A DNA stretch of 49,335 nucleotides from NCBI GenBank assembly GCA_002868905.1, contig PKUA01000051.1, forward strand, positions 1-49,335, given 5' to 3'. The notes beneath the pieces are model-generated. The model ran no database searches. It saw only the letters and a program-made list of their open reading frames with translations, and was not told where the DNA came from. Positions 1 to 49,335 of this stretch are shown here, piece by piece. Position 1 is the stretch's first letter. Each line of letters begins with the position of its first letter. Source of the DNA: Desulfuromonas sp. (GTDB lineage: Bacteria; Desulfobacterota; Desulfuromonadia; Desulfuromonadales; Geothermobacteraceae). Both the position numbers and the translations under genes were made by a program.

Positions 1-1
1 C

Positions 2-37
2 GGCTGTTTAATCTTCTACATGTCAAGAGGGAACTGA
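2..37 (+). CDS. Possible C-terminal tail of an upstream gene (partial)
   Basis: An open frame enters from the left edge and ends at TGA 35-37, directly in front of the ftsH GTG. Only about 11 codons are visible, so the product cannot be identified. In many bacteria tilS (tRNA-Ile lysidine synthetase) or hpt precedes ftsH, which makes tilS a guess from context only. The RBS of ftsH would lie inside this tail, typical of tight operon packing. Confidence 0.3.
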   Translation, partial: GCLIFYMSRGN

Positions 38-1936
38 GTGAATCCGTTTTATAAAAATCTCGCCTTATGGCTTGTTATTTCGTTGGTGATGATCCTGCTG
101 TTCAACATGATGAACGACCGCGGTCGTCAACAGCCTCCGATCAGCTACACCGCTTTTCTGGAAGCGGTCGAGGATGGTCGGGTTCTGGAAGTCACCGTCC
201 AGGGGCCAAATCTCGATGGTGTCTATACCGACAACACCAAGTTCAAGACCTACATCCCTGAAGATCCGTCGCTGATCAGCGATCTCCGCAGCCAGGGGGT
301 GGTGATCCAGGCCAAACCGGAAGAGGATAGGAGCTTCTGGTTTACCCTGCTGGTCTCCTGGGGACCGATTCTGTTGCTGATCGGTGTCTGGATCTTCTTC
401 ATGCGCCAGATGCAGTCCGGTGGCGGCAAAGCGATGAGCTTCGGCAAGAGCAAGGCGAAGCTGTTGACCGAGGGGCAGAGCAAGGTGACGTTCAAGGATG
501 TCGCCGGAATCGACGAGGCGAAAGACGAACTGGAAGAGATCGTCGCCTACCTGAAGGATCCGAAACGGTTTTCCCGTCTCGGCGGCAAGATCCCGAAAGG
601 CGTTCTTTTGGTCGGCTCTCCCGGTACCGGTAAAACTCTTCTGGCACGGGCCATCGCCGGTGAGGCCGGCGTGCCGTTTTTCTCCATCTCCGGTTCCGAT
701 TTCGTCGAGATGTTCGTCGGTGTCGGCGCCAGCCGGGTTCGCGATCTTTTCGTGCAGGGCAAAAAGCACGCTCCCTGCCTGATCTTCATCGACGAGATCG
801 ACGCGGTCGGTCGCCATCGTGGCGCCGGGCTTGGCGGTGGTCACGACGAGCGGGAGCAGACCCTCAACCAGCTGCTGGTCGAGATGGACGGATTCGAGTC
901 GAACGAAGGGGTTATCCTGATCGCGGCCACCAACAGGCCGGACGTACTTGATCCTGCTTTGCTCCGTCCGGGTCGATTCGACCGCCAGGTTGTGGTTCCG
1001 CGTCCGGACGTCAAGGGACGGCTGAAGATCCTCACGGTTCACGCCCGCAAGATTCCGTCGAGCGAGGATGTCGATCTCGAAGTCGTCGCCAAAGGGACAC
1101 CCGGCTTCTCCGGGGCGGATCTGGCCAACCTGATCAATGAAGCGGCGTTGCTCGCCGCCCGGGCCGACAAGTCCAAGGTCGATATGGAGGATCTGGAAGC
1201 GGCCAAGGATAAGGTGATGATGGGAGCGGAGCGTCGTTCCATGGTCATTACCGAAGAGGAGAAGAAGGTCACCGCCTACCACGAGGCGGGGCATGCGTTG
1301 GTGGCCCTGTTTATCCCTGGCGCCGATCCTGTGCATAAAGTCTCTATTATCCCCCGCGGGCGGGCCATGGGGGTTACCATGTACCTGCCTGAGGAGGAGA
1401 AATATAATCAGAGCAAGATGTCGTTGAATACGACCATATGTGCCATGTTGGGCGGTCGCGTTGCCGAGGAGATCACCTTCGAATCTGTGACAACCGGTGC
1501 CTCCAACGACCTTGAAAGGGCGACGGCGATCGCGCGCAAGATGGTCTGCGAATGGGGGATGAGTGACAAACTCGGTCCTCTGACGTTCGGGGAGAAGGAT
1601 GGTGAAGTCTTCCTCGGCCGGGACTATGGACACACCAAGAATTACAGCGAGGCGACAGCCATCCTGATCGATGAGGAGATCAAGTCGATCGTGACGGAGA
1701 GTTATGTACGGACCCGGAAGATCCTCGAGGAGAATCGCGAAGCGCTGATCCGGGTTTCGGAAGCGCTGCTCGAGAGGGAAAATATCGACGGGAAAGAACT
1801 GAACGCACTGGTTTTCGGTGAAGCGGCAGAAGAGGATGAGGCAGAGGAAAAGGAAAAGACACCTTCAACCTCAACCGGCTCCCTCGCCCCGTCGGATGGG
1901 CCATGCGTCGAGGACAGCAGCCTCCAGGAAGATTGA
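38..1936 (+). CDS. ftsH: ATP-dependent zinc metalloprotease FtsH
   Basis: Membrane-anchored AAA+ protease that unfolds and degrades misfolded membrane proteins and some short-lived cytosolic regulators. The 632-residue length is normal. Two membrane segments (about 8-25 and 101-122) flank a periplasmic domain. The AAA module has Walker A GSPGTGKT (about 194-201), Walker B with FIDEID (about 250) and the second region of homology (about 297-317). The zinc motif HEAGH is at about 414-418, with the third ligand expected in the GASNDLERA stretch near 490. The tail is acidic and low complexity. The start is a GTG with AGAGGGA just upstream. The TGA overlaps the folP ATG (ATGA), so the two are likely translationally coupled. 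Confidence 0.97.
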
Positions 1937-3099
1937 TGCCGTTCAAGGCGCGTCCCCTCTGTTTGCCGAATATCGAAACGGCACGGGATGAGCTGTTGCA
2001 AGCCGGGGCATCCCCCGCCTGCGCTGCTGACCTGGTTGCCGGAGGGCATCTGGTTATGAAACTATCGGCCGTCCCTTCCGGGGCGGCCGACCTTTTTCTT
2101 CAACTGGCCGGTTCTCATGGGATCAAGGTCGTTGCCGGTCAAGCTTCCTCAATGTTTTACGGGTCACGTGAACAGTTCGTCTGCCTGGCGAACGGAGTGA
2201 TTGGTGATGGAGTCTGGGCGGCCGAGGGTCAACGTCTGATGACGACTCTCGCGAGGTCTGCACATCCGGCCAGGGAATGGCGGGGGAAGGGATGCACGAT
2301 TAAGCTCGACCGGCCGAGGATTCTGGGGATCCTCAACCTGACCCCCGATTCTTTTTACGATGGTGGCCGTTTCGTCGACCCGATCGCTGCGGTGGTCCGG
2401 GCGGAGGAAATGGTTGCCGAAGGCGTCGATGTTATCGACATCGGGGGGGAGAGCACCAGGCCCGGTGCACCGAGTGTCGGGTCTCAAGAGGAGTTGGACC
2501 GGGTCTTGCCGGTCATAGAGAGACTCCGCTCTGTGCTGACTGTGCCGATATCCATCGATACCAACAAGAGTGGCGTGGCCGATGCCGCTTTGCGGGTCGG
2601 GGCCAATTATGTCAATGACATCAGCGGGCTGCAGTTTGATGCGGATATGGCTTCGGTGGTTGCTGCTCACCAAGCGGGCCTGGTGGTCATGCACACGCGC
2701 GGGCGCCCCGACCGGATGCAACTCGATACGTCCTACGACGACCTGGCTGGCGAGGTTTACGGTTGTCTTGAGGCGGCTGTCGAAAGTGCGGTGGAAGCCG
2801 GTATCCCGCGATCTGCCATTGCCGTTGATCCCGGGATCGGTTTCGGCAAGAGTGTCGACGGGAATCTCGAACTGCAAAGGCGCCTTCCGGAACTGCTCGG
2901 GCTCGGTTGTCCGGTACTGCTCGGCACATCGCGGAAGAGTTTTATCGGCAAGATCCTGGACAGCGCCGGACCGGATGACCGGCTTGCCGGGACGTTGGCG
3001 ACGGTAGCAGTCGGTGTGTTGCGTGGCGCGATGCTTCACCGGGTGCATGATGTCGCTGCCGCCCGGGAAGCTGCCATGGTTGCTTTCGCTTTAAGCTAG
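1936..3099 (+). CDS. folP: Dihydropteroate synthase with N-terminal extension
   Basis: Condenses 6-hydroxymethyl-dihydropterin pyrophosphate with p-aminobenzoate to give dihydropteroate in folate synthesis (cytosol). I place the start at ATG 1936, overlapping the ftsH stop, with AGGAAG upstream; an ATG at 1903 is in frame but has no advantage. The product is 387 residues, longer than the usual ~280. The first ~120 residues form an extra domain before the catalytic barrel, a layout I associate with some deltaproteobacterial and clostridial homologues. Barrel signatures are LNLTPDSFYDGG (about 130-141), GGESTRPGA (about 170-178), a GIGFGKS loop and GTSRKSF (about 330). The ftsH-folP-cdaA-glmM order is also familiar from Geobacter-type genomes. 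The folate gene folA lies at 35678-36160. Confidence 0.95.
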   Translation: MPFKARPLCLPNIETARDELLQAGASPACAADLVAGGHLVMKLSAVPSGAADLFLQLAGSHGIKVVAGQASSMFYGSREQFVCLANGVIGDGVWAAEGQRLMTTLARSAHPAREWRGKGCTIKLDRPRILGILNLTPDSFYDGGRFVDPIAAVVRAEEMVAEGVDVIDIGGESTRPGAPSVGSQEELDRVLPVIERLRSVLTVPISIDTNKSGVADAALRVGANYVNDISGLQFDADMASVVAAHQAGLVVMHTRGRPDRMQLDTSYDDLAGEVYGCLEAAVESAVEAGIPRSAIAVDPGIGFGKSVDGNLELQRRLPELLGLGCPVLLGTSRKSFIGKILDSAGPDDRLAGTLATVAVGVLRGAMLHRVHDVAAAREAAMVAFALS

Positions 3100-3261
3100 A
3101 GCCTGGCAGGGTCGGCAGAGGCCAGGTTGACCACCACAGCTTCAACTCCGACCGCCACGCACAGCTGGTTGGTTGAAAGATCGGTAATCGGTTTTTGGTT
3201 ATAGTTGAATAACCGGCCTGTTTTAGGTCGAGGGAACATTGACGTTCGGAACAGGAGTCCA

Positions 3262-4062
3262 ATGGGGGGTTTCATCTCGAGCTTTGAGAATTTCCGCTGG
3301 GTGCTGGATGCGCTGGACATCGCGCTGGTGGCATTTATCATCTATCGGATTATCCTCCTGATCAAGGGGACCCGCGCCGTTCAGATGCTGGTCGGACTCG
3401 CGGTAATCCTGATTGTCTATGTCGCATCGCAGGTCGGCGGCCTTTATACCCTCAACTGGTTGCTTGACAATTTTCTTGCCTCCATCATCCTGGTGATCGT
3501 TGTTTTGTTCCAGAACGATATCCGGCGTGCCCTGATTCATGTCGGGCGCAACCCGTTCTTTGCCGATCTCTCCTACCGTGAGGGGTCTGAGATTATGGAC
3601 GAAGTCGTCAAGGCTTGCGTCAGCATGGCAAGCCGCCGCACAGGTGCCTTGATCGTCATCGAGCGTGAGACCGGGTTGAATGATTTCCTCGAAGTCGGGA
3701 TTGAACTCGATGCGTTGGTATCCAGCGATCTGATCATATCGGTTTTCAATCCCCACTCCCCCCTGCATGATGGAGCCATGGTTCTGCAGCACGGGAAGAT
3801 CTCACGGGCCGCTTGTTTCCTCCCGCTGACCCAAAATCCGGATATCAGCAAGATGCTCGGCACTCGCCACCGTGCTGCCATCGGCCTGACCGAATTGGTC
3901 GACGCGGTGGCGATCGTGGTTTCCGAGGAGACGGGGAAGGTCGCCGTTGTCGTCGGCGGGAAGATCACCAGGGACCTCGATTTGAACAGCCTGCGTCGGG
4001 TCCTCAAGCGTTTGGTTGAACCGAGGCCAACCGGGAAAAAAGGAAAGAAGAAATCGTCATGA
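3262..4062 (+). CDS. cdaA: Diadenylate cyclase CdaA (DisA_N/DAC domain)
   Basis: Makes the second messenger c-di-AMP from two ATP at the inner membrane. The 266-residue protein has three N-terminal membrane helices (about 14-33, 40-58 and 64-82) and then a DAC domain. The two active-site motifs are intact: DGA at residues 170-172 and GTRHR at 200-204. A frame runs upstream to a TTG at 3205, but ATG 3262 has CAGGAG four bases before it and gives the usual family length. The gene overlaps cdaR by four bases, and glmM follows, the conserved cdaA-cdaR-glmM module known from Firmicutes. No c-di-AMP phosphodiesterase gene is visible here. The 162-base gap after folP may hold its own promoter. Confidence 0.95.
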   Translation: MGGFISSFENFRWVLDALDIALVAFIIYRIILLIKGTRAVQMLVGLAVILIVYVASQVGGLYTLNWLLDNFLASIILVIVVLFQNDIRRALIHVGRNPFFADLSYREGSEIMDEVVKACVSMASRRTGALIVIERETGLNDFLEVGIELDALVSSDLIISVFNPHSPLHDGAMVLQHGKISRAACFLPLTQNPDISKMLGTRHRAAIGLTELVDAVAIVVSEETGKVAVVVGGKITRDLDLNSLRRVLKRLVEPRPTGKKGKKKSS

Positions 4063-4769
4063 TCCATCGTCTCAGCGAAAACTGGATCTTGAAGATCATT
4101 TCACTGGTATTCGCGGTGGTTCTCTGGTTTTTCGTCATGGGGGAGCAAAAGCAGGAGGTTGGTTTTTCCGTCCCGTTGCGCCTGGTGAATATCCCGGATG
4201 GTCTGATGCTGGCGAACGAAGTCCCGAACCTGATCGATGTACGAATCTCAGGTCCACGGACCCTGTTGATGAACCTCAGTCCGCAGGATATCGGCATATC
4301 GGTCGATCTGGGCGATCTGAAGCCGGGTTTAACCTCGTTCAAACGACTTGATGAACGACTCAATATCCCGAGTGCATTGCGCGTGACCAGGCTCTCCCCG
4401 TCGTTTGTCGATGTGAAATTGGAACGGATCCGCGAGAAAACTATCCCGATCAGGATTGTCACCGAGGGCGACCTGCCGGAGGGTTACTCTCTGGTCAAGA
4501 TTGAATATGCTCCGAAAAGTCTCATTATTACAGGTGCCGAAAGCGAGTTGAAACATATAAACGAGGTCAGCACTGAAGCCGTTTCCCTTGAAAACGTGAG
4601 GGAGAGTTTTACCGAAATGGTGCCGGTGGTTTATCGTGGTATTTACACCAACTTGAAGGACCCCGTCGCAGTCGAGGTCCAGGCCGTGATCAAGGCCCCG
4701 CCCGAACCTGAAACCGAAACTCAAGCAGGCGAAACAAAAAACGATGAAGAAAAAGCTGTTCGGAACTGA
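4059..4769 (+). CDS. cdaR: YbbR-domain protein, CdaA regulator CdaR
   Basis: Single-pass membrane protein with YbbR repeats outside the cytoplasm; in Gram-positive bacteria CdaR binds CdaA and modulates its activity. The 236 residues start with a short cytosolic stretch and one membrane segment (about 10-26), followed by two repeated beta-rich YbbR units (about 35-115 and 120-210) and a Glu/Lys-rich end. Firmicute homologues often have four repeats, so this is a short form. ATG 4059 overlaps the cdaA stop, and the 3' end overlaps glmM by 26 bases. The position between cdaA and glmM makes the assignment firm even though YbbR sequences are weakly conserved. Confidence 0.88.
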
Positions 4770-6108
4770 CGGCGTCCGCGGAGTCGCCAATATCCACCCG
4801 ATGACGGCCGAGATCGCCATGCAGCTCGGTCGCTCGATCGCGTATCTCTGCAAGGAGCATACGAACCGGCATCGCATCGTGATCGGCAAGGACACGCGTC
4901 TCTCCGGTTACATGATTGAAAATGCCCTGGTCGCCGGGATCTGCTCCATGGGAGTGGATGCCCTGCTGGTCGGACCGCTGCCAACCCCGGCCATCGCATT
5001 TTTGACCGGCTCGATGCGGGCCGATGCCGGGGTGGTGATTTCCGCTTCCCACAACGCCTATCAGGATAACGGGATCAAATTCTTTTCCCGGGACGGATTC
5101 AAACTGCCTGATGAACTGGAACTGCGGATGGAGGAGATGATCTTTTCGAGGAAGATCGACTCGCTTCGGCCGACGGCCGACGAGGTCGGCAAGGCGTTCA
5201 GAATCGATGACGCCAGTGGGCGTTATATTGTCTACCTGAAGCACGCTTTTCCGAAGGAGCTTGACCTGAACGGTGTGAAGGTCGTGCTCGATTGCGCCAA
5301 CGGTGCCGCCTACAAAGTGGCTCCGGCCGTTTTCCGTGAACTCGGAGCAGAGGTCATCAGCCTTGGGGTTGGTCCGGATGGGACCAACATCAATGCCGGA
5401 TGCGGCTCTCTTCACCCTGAAGTGATCGCCGATGCGGTCCGGGAGCATCGCGCCGATATCGGTATTGCCCTCGATGGTGACGCCGACCGGGTTATTTTTG
5501 TCGACGAATTCGGCAACGAGGTCGATGGCGACCACATCATGGCGATCTGTGCCACCGATATGCTGCAGCGGAAGGTTCTGCCAAAGAAGACGGTGGTGGC
5601 GACGGTGATGAGCAATCTCGGCCTCGACATTGCCGTGGGCAATGCCGGGGGCAAGGTCGTGCGGAGCGATGTCGGGGATCGCTACGTCGTAGAAGAGATG
5701 CGACGTGGTGGCTACGCTCTCGGTGGCGAGCAGTCGGGGCACATGGTGTTTCTGGAACACAGCACCACTGGCGACGGCATCCTGACCGCCCTGCAGGTTC
5801 TGGCGATTATGCGCCGCAGTGAAAAAACATTGAGCGACCTGGCGGGGGTTATGATCTCCCTGCCACAGATTTTGATCAATGTACGGGTCAGAGAGAGAAA
5901 GGATATTCGACAATACCCTGATATTGCCGACGCCATCGAGGCCGCCGAGAAACAGCTCGGTGAACAGGGACGGGTACTGATCCGATATTCCGGGACTGAG
6001 CCGTTGTTGAGAATTATGCTGGAGGGGCAGAATAAATACGAAATCACCGAGTTGGCACAGAAGATCGCCAAGACGATCGATGGCAGACTCGGTGCCGATA
6101 AAGGTTGA
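4744..6108 (+). CDS. glmM: Phosphoglucosamine mutase
   Basis: Interconverts glucosamine-6-P and glucosamine-1-P, the step before UDP-GlcNAc for peptidoglycan and LPS. At 454 residues it has the usual length. It carries the phosphoserine loop ISASHN with the catalytic Ser at residue 102, the Mg site DGDADR (about 243-248), the sugar loop GGEQSGH (about 326-332) and the phosphate-binding [10 protein letters not shown] (about 415-425). The N terminus LFGTDGVRG is diagnostic of GlmM rather than a hexose phosphomutase. The start lies 26 bases inside cdaR, implying translational coupling. In other bacteria GlmM binds CdaA and lowers c-di-AMP synthesis; that it does so here is inference. Confidence 0.97.
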
Positions 6109-6111
6109 TAT

Positions 6112-6831
6112 ATGAGTGCTAAGCTTGGAGTTAATGTCGATCATGTTGCAACCATCCGCCAGGCCCGCCGGACGACCGAGCCGGACCCGGTGACCGCCGC
6201 AGCATTGGCTGAGCTGGCCGGGGCTGACGGGATCACCGTGCATTTGCGGGAAGACCGGCGTCATATCCAGGAACGGGATGTCAGAATCCTGCGTCAAACG
6301 GTCCAGACCCGTTTGAACCTGGAGATGGCGGCGACCGACGATATGGTGGAACTGGCACTTGAGATCCAGCCGGACTGTGTCACGCTGGTACCTGAACGGC
6401 GCGAAGAGTTGACGACTGAGGGGGGGCTGGACGTTGCCCTGCACCGTCAATTGATCAAGAAGCAGGTCGGTCTCCTGCGTCAGGGAGGTATCTGCGTCAG
6501 CCTGTTCGTTGATCCCGACCTCGATCAGCTCAAATCGTCTCATCGTGTCGGGGCCGAATATGTGGAAATTCATACCGGCAGCTACTGCGCCGCCAAGACG
6601 GCCGGTGACAGGGCCAACGAACTGATCAAGGTCGAAAATGCCATTCGGGCTGGGAAGAAGCTCGGGCTGGGTGTTAACGCCGGCCACGGCCTAACCTACC
6701 AGAATATCGGACCGGTGGTGGCCCTCGGCGGAGTCGAGGAGTTTAATATCGGGCACTCCATCATGTCCAGGGCTATACTGGTCGGTATGGAGCGTGCTGT
6801 GCGGGAGATGGTCGAGTTGCTGAAAAGGTGA
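6112..6831 (+). CDS. pdxJ: Pyridoxine 5'-phosphate synthase
   Basis: Condenses 1-deoxy-D-xylulose-5-P with 3-amino-2-oxopropyl phosphate to pyridoxine-5'-P in the DXP-dependent vitamin B6 route. The 239-residue TIM barrel opens with the family signature [16 protein letters not shown] and later shows [34 protein letters not shown] and the C-terminal phosphate loop [11 protein letters not shown]. All regions expected to be catalytic appear intact. It begins three bases after glmM and is followed at once by acpS; pdxJ-acpS is a very common pair in Proteobacteria. Confidence 0.97.
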
Positions 6832-6836
6832 CAACT

Positions 6837-7232
6837 ATGCCGCATATCGTTGGGCTTGGTGTCGACCTGACCCATATCCCGAGGTTCCGCAAGCTGCTCA
6901 CCGAACAAAAACGTGGTGTGCTCGAGCGGATCTTCACCCCGGGAGAACTCGATTATGCCATGCCGAAAAAAAATCCGGCGCCCCATCTCGCTGCCAGGTT
7001 CGCGGCGAAGGAAGCGTTTCTGAAAGCTCTCGGTACCGGCTTGCGCGATGGTCTCAGCTGGCAGGACATGGATGTCCGCAGGGACAAACTCGGCAAGCCG
7101 AGCCTGCATTTGTCAGGGAAGGCTGCGGAGATGATCGCCTCACGGGATGTCATTGCCCTGCACCTTTCCTACAGTCATGACGGGGACTATGCGACTGCGA
7201 CCGTGATTCTGGAGCGAGCATGCGACTGTTGA
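6837..7232 (+). CDS. acpS: Holo-[acyl-carrier-protein] synthase
   Basis: Transfers 4'-phosphopantetheine from CoA to a serine of apo-ACP, activating it for fatty-acid synthesis. The 131-residue length is typical. The N terminus IVGLGVDLTHI contains the Mg-binding Asp, and the second motif is RFAAKEAFLKALG, with a C-terminal LSYSHDGDYATA strand. I chose ATG 6837 because AAAAGG lies nine bases before it and the protein then starts directly at the first family strand. A GTG at 6828 overlapping the pdxJ stop is the alternative and would add three residues. The 3' end overlaps nnr by 13 bases. Confidence 0.94.
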   Translation: MPHIVGLGVDLTHIPRFRKLLTEQKRGVLERIFTPGELDYAMPKKNPAPHLAARFAAKEAFLKALGTGLRDGLSWQDMDVRRDKLGKPSLHLSGKAAEMIASRDVIALHLSYSHDGDYATATVILERACDC

Positions 7233-8788
7233 CCGCCGAACAGATGAGCCTTCTCGATCGTCGGACCATCGAAGAGATCGGTATTCCCGGTGTCGTGTTG
7301 ATGGAAAACGCCGGTAGTGGCGCGACCGAGGCGATACTCGAACGGTGGTCCGACAGTTTTCCCGGACCGGTCCTGGTTCTTGCCGGCAAGGGGAACAACG
7401 GTGGTGACGGTTATGTCATCGCTCGCCATCTGATCAACGCCGGGTGGGAGGTCAACACCTTGACTCTGGCCGCCCGGGACGAGATCTCGGGTGATGCCGC
7501 GATTAACCTTCAGGCGTTGCTGGCCCTCGGGGGGGAGGTCATCTTTGTGCAGACGCCTGACCAGTTTGCCGAGAGTTTGCCCGGCCTGCAACCCTCCATT
7601 GTCGTTGATGCCATGCTCGGCACCGGGCTGAAGAATGATGTTCGGGGGCTCTATCGGCAGGCGATTGAGTGGATCAACCAGGAGGATGCTTTCGTCTGCG
7701 CGGTCGATGTGCCGAGCGGGCTGAATGCTTCCACCGGTCAGATCCTTGGCGTCGCCGTGCAGGCCGACCTGACGGTGACCTTCGCCTTTGCCAAGATTGG
7801 GCATGCCGTTTACCCCGGTGCGGGTTGTTGCGGTGACGTGGCGATCGTCGATATCGGTATTCCCCCGAGCATTGTCCCCGAACAGGCCGATGCACAGCTG
7901 GTCACCTTCGATGTTGCAACCCGCCTCGCCCCGGTTCGACCGACGGACGGGCATAAGGGTGTGTTCGGTCACCTGCTGACGGTTGGTGGGAGTCGTGGCA
8001 AGATGGGGGCGGGCGTGCTTGCGGCATCCGGTGGGTTGCGTAGCGGCGCAGGATTGGTGACGGTCGCCTGCCCGGCCAGTTGCCAGGCGATCCTGGACTG
8101 TCGTCTCGATGAGGCGATGTCGATCGGATTGCCGGAAGGGGAGGGACACCTGGTCGCCGAATCCTTCCCCTGTTTGGAAACCCATTTTGCAGGGAAGCAG
8201 GCGGTCGCGCTCGGCCCGGGCATCGGGCAACGGGAAGGGGTGGCGGCGCTCGTCCGGAAGGTTGTCTCCGACTGTCCGTTGCCGCTGGTGATCGACGCGG
8301 ACGGATTGAACGCCCTGGCCGAAGATCCTTCACCGCTGCGGAATCGTGCGGCTCTATCGACCGTGTTGACACCGCACCCGGGGGAAATGGCCCGGCTGCT
8401 CAATATCTCGGTTCCCGAGGTCGAGTCGGACCGGTTACGGCATGCCCGCTGGTTTGCCGCCGAGTTTGGAGTCGCCCTTGTTCTCAAGGGGGCGCGATCT
8501 ATCGTCGCTTCCCCGGATGGGCGTTGTTGGATCAATGCGAGCGGAAATCCGGTCATGGCGGTCGGTGGAAGCGGTGATGTCCTGACCGGGCTCATTGGTG
8601 GTTTGCTGGCCCAGGACTTTGACCCGGTCACCGCTGCCGTTCTAGGGGTATTCGTGCATGGCGCCGCCGCAGATCGTATCGCCGAACTTCACGGCAAGTC
8701 CGGTCTCTACGCGAGTGAAGTCGCCGCTGCGATACCCGATATCTGGTTTGAACTGAGCAAGAGAGGTGAAGACGATGTTGAAAGCTAA
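7220..8788 (+). CDS. nnr: Bifunctional NAD(P)HX epimerase / ADP-dependent dehydratase
   Basis: Metabolite-repair enzyme that restores hydrated NADH or NADPH. The N-terminal YjeF_N domain (about 1-215) epimerises the S and R hydrates, and the C-terminal ribokinase-like domain (about 225-515) dehydrates the S form using ADP. Visible landmarks are VVLMENAG (about 28-35), the nucleotide loop GKGNNGGDG (about 56-64), TVGGSRGKMGAG (about 254-265), LTPHPGEM and the C-terminal GGSGDVLTGLIGG catalytic loop. The 522-residue fused length is normal for bacteria. In many genomes nnr sits between acpS and tsaE, as it does here apart from the inserted CBS gene. Confidence 0.96.
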   Translation: MRLLTAEQMSLLDRRTIEEIGIPGVVLMENAGSGATEAILERWSDSFPGPVLVLAGKGNNGGDGYVIARHLINAGWEVNTLTLAARDEISGDAAINLQALLALGGEVIFVQTPDQFAESLPGLQPSIVVDAMLGTGLKNDVRGLYRQAIEWINQEDAFVCAVDVPSGLNASTGQILGVAVQADLTVTFAFAKIGHAVYPGAGCCGDVAIVDIGIPPSIVPEQADAQLVTFDVATRLAPVRPTDGHKGVFGHLLTVGGSRGKMGAGVLAASGGLRSGAGLVTVACPASCQAILDCRLDEAMSIGLPEGEGHLVAESFPCLETHFAGKQAVALGPGIGQREGVAALVRKVVSDCPLPLVIDADGLNALAEDPSPLRNRAALSTVLTPHPGEMARLLNISVPEVESDRLRHARWFAAEFGVALVLKGARSIVASPDGRCWINASGNPVMAVGGSGDVLTGLIGGLLAQDFDPVTAAVLGVFVHGAAADRIAELHGKSGLYASEVAAAIPDIWFELSKRGEDDVES

Positions 8789-9227
8789 AGATATCATGAC
8801 GACCGACGTGCAGTCGGTCGGTCCGGAAACTGAACTGGAAGAATTGTCGAAGCTGTTCATCGCGCAGAACAAACAGGCGCTTCCGGTGATCGACCAGGAG
8901 GGAAAACTGATCGGACTGGTTTCGCAGAACGATCTGGTCGAAAGAAACAAGCCGTTGCATATCCCAACGGTTATCTCACTGTTTGACTGGGTTTTTTACC
9001 TGGAGAGTGAGGATGAGTTCAAGAAAGAAGTTGAGCGGATGTCGGCGCGTACGGTCGGCGAGATTTGCCGTCGGGAGGTTCCGACCTGTACGGCGGAGAC
9101 CGAAGTTTCCGAAATCGCAGAACTGATGGTCGACAAGGCCGCCCACCTGGTTCCGGTGCTTGATCAGGATGAAAAACTGGTCGGTGTGGTTGCCCGACTC
9201 GATATCATCCGCGCCATGGGGCGTTGA
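8775..9227 (+). CDS. CBS-domain pair protein
   Basis: A 150-residue stand-alone protein made of two CBS units (about 3-55 and 88-148) joined by a helix-rich linker. CBS pairs usually bind adenine nucleotides and sense energy state or ionic strength; no catalytic domain is attached. Typical strands are AKDIMTTDVQSVGPETEL and, in unit 2, VPTCTAETEVSEIAELM with VPVLDQDEKLVGVV. I take ATG 8775 because AGAGGTGA lies seven bases before it; a GTG at 8766 would place that RBS inside the gene. It lies inside the nnr-tsaE pair. Ligand and partner are unknown. Confidence 0.88.
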   Translation: MLKAKDIMTTDVQSVGPETELEELSKLFIAQNKQALPVIDQEGKLIGLVSQNDLVERNKPLHIPTVISLFDWVFYLESEDEFKKEVERMSARTVGEICRREVPTCTAETEVSEIAELMVDKAAHLVPVLDQDEKLVGVVARLDIIRAMGR

Positions 9228-9230
9228 CGG

Positions 9231-9725
9231 TTGAAGGGGTGGCAGGTTACCAGCCGGAGCGTGGAACAGACGCAGCGGATGGGGAAGACACTCGGCTCGT
9301 TGCTTGAACCCGGGGACGCAGTTCTGCTGCAGGGCGACCTCGGGGCCGGAAAAACCTGTTTTTCCCAGGGGGTTGCCCGTGGATTGGGCGTTCCCGAAGA
9401 TGAAGCGGTCACCAGCCCGACCTATACGTTGCTCAACCTTCACCAGGGGCGTGCTCCGCTGCTTCATGCCGACCTGTACCGGCTTGGCGATACCGAAGAG
9501 TTGGAGGATATCGGTTTTGATGATTATCAGGATGGTCATCACGTCCTCCTGATCGAGTGGGTTGACCGCTTTCCGGAATTGTTCGAGGAGGGGCTCTGGA
9601 CCGTTATCGATTATGGTCATGAGGAGAACACTCGGAATTTCACGTTCGAAGCGAGGGGTTCGAAAGCGTTGTCGTTGCTGACGCGCCTGAGACAAGCCCT
9701 TGCAACAGAGGGAGAACGTCGATGA
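9231..9725 (+). CDS. tsaE: tRNA threonylcarbamoyladenosine synthesis ATPase TsaE
   Basis: Small P-loop ATPase of the TsaB-TsaD-TsaE complex that makes t6A37 on ANN-decoding tRNAs. The 164 residues show Walker A GDLGAGKT (about 36-43), the switch segment TSPTYTLLN (about 63-71), HADLYRL and a Walker-B-like LIEWVDR. The only start giving the family's N-terminal strand (T-x-S-x-x-x-T) is TTG 9231, with a poor RBS, so expression may rely on coupling with the CBS gene three bases upstream. Its TGA overlaps the lpdA ATG. tsaB and tsaD are not in the window. Confidence 0.93.
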   Translation: MKGWQVTSRSVEQTQRMGKTLGSLLEPGDAVLLQGDLGAGKTCFSQGVARGLGVPEDEAVTSPTYTLLNLHQGRAPLLHADLYRLGDTEELEDIGFDDYQDGHHVLLIEWVDRFPELFEEGLWTVIDYGHEENTRNFTFEARGSKALSLLTRLRQALATEGERR

Positions 9726-11116
9726 AAACATTTGACCTGGCGGTCATCGGTGCCGGGCCGGGTGGCTACGTGGCAGCCATCCGAGCCGCCCAACAGGGTG
9801 CGTGTGTCTGCCTGATCGAGGAGGATCGTGTCGGTGGGACTTGTCTTAACCGGGGGTGTATACCGACCAAGGCCCTCTATTCAACGGCGCGAACCCTGCG
9901 ACAGGTTAACGCTGCCGAGGTTCATGGAATCCATTGTTCTGAGGTGAGTTTCGATTTTCCGACCGCGATGCAGCGCAAAGACAAGGTTGTGTCCCAGTTG
10001 GTCGGTGGGATCGAACAACTGCTCAAAGGCAACCGTGTCGATCTGTTTCGCGGGCAGGCTTTTATCAAGGATCGCGAAAGCATCAGCATCCGTCGCCAGG
10101 GGGTCGTCGGCCACATCAAGGCGAGTAAAATTATCATCGCGACAGGGTCGTTGCCGTTAACCCCGAAGGCCCTCCCGGTTGACGAGAAAAATATTTTGAC
10201 CAGTACCGGTATTCTTGCTATTAAAGAGCTTCCGCGGCATCTGCTGGTCATCGGCGGTGGCTATATAGGTTGTGAGTTTGCAGGGATCTTTGCCTCCTGT
10301 GGCAGCCAAGTCACGGTGGTGGAGGCGCTGCCGCAGATCCTGACGTTCAGTGACCGCCAGGTGGTTCGTGATGTCGAAAAGGGATTTCGTGAACTCGGGG
10401 TCGAAGTTTTGACAGATACCTCGGTGGAACAGCTCAAGGCCACAGGGTCGTCAGTACATGCGACCTTGGCGGGTGGACGGGACCTTGAGGTCGACAAAGC
10501 CCTGGTCGCCATCGGTCGATGTCCGAACAGCGACAACCTCGGCCTTGAGGAGCTCGGTGTGGACCTTGATGATAGAGGCGCGATCAAAGTCGATGATCGA
10601 CTCAGGACCAATATCGAGAATATCTACGCCATCGGTGATGTGACAGGTGGAATCCAGCTCGCCCATGTCGCCTCGTACCAGGCGGAAGTGGCGGTCGCCA
10701 ACATCCTTGGTGGGGATGAAACCGTCGATTACAGGGTTGTGCCGAGCAGCATTTTTACTCATCCCGAAATCGGCCAGGTCGGCATGACCGAGGCTCAATG
10801 CAAGGAAAAGGGGATCGAGGTCGACATTGGCCGTTTCGCCTACCAGGCGTCCAGCAAGGCCTTGTGTGACGGCGAAACTGTCGGTTCGGTCAAACTTATA
10901 GCCGCCCGGGACGACGGGCGGATCCTCGGGGCTCATATCGCCGGGGAAGAGGCATCGACGCTGATCGCCGAAGTGGCGTCGGCCATGGCGGCCGGTATGA
11001 GCGCCAAGAGGTTGGCGGATGTGATTCACGCTCATCCGACCCTGCCGGAGATTATCAAGGAGGCGGCCGAAGACGTTACCGGATTGGCGGTTCACAAAAT
11101 CGGTCGTCGCCGTTAA
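9722..11116 (+). CDS. lpdA: Dihydrolipoyl dehydrogenase (E3)
   Basis: FAD flavoprotein that reoxidises dihydrolipoyl groups of 2-oxoacid dehydrogenases or the glycine cleavage system with NAD+. The 464-residue protein has the FAD loop [11 protein letters not shown] (about 9-19), the redox disulfide in [13 protein letters not shown] (Cys 42 and 47), the NAD loop [11 protein letters not shown] (about 178-188), the second FAD motif YAIGDVTGG and the C-terminal HAHPTLPE with the catalytic His pair. It has no lipoyl domain. It is a likely E3 partner for the E1/E2 genes at 15274-18707, although the two loci are separated by lysC, cimA and a terminator, so E3 probably serves several complexes. ATGA overlap with tsaE. 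Confidence 0.96.
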
Positions 11117-11144
11117 GGAAACATTCAAGGAGGAGAAGGGAATT

Positions 11145-12374
11145 ATGGCCCTGGTTGTCCAGAAGTATGGTGGGACCTCGGTCGGTAGTGTCGAACGGAT
11201 CAAGAACGTCGCCCGTCGGGTCGCCAAGACCTATGATGAAGGGAATGATGTCGTTGTGATTGTCTCGGCCATGGCTGGCGAGACGAACCGTCTTGTCGCA
11301 CTGACCCAGGAAGTATGCGAGTTCCCCAGCGAAAGAGAATACGATGTGGTGGTTTCGACCGGGGAACAGGTCACCATCGGTTTGCTCTCGATGTGCCTGC
11401 AGTCGATGGGTTACAAGGCGAAGAGCTACCTCGGTCCGCAAATACCTGTCATGACAGACAACGCTTTCTCTAAAGCGCGGATCAAGAGCATCGATGACAA
11501 GAAGGTTCGCGAGGACTTGAAAAACGGCAATATCATCGTGGTAGCCGGCTTTCAGGGGACCGACCTGGATGGAAATATTACCACTCTGGGACGTGGCGGT
11601 TCGGATACTTCGGCCGTCGCGGTGGCCGCCGCCCTGAAAGCCGATGTTTGCGAGATTTACACCGACGTGGACGGGGTCTACACCACCGATCCGCGTATTG
11701 TCGAGAATGCGTCCAAGATCGAGCGTGTTTCCTACGACGAGATGCTGGAGATGGCCTCGCTCGGCGCGAAGATTCTCCAGATCCGAAGCGTTGAGTTTGC
11801 CAAGAAGTACGGTGTGGTCATCCATGTCCGTTCCAGTTTTAACGATAATCCAGGGACCCTGGTCATGAAGGAGGATAGCGAAATGGAAACCGTCCTGGTT
11901 TCGGGTGTTACCTACAATAAAGACGAAGCGAAAATCTCTGTCCTGCGGGTTCCTGACAAACCTGGTATCGCATCCAAGCTGTTTGCACCGCTGACCGATG
12001 CGAATATCACCGTGGACATGATCATTCAGAATGTCTCCAACGAAGGTTATACCGATATGACCTTTACCGTTCTGAAGTCCGACTTCAAAAAGGCATTAAA
12101 GATCGTCGAGGAACTGGCTGGCGAGATCGGGGCTGAGAAGGTTCAGGGTGATGAGAATATCGCAAAAGTCAGTATTGTCGGTGTTGGTATGCGGTCGCAT
12201 TCCGGCATCGCCAGCAAGATGTTCACCACTTTGGCTGAAGAAGGGGTCAATATCGAAATGATCTCCACCAGTGAGATCAAGGTCTCGTGCGTTATCGACT
12301 CGAAGTATACCGAGCTCGCAGTCCGGGTGCTGCACGATGCTTTCGAACTCGGCTCCGATCCGGAAGCCGAATAA
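11145..12374 (+). CDS. lysC: Aspartate kinase, ACT-domain type
   Basis: Phosphorylates L-aspartate, the first step to Lys, Thr, Met and diaminopimelate. The 409-residue monofunctional enzyme has the kinase domain (about 1-230: QKYGGTSVG at the start, then STGEQVT and GRGGSDTSA) and tandem ACT domains (about 265-400). A perfect AAGGAGG precedes the ribosome. Codon 247 is an in-frame ATG (11883) with AAGGAGG eight bases before it, the expected place for the separately translated beta subunit of alpha2-beta2 aspartokinases. Feedback control by Lys and/or Thr through the ACT domains is expected; which effector cannot be told. Confidence 0.97.
11868..12374 (+). other. Internal ribosome site and predicted LysC beta subunit (ATG 11883)
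   Basis: AAGGAGG at 11868-11874, eight bases of spacing and ATG at 11883, in frame with lysC, would yield a 163-residue protein consisting only of the ACT domains and starting [10 protein letters not shown]. In Bacillus subtilis and Corynebacterium glutamicum the aspartokinase beta subunit begins at the same place by the same mechanism. A perfect Shine-Dalgarno inside a coding region, in frame and at the domain boundary, is unlikely by chance, but no expression data are available. Confidence 0.65.
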
Positions 12375-12457
12375 TCCATTGAAGCAGTTTGGGTCGGTCG
12401 CAGTGGTTCGACGGGGGGCCGGCCTGTATGGCATGTCTTTGTGAAAAGGGGAGCGGC

Positions 12458-14032
12458 ATGAACCTTGTCAAGATTTATGATACGACATTGAGAGACGGCA
12501 CGCAGGCCGAGGATATCGCTTTTCAGGTCGCGGATAAAATTCGAATCGCGCAGGTCCTGGACGATCTCGGTATTCACTATATCGAAGGGGGATGGCCCGG
12601 CTCAAATCCGAAAGATATCGCCTTTTTCAAGGACGTGAAAAAGGTGACCTTGAAACAGGCCAAGATCGCGGCTTTCGGTTCGACCCGTCGCGCCAAGACC
12701 ACCCCTGACAAGGACAGCAATATCCGCACGCTGATCCAGGCCGAGCCGGATACGGTAACCATTTTTGGAAAAACCTGGGATTTCCATGTCCGGGAAGCAT
12801 TGCGTATCTCCCTGGAGGAGAATCTCGACCTGATCAACGACAGTTTGGTCTATCTCAAGCAGAACGTCGGCGAAGTTATCTACGATGCCGAACATTTTTT
12901 CGACGGCTACAAGGCCAATCCCGAATACGCCCTGCAGACCCTCAAGGCAGCCGAAGCCGCCGATGTTGATTGTATCGTGCTGTGCGATACCAATGGCGGC
13001 AATCTCCCTTACGAGATTGGCGCCATCATCGACGAGGTCAAGAAGCAGATCAAGGCACCGTTGGGGATTCATGCGCACAATGACAGTGAGTGCGCTGTTG
13101 CCAACTCCCTGACGGCGGTTGAGCATGGTGCCGTTCATGTCCAGGGGACGATCAACGGCTTCGGTGAACGTTGCGGTAATGCCAATCTCTGCTCCATCGT
13201 GCCGGCACTGAAACTGAAGATGGAGCGCGAATGTATCAGTGACGATCAGCTGAAAACCATGCGGGTCGCATCCCGTTATGTTTACGAGCTTGCCAACCTG
13301 ATCCCCAACAAGCACCAACCCTACGTGGGTAATTCCGCTTTTGCCCATAAAGGTGGTGTTCATGTCTCGGCGATTCAGCGTCACCCAGAGACCTACGAGC
13401 ATCTCCGACCGGAGTTGGTGGGCAATGTCACCCGGGTCCTGGTCTCCGACCTCTCTGGCCGTTCCAATATCATGGCCAAGGCTGAGGAATTCGATATCAA
13501 TCTCGACAGTAAGGACCCGGTCACCCAGGAGATCCTCGAAAATATAAAAGACCTGGAGAATAAGGGGTTTCAGTTTGAGGGGGCAGAGGCCTCTTTCGAG
13601 CTGATGATGCGCAGGGCGCTTGGCACCCTGCGACATTTCTTCTCTGTCATCGGGTTCCGGGTCATTGATTCTAAAATCCATTCGGATGATATGGCTCTCT
13701 CCGAGGCGACCGTACAGGTCAAGGTCGGCGGGAAAATTGAACATACTGCAGCCGAAGGGAACGGGCCGGTCAACGCCCTTGATAATGCCCTGCGCAAGGC
13801 GCTGGAGAAGTTTTACCCCCAAATCAGGGAGATGAAACTGCTCGATTACAAGGTCCGGGTTTTGCCGGGAAGCCGTGGTACGGCCTCGATGACGCGGGTG
13901 TTGATCGAGTCTGGCGATAAAAATGGCCGCTGGGGGACCGTCGGGGTCAGCGACAATATTATCGATGCCTCCTATCAGGCATTGGTGGACGCGTTGCAGT
14001 TCAAATTGTTGCAAGACGCTGGCAGCGAGTAA
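12458..14032 (+). CDS. cimA: Citramalate synthase
   Basis: Condenses pyruvate with acetyl-CoA to (R)-citramalate, the threonine-independent entry to isoleucine known in Geobacter. The 524 residues comprise the HMGL-like barrel, starting [15 protein letters not shown] with the catalytic Arg and metal Asp and containing [15 protein letters not shown], and the C-terminal LeuA allosteric/dimer domain (about 395-515). The GWPGSNPKD segment and the overall length match the CimA subgroup rather than 2-isopropylmalate synthase. ATG 12458 has AAAAGGGGAG before it; frames reaching back to 12389 lack this. It lies 83 bases after lysC, grouping Asp-family and Ile synthesis. Confidence 0.94.
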
Positions 14033-14039
14033 AGTTGTC

Positions 14040-14591
14040 TTGCAGGGGAGGGCGTACGGCTTTGGGTTGCTCTGCCTGATCCTCGCCTTATTCATATTCC
14101 GACAAGTCAGCCGGTCAACACCCGCTTTGCGGGAGGGGCCGGCTGACTTGGTTTCGGAGCAACTGATCTGGGTTGAACTCGGTAAAGGTTTCCGTGAGCC
14201 CGGTGTCCAACAAATTCGTGACGGTTTGTCTCTTTTTCATGTCAAAGAAATGACGGTTTCGGCCTGTCGTGACCTTGGCAGTAGCGGTGAGAAATGGCAA
14301 AAGCTGTTGATAAACGGCGGCAGGTATTATCTTAATGTGAATAGTGGCTCCCGATGCGACCTTAGGAGTGGCTGGATGACCTCGGGCAAAAGAATGGCTC
14401 TTGGTATTCCGCTTCACCCCAACCGCATGACCCGGAAAGACTGGGAGCAGTTGCCCGGTATCGGTCCTTCGCTGGCGAATAAAATTGAAAAAGACCGTCA
14501 AAAAAATGGCGATTTCGTTTCTATTGAAGATCTCGCGAGGGTGCACGGGATTGGAAAAGCACGGATCTCCAATTGGAACAGGTTTTTTTGA
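14040..14591 (+). CDS. Membrane-anchored helix-hairpin-helix protein (ComEA-like C terminus)
   Basis: A 183-residue protein with one N-terminal hydrophobic segment (about 7-21), a middle region of about 90 residues I do not recognise, and a C-terminal double helix-hairpin-helix (about 135-180) with WEQLPGIGPSLANKIE and LARVHGIGKARI. Such HhH pairs bind DNA non-specifically, as in the competence receptor ComEA, whose anchor/HhH layout this resembles. The middle part contains two Cys and is longer than in ComEA. The start is uncertain: TTG 14040 follows the cimA stop by seven bases with a weak RBS, and the frame is open further upstream inside cimA. It probably ends the long operon. Confidence 0.7.
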   Translation: MQGRAYGFGLLCLILALFIFRQVSRSTPALREGPADLVSEQLIWVELGKGFREPGVQQIRDGLSLFHVKEMTVSACRDLGSSGEKWQKLLINGGRYYLNVNSGSRCDLRSGWMTSGKRMALGIPLHPNRMTRKDWEQLPGIGPSLANKIEKDRQKNGDFVSIEDLARVHGIGKARISNWNRFF

Positions 14592-14781
14592 GAAAACTAT
14601 CACATTGATAAGTGTTCGAAAAAACGTAGGATAATTAAAGAATTCACAAAAGAATAGAAAATCAGTTTAATATTTATTTCATTCTGGCACGACCCATGAA
14701 GTATACCTCCGTAAATTTCTTATTAGAACCTCGACTGTGGAAGGCCGTTCCACACCGTTGGCTTGAAAAGGAGGAAACAGG

Positions 14782-14937
14782 ATGAAATGCCCCAAGTGTC
14801 GTGGCCGGATGTATGCAGAGAAATATTATGATTTCGTTCGCGTCTTCGAAGCATGGAAGTGCTGCTGCTGCGGTGAAGTCGTTGACCAGACCATTCTTGC
14901 AAATCGTGCAAAGAACCAGAACGTCTTCCTCGGGTAG
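14782..14937 (+). CDS. 51-residue zinc-ribbon protein
   Basis: A very short gene with a near-perfect ribosome site (AAAAGGAGG, seven bases before ATG 14782). The product begins MKCPKCRGRMYAEKYYD and has a second knuckle WKCCCCGEVVD at about residues 28-38, so CxxC...CxxC would bind one zinc. I recall similar short proteins as hypotheticals in Geobacter and relatives, with unknown function. The gene is flanked by a 190-base AT-rich upstream region and a strong terminator at 14949-14990, so it is a single-gene transcript. The strong RBS and own terminator argue that it is really expressed. Possible roles (nucleic-acid or protein binding) are inference only. Confidence 0.75.
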   Translation: MKCPKCRGRMYAEKYYDFVRVFEAWKCCCCGEVVDQTILANRAKNQNVFLG

Positions 14938-14948
14938 ACGATTCCATT

Positions 14949-14995
14949 GAGCCAAAACCAAGGCCGGGTTTTGACCCGGCCTTTTGGTTTTGGCT
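14949..14995 (+). terminator. Rho-independent terminator after the zinc-ribbon gene
   Basis: GGCCGGG at 14962-14968 and CCCGGCC at 14975-14981 form a hairpin with a TTTTGA loop, followed by TTTTGGTTTT. The outer arms (GAGCCAAAACCAA at 14949-14961 and its complement up to 14995) extend the dyad to nearly 47 bases, so it could also stop transcription from the other side. It begins 12 bases after the stop codon. Confidence 0.9.
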
Positions 14996-15273
14996 CACCG
15001 TTCCGCTCCCCTTGTTGCTTCCTCTTGGCCTTTCCGGCCAATATTTTCCCGACAACTATTTTATTGTTCCCCACTTTGGTTAAATACCATGGTCTTAACC
15101 CCATCATTCAAGGTGCAACCCGCCAGCCTTCTCCCCGCGGGAGATGGAACAAGGAAGTGCTTTGATTGCAGTTTGTTCGATCAATTGTCGGGTGACTTGA
15201 GAAGGGGATAGAGCCTGATACAGTTGAGTAAAATGAACCATTCACCGGTCAACAGCCTTCCAGGATGTCCGAC
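14996..15273 (+). promoter_or_regulatory. Upstream region of the pdh genes; weak promoter candidate at 15197-15224
   Basis: No gene is visible between the terminator and pdhA. A possible sigma-70 promoter is TTGAGA at 15197-15202, a 16-base spacer and TACAGT at 15219-15224, leaving a leader of about 40 bases. The match is moderate and other placements are possible. I saw no clear operator or riboswitch fold. Confidence 0.3.
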
Positions 15274-16287
15274 ATGACGACACAACAGGATAAGAGCAAA
15301 ATTCCGCCTGAACAATTAAAGAGGATGTACCGCGACATGGTGCGCATCCGTGAATTCGAGGAGGCGTGTCCAAAGCTCTACAGCGAGGGCAAGATGGGGG
15401 GGTTCCTCCACCTCTACAGCGGCCAGGAGGCAGTAGGGGTCGGTACGGCCCATGCCCTTCGATCGACTGATTACATGGTCGCCGCTTACCGGGAGCACGG
15501 TCTTATCCTGGCCAAAGGAGCCCATCCGAATGAGATTATGGCCGAACTGTATGGCAAGGCGACCGGCTGTAGCCGAGGCAAGGGGGGATCGATGCATATG
15601 TTCGATGCCGAGCTTAGATTCATGGGCGGCTACGGCATTGTCGGGGGGCATCTCCCGATCGCCGTCGGCATCGGCTACAGCATCATATACCGTGAACTCG
15701 ACGAGGTGGTTGTTTGCCTTTTCGGAGACGGTGCAACCAACCAGGGTGTGTTTCATGAGGCGATGAACATGGCGGCCCTTTACCGGGTTCCGGTGGTTTT
15801 TGTCTGTGAAAATAACGGGTATGGCATCGGCACCAGCGTCGAGCGCGCCAGCGCTGTCCAGCAGCTCTATAAGAAAAGTTGCGCCTACGAAACGCATGGG
15901 ATGAAGGTCGACGGTATGGACGTCCTGGCGGTTTATTCCGGTGTTCGGGAAGCTGTGGAGAGAGCAAGGCATGGTGGTGGTCCGACTTATATCGAAGCTA
16001 TCACCTACCGTTTCCGGGGGCATTCCATTTCGGACCCGGGAACCTATCGGAGTGAACAGGAGAAGAAAATCTGGCGTGACCGGGACCCGATCCCGAAACT
16101 TGGGAATTTCCTGGTCGAAACCGGTCTTGTTAGCGCGGATGCTCTCAAAAAGATCGACACAGAGGAACAGGAATTAATCCGGCAGGCGATCGCCTTCGCC
16201 GAGGAGAGCCCCGACCCTGCCCCGGAAGAACTCTGGACGGATGTCTATGCTGACGATCCCGCGGCGGCGGGGCAGGAGATATCATGA
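15274..16287 (+). CDS. pdhA: Pyruvate dehydrogenase E1 component, alpha subunit
   Basis: With PdhB forms the alpha2beta2 thiamine-diphosphate E1 that decarboxylates pyruvate and acetylates lipoyl-E2. The 337-residue protein shows the ThDP/Mg motif GDGATNQG (about 151) to ENNGYGIGT (about 179-187), plus YREHG and the phosphorylation-loop-like region YRFRGHSISDPGTYR. The pyruvate-specific GGSMHMF loop favours pyruvate over branched-chain substrates. ATG 15274 has CAGGA eight bases upstream; ATG 15265 is in frame but lacks an RBS. It overlaps pdhB by four bases. The complex supplies acetyl-CoA for the citrate synthase at 40380. Confidence 0.95.
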   Translation: MTTQQDKSKIPPEQLKRMYRDMVRIREFEEACPKLYSEGKMGGFLHLYSGQEAVGVGTAHALRSTDYMVAAYREHGLILAKGAHPNEIMAELYGKATGCSRGKGGSMHMFDAELRFMGGYGIVGGHLPIAVGIGYSIIYRELDEVVVCLFGDGATNQGVFHEAMNMAALYRVPVVFVCENNGYGIGTSVERASAVQQLYKKSCAYETHGMKVDGMDVLAVYSGVREAVERARHGGGPTYIEAITYRFRGHSISDPGTYRSEQEKKIWRDRDPIPKLGNFLVETGLVSADALKKIDTEEQELIRQAIAFAEESPDPAPEELWTDVYADDPAAAGQEIS

Positions 16288-17258
16288 GCGAAGTGACGTG
16301 TCGTGAGGCGATTAACCAGGCCTTGCAGGAAGAATTTGAGCGCGACCCGAATGTTTTTCTGCTCGGGGAGGATGTCGCGCTTTATGAAGGGTCCTTCAAG
16401 GTCACCCGTGGGCTCCTTGCCCGTTTCGGTGACCGCCGGGTCATCGATACGCCGATCGCCGAGGCCGGAATCGTCGGCCTCGCCTGCGGTGCGGCGATGA
16501 CCGGGTTGCGACCGGTGGCGGAGTTGATGACGGTCAACTTCGGGGTCGTGGCCTTTGATCAGATTTTCAATCATGTCGCCAAGGCTCGCTACATGTTCGG
16601 CGGAAAGGTCGCGGTGCCGATGGTGATTCGTGCACCGGGCGGTGGCGGCAATCAACTCGGAGCACAACACTCCCATTCCCTCGAACCGATGTTTTTGCAC
16701 TGCCCGGGATTACGTGTCGTCGTACCTTCGGTTCCGGCTGATGCCAAGGGGCTGCTGAAAAGCGCCATCAGAAGTGACGACCCGGTCATGTTTCTTGAAC
16801 ATGAAGGGTTGTATGGAACCAAGGGTGAAGTCCCTGACGGTGAGCATCTGGTGCCGCTTGGCAAGGCGGATATCAAACGAGAGGGGAAGGATGTGACCCT
16901 GATTGCGGTTTCAAAAATGGTCTATGTTTGTCTCGATGCGGCGAAGACGTTGGAAAAAGAGGGGATATCAGCTGAGGTTCTCGACCTGCGGAGCTTGAAT
17001 CCACTGGACAGGGACAGCCTGTTTACCTCGGTCTCCAAAACCAGACGGGCGGTCACCGTCGAGGAGAGTTGGCTGACCGGAGGCTGGGGAGGGGAGATCG
17101 CTGCCCTGTTGATGGAGAACCTGTTTGATGATCTCGATGCTCCGGTTTTGAGGGTCGGCGGAGCCGATGTGCCGATGCCGTACAATAGAAACCTGGAAAT
17201 TGCCGCCATCCCCAACCCTGATGCGGTGGTCGGCAAAGTCCTTGATATGTTTGGCTGA
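16284..17258 (+). CDS. pdhB: Pyruvate dehydrogenase E1 component, beta subunit
   Basis: Second half of the E1 heterotetramer. At 324 residues it has the normal length. Recognisable parts are EEFERDPNVFLLGEDVALYEGSF with the ThDP-activating Glu, the RVIDTPIAEAGIVGLACGAAM segment, APGGGGNQLGAQHSHS and the C-terminal transketolase domain with VEESWLTGGWGGEIAA. ATGA overlap with pdhA gives a 1:1 translation ratio. The family cannot by sequence alone exclude acetoin or branched-chain oxoacid substrates, but the E2 downstream and the PdhA loops favour pyruvate. Confidence 0.95.
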   Translation: MSEVTCREAINQALQEEFERDPNVFLLGEDVALYEGSFKVTRGLLARFGDRRVIDTPIAEAGIVGLACGAAMTGLRPVAELMTVNFGVVAFDQIFNHVAKARYMFGGKVAVPMVIRAPGGGGNQLGAQHSHSLEPMFLHCPGLRVVVPSVPADAKGLLKSAIRSDDPVMFLEHEGLYGTKGEVPDGEHLVPLGKADIKREGKDVTLIAVSKMVYVCLDAAKTLEKEGISAEVLDLRSLNPLDRDSLFTSVSKTRRAVTVEESWLTGGWGGEIAALLMENLFDDLDAPVLRVGGADVPMPYNRNLEIAAIPNPDAVVGKVLDMFG

Positions 17259-17462
17259 CCCGCTTTTATCTGACTTTTCTTTCGTGATCTGGCAAAATAT
17301 CCGGTGTCAAGATTGAGATCACCGATACCGCCATGCTGATATGTTGTCGGTAACCTGGGACAGGAAGCGGATTGGACGGTTGCTCCATCACGTTTTTCGC
17401 CCCGGTTTTCCCGGACCGAACCGGTTGACGGTTTGTATGTTCAATCAAAGGAGCATCCCGTT
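17259..17462 (+). promoter_or_regulatory. 204-base gap between pdhB and pdhC with weak promoter candidate
   Basis: No ORF is convincing here. TTGAGA at 17313-17318, an 18-base spacer and TGATAT at 17337-17342 could be a secondary promoter letting E2 be made in excess of E1. A short dyad CCGGTT/AACCGG lies near 17402-17425. The match is modest and the gap may only be spacer. Confidence 0.25.
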
Positions 17463-18707
17463 ATGTCATTGAAAATTACTATGCCGAAGTTAAGTGACAC
17501 CATGGAAGAGGGGATCGTGTTGAGTTGGCGAATAAAAGTCGGTGACAGTGTCAAAAGGGGAGATTTGATCGCGGAGGTCGAAACCGACAAGGCGGCCATG
17601 GAAATGGAAGCCTATGAAGATGGGGTCGTGGCAGAGATTTGTGTTGACGAAGGTGAGACCGTCGCGGTCGGTACGCTGCTGGCGGTCCTTGAAACCGAAG
17701 ATGATCAAGGCGAATCGGATTCGGAGAGCACTGACGAATCGGCAGCAAAAGTATTAGATAGTGAGTCGGACGTCGATCGCGAAGAGACGGAAAAGCCTGA
17801 AGAGAAGAAGGAAGAACACCCTCCGCACGAACAGTCGCCACCATCGGCTCTTACAAGGGCGAGCGGGGATCGTCCTATTGCCTCGCCCGCCGCTCGTCGT
17901 TTGGCGAGGGATTGCGATATCGATTTGAAGAAAGTCCAGGGTTCCGGCCCCGGGGGACGGATTGTTCTCGCTGATGTCGAAAGCTTTTCCGCGGAAAACG
18001 GTATTGCTGAGAAAGAACAAGAGCTGGCCCCTATTCCAAGAGGAGGTCGCGAGGAGGAAAAATCAGTCAAGATCAGACGCATCATGGCCCGAAAAATGGC
18101 CGAGAGCTGGACGACAATTCCTCATTTCTATGTGACCTTCTCGGTCGACATGACAGATGTCATCAAGTTCAAGAAGGATCTTGGCGTCACGATCAATGAT
18201 TTTGTCATTGCTGCTGCAGCGCACGCCATTGGAGAACATCCCTGGGTTAATTCCTGGTGGGTAGACGGTGAGGCCGTAGAACAGGCTCAGATCAACATTG
18301 CCATGGCTGTCGCGACCGACCGGGGACTCTACAATCCCGTGATCAAAGACTGTGGTTCGCTCTCTTTAAACCGAATCAGCCAGGCTGCGAATGAGTTGGC
18401 GAAGAAAGCGCAAAGTGGTCGTCTGGCTCCTGGAGATTTCGAGGACGGCACCTTTACGATCTCCAATATGGGGATGCTCGGTGTTGAATCTTTTCGGGCC
18501 ATTATAACTCCGCCCCAGGCCGCCGTCCTGGCTATCGGCACTGTGCGAGGGGAGGTCGTTGTCGACGAAAAGGGCGAACCGGCCGTCGCACCGATTATGC
18601 GAATGACACTGGCCGCTGATCATCGTATCCTTGATGGTGCCGATGCGGCAGAGTTCATGGCGACACTCAAGAGTTATCTCGAAGCTCCTGTGACCCTGGT
18701 CTCCTGA
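17463..18707 (+). CDS. pdhC: Dihydrolipoamide acetyltransferase (PDH E2)
   Basis: Core of the pyruvate dehydrogenase complex: carries acetyl groups on lipoate and passes them to CoA. The 414 residues show one lipoyl domain (about 1-78, DKAAMEM with the lipoylated Lys at 43), a Glu/Ser-rich hinge (about 80-135), a peripheral-subunit-binding domain (about 138-175, SPAARRLARDCDID and GSGPGGRI) and the acetyltransferase domain (about 195-414) ending with DHRILDGADAAEF, where His near 386 is catalytic. ATG 17463 has AAAGGAG nine bases upstream; an in-frame TTG at 17433 is not supported. Only one lipoyl domain, as in many Gram-positive and alphaproteobacterial E2s. Confidence 0.95.
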   Translation: MSLKITMPKLSDTMEEGIVLSWRIKVGDSVKRGDLIAEVETDKAAMEMEAYEDGVVAEICVDEGETVAVGTLLAVLETEDDQGESDSESTDESAAKVLDSESDVDREETEKPEEKKEEHPPHEQSPPSALTRASGDRPIASPAARRLARDCDIDLKKVQGSGPGGRIVLADVESFSAENGIAEKEQELAPIPRGGREEEKSVKIRRIMARKMAESWTTIPHFYVTFSVDMTDVIKFKKDLGVTINDFVIAAAAHAIGEHPWVNSWWVDGEAVEQAQINIAMAVATDRGLYNPVIKDCGSLSLNRISQAANELAKKAQSGRLAPGDFEDGTFTISNMGMLGVESFRAIITPPQAAVLAIGTVRGEVVVDEKGEPAVAPIMRMTLAADHRILDGADAAEFMATLKSYLEAPVTLVS

Positions 18708-18807
18708 GAATCAGATATTTAAAAGGTGATTGCTGTGTCTTGGATATGTTCTGAGGTCCAAGGGTGTCGCAACTGTCGAAAATATCGATTTTTGCTCCGC
18801 AAGATTA

Positions 18808-18852
18808 AATATTGAACTTAGGGGCGCAGCAAGCAGCGCCTAAGTTCAATAT
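18808..18852. terminator. Large inverted repeat between convergent pdhC and TAXI genes
   Basis: AATATTGAACTTAGG plus GGCGC on the left pairs with GCGCCTAAGTTCAATATT on the right, leaving a short loop around AGCAAGC. The stem is about 18 bp with a two-base bulge. It lies between convergent transcripts and could stop both. The loop core GCGCAGCAAGC also occurs in the repeat at 42011-42030, so it may belong to a dispersed palindromic family. Confidence 0.65.
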
Positions 18853-18929
18853 TCGATATTTATCCACTGGACCAAAGCATCCCCTGCGCGCTTCAGCAGG
18901 ATATTTCCACCCGTCCCGATATTTCAAGG

Positions 18930-19940
18930 CTATTCTGTCACGGTGTTGACGTCCGGAATCTCCAACCCCTGTTCCGACCAGAATTTAATGGCGCCGGAGT
19001 GAAGGGGGATGGTGATGTTCTTCAGGGCGGTGCTCGGGCTCATGGACCTGGCTGTTGACTTGACTCTTTCCATATAGGCGAGACCCTCGCTGGAATAGAT
19101 GTCTGCAAGAGCGTCGTAGGTTGCCGTTTCTTTAACTTGTTTGCCGGCGACCCAGAAAGCGGCATCTCCAAATGTGACACAATCGGCATCAATTCCGTTG
19201 TACGTCCCGGCGGGGATGACCACACGTCGGTAAAACGGGTTCTTTTCAAAAAGACCGACCTTAACACCTGGTTCCCAAGTGTCGATCAGACGCATCGGTA
19301 CCGTTCCGGTAGTCGCCTGAATGATTGAGGCGTTGGGAATACCTGCCAAGACCCACATCGCGTCAATTTCACTTTTTTGCAATTTGGTGGCTGCGGCACT
19401 GTAGCCAATAAAGAGAGTGTGGATCTGTGACCAGATGCCGAGGGTGCGAAAATACCGTTCCGCCGAAGCGGCGGCGCCTGAGCCTGCTCCTCCAATGGCA
19501 ACCTTCCTGCCTGTCAGGTCAGCCGGGGTCTTGATGCCCGAATTCTTGGTGGTCAGCAGATGGGCTGGTGCATCGTACAGGTGCGCCAGGAGATACGTGT
19601 TGTTGTAGACTGTCGGATCGTTGAGGAGCCGGCCGTTTCTGGCAAGATAGGCGTCCCCCGCATAGACAATGCCGAAATCAGCCATCCCCCGGTTGACACG
19701 CCTGATGTTTTCGACCGACCCGGCCGAAGATTGATTCCGGACCTGGAGATAGGAAATGTTTTTGGTCAGCCTGGTGGAAATACCGTTCGAAAAGTACTGG
19801 AAGGTGCCACCATCGGGTCCGCCACTGAACAGGAGCCGGACCTGAGCCTTCTCCTCTTCGCCGTAACATAGAGATGTCGTCAGCAGAAGAACGGCAGCGA
19901 CCAGGATGAACAGGTTCCGAACAGGCATGAAGCGACTCAC
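18930..19940 (-). CDS. TAXI-family TRAP transporter solute-binding protein
   Basis: Periplasmic receptor of the TRAP-associated extracytoplasmic immunogenic type. The 336 residues begin with a signal peptide (hydrophobic core about 8-24, cleavage near CYGEE). The mature part shows the family pattern LLFSGGPDGGTFQYFSNGI, DFGIVYAGDAY, GRKVAIGGAGSGAA and GYSAAATKLQKSEIDAMW. TAXI receptors normally work with a fused DctQM membrane protein; none is adjacent, only the separate DctQ and DctM of the same operon. Known TAXI ligands include glutamate and 2-oxoglutarate; the ligand here is unknown. GTG 19940 is the longest start; ATG 19928 is equally plausible. Last gene of the - strand operon, 30 bases after uspA. 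Confidence 0.9.
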   Translation of the reverse strand: MSRFMPVRNLFILVAAVLLLTTSLCYGEEEKAQVRLLFSGGPDGGTFQYFSNGISTRLTKNISYLQVRNQSSAGSVENIRRVNRGMADFGIVYAGDAYLARNGRLLNDPTVYNNTYLLAHLYDAPAHLLTTKNSGIKTPADLTGRKVAIGGAGSGAAASAERYFRTLGIWSQIHTLFIGYSAAATKLQKSEIDAMWVLAGIPNASIIQATTGTVPMRLIDTWEPGVKVGLFEKNPFYRRVVIPAGTYNGIDADCVTFGDAAFWVAGKQVKETATYDALADIYSSEGLAYMERVKSTARSMSPSTALKNITIPLHSGAIKFWSEQGLEIPDVNTVTE

Positions 19941-19970
19941 GGGAAATCGAATGGACGTCTGTTGTCGATC

Positions 19971-20459
19971 TTAATGAGGAAAGGGGAGAACAAAAACAGG
20001 ACGTTTGGATTTCCTCAGGACTTTTTCGGCCGTACTCCCCAAAAATGTGTGTTCGATGGCCCCCATGCCATGGGTTCCCATGACAATGACGTCGGCATTG
20101 AGTTCGTCTGCCGCTTTGAGAATCTCGGGAACGATATGGCCGTGCTTGACGATGGTTCCGGAAAAACGCTCAAGGTCCTGGGGAAGACTGGACAACTCGT
20201 CTTTAGCGAATCGGTCGATTTCCCGCTGGATCTCCAGTTTGGCATCGGTTTCGTGCTTGGATTCGAATTCCGCCAGCTTTTCCTGGCCCATGACTGCGCT
20301 GACATACCCTCGAACCGAGGAGTCAATATCCGGGACGACGTGGAGAAGGTGAATTTTGGCGTCGTTGTGGCGGGCCAGCATGACGGCATGGCGAAACGCA
20401 TTTTCAGAATTCGGCGAGAGGTCGGTGGTGACCAGAATGTTTTTATATTGCGGCAGCAT
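19971..20459 (-). CDS. Universal stress protein (UspA family)
   Basis: A 162-residue single-domain Usp with the ATP-binding signature GTHGMG followed by the GST loop (about 130-148) and an N-terminal ILVTTDLSPNSENAF strand. Members with this motif bind ATP. In other bacteria a UspA homologue (TeaD) sits in the ectoine TRAP operon teaABCD and dampens transport, so a regulatory role on this transporter is a reasonable inference. AGGAG lies eight bases before the ATG. It lies 72 bases downstream of dctP and 30 upstream of the TAXI gene. Confidence 0.93.
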   Translation of the reverse strand: MLPQYKNILVTTDLSPNSENAFRHAVMLARHNDAKIHLLHVVPDIDSSVRGYVSAVMGQEKLAEFESKHETDAKLEIQREIDRFAKDELSSLPQDLERFSGTIVKHGHIVPEILKAADELNADVIVMGTHGMGAIEHTFLGSTAEKVLRKSKRPVFVLPFPH

Positions 20460-20531
20460 GGTTATCTCCTAAGTGTTGTCATTTGATCGGTTTTGAGGCA
20501 GCGGCAATAGCCATATTTCATTTTTGCCCAA

Positions 20532-21515
20532 CTACTTGCCGGTTGCAAGGGCCTGTTCAATCAGATCCTTGCCGATAACATCGTAAAACTCGGGGTAAAT
20601 TGACTTGAGCTCCTCTTTCCAGGCGAGCCGTTGTTCGGCGCTCAATTCATGAACCGTGGTCCCAGCCCTCTTGACGTCTTCAAGGTAGCGGCTGTCCATC
20701 TCCATGGCGAGCTTGTTGCCATACTCTGTTGCTTCGGCAATTGCGCCGGAGACAATCTCCCGTTGTTGATCACTCAGCTTCTTCCAGAAGATTTTGTTGG
20801 TGACCACCATGTAACCGAGGTAGCCGTGGTTGGAAAGCGTGAGGTCGGATTGGACCTCGTAAAATTTCTTGCTGAAAAAATTGGACAGTGGGTTTTCGGC
20901 CGCATCGACCACCCCTTGTCTGAGGGCGCTGTAGACTTCCGAAAACGGCAAGACTTGTGGTGCTCCGCCGAGCGCCTTGAACTGCGCTTCGATCACCTTC
21001 GATGGCATAATGCGGAATTTCAGCCGCTTGGCATCGGCGGGTTCGAGAAGCGGTTTGTTGGCCGAGAGCTGTTTGAACCCGTTATCCCAGTAAGCGAGAC
21101 CGATCAATCCTCGCTTGGCCACCATGCCGAGTAACTTCTTGCCGACCTCACCTTGAAGGACGTTGTGCAGGTGGTTAGCGTCATTGAACAGGAAAGGGAG
21201 GTCGAACAACTGCAGTTGCGGGACGAAGCTGGTGAACTTGGAGAAGCTCGGTGCGGCCATCTGGCATGCATTCATGGAAAGAGCTTCCAGGGCGATCGTA
21301 TCATCGTAAAGCGACGCGTTTGGGTAAACTTCGACCTTGATGTTCCCCCCGGAGCGCTCCTCGACCAGCTTTTTGAAGTATTCCGTGGCCTGTCCTTTCG
21401 GGGTGTTGACCGCGACGACGTGGCTAAACTTGATAATGATAGGTTTTGCGTAGGCGGGAACTGCCAGCAGGGCAATGAACAGAATGCTGGCCAGGATAAC
21501 TCTCGACGGCTTCAT
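20532..21515 (-). CDS. dctP: TRAP transporter solute-binding protein, DctP family (second copy)
   Basis: Periplasmic receptor for organic acids. The 327 residues start with a clear signal peptide (about 1-23, ending AYA|KP). Mature sequence shows IKFSHVVAVNTPKGQA, DLPFLFNDANH, the signature Arg in LKFRIMPS that binds the substrate carboxylate, and DAAENPLSNFFSKKFYEVQ. The last two resemble C4-dicarboxylate receptors (DctP). The copy at 23681-24676 shares the same motifs in the same order but is clearly divergent, so ligand or affinity may differ. AAAGG lies nine bases before ATG. A hairpin lies in the 110-base gap after dctM. Confidence 0.92.
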   Translation of the reverse strand: MKPSRVILASILFIALLAVPAYAKPIIIKFSHVVAVNTPKGQATEYFKKLVEERSGGNIKVEVYPNASLYDDTIALEALSMNACQMAAPSFSKFTSFVPQLQLFDLPFLFNDANHLHNVLQGEVGKKLLGMVAKRGLIGLAYWDNGFKQLSANKPLLEPADAKRLKFRIMPSKVIEAQFKALGGAPQVLPFSEVYSALRQGVVDAAENPLSNFFSKKFYEVQSDLTLSNHGYLGYMVVTNKIFWKKLSDQQREIVSGAIAEATEYGNKLAMEMDSRYLEDVKRAGTTVHELSAEQRLAWKEELKSIYPEFYDVIGKDLIEQALATGK

Positions 21516-21579
21516 ACGGTCTTGCCTTTCATCTCGAACCCTTGGACTTGTATCAAACGCTTGTGCAGACCGAAATGTC

Positions 21580-21617
21580 GGGTTGGGGAAGCCGCACCAG
21601 GCAGCTTCCCCAATCCC
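21580..21617 (-). other. Hairpin in the dctM-dctP gap
   Basis: GGGTTGGGGAAGC (21580-21592) is complementary to GCTTCCCCAATCCC (21604-21617) with one bulged base and an 11-base loop. On the - strand transcript it lies just after the dctM stop and about 65 bases before the next ATG, with no T-run following. It is therefore more likely an RNA stability or processing element than a full terminator. Confidence 0.6.
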
Positions 21618-21625
21618 GGATGTTA

Positions 21626-23029
21626 TCAGTTATACCCTTTAAGCGAATCGATGTATTCCGGCAGGAACAGGGAGATCTGCGGAATATAGGTGATCAGCAC
21701 CAGGAAGAACAACAGGACCAGCAGCCACGGCAGGGCGGCGCGCAGGACCCAGGTTATACTCTCCCCGGTTATGCCGGCTGTGACGAACAGGTTCAGGCCG
21801 ACAGGTGGTGTGATCATACCGATCTCCATGTTGACGACCATGATGACACCGAGGTGGATCGGGTCGATGCCGAGCTTGACCGCGATCGGGAACAAAATCG
21901 GCGCCATGATCAGCAGAATCGCTGATGGCTCCATGAAGTTGCCGGCGGCCAGCAGCAGGATGTTGACCACAATCAGGAAACCCCAGGCCGGCAGGCCCCA
22001 GCCGACGATCACTTCGGCGATGTGGTGAGGAATCCGCTCGGTGGTCAGCACGTGGGCGAACAGCATGGCGTTGCCGATGATGAACAGTAGCATGATGGAG
22101 ACCTTGGAGGAGTCCATCAAAACTTTGCGGGTGTCCTTGTGGAAGACCGACAGCGGCAACGCCTTGAGGGTCAGGCCGATGTTGCGGATGAAGATCGATG
22201 GTATTGACTCGTCAGAGGAGTTCCGCCACTTCATCCCTTTGAGCGGCCCCATGTCGCGGTAGACGAAAATGGCGATGCAGAAGGCGTAAACCGCGGAAAT
22301 GGCAGCCGCCTCTGTCGGGCTGCAGATGCCCCCGTAAATGGAACCGAGGACGATAACGATGAGCATCAAACCCCAGATCGCACTGCCGCTGGAAAGGAAC
22401 AGGTTCTTGAATCCGACCCACGGCTGCGCCGGAAGTTTCTTTATCCGGGCGACGATGTAGATAACGATCATCAGCATCGTCCCCATCATGATGCCGGGGA
22501 TGAAGCCGGCCATGAACAGGCGTGCGGCCGATTCCTCCGTCGCGGCGGCGTAGACCAGCATGACGATAGACGGTGGGATCAGGATGCCGAGCGTTCCGGC
22601 GTTAGTGATGACACCGGCGGCCAACTGCTTCGGGTATCCCGCCTGGACCATGCCGGCGATGACGATGGAGCCGATGGCGGCGACGGTGGCCGGAGAGGAT
22701 CCGGAAACGGCGGCGAAGATCATACAGGCGAGAACCGAAGCCATCGCCAGCCCACCACGAATCCAGCCGACACAGTCTGTGGCAAAATTAATGATGCGCG
22801 CGGCGACCCCACCCGTCGACAAGAAAGTCGAGGAGAGGATGAAGAAGGGGATAGCCAGCAGGGTGTAGTGTTCCGACTCCGCCTCAAACAGCTTCAGAGC
22901 AATGGAGGCGAGGGAATCGTCGGAAAAAATCAGGATCGTTGTGATACTCGACAGGCCGAGGGCGAAGGCGATCGGCATGCCAGTGATCAGGCAGAGAAAC
23001 AGGATTATAAATAGTGCAGCGGTGGTCAT
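21626..23029 (-). CDS. dctM: TRAP transporter large permease, DctM
   Basis: The 12-helix-type ion-coupled transport subunit. The 467 residues are strongly hydrophobic throughout and include the family patterns GMPIAFALGLSS, PFFILSSTFLSTGGVA, AAVSGSSPATVAAIGSI and ILIPPSIVMLVYA, and near the end GMITPPVGLNLFV. It is about 30-40 residues longer than usual DctM; the extra length sits in a polar stretch (about 258-315, with IFIRNIGLTLKAL) between the two helix bundles. ATGA overlap with dctQ. The substrate is probably C4-dicarboxylate or a similar acid from the receptors, with Na+ coupling expected for the family. Confidence 0.95.
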   Translation of the reverse strand: MTTAALFIILFLCLITGMPIAFALGLSSITTILIFSDDSLASIALKLFEAESEHYTLLAIPFFILSSTFLSTGGVAARIINFATDCVGWIRGGLAMASVLACMIFAAVSGSSPATVAAIGSIVIAGMVQAGYPKQLAAGVITNAGTLGILIPPSIVMLVYAAATEESAARLFMAGFIPGIMMGTMLMIVIYIVARIKKLPAQPWVGFKNLFLSSGSAIWGLMLIVIVLGSIYGGICSPTEAAAISAVYAFCIAIFVYRDMGPLKGMKWRNSSDESIPSIFIRNIGLTLKALPLSVFHKDTRKVLMDSSKVSIMLLFIIGNAMLFAHVLTTERIPHHIAEVIVGWGLPAWGFLIVVNILLLAAGNFMEPSAILLIMAPILFPIAVKLGIDPIHLGVIMVVNMEIGMITPPVGLNLFVTAGITGESITWVLRAALPWLLVLLFFLVLITYIPQISLFLPEYIDSLKGYN

Positions 23030-23580
23030 GCCGATTTTCCTCCCTGGGATGCAGCTTTCGTCTCTTCAGCAAGGTGCATACTTTCTTTCGCCTCGTCGGC
23101 GAGGTGGAATCCTTCAGCCTTGCCGGTAAAGACTTGCCAGAGCAGAATCAGCAAGCGGATGGCGATCAGGATCATGCCGATCAGCAGGATGCTGTGCGCC
23201 GCCCATTTCGGAATCGGCATATCGTCGAGTTCGATACCGATTTTGTACATCTTGGCCAGGTAGACCCAGGCTCCCTTGGTAAAGAGCCCGCAGTAGAACA
23301 GGCACGCGGCGATAGCGATACTGCTGACGACCCGGCGGACCAGGGGTGGCATGATTTTCACGAGGGCGTCCACGCCGATGTGAGAGCCGACCTTGATTCC
23401 GTACGACACGCCGAACAGCACCATCCAGGCGGAGAGGTGCAGGGTCGCCTCCTGGGCCCACATGACGCCGGTATTGAAACCGAAGCGCGCCACAACTTCG
23501 TAAAAGACCAGCAGTGTCATAACTGCCAGCAGGAGGGAGATGATCGTCTCCTCAATCCCGTTGATAATCCGGTAAAGCAT
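23026..23580 (-). CDS. dctQ: TRAP transporter small permease, DctQ
   Basis: Four-helix small membrane subunit that pairs with DctM. The 184 residues have hydrophobic segments at about 14-34, 47-67, 88-108 and 130-150; the pattern FYEVVARFGFNTGVMWAQE and the GSHIGVD segment are typical. The C-terminal ~30 residues are hydrophilic and charged and look like a cytosolic tail. ATG 23580 follows the 101-base gap after dctP, which contains a strong hairpin. The stop overlaps the dctM start. Confidence 0.93.
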   Translation of the reverse strand: MLYRIINGIEETIISLLLAVMTLLVFYEVVARFGFNTGVMWAQEATLHLSAWMVLFGVSYGIKVGSHIGVDALVKIMPPLVRRVVSSIAIAACLFYCGLFTKGAWVYLAKMYKIGIELDDMPIPKWAAHSILLIGMILIAIRLLILLWQVFTGKAEGFHLADEAKESMHLAEETKAASQGGKSA

Positions 23581-23631
23581 AGATACCTCGTAACAATCGC
23601 GCTTTGTTGAAATTCACATGAAGAGAAAGAT

Positions 23632-23660
23632 GTCACGGGCTCCACGAGGGAGCCCGTGAC
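23632..23660 (-). other. Strong hairpin in the dctP-dctQ gap
   Basis: GTCACGGGCTCC (23632-23643) pairs perfectly with GGAGCCCGTGAC (23649-23660) around a five-base loop. On the - strand it lies 20 bases after the receptor stop and is followed by a T/C-rich stretch (ATCTTTCTCTT). It can act as a partial terminator or a 3' stabiliser that raises receptor mRNA over permease mRNA, as is common in binding-protein transport operons. Confidence 0.7.
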
Positions 23661-23680
23661 AGGTTTTACAACAAGAGATG

Positions 23681-24676
23681 TTACATGTTGGACTGGACGG
23701 CGGCTTCGATGTACTCCTTGCCGATCTCGTCTTCGAACTTTTTCCACACCGGCTTCATCGCCTCAACCCACTGCTTGCGCTCGTCCTTGGAGAGAGTGAT
23801 GACCTTGGAGCGGCCGGAGTCGATGATCTTCTGGCGGTCGGCAATTGCTTTCTTCTCGGAAACTTCATTGCCGAAAACGATCGCTTCGTCCAGGGCTTTC
23901 TTGACGACCGGGCGGATGTCGTCCGGCAGGTCCATCCAGAATTCGGCCGAAGTGATGACCAGGTAGTCGAGGACGCCATGGTTGGATTCGGTGATGTAAG
24001 GCTGAACTTCATAGAACTTCTTGGAGAAAATGTTGGACCAGGTGTTCTCCTGGCCGTCGATCGCTTTGGTCTGCAGCAGGGTGAAAACTTCTGAGAACGG
24101 CTTTTTCAGCGGCAGGGCGTCAACCGCCTCGAACTGGGCGGCGAGCACGTCGGAGGACATGATACGGAACTTTTTGCCTGAAGCGTCTTCCGGCACCCGC
24201 AGCTGATCGCTGGCCGAGAGTTGCTTCATGCCGTTGTGCAGGTAACCGAGGCCGACCAGACCCTTGCTCTTCATCGACATCAGCAGTTTCTGGCCAATCG
24301 GACCCTGCTGGAACTTCTCGACAGCGACCATGTCTTCAAACAGGAACGGGAGGTCGAAAATCTGCAGCGACTTGGTGTACTTGTTGAACTGGGACAGGGA
24401 CGGTGCGGCGAGGTGAACGTCGCCGAGCAGCATCGCTTCGAGGACCTTGTTGTCACCGAAGAGCTGGGAGTTCGGGAAAACTTCGACGACGACCTTGCCG
24501 CCGAGACGCTCCGCGACGAGATCCTTGAACTTGTTGGCCATCTGGCCCTTCGGAGTGTTTTCCGCAACGACGTGAGAGAATTTAATTGTGATCGGGGCCG
24601 CCATGGATACCGTGGCGGACACAACCATGGTCACCGCGACCAGAAGACTTACAACCAGCAGTTTGTTCTTCGACAT
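23681..24676 (-). CDS. dctP: TRAP transporter solute-binding protein, DctP family (first gene of operon)
   Basis: Periplasmic organic-acid receptor. The 331 residues start with a signal peptide (hydrophobic about 6-25, cleavage near SMA|AP). The mature protein shows IKFSHVVAENTPKGQ, DLPFLFEDM, KKFRIMSSD with the carboxylate-binding Arg, and DGQENTWSNIFSKKFYEVQPY. It is the better expressed of the two receptors judging by GAGGAG before the ATG and its first place after the promoter. Related proteins bind malate, fumarate or succinate; the exact ligand is inference. Upstream sigma-54 elements fit the known control of dct genes by DctB/DctD, but no such pair lies next to it. Confidence 0.94.
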   Translation of the reverse strand: MSKNKLLVVSLLVAVTMVVSATVSMAAPITIKFSHVVAENTPKGQMANKFKDLVAERLGGKVVVEVFPNSQLFGDNKVLEAMLLGDVHLAAPSLSQFNKYTKSLQIFDLPFLFEDMVAVEKFQQGPIGQKLLMSMKSKGLVGLGYLHNGMKQLSASDQLRVPEDASGKKFRIMSSDVLAAQFEAVDALPLKKPFSEVFTLLQTKAIDGQENTWSNIFSKKFYEVQPYITESNHGVLDYLVITSAEFWMDLPDDIRPVVKKALDEAIVFGNEVSEKKAIADRQKIIDSGRSKVITLSKDERKQWVEAMKPVWKKFEDEIGKEYIEAAVQSNM

Positions 24677-24860
24677 GTTACTCTCCTCACTTTCAGTTGA
24701 TGGTTAAACCGTGTCGCTACCATAGCGACAAATGAAACGGTTTCTGTTGCCTGAGTGCATGTAAGTAAAATGCAGGCTTCCGACAGGTTGAAATGATATC
24801 GTCTCAGTCGCAGAACACAAGGCGACTCGGGGTCTCGACCTGACGCAGGTTGATGGTTTC

Positions 24861-24877
24861 AGCAATTACGATGCCAG
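24861..24877 (-). promoter_or_regulatory. Sigma-54 (RpoN) promoter for the TRAP operon
   Basis: Read on the - strand the site is CTGGCATCGTAATTGCT: GG and GC are separated by exactly 10 bases, with TGGCA at -24 and TTGC at -12, matching the consensus TGGCAC-N5-TTGC except at one or two positions. Transcription would start near 24850, giving a leader of about 170 bases before the dctP ATG at 24676. Confidence 0.75.
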
Positions 24878-24940
24878 AATCATTTAAAGAGATTTAAAAC
24901 ATTTTTTTGGTAATTGCCGAATGTTGTGATTGAAGTTCGT

Positions 24941-24980
24941 ATTCCCTGTGCTGAAATATATTCACAGAGCGACAGGGAAT
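24941..24980 (-). promoter_or_regulatory. Dyad in the position of a sigma-54 activator site
   Basis: ATTCCCTGT (24941-24949) and ACAGGGAAT (24972-24980) are perfect inverted repeats, with an inner CTGTG/CACAG pair (24946-24950 and 24963-24967). The block lies 65-105 bases upstream of the -24 element, the normal range for DctD- or NtrC-type activators. Which protein binds is not known. Confidence 0.5.
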
Positions 24981-25336
24981 TCTCAGCCTTGTTTCCTTGA
25001 GGTCTAACTGTCTGTAAAATAATAGAAAAGTTTCGGATTGCTCCGTGGTTGTCCCGAATGGCTTCCCTGTGAGCAAGCCTGGATTTTGGCTGCCGGGAAA
25101 AAGGTGGTGTCGATTTGGAGGCAAAACCGGTTTCTTCTGGTCCCACCGGGGTTTCGTGGTTTTTACTATTTAAAATACTATTTTGAACCCACCCGTCGAA
25201 TTGGCTGTTTCATCGGAGGGATACTTAGTGGCCGTCTTTCGCCATCGTCAAGCCGGGGTGGCGGAAATCAGCCATAATGTTTCAGTTGACAAGGAAAGCG
25301 GGTCGTGATGGATTTAGGCGCAAGAAAGGATGCCGT
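24981..25336. other. Gene-free stretch between the TRAP operon and ispE
   Basis: No ORF here has an RBS or family likeness. It must contain the ispE promoter. TTGACA at about 25286 with a weak TGGATT 17 bases later is the only box pair I noticed and is unconvincing. I saw no riboswitch fold I could name. Confidence 0.3.
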
Positions 25337-26182
25337 ATGAAACTGACCCGAATGGCTCCGGCAAAAATCAATCTGTGTCTGCATGTCCTGCGGCGGCGAA
25401 ACGACGGTTACCATGATCTCGCATCCCTGATGCAGCGGGTTTCTCTGTTTGACCAGGTCACGGTCGAATTGACAGACGACCGGCAGGGGATTCGGGTTGA
25501 TTCGCCCGGGCTCTCATTGGCCGATGGTGAAGAAAACATTGCCGGTCGGGCGACGCGCGCATTGTTTGATTATCTCGGCTTGAACCGGGATGTCAGGGTC
25601 ACGATCGATAAGCAGATTCCGGTTGCGGCGGGGATGGGGGGAGGCTCCTCCGACGCCGCGGCTGTTTTGCTGGCCCTGAATGAGTTGCTCGGTTGCAACC
25701 TTTCCTTTGAAGAGTTGAGGCCGCTGGCTGCCGGAATCGGCGCCGATGTGCCGTTCTTTCTCCTGGAACATGCTGCCTGGGCGACCGGTATTGGAGATGA
25801 ACTTGAAATGGTGCACGATTTGCCGGGTGTCTGGTACCTGCTCGTCAACCCGGAAATACCGGTTTCAACGGCAAAGGTGTTCGGAAATTTGGGGTTGACA
25901 TCCATGGGTGACATGGCTAAACTGCGCGGGTTTCCCAGCACCACTGAGGAATTGGTGCGCCAACTTCACAATGATCTGGAGACCGTTACTTTCGGACTTT
26001 ACGATGAAGTTCGTAAGGTCCGTGATACTCTTATCGAGATCGGAGCGAAGGGGGCGTTGATGTCGGGAAGCGGAGCAACCGTATTCGGGATATTTACCGG
26101 GCGCGACCAGGCTGCTTCAGCCGAGACGAATCTGGTCGAGAAATACGGTTGGTGGGCGAGGGTCGTCCAACCCCTGCTGTAA
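25337..26182 (+). CDS. ispE: 4-diphosphocytidyl-2-C-methyl-D-erythritol kinase
   Basis: Phosphorylates CDP-methylerythritol in the MEP isoprenoid pathway. The 281-residue GHMP kinase begins MAPAKINLCLHVL after a few residues, with RNDGYHDL, the ATP loop PVAAGMGGGSSDAAA (about 95-109) and the C-terminal LMSGSGATVFG. I chose ATG 25337, preceded by AAGAAAGGA with six bases of spacing; the frame extends to 25277 without support. It is followed by tRNA-Gln and prs, an order seen widely in Desulfuromonadia and other Proteobacteria. Confidence 0.96.
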   Translation: MKLTRMAPAKINLCLHVLRRRNDGYHDLASLMQRVSLFDQVTVELTDDRQGIRVDSPGLSLADGEENIAGRATRALFDYLGLNRDVRVTIDKQIPVAAGMGGGSSDAAAVLLALNELLGCNLSFEELRPLAAGIGADVPFFLLEHAAWATGIGDELEMVHDLPGVWYLLVNPEIPVSTAKVFGNLGLTSMGDMAKLRGFPSTTEELVRQLHNDLETVTFGLYDEVRKVRDTLIEIGAKGALMSGSGATVFGIFTGRDQAASAETNLVEKYGWWARVVQPLL

Positions 26183-26202
26183 TGCAGTTTGATGTGCCCT
26201 GC

Positions 26203-26277
26203 TGGGGCGTCGCCAAGTGGTAAGGCACCGGATTTTGATTCCGGCATTCGCAGGTTCGATCCCTGCCGCCCCAGCCA
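26203..26277 (+). tRNA. tRNA-Gln (anticodon TTG)
   Basis: A complete cloverleaf: acceptor TGGGGCG/CGCCCCA, D-arm with AAGTGGTAAGG, anticodon stem CCGGA/TCCGG around loop TTTTGAT with TTG at 26235-26237, T-arm with GGTTCGATCC, discriminator G and encoded CCA (26275-26277). It lies 20 bases after ispE and probably is cotranscribed and cut out. Confidence 0.97.
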
Positions 26278-26350
26278 ATTTAACGTTTCAGGCCCGTACA
26301 CTAAAAGGAAGGGTCTTGCATATGTTTTCCGGTAGTCTGTCCGGGTATGT

Positions 26351-26386
26351 TAGGTCATGGGTTGCCATGGCCTATCATTGTTTTTT
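26351..26386 (+). terminator. Hairpin plus T-tract between tRNA-Gln and prs
   Basis: TAGGTCATGG and CCATGGCCTA pair over 10 bp (one G-U) around GTTG, followed six bases later by TTTTTT at 26381-26386. It stands 38 bases before the prs start, leaving no room for a normal promoter between them, so it may stop most ispE/tRNA transcripts or attenuate prs. Confidence 0.7.
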
Positions 26387-26423
26387 AAGGTGAGCCGTTA
26401 ACTCGAAGTCAGTCAGGGATGAT

Positions 26424-27356
26424 ATGAAAGTTTTTTCAGGGAATGCCAATCAGGACCTCGCAACGGAGATTTGCGACCGCCTCGACGTTCCATTGGGAAA
26501 TGCGAAGGTCAAAACATTTTCAGATGGCGAGATCATGGTTGAGATTCAGGAGAACGTCCGCAACATGGATGTTTATATTGTGCAGTCGACCTGCGCACCT
26601 GCAAACCATAACCTGATGGAACTTCTCGTGATGACCGATGCCCTGAAGCGTGCCTCGGCCGCCAGCATCAACGCAGTCATCCCTTACTTCGGCTATGCTC
26701 GTCAGGATCGCAAGGTTGCTCCCCGCACGCCGATCACCAGCAAGTTGGTCGCCAACCTGATGTGCGTCGCCGGTCTGGACCGGATGGTCACGGTTGATCT
26801 TCACGCCGGGCAGATCCAGGGATTTTTTGACATCCCGGTCGACAATCTCTACGCAGCTCCGGTGATTTTGTCTGACTTAATGGATAAATTCAATGGCGAG
26901 CCGCTTGTTGTCGTCTCGCCGGATGCCGGCGGTACCGAGCGGGCCAGGGCTTTTGCCAAGCGGCTCGATGCCGGTTTGGCTATTATCGATAAGCGCCGGA
27001 GCGGGCCGAATGTTTCCGAGGTCATGCACATCATCGGTGAGGTGGCAGGCCGAACCTGCGTCATTGTCGATGACATGATCGATACGGCCGGAACCCTTTG
27101 CCAGGCGGCACAGGCCCTGAAGGAACAGGGTGCCGGTAAAGTTTACGCCAGCGCGACCCACCCTGTACTCTCCGGCCCGGCTCTGCAACGGATCAATGAC
27201 AGCTGCCTTGAGGAAGTCGTGGTGACCAACACTGTTCCAATGGGGGACAAGGAGAGTTCGTGTTCGAAACTCAGGACACTTTCCATCGGTGGCCTGCTTG
27301 CCGAAGCTATTCGCCGTATTGACGGCGGTGAATCGGTCAGTTCACTGTTTGTTTGA
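26424..27356 (+). CDS. prs: Ribose-phosphate pyrophosphokinase
   Basis: Makes PRPP from ribose-5-P and ATP for purine, pyrimidine, His, Trp and NAD synthesis. The 310-residue class I enzyme has [10 protein letters not shown], the flexible catalytic loop region [11 protein letters not shown] (about 92-102), [13 protein letters not shown] and the PRPP motif [13 protein letters not shown] (about 212-224). Length and motifs are standard. It is followed by rplY and pth in the widely conserved order prs-ctc-pth. Confidence 0.97.
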
Positions 27357-27423
27357 ACAAGAGATCGATTTAACGGATTAAAACAAACTTGAAGCGGATT
27401 TACGCAAGAAAGGGATAGAGAAA

Positions 27424-28065
27424 ATGGCCACTGCAGAATTGACAGTCAAGCAAAGAGCTGAATCTGGCAAGGGAGCGGCACGCAGCCTGCGTCGCGAGGA
27501 ACGGATTCCCGCCGTTGTTTACGGCAAGGAGCTGGGCAACTGTGCGATCAGTCTTGACCCGAAAGAGTTGAAGAAGGCGATTGCCACCGAGGCCGGTTGG
27601 AACACCTTGATCACCCTCAAGGGGGACGGCCCGTTTGACGGGAAACAGGTGATCCTGAAAGATATGCAGGTCGAAGCAATCCGGCGTAACCCGATTCACG
27701 CGGATTTCCACGCTATCGACATGAAGCAGGATGTCACCGTCATGGTTCCGGTGAGTGTTGTCGGTAAATCCGAAGGCGAGAAACTGGGTGGCGGTCTCGA
27801 GATTGTTCGTCATGAGCTTGAGGTCGTTTGTCTGCCGACCAATATTCCGGCCTCCTTTGAAATCGACGTCACTGAGATGAACATCGGAGACGTTGTCCAT
27901 GTCGAAGACATCGATGTGCCCGAAGGCGTTGTGATTCCCCACGATGTCAACTTCACCGTCGTGACCGTGGTCGGACGTAAGGCCGAAGAAGAGGAAGAGA
28001 CTGGTGAGGGCGCTGAAGAAGGCGTCGTGGTGGAAGAGGAAGCTGCCGAAGGCGGCGAGGAGTAA
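27424..28065 (+). CDS. rplY: 50S ribosomal protein L25, CTC form
   Basis: Binds 5S rRNA in the large subunit. The 213-residue product is the long CTC type: an N-terminal L25 domain (about 1-93, ARSLRREERIPAVVYG) and a C-terminal TL5-like beta domain (about 100-185), then a very acidic tail rich in Glu. The long form is linked to stress tolerance in Bacillus. ATG 27424 follows AAAGGGATAGAG. It sits between prs and pth as in many genomes. Confidence 0.95.
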   Translation: MATAELTVKQRAESGKGAARSLRREERIPAVVYGKELGNCAISLDPKELKKAIATEAGWNTLITLKGDGPFDGKQVILKDMQVEAIRRNPIHADFHAIDMKQDVTVMVPVSVVGKSEGEKLGGGLEIVRHELEVVCLPTNIPASFEIDVTEMNIGDVVHVEDIDVPEGVVIPHDVNFTVVTVVGRKAEEEEETGEGAEEGVVVEEEAAEGGEE

Positions 28066-28149
28066 CAGCTGCCGTTTGGGATGTAGGGGAGGGTGCTTTC
28101 GCCTATCCCGGCGTTTATTCAGGCTTCCGATGCTGGAAGAGGACTGTCT

Positions 28150-28728
28150 TTGAAGTTGATTGCCGGTCTCGGTAACCCGGGCGACAAATACGCCGGAACG
28201 CGTCACAATATCGGTTTTTTGATCGTGGATCGAGTCGCGGAGATGGCCGGCCTTGCCTTGAAAAAGAAGAATTTTCAGGGATTATGTGGTGTCGGGCGCA
28301 TTGACGGTGTTGAAATTACACTGTTGAAACCGCAAACCTACATGAACCGTAGCGGTGCCAGCGTAGGGTCCGCTCTTAAATCCCTCGGTGTTGATCCGGG
28401 GGATTTGATTGTCATCCATGATGATATCGAGCTCCCGTTTGGTCGTCTCCGGATCAAACAGGGGGGCGGCCACGGTGGCCACAATGGTATCCGGCATATT
28501 CGCGAAGTCCTGGGGCATGGCGAATTTGTTCGGGTAAAAGTGGGTGTCGACCGACCACCGGCCGGAGGGGATGTCTCGAACTGGGTGCTGCAAAACTTTT
28601 CGAGCAAAGAGAGGAAAAGCCTGACTGCCCTGGTTGACCACGCCGCCGAATGCGTCAGGACAACGTTGGTCGAAGGGGCCACACAGGCCATGAACCAATT
28701 CAATAATCGGGATTTGTCCGTTACATAA
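28150..28728 (+). CDS. pth: Peptidyl-tRNA hydrolase
   Basis: Releases tRNA from stalled peptidyl-tRNA. TTG 28150 is the likely start: AAGAGGA lies seven bases before it and the protein then begins MKLIAGLGNPGDKY, exactly like the family. A GTG at 28093 would add 19 unrelated residues. The 192 residues keep the catalytic His in GTRHNIGF, LLKPQTYMNRSG, VIHDDIELPFGRLR and GGGHGGHNGIRHI. It follows rplY by 84 bases and precedes hppA by 36. Confidence 0.95.
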   Translation: MKLIAGLGNPGDKYAGTRHNIGFLIVDRVAEMAGLALKKKNFQGLCGVGRIDGVEITLLKPQTYMNRSGASVGSALKSLGVDPGDLIVIHDDIELPFGRLRIKQGGGHGGHNGIRHIREVLGHGEFVRVKVGVDRPPAGGDVSNWVLQNFSSKERKSLTALVDHAAECVRTTLVEGATQAMNQFNNRDLSVT

Positions 28729-28764
28729 AAACCGCGGTATAGAGCAAAGAGAGGAAAAAGAGAG

Positions 28765-30783
28765 ATGAATATTGAGATGCTGGCTCCCGTGTTGGGAGTG
28801 ATCGGGTTCGTCATTGCAATCGTCTTGTACAATGTTGTCAAAGCGGAACCGGTTGGCAATGCACGGATGAAAGAGATTTCGGAAGATATCTATGGCGGCG
28901 CCATGGCCTTCCTGGGTCGTGAGTATCGTGTCCTGGCAGTTTTCATTGTTGTTGTTTTTGGTTTGATCGCCATGGGGATGAACTTCCAGACAGCCCTCGC
29001 TTTCTTGGGCGGTGCTATCTGCTCGATGACCTGCGGTTTTATCGGTATGAAGGCTGCGACTCGCGCTAACGTTCGGACCACCGAGGCGGCTCGCCTTCAT
29101 GGTCAGGCCAAAGCGCTAGAGGTCTCCTTTAATGGTGGTGCCGTTATGGGGCTGGCCGTTGCTTCACTCGGCTTGGTTGGAGTCGGTGTTGCCTACATCT
29201 GCTTCGGTGGCGACACCGAAACAGTCAGATATATCAACGGCTTCGCCATGGGCGCTTCCTCGATTGCCCTGTTTGCTCGCGTTGGAGGTGGTATCTACAC
29301 CAAGGCGGCTGATGTTGGCGCTGATCTGGTCGGCAAGGTCGAAGCTGGTATCCCCGAAGATGATCCGCGTAACCCGGGTGTTATTGCTGATAATGTTGGT
29401 GACTGTGTCGGTGACACGGCCGGTATGGGTGCTGACATTTTCGAATCGTATGTCGGTTCGATTATCGCGACCATGGCAATCGCTGCGGCCGCTGGCCCGA
29501 CTCTGCTGGCCAAACTCGGCGGCGGTGAAATGATTCAGGCAAATGCCATTATGCTGCCGCTGGTTATGGCAATGGTCGGCCTGGTCTTCTCCTTCATCGG
29601 CATCGGTTCAATGAAAGTTCTGAAGTCGATGGACCCGGCCAAGGCACTGCATTACACAACCTTTGTCGCTGCTGGCGGCTTTCTCGTGGCATCGTTCTTT
29701 GTTATCAGGGCCTACGGCCTGACGACGGGTGTTTTCTGGGCTGTTCTCGCCGGTACACTTGCCGGTATTGCCATCGGTCAGATTACCGAGTACTACACGG
29801 CCCATGCACCGGTGGTTCGCATCGCCGAGGCGAGCAAGACCGGTCCGGCGACCAACATCATTCATGGCCTCGCAGTTGGTCTTGAGTCGACGGCTCTGCC
29901 GATCCTGATTATCTGTATCGCAATCTTTATCGCCAATTACTTCGCCGGTCTTTACGGCATCGGTATTGCCGCTGTCGGCATGCTGGCGACCGTTGGTGTC
30001 ACCATGACGGTTGATGCTTATGGCCCGATTGCTGACAACGCTGGCGGTATCTCTGAAATGGCCGGTCTCGGCCCCGATGTCCGCAAAATCACGGACGGCC
30101 TCGACGCCATCGGCAACACCACCGCGGCTATCGGCAAAGGTTTCGCCATCGGTTCGGCTGCCCTGACCGCCCTGGCCCTGTTCTCTGCGTATGCGACGAC
30201 CGTTGGCCTGAAGGCGATTAATCTGATTGAACCGAAGGTTGTTATCGGTTTGCTCATAGGTGGTGCCCTGCCGTTCTTTATCGGTGCCCTGACCATGACT
30301 TCGGTCGGTCGCGCTGCCGGCAAGATGGTCGACGAGATTCGCCGTCAGTTCCGTGAAATTCCCGGTCTGCTTGAAGGGAAGGAAGGTGTCAAGCCGGACT
30401 CACAAAAATGTGTTGATATCTCAGCAGCTGCGGCCCTGAAAGAGATGGTCCTTCCGGGTGTCGTTGCCGTTGTCGCTCCGGTTGCCATCGGTTTCATCCT
30501 CGGTGCTGAAGCTCTCGGCGGTATGCTTGCTGGTGCAACTCTGGCTGGTGTTCTGCTGGCGCTGATGATGTCCAACGGTGGTGGCGCGTGGGACAACGCC
30601 AAGAAATACATCGAACAAGGTAAGGTCGATGGTGAAGTAAAAGGCGGCGATGCTCATGCCGCTGCCGTTATTGGTGACACCGTCGGCGACCCGTTCAAGG
30701 ACACCAGCGGTCCGGCCATGAACATCCTCATCAAGCTGATGAGCGTTGTTTCCCTGGTTATTGCGCCGTTGCTTGTTGTATAA
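28765..30783 (+). CDS. hppA: Membrane ion-translocating inorganic pyrophosphatase
   Basis: Hydrolyses cytosolic pyrophosphate and pumps H+ and/or Na+ across the inner membrane, saving energy from biosynthesis. The 672-residue protein has about 16 hydrophobic segments. The catalytic core shows [42 protein letters not shown] and the late [10 protein letters not shown] and [17 protein letters not shown]. In the K+ determinant [10 protein letters not shown] the residue after GNTTA is Ala, the K+-dependent type. Whether the ion is Na+ or H+ I cannot settle by eye. A strong hairpin terminator follows. Confidence 0.96.
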
Positions 30784-30810
30784 AACCAGGATTAAGATGA
30801 ATCAACACCC

Positions 30811-30846
30811 GATAGCCGGAGCGTCAGCTCCGGCTATCGTTCTTTT
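30811..30846 (+). terminator. Rho-independent terminator after hppA
   Basis: GATAGCCGGAGC (30811-30822) pairs perfectly with GCTCCGGCTATC (30827-30838) around GTCA, followed by GTTCTTTTAT. It begins 27 bases after the hppA stop and separates it from ychF. Confidence 0.9.
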
Positions 30847-30872
30847 ATGACTGAAACGAGCAGGAATTCACC

Positions 30873-31967
30873 ATGGGTTTCAAATGTGGCATCGTCGGTT
30901 TGCCGAACGTCGGCAAGTCGACCATCTTCAACGCGATCACCTCGGCAGGGGCCGAATCGGCCAATTACCCGTTCTGTACCATCGAGCCCAACGTCGGCGT
31001 CGTGGCGGTTCCGGATGCCCGGCTCAATATTCTGTCTGACATCGTGCAGCCCCAGGCCGTTCTTCCGACGACCCTCGAATTTGTCGATATTGCCGGTCTG
31101 GTCGCAGGGGCAAGTCGGGGCGAGGGGTTGGGAAACCAGTTTCTCGGCCACATTCGCCAGGTGGATGCGATAGCGCACATTGTCAGGTGCTTCGAGGATG
31201 AAAACGTGGTCCATGTCGACGGTTCCGTCGACCCGCTGCGCGATGTCGAGGTTATCCAGACGGAATTGAACCTGGCGGACCTCGCCACGGTTGATAAGCG
31301 GATTGCGCGGATCGACAAGCAGGCCAAAAGCGGTGATAAGAAGATGCAGGAGGAGCTCAAGGCCCTGCAGGTTGTCGCCGAGACGCTCAACGAAGGCAAA
31401 CCTGCCCGCGCTGCCGACTTGAGCATCGAGCAGATTGGTTTTTTGCGAGAGTTGTGCCTGATCACCGAGAAACCAGTGATGTACGTGGCGAATATCGGAG
31501 AGCAGGATATCCCTGACGGCAATGAATTCGTCGCCAGACTGCAACAGCATGCCGAGGCGGAGCGGGCCGAACTGGTATTGATCTGCGGCAATATCGAATC
31601 GGAGATAGCCGAGTTGGAAGGAGAGGAGAAGGTCGAGTTCCTGCAGGATCTGGGATTCACGGAATCAGGCCTTAACCGGATGATTCGCGCCGGGTACAAG
31701 CTGCTGGGCCTTTCTACTTATTTCACGGCAGGGGTCAAGGAAGTTCGCGCCTGGACCGTTCCGGCCGGTGCCCTGGCACCGCAGGCGGCTGGGGTGATTC
31801 ATACCGATTTCGAAAAAGGGTTTATTCGGGCCGAGGTTATCGCCTACGACGATTTCGTCTCCTGCAAGGGGGAACACGGTGCAAAGGAAAAGGGGCGGAT
31901 GCGTCTCGAAGGGAAAGATTATTCAGTCAAGGATGGCGATGTCATGCACTTTCGATTCAATGTTTGA
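30873..31967 (+). CDS. ychF: Ribosome-associated ATPase YchF (OLA1/Obg family)
   Basis: Conserved P-loop protein that hydrolyses ATP rather than GTP and binds ribosomes; linked to stress and translation. The 364 residues show G1 GLPNVGKST (about 8-16), [10 protein letters not shown] (switch), the G3 region [11 protein letters not shown], NxxE in place of the GTP-specifying NKxD (here near VANIGEQD) and a C-terminal TGS domain (about 280-364, [25 protein letters not shown]-type). ATG 30873 has CAGGAA before it. It stands between a terminator and the rpsF operon. Confidence 0.96.
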
Positions 31968-32001
31968 TTCGCTTTGAGCTGAATTTACGTTGAACAGCAT
32001 T

Positions 32002-32031
32002 GCATTCGCGGATCAAATCATGGTAAACAAT
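32002..32031 (+). promoter_or_regulatory. Candidate promoter of the rpsF operon
   Basis: TTGCAT, an 18-base spacer and TAAACA, the latter preceded by TGG (extended -10 like), sit about 80-110 bases upstream of rpsF. The match is fair; it is the best pair in the gap after ychF. Confidence 0.4.
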
Positions 32032-32065
32032 TTATCTTTTGCGTCCATGGGGGGCGCAACTCCTT

Positions 32066-32086
32066 GCTCCGGCACAAGACCGGGGC
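32066..32086 (+). promoter_or_regulatory. Leader hairpin before rpsF
   Basis: GCTCCGG and CCGGGGC pair over 7 bp (one G-U) with loop CACAAGA, ending 24 bases before the rpsF ATG. rpsF leaders in many bacteria bind the S6:S18 dimer for feedback control, and this hairpin has the right place. I cannot verify that it matches the known S6:S18 motif. Confidence 0.35.
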
Positions 32087-32110
32087 TACTTAACTCGGAA
32101 GGAGAGCAAC

Positions 32111-32479
32111 ATGCGCAGTTATGAAACGATGGTGATCGTCCATCCAGAACTTGCCGGCGAGGCACTTGATGGAGCGGTCGAAAAGTTGAAGGAGATTCTC
32201 GAGTCGCAGGATGCCGAGATTCTCAAGTGTGACAATTGGGGGACCAGGAAGCTCGCCTACCTGGTCAAGAAACAGGCTCGCGGAACCTTCCTGCTGATGA
32301 TTTTCAAGGCCGGTTCCGATGTTATTGCAGAATTTGAACGGCGCATGAGGATTGATGAAAACATCCTCAAATTCCAGACCATTCTGCTGGACGAAGAGCC
32401 GACTTTCGCGGAGGAAGCCCCTGCTGAGGAAGCAGAGGCCGATACGGCCACCGAGCCAGCCGCCGAAGAAGCTGAATAA
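32111..32479 (+). CDS. rpsF: 30S ribosomal protein S6
   Basis: Platform protein that binds S18 and 16S rRNA. The 122 residues have the ferredoxin-like S6 domain (MRSYETMVIVHPEL, NWGTRKLAYLVKKQARGTF) and an acidic Ala/Glu-rich tail (about 98-122). GGAAGGAGAG lies directly upstream of ATG 32111; the longer frame to 32039 lacks an RBS. It starts the operon rpsF-rpsR-DUF2232-rplI-dnaB. Confidence 0.96.
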   Translation: MRSYETMVIVHPELAGEALDGAVEKLKEILESQDAEILKCDNWGTRKLAYLVKKQARGTFLLMIFKAGSDVIAEFERRMRIDENILKFQTILLDEEPTFAEEAPAEEAEADTATEPAAEEAE

Positions 32480-32507
32480 TTCTCATCCCCAATAAGGAGT
32501 CGAACCA

Positions 32508-32780
32508 ATGGCGTATCAAAGAAGAACTGGTGGTGGTGGCGGACCCAAGCGACGTTTCTCCCGGCGTAAAGGCTGCCGCTTCTGTGGTGATAAAGATCTG
32601 GTCATCAATTACAAGGTGTTGGAAAATCTCCGCCCGTTTCTTTCCGAACGTGGCAAGATCGTTCCGCGCCGGATCAGCGGCAACTGTGCAAAGCATCAGC
32701 GTAAGTTGACCACGGCTATCAAGCAGGCTCGTAATATTGCTCTGATTTCGTTCGCCTCGAGTCACAGCAAAGTCGATTAA
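32508..32780 (+). CDS. rpsR: 30S ribosomal protein S18
   Basis: Forms a heterodimer with S6 on the 30S platform. The 90 residues show the Arg/Gly-rich N-terminus, [36 protein letters not shown] and the basic end. It keeps a CxxC-like pair (CRFC) plus a later Cys and His, consistent with the zinc-binding form of S18. AAGGAG precedes the ATG. Confidence 0.97.
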
Positions 32781-32799
32781 CCACAGCGGATTTTCAGCC

Positions 32800-33726
32800 A
32801 TGCCGGAAGGATATAAGCTGACGGCACTGGCAGTTGCCGCCACGCAACTGCTGTACCTGGTTTCAGGGGTCCTTGGCCCGCTAGGGGTGATGTTGAACCT
32901 CCTGATCCCGTTTCCGATCTGTTACGTTCTGCTGCGGTGTGGCCCTGCATTCGGTGCCGCCGTCGTGGCGCTGACAGCGGGGCTGCAGTTGGCAATGATC
33001 GGGCCGGAGGCGGTCGTTACTTACCTCCTGCAGTTCGGAATTGCCGGATTGGTGTTGGGGCTGCTGCTGGCCCGAGGTGGACGTTGGGATCGATCCGTCG
33101 CCCTCTGTTCCGCGGTCGTATTGCTCGTTGCAGGAATCGTCGCGTTCGGCTATGTCTCCAGCAGTGGCGGCAGTTTTGACGAAATGATCGGTACCTACCT
33201 GGACGCGGAGGCTGCAGCTGCGATGGACCTGGCCAAATCCGGCTCCCTCGATCCGGGACAACTGGCGGACTATCAGGAAATAATAACCGGGATGATCGCG
33301 TTTCTGAAGGAGACGTTTGTCACCTGGGTTGCCGTTATCTGCTGCGGGATGCTGCTGCTTCAGGTCGCTCTGTTGCAGTCGTTCAGTGGCGGCCATTATC
33401 AAATCCAGGGGCCTCGGTTCACGCAGTGGAAGGCTCCCGAGTTTTTGATCTGGTTGTTGATTCTTGCAGGATTCGGGGTGTTTTACCTCGAAGGGACAGG
33501 TCGGCAGGTCGCTTTGAATGCGCTGCTTATCCTGCTGCCGGTTTACTTCCTGCAAGGGATGGCGGTGGTCAGCTTCTTCTTCCTGAAAAAGAAGGTGCCG
33601 CCTCTCTTCAGGACGTTTGGTTATGTGCTGTTGACAATGCTCAACCCGTTCCAGATGATTGTCACCGGCATTGGGGTCTTCGACCTCTGGATCGATTTTC
33701 GCAAGCCAAGAATAAAACAGGAATAA
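32800..33726 (+). CDS. DUF2232 multi-pass membrane protein
   Basis: A 308-residue integral membrane protein of the YybS/DUF2232 type, whose function is unknown. I count about eight hydrophobic segments, with a polar loop near 125-165 (SSGGSFDEMIGTYLD onward). The gene for such a protein lies between rpsR and rplI in many Deltaproteobacteria and Firmicutes, and this context, more than any motif, supports the call. Start ATG 32800 is 20 bases after rpsR with a weak AGCGGA site. Confidence 0.8.
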   Translation: MPEGYKLTALAVAATQLLYLVSGVLGPLGVMLNLLIPFPICYVLLRCGPAFGAAVVALTAGLQLAMIGPEAVVTYLLQFGIAGLVLGLLLARGGRWDRSVALCSAVVLLVAGIVAFGYVSSSGGSFDEMIGTYLDAEAAAAMDLAKSGSLDPGQLADYQEIITGMIAFLKETFVTWVAVICCGMLLLQVALLQSFSGGHYQIQGPRFTQWKAPEFLIWLLILAGFGVFYLEGTGRQVALNALLILLPVYFLQGMAVVSFFFLKKKVPPLFRTFGYVLLTMLNPFQMIVTGIGVFDLWIDFRKPRIKQE

Positions 33727-33758
33727 AGTTTCTACACTTTCCATAAACGGAGGACGTC

Positions 33759-34211
33759 ATGGAAATCATTCTTACTGAAAATGTTGACGGACTTGGGCAG
33801 ATCGGTGATCTTCTCAAGGTCAAGGATGGCTATGCCCGCAACTTCCTGGTCCCCAAGGGACTGGCGGTCGCTGCCGATAAGCGTAACGTCAAGGAACTCG
33901 AGCACCAGAAGAGGGAGGCCGAGCGCAAGCTGCAGCGCGTGATGAAAGAGGCCGAACTTCTCAAGCAGAAGGTCGAAGGGTGTCGGGTTGAGATCTATCA
34001 TCGCGCCGGCGAAGAAGGCAAACTTTACGGTGCCGTCACCAGCATGGAAATTGAAGCCAAGCTGAATGCTGCAGGGATTGACATCGACCGGAGAAAGATT
34101 CAGCTGGCCGACCCGATCAAGCAGTTGGGCGATCACGATGTTGATGTGAAGCTCGATGCCGGCGTCATTGCCACTTTGAAGGTCTCCGTACTTCCGACCG
34201 AAGACGAGTAG
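33759..34211 (+). CDS. rplI: 50S ribosomal protein L9
   Basis: Large-subunit protein at the base of the L1 stalk that helps hold the reading frame. The 150 residues show the N-terminal domain with GLGQIGDLLKVKDGYARNFLVP, a long charged linker helix (about 40-75) and the C-terminal domain ending KVSVLP. ACGGAGGAC is placed nine bases before the ATG. A long hairpin lies between it and dnaB. Confidence 0.97.
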   Translation: MEIILTENVDGLGQIGDLLKVKDGYARNFLVPKGLAVAADKRNVKELEHQKREAERKLQRVMKEAELLKQKVEGCRVEIYHRAGEEGKLYGAVTSMEIEAKLNAAGIDIDRRKIQLADPIKQLGDHDVDVKLDAGVIATLKVSVLPTEDE

Positions 34212-34222
34212 TTCTACATATG

Positions 34223-34255
34223 CAGCCACGGCCGGGCAGATCCCGGTCGTGGCTG
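34223..34255 (+). other. Hairpin between rplI and dnaB
   Basis: CAGCCACGGCCGGG (34223-34236) and CCCGGTCGTGGCTG (34242-34255) form a 14-bp stem with one G-U and a five-base loop. It is followed by TTGCTTATCCC, not a true T-run, and ends 10 bases before the dnaB RBS. It may be a leaky terminator that makes far less DnaB than L9. Confidence 0.6.
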
Positions 34256-34278
34256 TTGCTTATCCCGGAGGTTTTTCA

Positions 34279-35661
34279 GTGGAGCCGTCCCAACACCGCC
34301 TGCCACCGCAGAATCTTGAGGCTGAGATGTCTGTTCTTGGCGGTATCCTGCTGGAAAACAGCGCCTTGAACAAGGTGATCGAAGCTCTGGAACCACAAGA
34401 CTTCTACCGCGAATCTCACCAGAAAATCTTCAATGCCATTATTGATCTTTCGGATCGTTCCGAGCCGGTCGATCTGATTACCCTCACCAGCATCCTCGAA
34501 CAGCGAGGTGATCTCGATGTCGTCGGTGGCAACGCCTATCTCGCCACCCTGGTTGACTACGTCCCGACTGCTGCGAATGTCGGCTACTACTGCAAGCTGG
34601 TCAAGCAGAAGGCGGTCGCTCGTCATCTGATCGGGACCGCCACGGAGATTGCGACTCGTGGGTACGAAGGGGGAGAGGTCGACGAGATTCTCGATTGGGC
34701 GGAAAAGTCGATCTTCGACATCACCGGCATGCACAGCCGTCCTTCGGTCTTTTCGACCAAAGACATCCTCAAAGATACATTCAAGGCGATTGAGGAGCTC
34801 TACAACCGAAAAGAGCACATCACCGGCGTCCCGACGGGGTTCGAAGACTTGGACACCATGACGGCCGGGTTGCAGGGGGGGGACCTGCTGATTGTAGCCG
34901 GTCGTCCCTCCATGGGGAAAACCGCATTTTGCCTCAATCTGGTTGAGGGGGCGGCCGATCCGCGACGCGACAAACCTGTCCCGACCCTGATCTTCTCCCT
35001 GGAGATGAGTAAGGAACAGCTGGTACAGCGGATGCTCTGCTCCCTGTCACATGTTGATGCCAGCCGCTTGCGGACCGGACACCTGGGGGAAACGGACTGG
35101 CCCAAGTTGACCCATGGTGCGGGTTTGTTGGCCGAAGCCCCTGTCTATATCGATGACACCCCCGGGATTACGGTGCTGGAGCTGCGTGCCAAGGCGAGGC
35201 GGCTCAAAGCCGACAAAGATCTCGGGTTGATCGTGGTCGATTACCTGCAGCTGATGCAGGGATCCCGCGGTGGAGGTCAGGAGAGCCGACAACAGGAGAT
35301 ATCCGATATCTCGCGTTCCCTGAAGGGGCTCGCCAAAGAGTTGAACGTACCGGTTGTTGCGCTCTCGCAGCTGAATCGCTCGTTGGAAAACCGGCCCAAC
35401 AAAAGGCCGATCATGGCTGATTTGCGCGAGTCGGGCGCGATCGAGCAGGATGCCGATGTCGTTATGTTCATTTATCGCGAAGCGGTTTACTGCGATGAAT
35501 GCAAGAGCCCGGAGAAGAACTGCGATAAAGACCACGCGCTTGATGCCGAGGTGATCGTCGGCAAACAGCGTAATGGACCGATCGGAACGGTCCACCTGAC
35601 ATTTCGCGGCCAATACACCCGCTTTGAAAACCAGAGCCGCCGCAAGGATCAGTCGATGTAA
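34279..35661 (+). CDS. dnaB: Replicative DNA helicase
   Basis: Hexameric 5'-3' helicase of the replication fork. The 460 residues have the N-terminal primase-interacting domain (about 1-110, PPQNLEAEMSVLGG), a linker, and the RecA-like domain (about 165-455) with Walker A GRPSMGKTAF, VDYLQLMQ and LRESGAIEQDADVVMFIYR. No intein is present. GTG 34279 is chosen because CCGGAGG lies seven bases before it; the frame continues to 34249. Last gene of the rpsF operon, convergent with folA after a 16-base gap. Confidence 0.97.
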   Translation: MEPSQHRLPPQNLEAEMSVLGGILLENSALNKVIEALEPQDFYRESHQKIFNAIIDLSDRSEPVDLITLTSILEQRGDLDVVGGNAYLATLVDYVPTAANVGYYCKLVKQKAVARHLIGTATEIATRGYEGGEVDEILDWAEKSIFDITGMHSRPSVFSTKDILKDTFKAIEELYNRKEHITGVPTGFEDLDTMTAGLQGGDLLIVAGRPSMGKTAFCLNLVEGAADPRRDKPVPTLIFSLEMSKEQLVQRMLCSLSHVDASRLRTGHLGETDWPKLTHGAGLLAEAPVYIDDTPGITVLELRAKARRLKADKDLGLIVVDYLQLMQGSRGGGQESRQQEISDISRSLKGLAKELNVPVVALSQLNRSLENRPNKRPIMADLRESGAIEQDADVVMFIYREAVYCDECKSPEKNCDKDHALDAEVIVGKQRNGPIGTVHLTFRGQYTRFENQSRRKDQSM

Positions 35662-35677
35662 TAGACTGCCCCGGTTG

Positions 35678-36160
35678 TCAGTTCGATGTCTCCTCGGCAC
35701 GGCGCCGGTAGAATTTTCGAGCAAAGCCCAGGTAGTTTTCCTGCCGGACCATTCCCCAGATTTCCAGATCGAGTTCAGGGAAATGCCGATCCCCGACAAA
35801 ATTCCCTTCTACGTAACTGATCACCAGACTGTTCGCCAGGGGGAGCGCTTCACGGTAAATCTGTTCGCCCCCGATGATGAATGCCTGCTTGCCAAGTCGT
35901 TTCGCCGTCTCCAGGGCATAGGGCAGGGTAGGACAAACAACGATCCCTTCAGTGGCGGGCAACGTTTGGCTAACAACCAGGTTGGCGCGCCCCTCCAAGG
36001 GCCGGCCGATGCTTGACCAGGTGTTGCGTCCCATGATGACGACCCCACCCCAGGTTAACTCCCGAAACAAATTCAGGTCCTCGGGCAGCTTCCATGGAAT
36101 TTTTCCTTCATGCCCAATGACATGGTCTGAGGTCATGGCGACGACCAGGGTCAGGTTCAT
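35678..36160 (-). CDS. folA: Dihydrofolate reductase
   Basis: Reduces dihydrofolate to tetrahydrofolate with NADPH. The 160-residue product shows the N-terminal LVVAMTSDHVIGHEGKIPWKLPEDL, with the catalytic acid in PEDL, the VIMGRNTWSSIGRPL NADPH segment and the IIGGEQIY motif. ATG 36160 has AAAGGGG before it; an in-frame ATG at 36193 would add eleven residues. It is convergent with dnaB and divergent from the small ORF at 36286. Together with folP it shows a normal de novo folate route; a thyA gene is not in view. Confidence 0.95.
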   Translation of the reverse strand: MNLTLVVAMTSDHVIGHEGKIPWKLPEDLNLFRELTWGGVVIMGRNTWSSIGRPLEGRANLVVSQTLPATEGIVVCPTLPYALETAKRLGKQAFIIGGEQIYREALPLANSLVISYVEGNFVGDRHFPELDLEIWGMVRQENYLGFARKFYRRRAEETSN

Positions 36161-36285
36161 GGTTGCGGCCCCTTTTTTTAACCCAGTGAACATTTCTGCC
36201 TGGTTTTGCGGTAGTATGTAGATATATGACCGGTTTTGTCTTTGGACCGGATGACAATCATGGGAGGGCCAGGGGAGGTGCTTCG

Positions 36286-36480
36286 ATGATGATACGTGTA
36301 GTTTACCACAACGGTCGTTACGACATGGTCAATCAACAGGCGCTCGACCGTATGATCGATACGGGAACGGTCAGCCATTTCCGGCGGTCTTCCGGTTGGG
36401 TCACCATCGGTCGGGACCAGGTCCGGATGACGGTACCGGACGCCCGGCAACCGGAAATCGAACGTCGCAGCACCCACTGA
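36286..36480 (+). CDS. 64-residue hypothetical protein
   Basis: A short basic protein starting MMIRVVYHNGRYDMV, followed by a predicted helix (QQALDRMIDTG), FRRSSGWVTIG and a loose end. GGAGG stands seven bases before ATG 36286, good support for translation. I recall similar short ORFs in Geobacter-like genomes but know no function. The V-x-Y-x-N-G-R-Y-D-M start and the R-S-S-G-W-V segment look like a small beta-rich fold. It is convergent with ntrC, with a 9-base gap. Starts upstream (36226) lack an RBS. Confidence 0.6.
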   Translation: MMIRVVYHNGRYDMVNQQALDRMIDTGTVSHFRRSSGWVTIGRDQVRMTVPDARQPEIERRSTH

Positions 36481-36489
36481 CTTGCGCTG

Positions 36490-37920
36490 TCAGTCACGAC
36501 GCAAGTCGATTTCGAGTGTCTTGATCTTTTTTCTCAGGGTGTTGCGGTTGATTCCGAGAATCTCCGCGGCACGAACCTGGTTGCCCCGCGTTTTCTCCAG
36601 TACGATTTTGATCAACGGTCGTTCCATCTGGTGAAGGACCATCTCGTAGAGGTTGTTCAATTCCCCGAAGTCCATGTTGGCCAGTGAGGTCTCCAGCTTG
36701 TTGCTGATGAGTGCTTCCAGGGAATGATCGTTGCCGGCATCACCTTTGTCGCCCAGAAGGGGGAAGTCGGCCGGTGTCAGGAGTTGATCGGGAGAGAGAA
36801 GCGCGGCCCGCTGAATGGTGTTCTCCAGTTCTCGGACATTTCCCGGCCAACTATAGGATTGCAGCAATTCCATGGTTTCTTCACTGCAACTGCGCAACGG
36901 GGCGCTGAATTCTTTCGCGGCATGTTGCAGGAAATAGTCGACCAGGATTGGTATGTCGTCCCGACGTTTGCGCAGCGGAGGCAGTTCGATCGGAACGACG
37001 TTCAGGCGGAAAAACAGGTCCTCTCGAAAGTTCTTTTCCTCAACTTTCCTCATCAGGTTCTGATTGGTCGCGGCTACGATCCTGACATCAACCGAAATCG
37101 GTGAGTTGCCGCCGGTCCGGGTGATTTCTCTTTCCTGGAGGACACGAAGCAGTTTCGCTTGTAGCTCCAGCGGCATGTCACCAATCTCGTCGAGGAACAG
37201 GGTGCCGCCGTTCGCCTGCTCGAATTTGCCCGGTCGCCGTTCGGTCGCACCGGTGAAGGCACCTCTTTCATGGCCGAACAGTTCGCTTTCAAGCAGTTCG
37301 CGCGGGATCGCGGCACAATTGATCGCAAGAAACGGCTTGCCGAGACGAGGGCTGTTGAAATGGATGGCACGTGCCACCAGTTCCTTGCCTGTGCCAGATT
37401 CACCGGTAATTAAAACCGTCACATCGGTCGGGGCTATCTTGCCGAGCAGCTTGTAGACTTCCTGCATCGGCTGGCTGCTGCCGATCAGGTTCCGGTCGAG
37501 TTGGTACTGCTCCTTCAGTTCGTCCTTGAGGAGGCTGACCTGTTCGCTGACCTGGTTGGCCCGACTCGCCTTGAGCAGGATGGCATCGAGCGCGTCGAGA
37601 TCGAAAGGCTTGGTGATGTAATCGTAGGCGCCCCGTTTCATCGCCTCGACGGCATTTTTCATGGTCGATTCAGCGGTCATCATTACGACCAGCATGTCGG
37701 GTCGTTCCTGCTGAAATTGAGAGAGCAAATCGAGACCTGAAATGCCGGGCATTTTGATGTCGAGGATTGCCAAATCGTACGAGTTGCGTTCAAAAAGTTC
37801 CAACGCCTCCTGGCCATTGTTGGCCAGGTCAACTGAGAATCCCTGTTTGGCAAGGGCCTTGGAGAGGACCCAACGGATACTCTCTTCGTCGTCGGCAACC
37901 AATAATCGTTTCATCGTCAT
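36490..37920 (-). CDS. ntrC: NtrC-type sigma-54-dependent response regulator
   Basis: Two-component activator of RpoN promoters. The 476 residues have a receiver domain (about 1-120, VADDEES and the phosphorylated Asp 54 in LDIKMPG), an AAA+ domain (about 140-370) with Walker A GESGTGKE, the sigma-54 contact GAFTGA and GGTLFLDEIGDMP, and a Fis-type helix-turn-helix at the end (QVRAAEILGINRNTLRKK). AAAGGA precedes ATG 37920, which overlaps the kinase stop (TAATG). Order dusB-ntrB-ntrC is the classical nifR3-ntrB-ntrC arrangement, so nitrogen control is the best guess; the exact signal is inference. Confidence 0.92.
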   Translation of the reverse strand: MTMKRLLVADDEESIRWVLSKALAKQGFSVDLANNGQEALELFERNSYDLAILDIKMPGISGLDLLSQFQQERPDMLVVMMTAESTMKNAVEAMKRGAYDYITKPFDLDALDAILLKASRANQVSEQVSLLKDELKEQYQLDRNLIGSSQPMQEVYKLLGKIAPTDVTVLITGESGTGKELVARAIHFNSPRLGKPFLAINCAAIPRELLESELFGHERGAFTGATERRPGKFEQANGGTLFLDEIGDMPLELQAKLLRVLQEREITRTGGNSPISVDVRIVAATNQNLMRKVEEKNFREDLFFRLNVVPIELPPLRKRRDDIPILVDYFLQHAAKEFSAPLRSCSEETMELLQSYSWPGNVRELENTIQRAALLSPDQLLTPADFPLLGDKGDAGNDHSLEALISNKLETSLANMDFGELNNLYEMVLHQMERPLIKIVLEKTRGNQVRAAEILGINRNTLRKKIKTLEIDLRRD

Positions 37921-39062
37921 TAGATCGTTCCTTTCGCAGCCTCATCTCTTTGCGTTTCGGAAAACTCGTTGCAGCGGATAAAGGGGAGTGAAACAGTTAA
38001 TGTCGTGCCCTTCCCGATTCTGCTGCGCAGTTTGATGAAGCCCCGGTGTTCATTGACTATTTTCTGGCATGTTACCAGCCCCAACCCCGTACCGCTCTCT
38101 TTGCTGGTGAAGAACGGGGTGAAAATCTGTTCCTTAACATCGTCCGGAATCCCCTCACCATTATCCTTCACCTCGACGACGACGAACGGCACAGGTCTTG
38201 AGCCGGGCTGGTTCAGATGGACTTCTGCGCCGATGCGTGAGCGGATGACGACTTCCCCGGATATTGGAGCCGCTTCGGCGGCATTCTTGACCAGGTTGAT
38301 GAACAGCCTGGTTAAAAGATTTTCGTCTCCCTGAATCGCGGGTATGCTCGGATCGAGTTGAAGGTCGAACTGGACCCCTTTGCTCCGGAAAGCTTCTCTC
38401 TGAAACAGGACGATGTCGTTAAGTATCCGGGTGAGGGAGACTTCGCCCCATTCGGCCTGGCGTGGCCGGGAAAGGTTAAGAAGCTCTTCGATGATCCCGT
38501 TGATCCGTTCACTCTCCTTGACCATGACCTCTGTGTATTCGCAGAGCGGGTTTTGCTCGGTCAGTTCCATTTTTAACAGCTGGGCTGCCCCCTTGATGCC
38601 GCCAAGAGGATTCTTGATCTCGTGGGCCAGCCCGGCCGCCAGTGTGCCGAGCATGGAGAGCCTGTCGGCATTACGGACAGCCTCTTCCAGTTCATGAACC
38701 CGCCCCATGTCACGCAGGATGAGGATGGCACCGTCTGGATGGCCGTCCCTGTCAAGCAGGGGAGAGACGGAGGCACTGATCGGCAGCGGATCTGCGAAAT
38801 TCCGTTGCAGCTGAAGCCTTTCATTGTCCGCGATGATCCGACCGTGTGCGGCAGCTTGATGCATCAGGTTGAGAAGCTCGGTCTGGCCGGGGAACAGGTC
38901 GGCTGCCAGTTTCCCCTTGGCTTGTCGCTCCGAATACCCTGTGTATTCCTGGGCAGCGGGATTGAAAACCGTGATCCGTTGTTCGCGGTCGACTACGATG
39001 ACCGCCCGGTCGAGGTTTTCCAGGATGCGTTGATAAAGCTGCTCACCGTGAGCACGTGTCAT
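37920..39062 (-). CDS. ntrB: NtrB-type PAS histidine kinase
   Basis: Cytosolic sensor kinase for the NtrC-like partner. The 380 residues contain no membrane segment: a PAS domain (about 8-120, AVIVVDREQRITVFNPAAQEYTG-like), HisKA with the phospho-His 147 in GLAHEIKNPL, and an ATPase domain with NLVKNAAEA, DNGEGIPDD and GTGLGL. Domain plan and size fit NtrB/GlnL, which responds to PII; PII genes (glnB) are not in the window. ATGA overlap with dusB upstream. Confidence 0.9.
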   Translation of the reverse strand: MTRAHGEQLYQRILENLDRAVIVVDREQRITVFNPAAQEYTGYSERQAKGKLAADLFPGQTELLNLMHQAAAHGRIIADNERLQLQRNFADPLPISASVSPLLDRDGHPDGAILILRDMGRVHELEEAVRNADRLSMLGTLAAGLAHEIKNPLGGIKGAAQLLKMELTEQNPLCEYTEVMVKESERINGIIEELLNLSRPRQAEWGEVSLTRILNDIVLFQREAFRSKGVQFDLQLDPSIPAIQGDENLLTRLFINLVKNAAEAAPISGEVVIRSRIGAEVHLNQPGSRPVPFVVVEVKDNGEGIPDDVKEQIFTPFFTSKESGTGLGLVTCQKIVNEHRGFIKLRSRIGKGTTLTVSLPFIRCNEFSETQRDEAAKGTI

Positions 39063-40036
39063 GACGATACCGTTTCGGCCGCTTCAGTCAGGAAGTCGGT
39101 CAGCAATTCGGAAAGTTCCCGTACGGATCTGCTTGAATTGACCCGTCGTCGGAATTCCCCCGCGCCGGGGAAAGATCGGGCGTACCAGCAAAGATGCTTG
39201 CGCATCTCAAAAAGAGCTTTTCGCTCTCCTCGCAAAGCAAGGTGTCTTTGGAGGTGCTCCCGGGCAACGGCCAATTTCTCCTGGGGAGAGGGGTCCGTTA
39301 CAGGTTCGCCTCGCAGAAGTTGCATCCCCTGCCTGACAAGCCATGGGTTGCCGTAACCACCGCGCCCTATCATCACTGCATCACAGCCGGTCTGGTTCAA
39401 CATGGCCATGATATCATCGGCCTGAAACAGGTCGCCGCTGCCTAGGACGGGAATGGTGACACCCTGTTTTAATTCGGCGATCTGACGCCAGTCAGCTTCT
39501 CCGCCGAAGCCCTGGGAACGGGTCCGAGGATGAAGGGTGATGGCGTCCACTCCTTCGGCTTCGGCAATGCGACCGATTTCAATAAAATTGACGCTGGAGC
39601 TGTCCCATCCGGAGCGAATCTTGATCGTAAGCGGCAGGTCAACCGCTTTCCTCATCGCTTTGAGGATGTCACGAATCCGCATCGGTTCCCGTAAAAGCGC
39701 GCTTCCGGCTCCGCCCCGGACAACTTTGTTGACGGGACAGCCGAAATTGATATCGATCAGGTCTCCGAACGGGGCCACCCGCTTGGCAGCGGTCGCCATG
39801 ACGTCCGGTTCTCCTCCGAACAGTTGAATGCCGAGCGGGCGCTCGCGCGGGTCGCTCTGCAAAAGGTCGAGCGAACCCTGGCCGTTCCTGATAAGCCCGT
39901 TTGCACTGACCATCTCCGTGAAGACCAGTGACGCACCGAACTGCTTCATTGTCAGACGGTAGGGGAGGTCGCTGATGCCAGCCATCGGTGCCAGCACGAT
40001 CGGACCATCAAGTTTTAATCGGTTAATTGAAATCAT
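39059..40036 (-). CDS. dusB: tRNA-dihydrouridine synthase (NifR3/DusB family)
   Basis: FMN enzyme that reduces uridines in the tRNA D-loop with NADPH. The 325 residues begin with PIVLAPMAGISDLPYR, then TEMVSANGL, the catalytic Cys in NFGCPVNKVVRGGAGSAL, KIRSGWD and GRGGYGNPWLV. I chose ATG 40036; a TTG at 40045 adds three residues, but the predicted transcription start near 40048 favours the shorter form. First gene of dusB-ntrB-ntrC. Confidence 0.95.
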   Translation of the reverse strand: MISINRLKLDGPIVLAPMAGISDLPYRLTMKQFGASLVFTEMVSANGLIRNGQGSLDLLQSDPRERPLGIQLFGGEPDVMATAAKRVAPFGDLIDINFGCPVNKVVRGGAGSALLREPMRIRDILKAMRKAVDLPLTIKIRSGWDSSSVNFIEIGRIAEAEGVDAITLHPRTRSQGFGGEADWRQIAELKQGVTIPVLGSGDLFQADDIMAMLNQTGCDAVMIGRGGYGNPWLVRQGMQLLRGEPVTDPSPQEKLAVAREHLQRHLALRGERKALFEMRKHLCWYARSFPGAGEFRRRVNSSRSVRELSELLTDFLTEAAETVSS

Positions 40037-40054
40037 GGTGCTCAAAATTTATGC

Positions 40055-40082
40055 ATTTTAGCATGGATGTGATTTGAAGCAA
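40055..40082 (-). promoter_or_regulatory. Sigma-70 promoter candidate of dusB-ntrBC
   Basis: On the - strand TTGCTT (40077-40082), a 16-base spacer and TAAAAT (40055-40060) give a start near 40048, about 12 bases before the dusB ATG. Confidence 0.45.
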
Positions 40083-40133
40083 GTATATTTTGATGTTCCC
40101 GTGAAGCATGTTCGCATGCCGGGTGGATGGCAT

Positions 40134-40179
40134 ACTGTATACAAATTTTCTTGACAAGTAATGGACTGGTTGCTAGAAC
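40134..40179 (+). promoter_or_regulatory. gltA promoter with GTATAC-centred operator candidate
   Basis: TTGACA (40151-40156), a 17-base spacer and TAGAAC (40174-40179) form a good promoter. ACTGTATACAA at 40134-40144 lies six bases upstream of the -35 box; the same 11 bases occur inverted before sdhC at 45647-45657. The leader to the gltA ATG is about 195 bases, without a recognisable riboswitch. Confidence 0.6.
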
Positions 40180-40379
40180 ATTATTTGGAAAATGAAACCA
40201 CACAAGGTTTAAGCCCGCCGTCGCTCGCCTCCGAATCGCACGCTCTGTGTGCCCGGCCAAACCTAGGCGGCAGGCTGTTATGAAGTTTGATGCAGGGGAA
40301 GGTCGGTTTATTCAAATATGTTTTCTTTGCGGCGGACATCGGGTACGCCGTATGACATTCCAAGATAAGGAGAGAGAGT

Positions 40380-41690
40380 ATGTCCACACTGAAAGAAGTC
40401 CTGCGTAAGAAGATCGAGGAGCATCGTCCCCGTACTACTAAGCTGGTCAAAGAGCACGGCGATGTGAAACTGGGTGACGTCACAATTGCTCAAGCCATCG
40501 GCGGCGCCCGTGGCGTCAAGTGCCTGGTGACTGATATCTCCTACCTTGATCCCTATGAAGGGATCCGGTTCCGCGGTAAGACCATCCCCGAGACTTTCGA
40601 AGCTTTGCCGAAGGTCCCCGGTAGTGAATATCCCTACGTCGAGGGTTTCTGGTACATGCTGTTGACCGGTGACGTGCCGACCAAGGAGCAGACCCTGGAA
40701 GTGGTCGAGGACTGGAAACAGCGCTCCGCCGTTCCTCAGTACGTTATCGACGTCCTCCGCGCCCTGCCGCGTGACAGCCATCCGATGGCCATGTTCTCCG
40801 CCGCTATCGTTGCCATGCAGCGTGATTCGGTCTTCTCCAGTAACTATGCTGCCGGCAAGTTCAACAAGATGACCTGTTGGGAAGATATGTACGAAGATTG
40901 TACTAACCTGATGGCCAAACTCGGTCCGATCGGTGCCTACATCTATCGTATGAAGTATAAGGGTGACACCCACATCGAAGCAGACCCGAATCTGGATATG
41001 GGCGGTCAGTTCGCTCACATGATGGGTCAGTCCGACGAGTACAAGGATGTTGCCCGGATGTACTTCATCCTCCACTCCGACCACGAGTCCGGTAACGTTT
41101 CCGCGCACACCACGCACTTGGTTGCTTCCGCTCTGTCCGATGCATACTACGCATACAGCGCCGGTATCAATGGTCTGGCCGGTCCGCTGCACGGTTTGGC
41201 AAACGAGGAAGTTCTTCGCTGGACCCAGAACTTCATGACCAAACTCGGTGGCGAAGTTCCGACCGAAGAAGGTCTTAAGGAAGCCCTCTGGGCGACCCTC
41301 AACAGCGGTCAGGTTATCCCGGGTTACGGCCACGCCGTCCTGCGTAAGACCGACCCGCGCTACACCTCGCAGCGTGAGTTCTGCATGAATACTCCGGGCC
41401 TCAGAGATTACCCGCTGTTCCAGCTGGTTAAGATGATCTTTGAAGTGGCTCCTGGCGTCCTCACCGAGCATGGCAAGGCGAAGAACCCCTGGCCGAACGT
41501 CGACGCACAGTCCGGCGTCATCCAGTGGTACTACGGCGTCACCCAGTACGAGTTCTACACCGTCCTGTTCGGTATCGGTCGTGCACTCGGCTGCCTCGCC
41601 AACATCACTTGGGACCGCGCTCTCGGTTACGGCATCGAGCGTCCGAAGTCAGTGACCACCGCGATGCTTGAAGAAGCTGCCGGCGCCTAA
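40380..41690 (+). CDS. gltA: Citrate synthase, eukaryote-like class
   Basis: Condenses acetyl-CoA with oxaloacetate at TCA-cycle entry. The 436 residues match mitochondrial enzymes rather than E. coli GltA: ALPRDSHPMAMFSAA, LAGPLHGLANEEV (catalytic His), GYGHAVLRKTDPRY (second His) and PNVDAQSGVIQWYYG (catalytic Asp). This class is documented in Geobacteraceae. AAGGAGAGAG lies just before ATG 40380. Codon use is strongly biased to C-ending preferred codons, as in sdhA, implying high expression. Single gene with its own promoter and terminator. Confidence 0.97.
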   Translation: MSTLKEVLRKKIEEHRPRTTKLVKEHGDVKLGDVTIAQAIGGARGVKCLVTDISYLDPYEGIRFRGKTIPETFEALPKVPGSEYPYVEGFWYMLLTGDVPTKEQTLEVVEDWKQRSAVPQYVIDVLRALPRDSHPMAMFSAAIVAMQRDSVFSSNYAAGKFNKMTCWEDMYEDCTNLMAKLGPIGAYIYRMKYKGDTHIEADPNLDMGGQFAHMMGQSDEYKDVARMYFILHSDHESGNVSAHTTHLVASALSDAYYAYSAGINGLAGPLHGLANEEVLRWTQNFMTKLGGEVPTEEGLKEALWATLNSGQVIPGYGHAVLRKTDPRYTSQREFCMNTPGLRDYPLFQLVKMIFEVAPGVLTEHGKAKNPWPNVDAQSGVIQWYYGVTQYEFYTVLFGIGRALGCLANITWDRALGYGIERPKSVTTAMLEEAAGA

Positions 41691-41715
41691 AGCGTCCAGG
41701 TCGTCAAGGCAAGTC

Positions 41716-41747
41716 AAAAGGGGCACCCATTCGGGTGCCCCTTTTTT
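41716..41747 (+). terminator. Rho-independent terminator of gltA
   Basis: GGGGCACCC (41720-41728) pairs with GGGTGCCCC (41733-41741) around ATTC, extended by A/T arms and ending in TTTTTT. It starts about 26 bases after the stop. Confidence 0.93.
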
Positions 41748-41763
41748 GTTGGTTGGGAGGGCG

Positions 41764-42034
41764 TAGGGGCGCTGCTTGTCGCGTCTACATGGGCAAACAC
41801 GACCGGGTAGAGACGCCCCGGTGGGGCGTCTCAGGCTGCTGCCAACGTAGTATTCAAGCTCAGACATGAAAATCGAATTCTGCCCAAATCTCAGGCCTGG
41901 TTTTTGCCTGCGGTCCAACAGTAAACCCCGGATTTATCAACCCGGGGTTTGTTAATAAACAGAGACGCCCCGGCGGGGCGTCTCTACCTTTGGGGCCGGA
42001 ATTTCGATAAAGACGCAGCAAGCGGCGTCTCTAC
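41764..42034. repeat. Cluster of short palindromic repeats
   Basis: Four related palindromes lie in the gltA-methyltransferase gap: GGCGC TGCTTGTC GCGTC near 41767-41785; GAGACGCCCC-GGT-GGGGCGTCTC at 41810-41832; AGAGACGCCCC-GGC-GGGGCGTCTCT at 41961-41985; AGACGC-AGCAAGCG-GCGTCT at 42011-42030. Several end in the same CTCTAC or GTCTAC trailer. They resemble REP-type or small non-autonomous repeats. No transposase is nearby. Confidence 0.75.
41923..41950. terminator. Hairpin, possible terminator for the methyltransferase gene
   Basis: AAACCCCGG and CCGGGGTTT form a 9-bp perfect stem with a 10-base loop, about 90 bases past the methyltransferase stop on the - strand. No long T-run follows on either strand, so efficiency is uncertain. 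Confidence 0.45.
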
Positions 42035-42039
42035 ATCCA

Positions 42040-42837
42040 TCAATTCGCCTTCTTGTCGTCCCGCGTGGCGAAGATCAGCAACTTACGGTCGGTGTAGCTT
42101 TCAACCTCTCCGGCAAATGTCTCGATCTCGAAATAGTCGTGGACTTTCATCGGAGCATCGATGAAGTACTGATTCAGTTCGGCCAGACGATTTCCGTCAA
42201 GACCCGCGCGACGTGCCCATGGTCCAAACTCATGCGTCTTGGAGAAGATTGCGGTCTCCTGAACGGTGAAATTGGCGTCGGTGACCATCTCGATCCACTC
42301 TTTTTCGGTATGGGCCTGGACATGAGTCGGATCCCGCATCATCTCCATCGATTGGTAAAAGTCTGCAATCTCGGGGTCTTCCGGGAGCAGTGTGTCTATA
42401 ATGGCCATCCGTCCGACGTGGCGACGCAATACGCGGTGGAATTCACGCAGGGCACGGGGTACATCGGTAAAGTGGTGGGGGGCTATTCGGCAGGTGAGCA
42501 TGGTAAACGCCCCGGCCGGAAAGGGGAGGTCCTCAGCGTCTGCTTCCCGAAAGGTTACGTTTTCGACGCCACCCTCTTCGCTGATATACTCCTGGGCTTT
42601 TTTCAGCATTTGCATGGTGAGGTCGGAAGCAACGACGCTACGGACGTGGGGTGCGAAAAACAGGGCGGTATGTCCGCCACCGCAAGCGATATCGAGCACC
42701 AGGTCGTCGGTGGTAGGTTTCAGCAACTCAAGAGCCTTTTCCAGGTCCGGACCACCTGAAAAACCTGAATCTCTGACGTACCCTTCAGCTGTCCGGCTGA
42801 ACTGTTCCCTGACCTTGTTTTTGAAATCTTTCGGCAT
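42040..42837 (-). CDS. Class I SAM-dependent methyltransferase (UbiE/Methyltransf_11 type)
   Basis: A 265-residue single-domain methyltransferase. Motif I is VLDIACGGGHTALFFAP (about 47-63), motif II with acidic VVASDLTMQMLKKA and motif III DAEDLPFPAGAFTMLTCRIAPHHF. The last ~90 residues form a cap without a diagnostic feature. The FSRTAEGYV start resembles menaquinone/ubiquinone C-methylases, but it lacks the conserved UbiE ends, so the substrate is open. Monocistronic; flanked by the repeat cluster and a 400-base gap. Confidence 0.85.
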   Translation of the reverse strand: MPKDFKNKVREQFSRTAEGYVRDSGFSGGPDLEKALELLKPTTDDLVLDIACGGGHTALFFAPHVRSVVASDLTMQMLKKAQEYISEEGGVENVTFREADAEDLPFPAGAFTMLTCRIAPHHFTDVPRALREFHRVLRRHVGRMAIIDTLLPEDPEIADFYQSMEMMRDPTHVQAHTEKEWIEMVTDANFTVQETAIFSKTHEFGPWARRAGLDGNRLAELNQYFIDAPMKVHDYFEIETFAGEVESYTDRKLLIFATRDDKKAN

Positions 42838-43239
42838 AATATGTCTCCAAGCCAGGCTCCCATTATATCACCAACGGTTGTTCCCGGCGGGAGCGGGCAT
42901 GAATATTTGTCCACGTACCATATGGCAGCCAGACCGCCTTGCTGCAGCAAACGTCCCGAGCAATCGGTCGTGGCCGATGTGCAGGTTGTCCGGCGTTTCT
43001 ACATCAACAACCGCACCAAGTATATACAAACTTTTTCAAATTGGTTTTATTTTTTCATCCTGCAGTCATTGATTGAGGAATGAACCTTGCTGAGTTTCGA
43101 CGGGTGTTCAATAAAATGTATCGTAGCGCATGGTTTTCGGTCAGATATCTGTCATGCGTTGTTGCTTGACGGCAAAATGTTATCCCGGCGAACCGGGTTT
43201 GAGTTCGTGAGTTTCTGAATTGAAAGGTTGGAACTGGGT
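42838..43239. other. Gene-free stretch between methyltransferase and permease
   Basis: This divergent region must hold both promoters. I see no convincing -35/-10 pair. GTATATAC at about 43018-43026, next to a T-rich run, is a loose relative of the GTATAC motifs at 40137 and 45649. Nothing else stands out. Confidence 0.25.
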
Positions 43240-44208
43240 ATGATTTTGGAACTGTTGGGGGAACTCTGGCACGAGTTCCTGTATATTCTCCCCTACCTCG
43301 CCATAGGGGTGTTGTTGGAAGCGGTTATCCGTACATTCAAGTGGCATTTGAAAATCAGGCACGCCCTGACGCGCTTCGGTAACTGGTCGATCATTCTGGC
43401 AACGCTTCTCGGGGTGGTCAGTCCTCTTTGTGCCTGCGCCACGTTGCCCCTGGTCATTTCTCTGATGTTGGCCGGTCTGCCGTTGGCACCGGCCATGGCT
43501 CTGCTGGTAACCTCTCCGCTGATGAGCCCTGCTTCCTACTCAATGCTGTCGGGGATGCTCGGTGTTGGCTGGGCGAATACGGTGACCGTCAGTGCCGTGT
43601 TCCTCGGACTGTTTGCCGGCTGGACGACTCACTTCCTGCGAAACAAGGGGTTTGCCGTTGAGTCCGTGTTCCGTCGGGAGTTGCCGAAAGGGGATTTTCA
43701 CGATCCGGACTATCCGGTGGAGGAACTCCGCTGCGAGTGTGGCAAGCAACTCTCCCATCGCGTTAATCGCTGCACTCACAACAAGTTCCTGGTCTTTCTG
43801 GCGAAATTCTGGGAAGGGAGCCTCAAGATCGGCAAATTCGCTCTGATCGGGATGGTGATCGAGGTGTTCGCCTCGTATTTTATCCCGAACGACTGGCTGG
43901 TGGCGCTTCTCTCGGGCGAGGGAATTCTGCCGGTGCTGGGGATTACCTTGGCGACCATTCCGCTTCACCTCCCTCAGGTGACGGCGGCCTCGATGGTGTT
44001 TGGTTTCTATCTGCCCGAACCGGGCCAGCTGATTCCGCTCGGGAAAGGTCCCGGAATCGCCATGCTGGTCGGTGGGCCGGTGACGGCGTTGCCGGTTATG
44101 GGGGTTCTGCTGACCATGTTCAAGCGACGGGTGTTTCTGCTCTACCTGGGCATCTGCGTCTGCGGAACCCTGGTGCTGGCGACGTTGCGTCCGTTGCTGC
44201 CGTTCTGA
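43240..44208 (+). CDS. Permease with CxC core (DUF318/SO_0444 or ArsP-like)
   Basis: A 322-residue membrane protein with about eight to ten helices in two homologous halves. The first half has SPLCACATLPLVISL and LLVTSPLMSPASY; the second has LPQVTAASMVFGF and PGIAMLVGGPVTALP. The CxC in a helix break and the family layout fit the permease group that includes ArsP (organoarsenical efflux) and SO_0444 (proposed metal efflux). A cytosolic loop (about 150-185) carries CECGKQLSHRVNRCTHN, a possible metal site. ATG 43240 with GAAAGG 12 bases upstream; TTG 43228 is the alternative. Substrate unknown; likely a thiophilic metal or organic metalloid (inference). Confidence 0.75.
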   Translation: MILELLGELWHEFLYILPYLAIGVLLEAVIRTFKWHLKIRHALTRFGNWSIILATLLGVVSPLCACATLPLVISLMLAGLPLAPAMALLVTSPLMSPASYSMLSGMLGVGWANTVTVSAVFLGLFAGWTTHFLRNKGFAVESVFRRELPKGDFHDPDYPVEELRCECGKQLSHRVNRCTHNKFLVFLAKFWEGSLKIGKFALIGMVIEVFASYFIPNDWLVALLSGEGILPVLGITLATIPLHLPQVTAASMVFGFYLPEPGQLIPLGKGPGIAMLVGGPVTALPVMGVLLTMFKRRVFLLYLGICVCGTLVLATLRPLLPF

Positions 44209-44334
44209 CCTGAATTGTCACCTCGCAGCGGCTCCGGATCCCTCCATGTGCAACACACAATGCCTTCTCCCTGAGGGAGAGGGTATAGACACTTTCGTTT
44301 CGGGACGTGTTACGAACTTGAAGTGCCTGCAGGC

Positions 44335-45444
44335 TTATTTGAAAAACCCGTATTCCTGCAAAAAAGCCTGCTTGAACTCGGCAAACTCCCCTCGCTCGAT
44401 CGCTTCCCGTGCGTCTGCCATCATCTGCAGGTAGAAGTGGACGTTGTGGATCGCTGCCAGGGTTGCCGAGAGGACTTCGTTCGCGCCGAAGAGATGATGG
44501 AGATAGGCCCGGGTGAAATTCTGGCAGCAGTAGCAGCTGCATGAGGTGTCGACAGGGTAGAAGTCCCTGCGATAGTTTCGGTTGGTCAGACGGATTTTCC
44601 CTCGTCGGGTGAAGAGGGTTGCGCTGCGGGCGTAGCGGGTCGGAATGACGCAGTCGAACATGTCCATCCCACGTTCCACGCTTTCCAGGATGTCCTCGGG
44701 AAGGCCGACCCCCATCAGGTAGCGCGGTTTGTGCTCCGGCAGGAACGGTTCGGTGAAGTCGACCACCTGCTTGAGCAGCTCAAGCCCCTCGCCGACGCTG
44801 ACCCCACCGATGGCGTAACCGGGAAAGTCCAGCGCCGTCAACTGCTCGGCGCAACTCCGTCGCAGGTCCGCATAAACGCTCCCCTGAACAATACCGAACA
44901 GTGCTTGGTCGTTTCGTTTGTGGGCCTTGAGGCAGGCTTCCGCCCAGCGCAGGGTCTTGGCGATCGATTTTTTGGCGTAGTCGTGGCTGGCGGGGTAGGG
45001 GATGCATTCGTCGAAGGCCATGATGATGTCGGCGCCGAGGCTGTTTTCGATGGCGATCGCCTCCTTCGGCCCGAGAAAAGTCTGTTTCCCATTCACCTCG
45101 TTACGAAAGGTGACACCGTCCTCGCCGATCTCCTTTTTCGGCAGGGAGAAGACCTGGAATCCGCCGCTGTCGGTCAGGATCGGTTTGTGCCAGTGCATGA
45201 AGTTATGCAGGCCGCCGGCCTTTTCGATCAAACCTTCACCCGGCTTGAGGTGCAGATGATAGGTGTTGGAGAGGACGATCTGGGCGCCTGTCGCCTCCAC
45301 CTGGTCCGGAGTCATCGCTTTCAGGGCGGCATGGGTCCCGACCGGCATGAAGATCGGGGTTTCTATGGCGCCGTGGGGTGTCGTGACGCGGCCACGCCGG
45401 GCGCGTGTCGTATTGTCTTTACTGAGCAGTTCAAACTGGAACAT
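44335..45444 (-). CDS. tgt: tRNA-guanine transglycosylase
   Basis: Exchanges G34 for preQ1 in tRNAs with GUN anticodons on the way to queuosine. The 369 residues show LSNTYHLHLKPG, the nucleophile region DSGGFQVFSL, MAFDECIPYP, YAIGGVSVGEG, the catalytic DCVIPTRYARSATLFTRRG and the zinc site DTSCSCYCC...H. All are intact. AAGGAC lies before ATG 45444. It stands alone; queA and yajC, frequent partners, are not seen. Confidence 0.97.
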   Translation of the reverse strand: MFQFELLSKDNTTRARRGRVTTPHGAIETPIFMPVGTHAALKAMTPDQVEATGAQIVLSNTYHLHLKPGEGLIEKAGGLHNFMHWHKPILTDSGGFQVFSLPKKEIGEDGVTFRNEVNGKQTFLGPKEAIAIENSLGADIIMAFDECIPYPASHDYAKKSIAKTLRWAEACLKAHKRNDQALFGIVQGSVYADLRRSCAEQLTALDFPGYAIGGVSVGEGLELLKQVVDFTEPFLPEHKPRYLMGVGLPEDILESVERGMDMFDCVIPTRYARSATLFTRRGKIRLTNRNYRRDFYPVDTSCSCYCCQNFTRAYLHHLFGANEVLSATLAAIHNVHFYLQMMADAREAIERGEFAEFKQAFLQEYGFFK

Positions 45445-45963
45445 GCGTTATGTCCTTCATTGATGGTTTGGTTGCAGTCAAAAGGCCTTTGTAAGCCGGG
45501 CTCCACATACCATAGCAATAGCTGGCGGTGAATACCATCTGTATATTTTTGATACAACTGTTTGGAACAAGGCCGTTTCTTATCTTTTCCGTATGGAAAA
45601 AACTGGATTTATCATAATAAAAACAATGGGTTTTGCTGTTGCAACATTGTATACAGTGTGCATATTTTCGGTTGACATGTATACGTGTGGAATGGTATGT
45701 AGTGCCTGCGTTATTCAGTCTGGATAAAACTTGCTTTGTTACTGTTCGGCGCGGCTTTCCAACCGGGTTGAACACTTCTTGAAACAGGGGGTACATGCCT
45801 ATGGAGTCCGTCAATGAATGGAGAGGTCCACCCGCACCCTGTCGCCCGTTTTTGATTCAACGTCGTGGCAATACCCTGGTAAAGCCTGACGGCTGAATCT
45901 CACTGTTTTATTGGCGGTTCATCCCCTGATTATTTTTTCGTACTACAACTCGAGGGAAAAAAA
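45445..45963 (+). promoter_or_regulatory. sdhC upstream region: promoter and GTATAC motifs
   Basis: TTGTATACAGT (45647-45657) is the exact inverse of the motif at gltA. TTGACA (45672-45677) and, 18 bases on, TATGTA (45696-45701) form a probable promoter, and a second GTATAC (ATGTATACGTG, 45678-45688) sits between the boxes where a bound repressor would block polymerase. The leader is about 250 bases and shows no clear fold. The first ~140 bases belong to the tgt upstream region on the other strand. Confidence 0.55.
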
Positions 45964-46629
45964 ATGAACATGTTGACTAGTTCGGTTGGCAAGAAAATCA
46001 TGATGGCGGTAACCGGGGTGATCCTGGTTCTGTTCATCATCGGCCATGTGATCGGTAACATGACGATCTTCGTCGGCCCTGACGGCATCAACGCCTACGC
46101 CGTCCACCTGCGCGATCTCGGTCCCCTGCTCTGGCTGGTGCGCCTGGTCATGCTCTCCATCTTCCTGTTCCACGTTTATCTCGGGGTCAGCCTGACCCTG
46201 GAGAACAAAGCGGCCCGCCCGGTCGGTTACAACCAGAAAACGGACCTGGTCACCGGCTTCGCAGCCCAGACCATGTGGGTCAGCGGTCTTGTCCTGCTCG
46301 CGTTCGTGGTTTACCACGTTCTGCATTTCACCCTGCATGTCGGTGTCGACAACGTCGGCGGCCTGATCGACGCGGCCGGACGCTTCGACGTCTACACCAT
46401 GGTGGTGCAGGGCTTCCACAAGGCGATCAACACCATCTTTTACGTGGTGGCGATGGCCTTCTTGTTTCTGCATGTGAGCCACGGCTTCCAGAGCTTCTGG
46501 CAGAGCCTCGGCTTGAACAATGAGCGGACCCAGCCGAAGTTCCAGATCGTTGGCAAACTCGTATCCCTGGTTGTGGCAGCCGGTTTTGTTTCTATCCCGG
46601 TTATCGCCATGCTCATCCTCAAAGCTTAG
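45964..46629 (+). CDS. sdhC: Succinate dehydrogenase/fumarate reductase cytochrome b subunit
   Basis: Membrane anchor that binds two b hemes and menaquinone. The 221 residues have five hydrophobic segments (about 12-32, 57-77, 98-120, 148-172 and 195-216) with His ligands in [27 protein letters not shown] and LHVSHGF, the Wolinella/Bacillus diheme type. No separate SdhD is present, as expected. In Geobacter the homologous FrdCAB acts both as fumarate reductase and as succinate dehydrogenase. CGAGGGA precedes the ATG. It is 11 bases before sdhA. Confidence 0.93.
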
Positions 46630-46640
46630 GGGGTAACACT

Positions 46641-48556
<1,916 letters not shown>

Positions 48557-48557
<1 letters not shown>

Positions 48558-49303
48558 TGAATCTCAAACTTTACGTATGGCGCCAGGAGAGTGCGACCGC
48601 ACCTGGTCGCATGGAGCAGTACGAGGCGAAGAACGTCAGCCCTGACATGTCTTTCCTCGAGATGCTCGATGAAGTTAACGAAGACCTGATCAATACTGGA
48701 AAAGAGCCGATCGTTTTTGACCATGACTGCCGCGAAGGGATCTGCGGTATGTGTTCCCAGGTCATCAACGGCATCGCGCATGGACCGGAAGAAGAGATCA
48801 CCGTCTGCCAGTTGCACATGCGACGTTTCAAGGACGGCGACACCATCTTCATCGAGCCGTGGCGTGCCAAGGCGTTCCCGGTGCTGAAAGACCTGATGGT
48901 CGATCGCGGTGCCCTCGACCGGATCATCCAGGCCTACGGTTACACCTCCGCTCATACCGGCGGTGTGCCCGACGGCAACGCGATCACGATTTCCAAGTCC
49001 AAGGCCGATCCGTCCATGGACGCGGCGGCCTGCATCGGCTGCGGTGCCTGTGTCGCCGCCTGCCCGAACGCCTCGGCTATGCTGTTCACCGCCGCCAAGG
49101 TGACCCACCTCGGGCTGCTGCCGCAGGGTCGTGAAGAGGCGGCCCGCCGGGTCAAGGCGATGGTCGCTCAGCACGACAAGGAAGGGTTCGGCAACTGCAC
49201 CAATCACTACGAGTGCGAAGCCGCCTGCCCGAAGGGGGTCAAGACCGCCTTTATCGCATACATGAACCGCGAGTTGGTCAAGGCGCTGCCGAAGGCTGAC
49301 TGA
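48557..49303 (+). CDS. sdhB: Succinate dehydrogenase/fumarate reductase iron-sulfur subunit
   Basis: Electron-transfer subunit between FAD and the hemes. The 248 residues have the [2Fe-2S] ligands in [12 protein letters not shown] (about 56-67) with the fourth Cys in VCQLH, the [4Fe-4S] motif [13 protein letters not shown] and the [3Fe-4S] set [14 protein letters not shown]. All cluster ligands are present. With sdhC and sdhA it completes the three-gene complex; the window ends 32 bases later without a visible terminator. Confidence 0.96.
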
Positions 49304-49335
49304 TAGACCTGCGGTTTACGATATTCTGCAATAGC

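Follow-up and report, generated by a model that had tools for sequence, protein, structure and literature searches.

The motif shared by the gltA and sdhC promoters is in all likelihood the operator of a single autoregulated transcription factor with GntR and FCD domains, encoded elsewhere in the genome; binding is proposed here from sequence comparison. In many relatives of the Geobacter and Desulfuromonas group, its predicted targets take in the NADH dehydrogenase, the ATP synthase and the greater part of the citric acid cycle. An earlier suggestion, made in the first-pass annotation, that one regulator governs acetate oxidation is strongly supported, as the same site is present before atp genes, nuoA, icd, mdh and acnB, and before fumarase in half-conserved form, and is found at the same genes in relatives.

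The probable operators of gltA and sdhC

The window, i.e. the whole stretch of 49,335 nucleotides that was analysed, contains the exact 11-mer ACTGTATACAA at 40134-40144 (forward strand) and at 45647-45657 (reverse strand), and a third exact copy was not found anywhere else in it. This confirms the first-pass annotation, which had described the 11-mer as common to both promoters and inverted at sdhC, with six bases separating the gltA copy from the -35 box TTGACA (40151-40156). The second GTATAC that it had placed between the predicted -35 and -10 boxes of sdhC is also at that position. Promoters, here and throughout, were predicted by similarity to the consensus, and we chose the scores used to rank them. 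The features of the two loci are:

39059-40045, reverse strand: tRNA-dihydrouridine synthase-like open reading frame, named from its translation, divergent from gltA
40128-40144: gltA operator TGGCATACTGTATACAA, palindrome score 14/16, centre at 40136, about -50 from the predicted start, profile score 19.2 bits
40134-40144, forward strand: reported 11-mer ACTGTATACAA, the right part of the gltA operator
40151-40179, forward strand: predicted gltA promoter TTGACA-17-TAGAAC, with TGC before the -10 box, resembling an extended -10
40380-41690, forward strand: gltA, citrate (Si)-synthase, NF007128 780.9 bits (cut-off 344)
45647-45663: sdhC operator TTGTATACAGTGTGCAT, palindrome score 13/16, centre at 45655, about -53 from the predicted start, profile score 12.9 bits
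45672-45701, forward strand: predicted sdhC promoter TTGACA-18-TATGTA, less certain, with a weak -10 box
45679-45684: second GTATAC, in the spacer of the sdhC promoter
45964-46629, 46641-48557 and 48557-49303, forward strand: sdhC, sdhA and sdhB, all three above their NCBIfam cut-offs

The tRNA-dihydrouridine synthase-like frame and the gltA operator occupy the same intergenic region; we make no claim that this frame is controlled from it.

The proper unit of the motif is a 17-bp palindrome, TTGTATAC-W-GTATACAA, of which the 11-mer is a part. All window 17-mers other than the two operators score 11/16 or lower, and dinucleotide-shuffled windows contain on average 0.03 17-mers scoring at least 13/16 (60 shuffles); the two 11-mers together were reproduced in none of 60 such shuffles. 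The 11-mer with up to two mismatches occurs six times in the window, which is not above the chance expectation of 3.38. A 10-bp core, TTGTATACAA, gave 35 matches with one mismatch in the genome of the window and 34 for its reversed control; lacking an excess, it was rejected and the 17-mer adopted. The hexamer GTATAC itself occurs six times in the window (starts at 9858, 12305, 14701, 40137, 45649 and 45679) against 2.23 expected, a count reached or exceeded in 4 of 100 window shuffles; those at 9858, 12305 and 14701 have no profile match up to an E-value of 10. The second GTATAC at sdhC was considered as an operator but found no support, the 17-mers there scoring 10/16 at most, with no palindrome of the 17-bp kind.

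Sites across the genome

A profile was built from 44 sites, among them gltA sites of relatives and four sites of this genome (those of the regulator gene, icd, mdh and glyQ), which are therefore not independent here; the gltA and sdhC sites of the window were outside the training set. Scoring 150 of 230 first-look candidates returned at least 11 distinct sites with E-values of 0.5 or lower. They precede gltA, sdhC, icd, mdh, acnB, nuoA, two atp operons, a gene for an NADPH-oxidoreductase-like protein, glyQ and the GntR/FCD regulator gene; apart from the last two, all the genes concerned belong to central metabolism. The frame directly after the site of the atpF operon resembles the ATP synthase F0 b'-subunit. 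A search with the exact 11-mer brings in fumarase as well, where the site is half conserved (TTGTATACAGTTGCACT) and absent from the profile matches at E-values up to 10. By mismatch counting, 17-mers with up to two mismatches number seven in this genome against one in the control, and the excess is small at three mismatches (12 against 7); one site of the latter kind (C24:30520) was dropped, having neither a convincing gene nor a profile match. The genome-wide search upstream of citric acid cycle, nuo and atp genes that had been proposed earlier thus recovers icd, mdh, acnB, nuoA and atp, and fumarase in half-conserved form. Rather than being scattered over the genome, the sites are concentrated at the promoters of functionally related genes.

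The regulator

The regulator gene is located at G000:C38:108935-109639, on the minus strand. Its product has an N-terminal GntR winged helix (PF00392, 70.4 bits, cut-off 27) and a C-terminal FCD domain (PF07729, 98.3 bits, cut-off 24.3). A perfect copy of the palindrome precedes the gene, 40 bases 5' of the likely TTG start, and overlaps the predicted core promoter TTGACA-16-TACAAT, whose -10 box coincides with the operator's right half; this is the arrangement of an autoregulated repressor. Of the 146 genomes in the class, 126 have an orthologue. Fifty of these 126 regulator promoters were examined, the 30 best matches and 20 chosen across families, and all 50 contain a palindrome scoring at least 13/16, centred at -16 of the predicted core promoter in 49 and at -14 in one.

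Operators of the FadR/FCD branch of the GntR superfamily are palindromic with a GT...AC core, the consensus being TNGTN..ACNA. A GT...AC palindrome is also found over 175 sites, which are predicted operators selected at a score of at least 14/16, so that their profile is sharpened by the selection.

The regulator matches TM0439 of Thermotoga maritima (3fms) by sequence with an E-value of 7.3e-23, and two of the three metal-binding histidines of TM0439 are kept, as H133 and H177 (alignment numbering). The place aligned with a histidine of 7xp0, the presumed third metal ligand, is occupied by Asn in 16 of 25 sequences, Thr in 8 (including the protein of this genome) and Ala in one. CitO of Enterococcus faecalis, which like TM0439 and the regulator has an FCD domain, carries a metal with proposed ligands N-H-H, but differs in activating genes for citrate use (PMC4746285).

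Conservation and co-occurrence

The abundance of sites follows the presence of the regulator gene. With up to two mismatches, the 126 genomes that have the regulator contain 838 sites (mean 6.65), against 42 for the reversed-pattern control (mean 0.33), and the 20 regulator-less genomes contain 19 (mean 0.95, median 0; control mean 0.20). Among the genomes examined for a gltA site scoring at least 12/16, 49 of 50 with the regulator have one, versus 4 of 18 without it. Four distant genomes together have 26 sites, all but two of which lie before the regulator gene, icd, acnB, sdhC, nuoA, the NADPH-oxidoreductase-like gene, an atp operon, gltA or glyQ. The conservation in related species that the first-pass annotation had asked for is thus observed, before the same genes. 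In none of 16 stretches from related genomes does sdhC adjoin gltA, and conservation of the sdhC site therefore rests on the distant genomes G052, G015 and G033.

G062 and G106 keep the genes that usually flank the regulator but lack the regulator gene between them, and they have one and zero sites, respectively. Four regulator-less genomes, G071, G026, G092 and G133, keep a gltA site and have 6, 2, 3 and 6 sites in total; none contains an orthologue at an E-value of 1e-15 or lower. The regulator is absent from the syntenic locus of G026, G092 and G133; in G071 its usual neighbour gene was not found. Three regulator-less genomes of family f5 all keep the shorter TTGTATACAA at the same place before the gltA -35 box. 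Conversely, G121 has the regulator and a single site, and in G072, which also has it, a gltA site was not found; nor was one found at the second gltA copies of G028 and G068.

Position of the operators and proposed mechanism

A dimer of the regulator would bind TTGTATAC-W-GTATACAA. With an operator built into the core promoter of its own gene, it would probably repress that gene. Steric repression would also fit icd, mdh and acnB, where the operator lies over the -10 box, and glyQ, where it lies just 3' of the predicted start. The gltA, sdhC and nuoA operators of this genome adjoin the -35 box, with centres near -50 to -54, and from there the bound regulator could either activate or hinder the polymerase. 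In the order to which the window belongs, 36 genomes with the regulator were examined, and in 30 of them the gltA operator is centred at -49 to -53, upstream of a conserved TTGACA promoter. In the Geobacterales-like families f20 to f22, the operator often follows the predicted start at a short distance: at gltA it is at +12 to +17 in 6 of 13 loci and scattered in the other 7, with none of the 13 at -49 to -53, and at nuoA it is at +10 to +14 in 3 of 3. Control of opposite sign in the sister orders, with gltA and nuoA activated in the order of the window and repressed in f20 to f22, is a tentative reading that we consider rather doubtful. Through these operators one metabolic signal, presumably a ligand sensed by the FCD domain, would govern complex I, the ATP synthase and the greater part of the citric acid cycle together.

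Relation to known systems and alternative explanations

In G. sulfurreducens, the GntR-family regulator GSU3370 is said to bind the gltA promoter, its mechanism being little known (PMC10599522, with reference to Ueki and Lovley 2010). This protein is probably orthologous to our regulator. Among 48 genomes of the family of G058, none has the G. sulfurreducens pilin, the best match being 85% identical. In G013 and G058 the regulator gene is near selA- and glnS-like genes, and in G013 also near ispD- and ispF-like genes (names from reading the translations); their G. sulfurreducens counterparts presumably have locus numbers near GSU3370. The statement on GSU3370 was the only relevant literature found on a citric acid cycle regulon in the group, as far as the sources were available; a text search for the letters of the motif gave nothing relevant among the matches listed, and the available parts of PMC13194489, PMC11934962 and PMC6520446 contain nothing on the regulator. 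According to PMC5343134, PdhR of Shewanellaceae is likewise a GntR-family protein with an expanded regulon that takes in gltA and sdh, but it is a pyruvate regulator, while the regulon described here also has mdh, icd, acnB, nuo and atp; the main text does not contain "Geobacter" or "Desulfuromonad". Against the NCBIfam PdhR model the regulator scores 57.7 bits, far below the cut-off of 330. E. coli NanR is also a GntR-type repressor with a GTATA-containing operator, but that operator consists of three GGTATA repeats and the effector is sialic acid (PMC8012715); the sites here are single 17-bp palindromes.

The first-pass annotation had named HgtR as a possible owner of the motif. HgtR (GSU3364), a hydrogen-induced repressor, is encoded by a different gene from GSU3370, although the two are close by locus number. 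Published work assigns to it gltA, nuoA and the ATP synthase b'-subunit gene (PMC7726332), gltA again (PMC7894505) and acetate metabolism genes (PMC8691401); a citing paper places an enhancer-binding-protein gene upstream of GSU3364. The repressed genes gltA, atpG and nuoA overlap with those bearing sites, and a site could sit before the GntR gene simply as another HgtR target. Such an assignment is nevertheless very unlikely, given that the palindrome occurs in all 50 regulator promoters examined, in 49 at a fixed, autoregulatory place, that the number of sites tracks the GntR gene, and that the binder of the gltA promoter named in the citing paper is the GntR protein. A palindrome used by two proteins, with HgtR or another factor competing with the GntR regulator or taking over, e.g. 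after its loss, would account for the six sites and the gltA site kept by each of G133 and G071, and for the core retained in the f5 genomes. We consider it unlikely, as 14 of the 18 regulator-less genomes examined are without a gltA site of at least 12/16, and G026, G092 and G133 may represent recent losses whose sites are still decaying. An AT-rich palindrome that recurs near promoters by chance, devoid of regulatory meaning, would agree with the behaviour of the 11-mer at two mismatches and of the 10-bp core at one, but against the excess of 17-mers in this genome and over the 126 with the regulator, and the functional coherence of the targets, the probability of this reading is practically nil.

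Implications

Geobacter and Desulfuromonas relatives oxidise acetate via the citric acid cycle and pass the electrons to metals or electrodes. The predicted single switch, with a defined operator and a defined regulator gene, opens to direct testing how these bacteria set their rate of acetate oxidation. In electrode-respiring strains, the regulator would be a single gene that could be deleted or tuned. The loss of the regulator in several families, with operators sometimes kept, offers a natural experiment in regulon decay.

A predicted operator shared by gltA and sdhC

The first-pass annotation had pointed to an 11-base motif containing GTATAC at the gltA and sdhC promoters. Exactly two copies are present in the window, on the forward strand at 40134-40144 and on the reverse strand at 45647-45657, as it had placed them. 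The motif is a portion of a 17-bp palindrome, TTGTATAC-W-GTATACAA, which enlarges the two sites as follows:

40128-40144, gltA operator, TGGCATACTGTATACAA, 14 of 16 palindrome positions matched, profile score 19.2 bits
45647-45663, sdhC operator, TTGTATACAGTGTGCAT, 13 of 16 palindrome positions matched, profile score 12.9 bits

The best remaining 17-mers of the window match 11 of 16 positions, and 60 dinucleotide shuffles of the window contained a mean of 0.03 17-mers with at least 13 matches. The profile was trained on 44 sites, leaving out the gltA and sdhC sites of the window and including gltA sites from relatives. Two further profile matches in the window (6.3 and 4.8 bits) coincide with the gltA and sdhC sites, while the GTATAC hexamers at 9858, 12305 and 14701 gave no profile match in the window scan. 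The intergenic region that holds the gltA operator is bordered on its other side by a divergent dihydrouridine-synthase-like gene (39059-40045), on which the operator might act as well.

Sites in the rest of the genome

The genome containing the window comprises 3.30 Mb in 84 contigs. The genome scan that the first-pass annotation had proposed yields five exact copies of the 11-mer, upstream of gltA, sdhC, class I fumarase, glyQ and a GntR-family gene. The palindrome occurs 7 times with up to two mismatches, versus once for the reversed control pattern, and 12 versus 7 times with up to three. The profile was applied to 150 of the 230 first-look candidates and gave 11 distinct sites at E <= 0.5, of which those of gntR, icd, mdh and glyQ were among the 44 training sites:

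GntR-family gene (perfect palindrome)
icd
mdh
glyQ
gltA
atpI/atpB operon
NADPH-oxidoreductase-like gene
acnB
atp b'/atpF operon
nuoA
sdhC

The fumarase site, conserved on a single side, is missed by the profile. NCBIfam cut-offs are passed by gltA, sdhCAB, mdh and glyQ, as well as by atpB with one model. The frames of icd, acnB and fumarase are partial and fall short of the full-length cut-offs. The top match of nuoA is a nuoA model, with a score under the cut-off (137.2 of 155 bits). No NCBIfam match at 1e-30 was found for atpI and atpF, named from context and reading. The NADPH-oxidoreductase-like target resembles the glutamate synthase small subunit, and presumably SfrAB of Geobacter.

The candidate regulator and its promoter

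The gene behind the perfect palindrome is the candidate regulator:

C38:108935-109639, minus strand, GntR/FCD transcription factor, 235 residues, likely TTG start

By domain tests, with GntR and FCD domains present, the product is a member of the GntR superfamily; it scores under the cut-off for all 25 NCBIfam families among the matches listed (25 of 28). Among the 146 genomes of the class, 126 encode an orthologue (E <= 1e-40). In a profile search covering the 20 genomes without the regulator, 21 more of one family and the window's own genome, orthologues (E < 1e-70) are separated from other family members (E > 1e-34), except for one orthologue split in two pieces.

Fifty of the 126 regulator promoters were examined (the 30 best matches and 20 picked across families), and all 50 carry the palindrome with at least 13 of 16 positions. 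Its centre lies at -16 from the predicted start in 49 and at -14 in the remaining one; at the -16 promoters, the right half of the palindrome mostly forms the -10 element of TTGACA-16-TACAAT. This layout is what would be expected of an autorepressor. Across the phylum, 113 of 297 genomes, the window's class counted in, match the regulator at E <= 1e-40, many being more distant than 48-54% identity. Outside the class, 15 of 18 loci examined (L335-L352), with orthologues 48-54% identical, have the palindrome with at least 12 of 16 positions.

In an alignment of regulator proteins (A1), the position where a third metal-binding histidine of the FCD domain is presumed carries N, T or A, and an additional invariant histidine, His129, is found four residues ahead of His133. 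The ligand pocket of this domain may possibly be altered.

Co-occurrence of operator and regulator

The 126 regulator-bearing genomes contain 838 sites with up to two mismatches (mean 6.65, control 0.33), versus 19 in the 20 genomes without it (mean 0.95, median 0, control 0.20). At least three sites are present in 125 of 126 genomes with the regulator versus 3 of 20 without. The genomes compared are related, so P values for this contrast overstate how independent they are; the losses are spread over seven families. A gltA site (at least 12 of 16) was found in 49 of 50 genomes examined with the regulator, G072 being the sole miss, versus 4 of 18 without. The second gltA copies of G028 and G068 have no site.

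The four regulator-less genomes retaining a gltA site, G071, G026, G092 and G133, count against a simple correspondence. In the last three (L355, L354 and L353), loss of the regulator looks real, because its customary neighbours stand side by side without it, and the operators persist. For G071, the neighbour gene was not found when the regulator locus was sought. The regulator is also missing between its neighbours in G062 and G106, which have one site and none, respectively; their relative G121 has the regulator and one site. Three regulator-less genomes of family f5 (G021, G067 and G093; L193, L194 and L195) have a bare 10-bp TTGTATACAA ahead of the gltA -35 box, where others carry the 17-bp operator, an arrangement that could reflect rewiring or decay.

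In four distant genomes (G052, G033, G015 and G027), all 26 sites with up to two mismatches were examined with their surroundings, using tblastn with the proteins of the window's genome. An assigned target lies downstream of 24: the regulator and icd (4 each), acnB, sdhC, nuoA and the NADPH-oxidoreductase-like gene (3 each), the atp b'/atpF operon (2, atpF itself being farther downstream), gltA and glyQ (1 each). No target was assigned by this search at L296 and L307. L296 (G033:C1:1814617-1814633) is a 14/16 palindrome with an uncertain target. Two open reading frames lie near it on the minus strand, one response-regulator-like, the other small and containing several CxxCH motifs.

Operator position and possible mode of action

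Positions are those of the operator centre relative to starts predicted from consensus promoters. The operator is at -9 for icd (5 of 5 genomes), at -9 or -7 for acnB (4 of 4), at -9 for mdh (own genome) and at +18 and +16 for glyQ (two genomes), positions that would be compatible with repression by occlusion. Weaker predictions in the own genome place it at -16 for atpI, -14 for the atpF operon, -20 for fumarase and +8 for the NADPH-oxidoreductase-like gene.

Among 36 genomes of the window's order that encode the regulator, 30 have the gltA operator at -49 to -53; the nuoA and sdhC operators of the own genome are at -54 and -53, respectively. In the Geobacterales-like families f20 to f22, none of 13 gltA operators is at -49 to -53, six being at +12 to +17 and seven scattered, and nuoA operators are at +10 to +14 (3 of 3). 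The sdhC operator is at -51 in G033, and by the top-scoring predictions at -31 in G052 and -4 in G015. In the own organism the regulator may accordingly either activate or repress gltA, sdhC and nuoA.

Relation to known regulators

According to a 2023 paper (PMC10599522, citing Ueki and Lovley 2010), the GntR-family protein GSU3370 of G. sulfurreducens binds the gltA promoter by a mechanism described as little known. The regulator described here is probably its orthologue. HgtR, which the first-pass annotation had suggested as owner of the motif, is GSU3364, a gene distinct from GSU3370, with gltA, atpG (F0 b' subunit) and nuoA named as targets (PMC7726332; gltA also PMC7894505). A search of the main text of open-licence papers found none describing the operator or the whole regulon; as far as we have seen, the predicted operator, regulon extent, distribution and geometry are new. 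The mode predicted at several promoters resembles that of known GntR repressors. Judging from sequence comparison, the palindrome is a conserved operator that very probably belongs to a GntR/FCD regulator acting on its own gene and on a predicted regulon in central metabolism.
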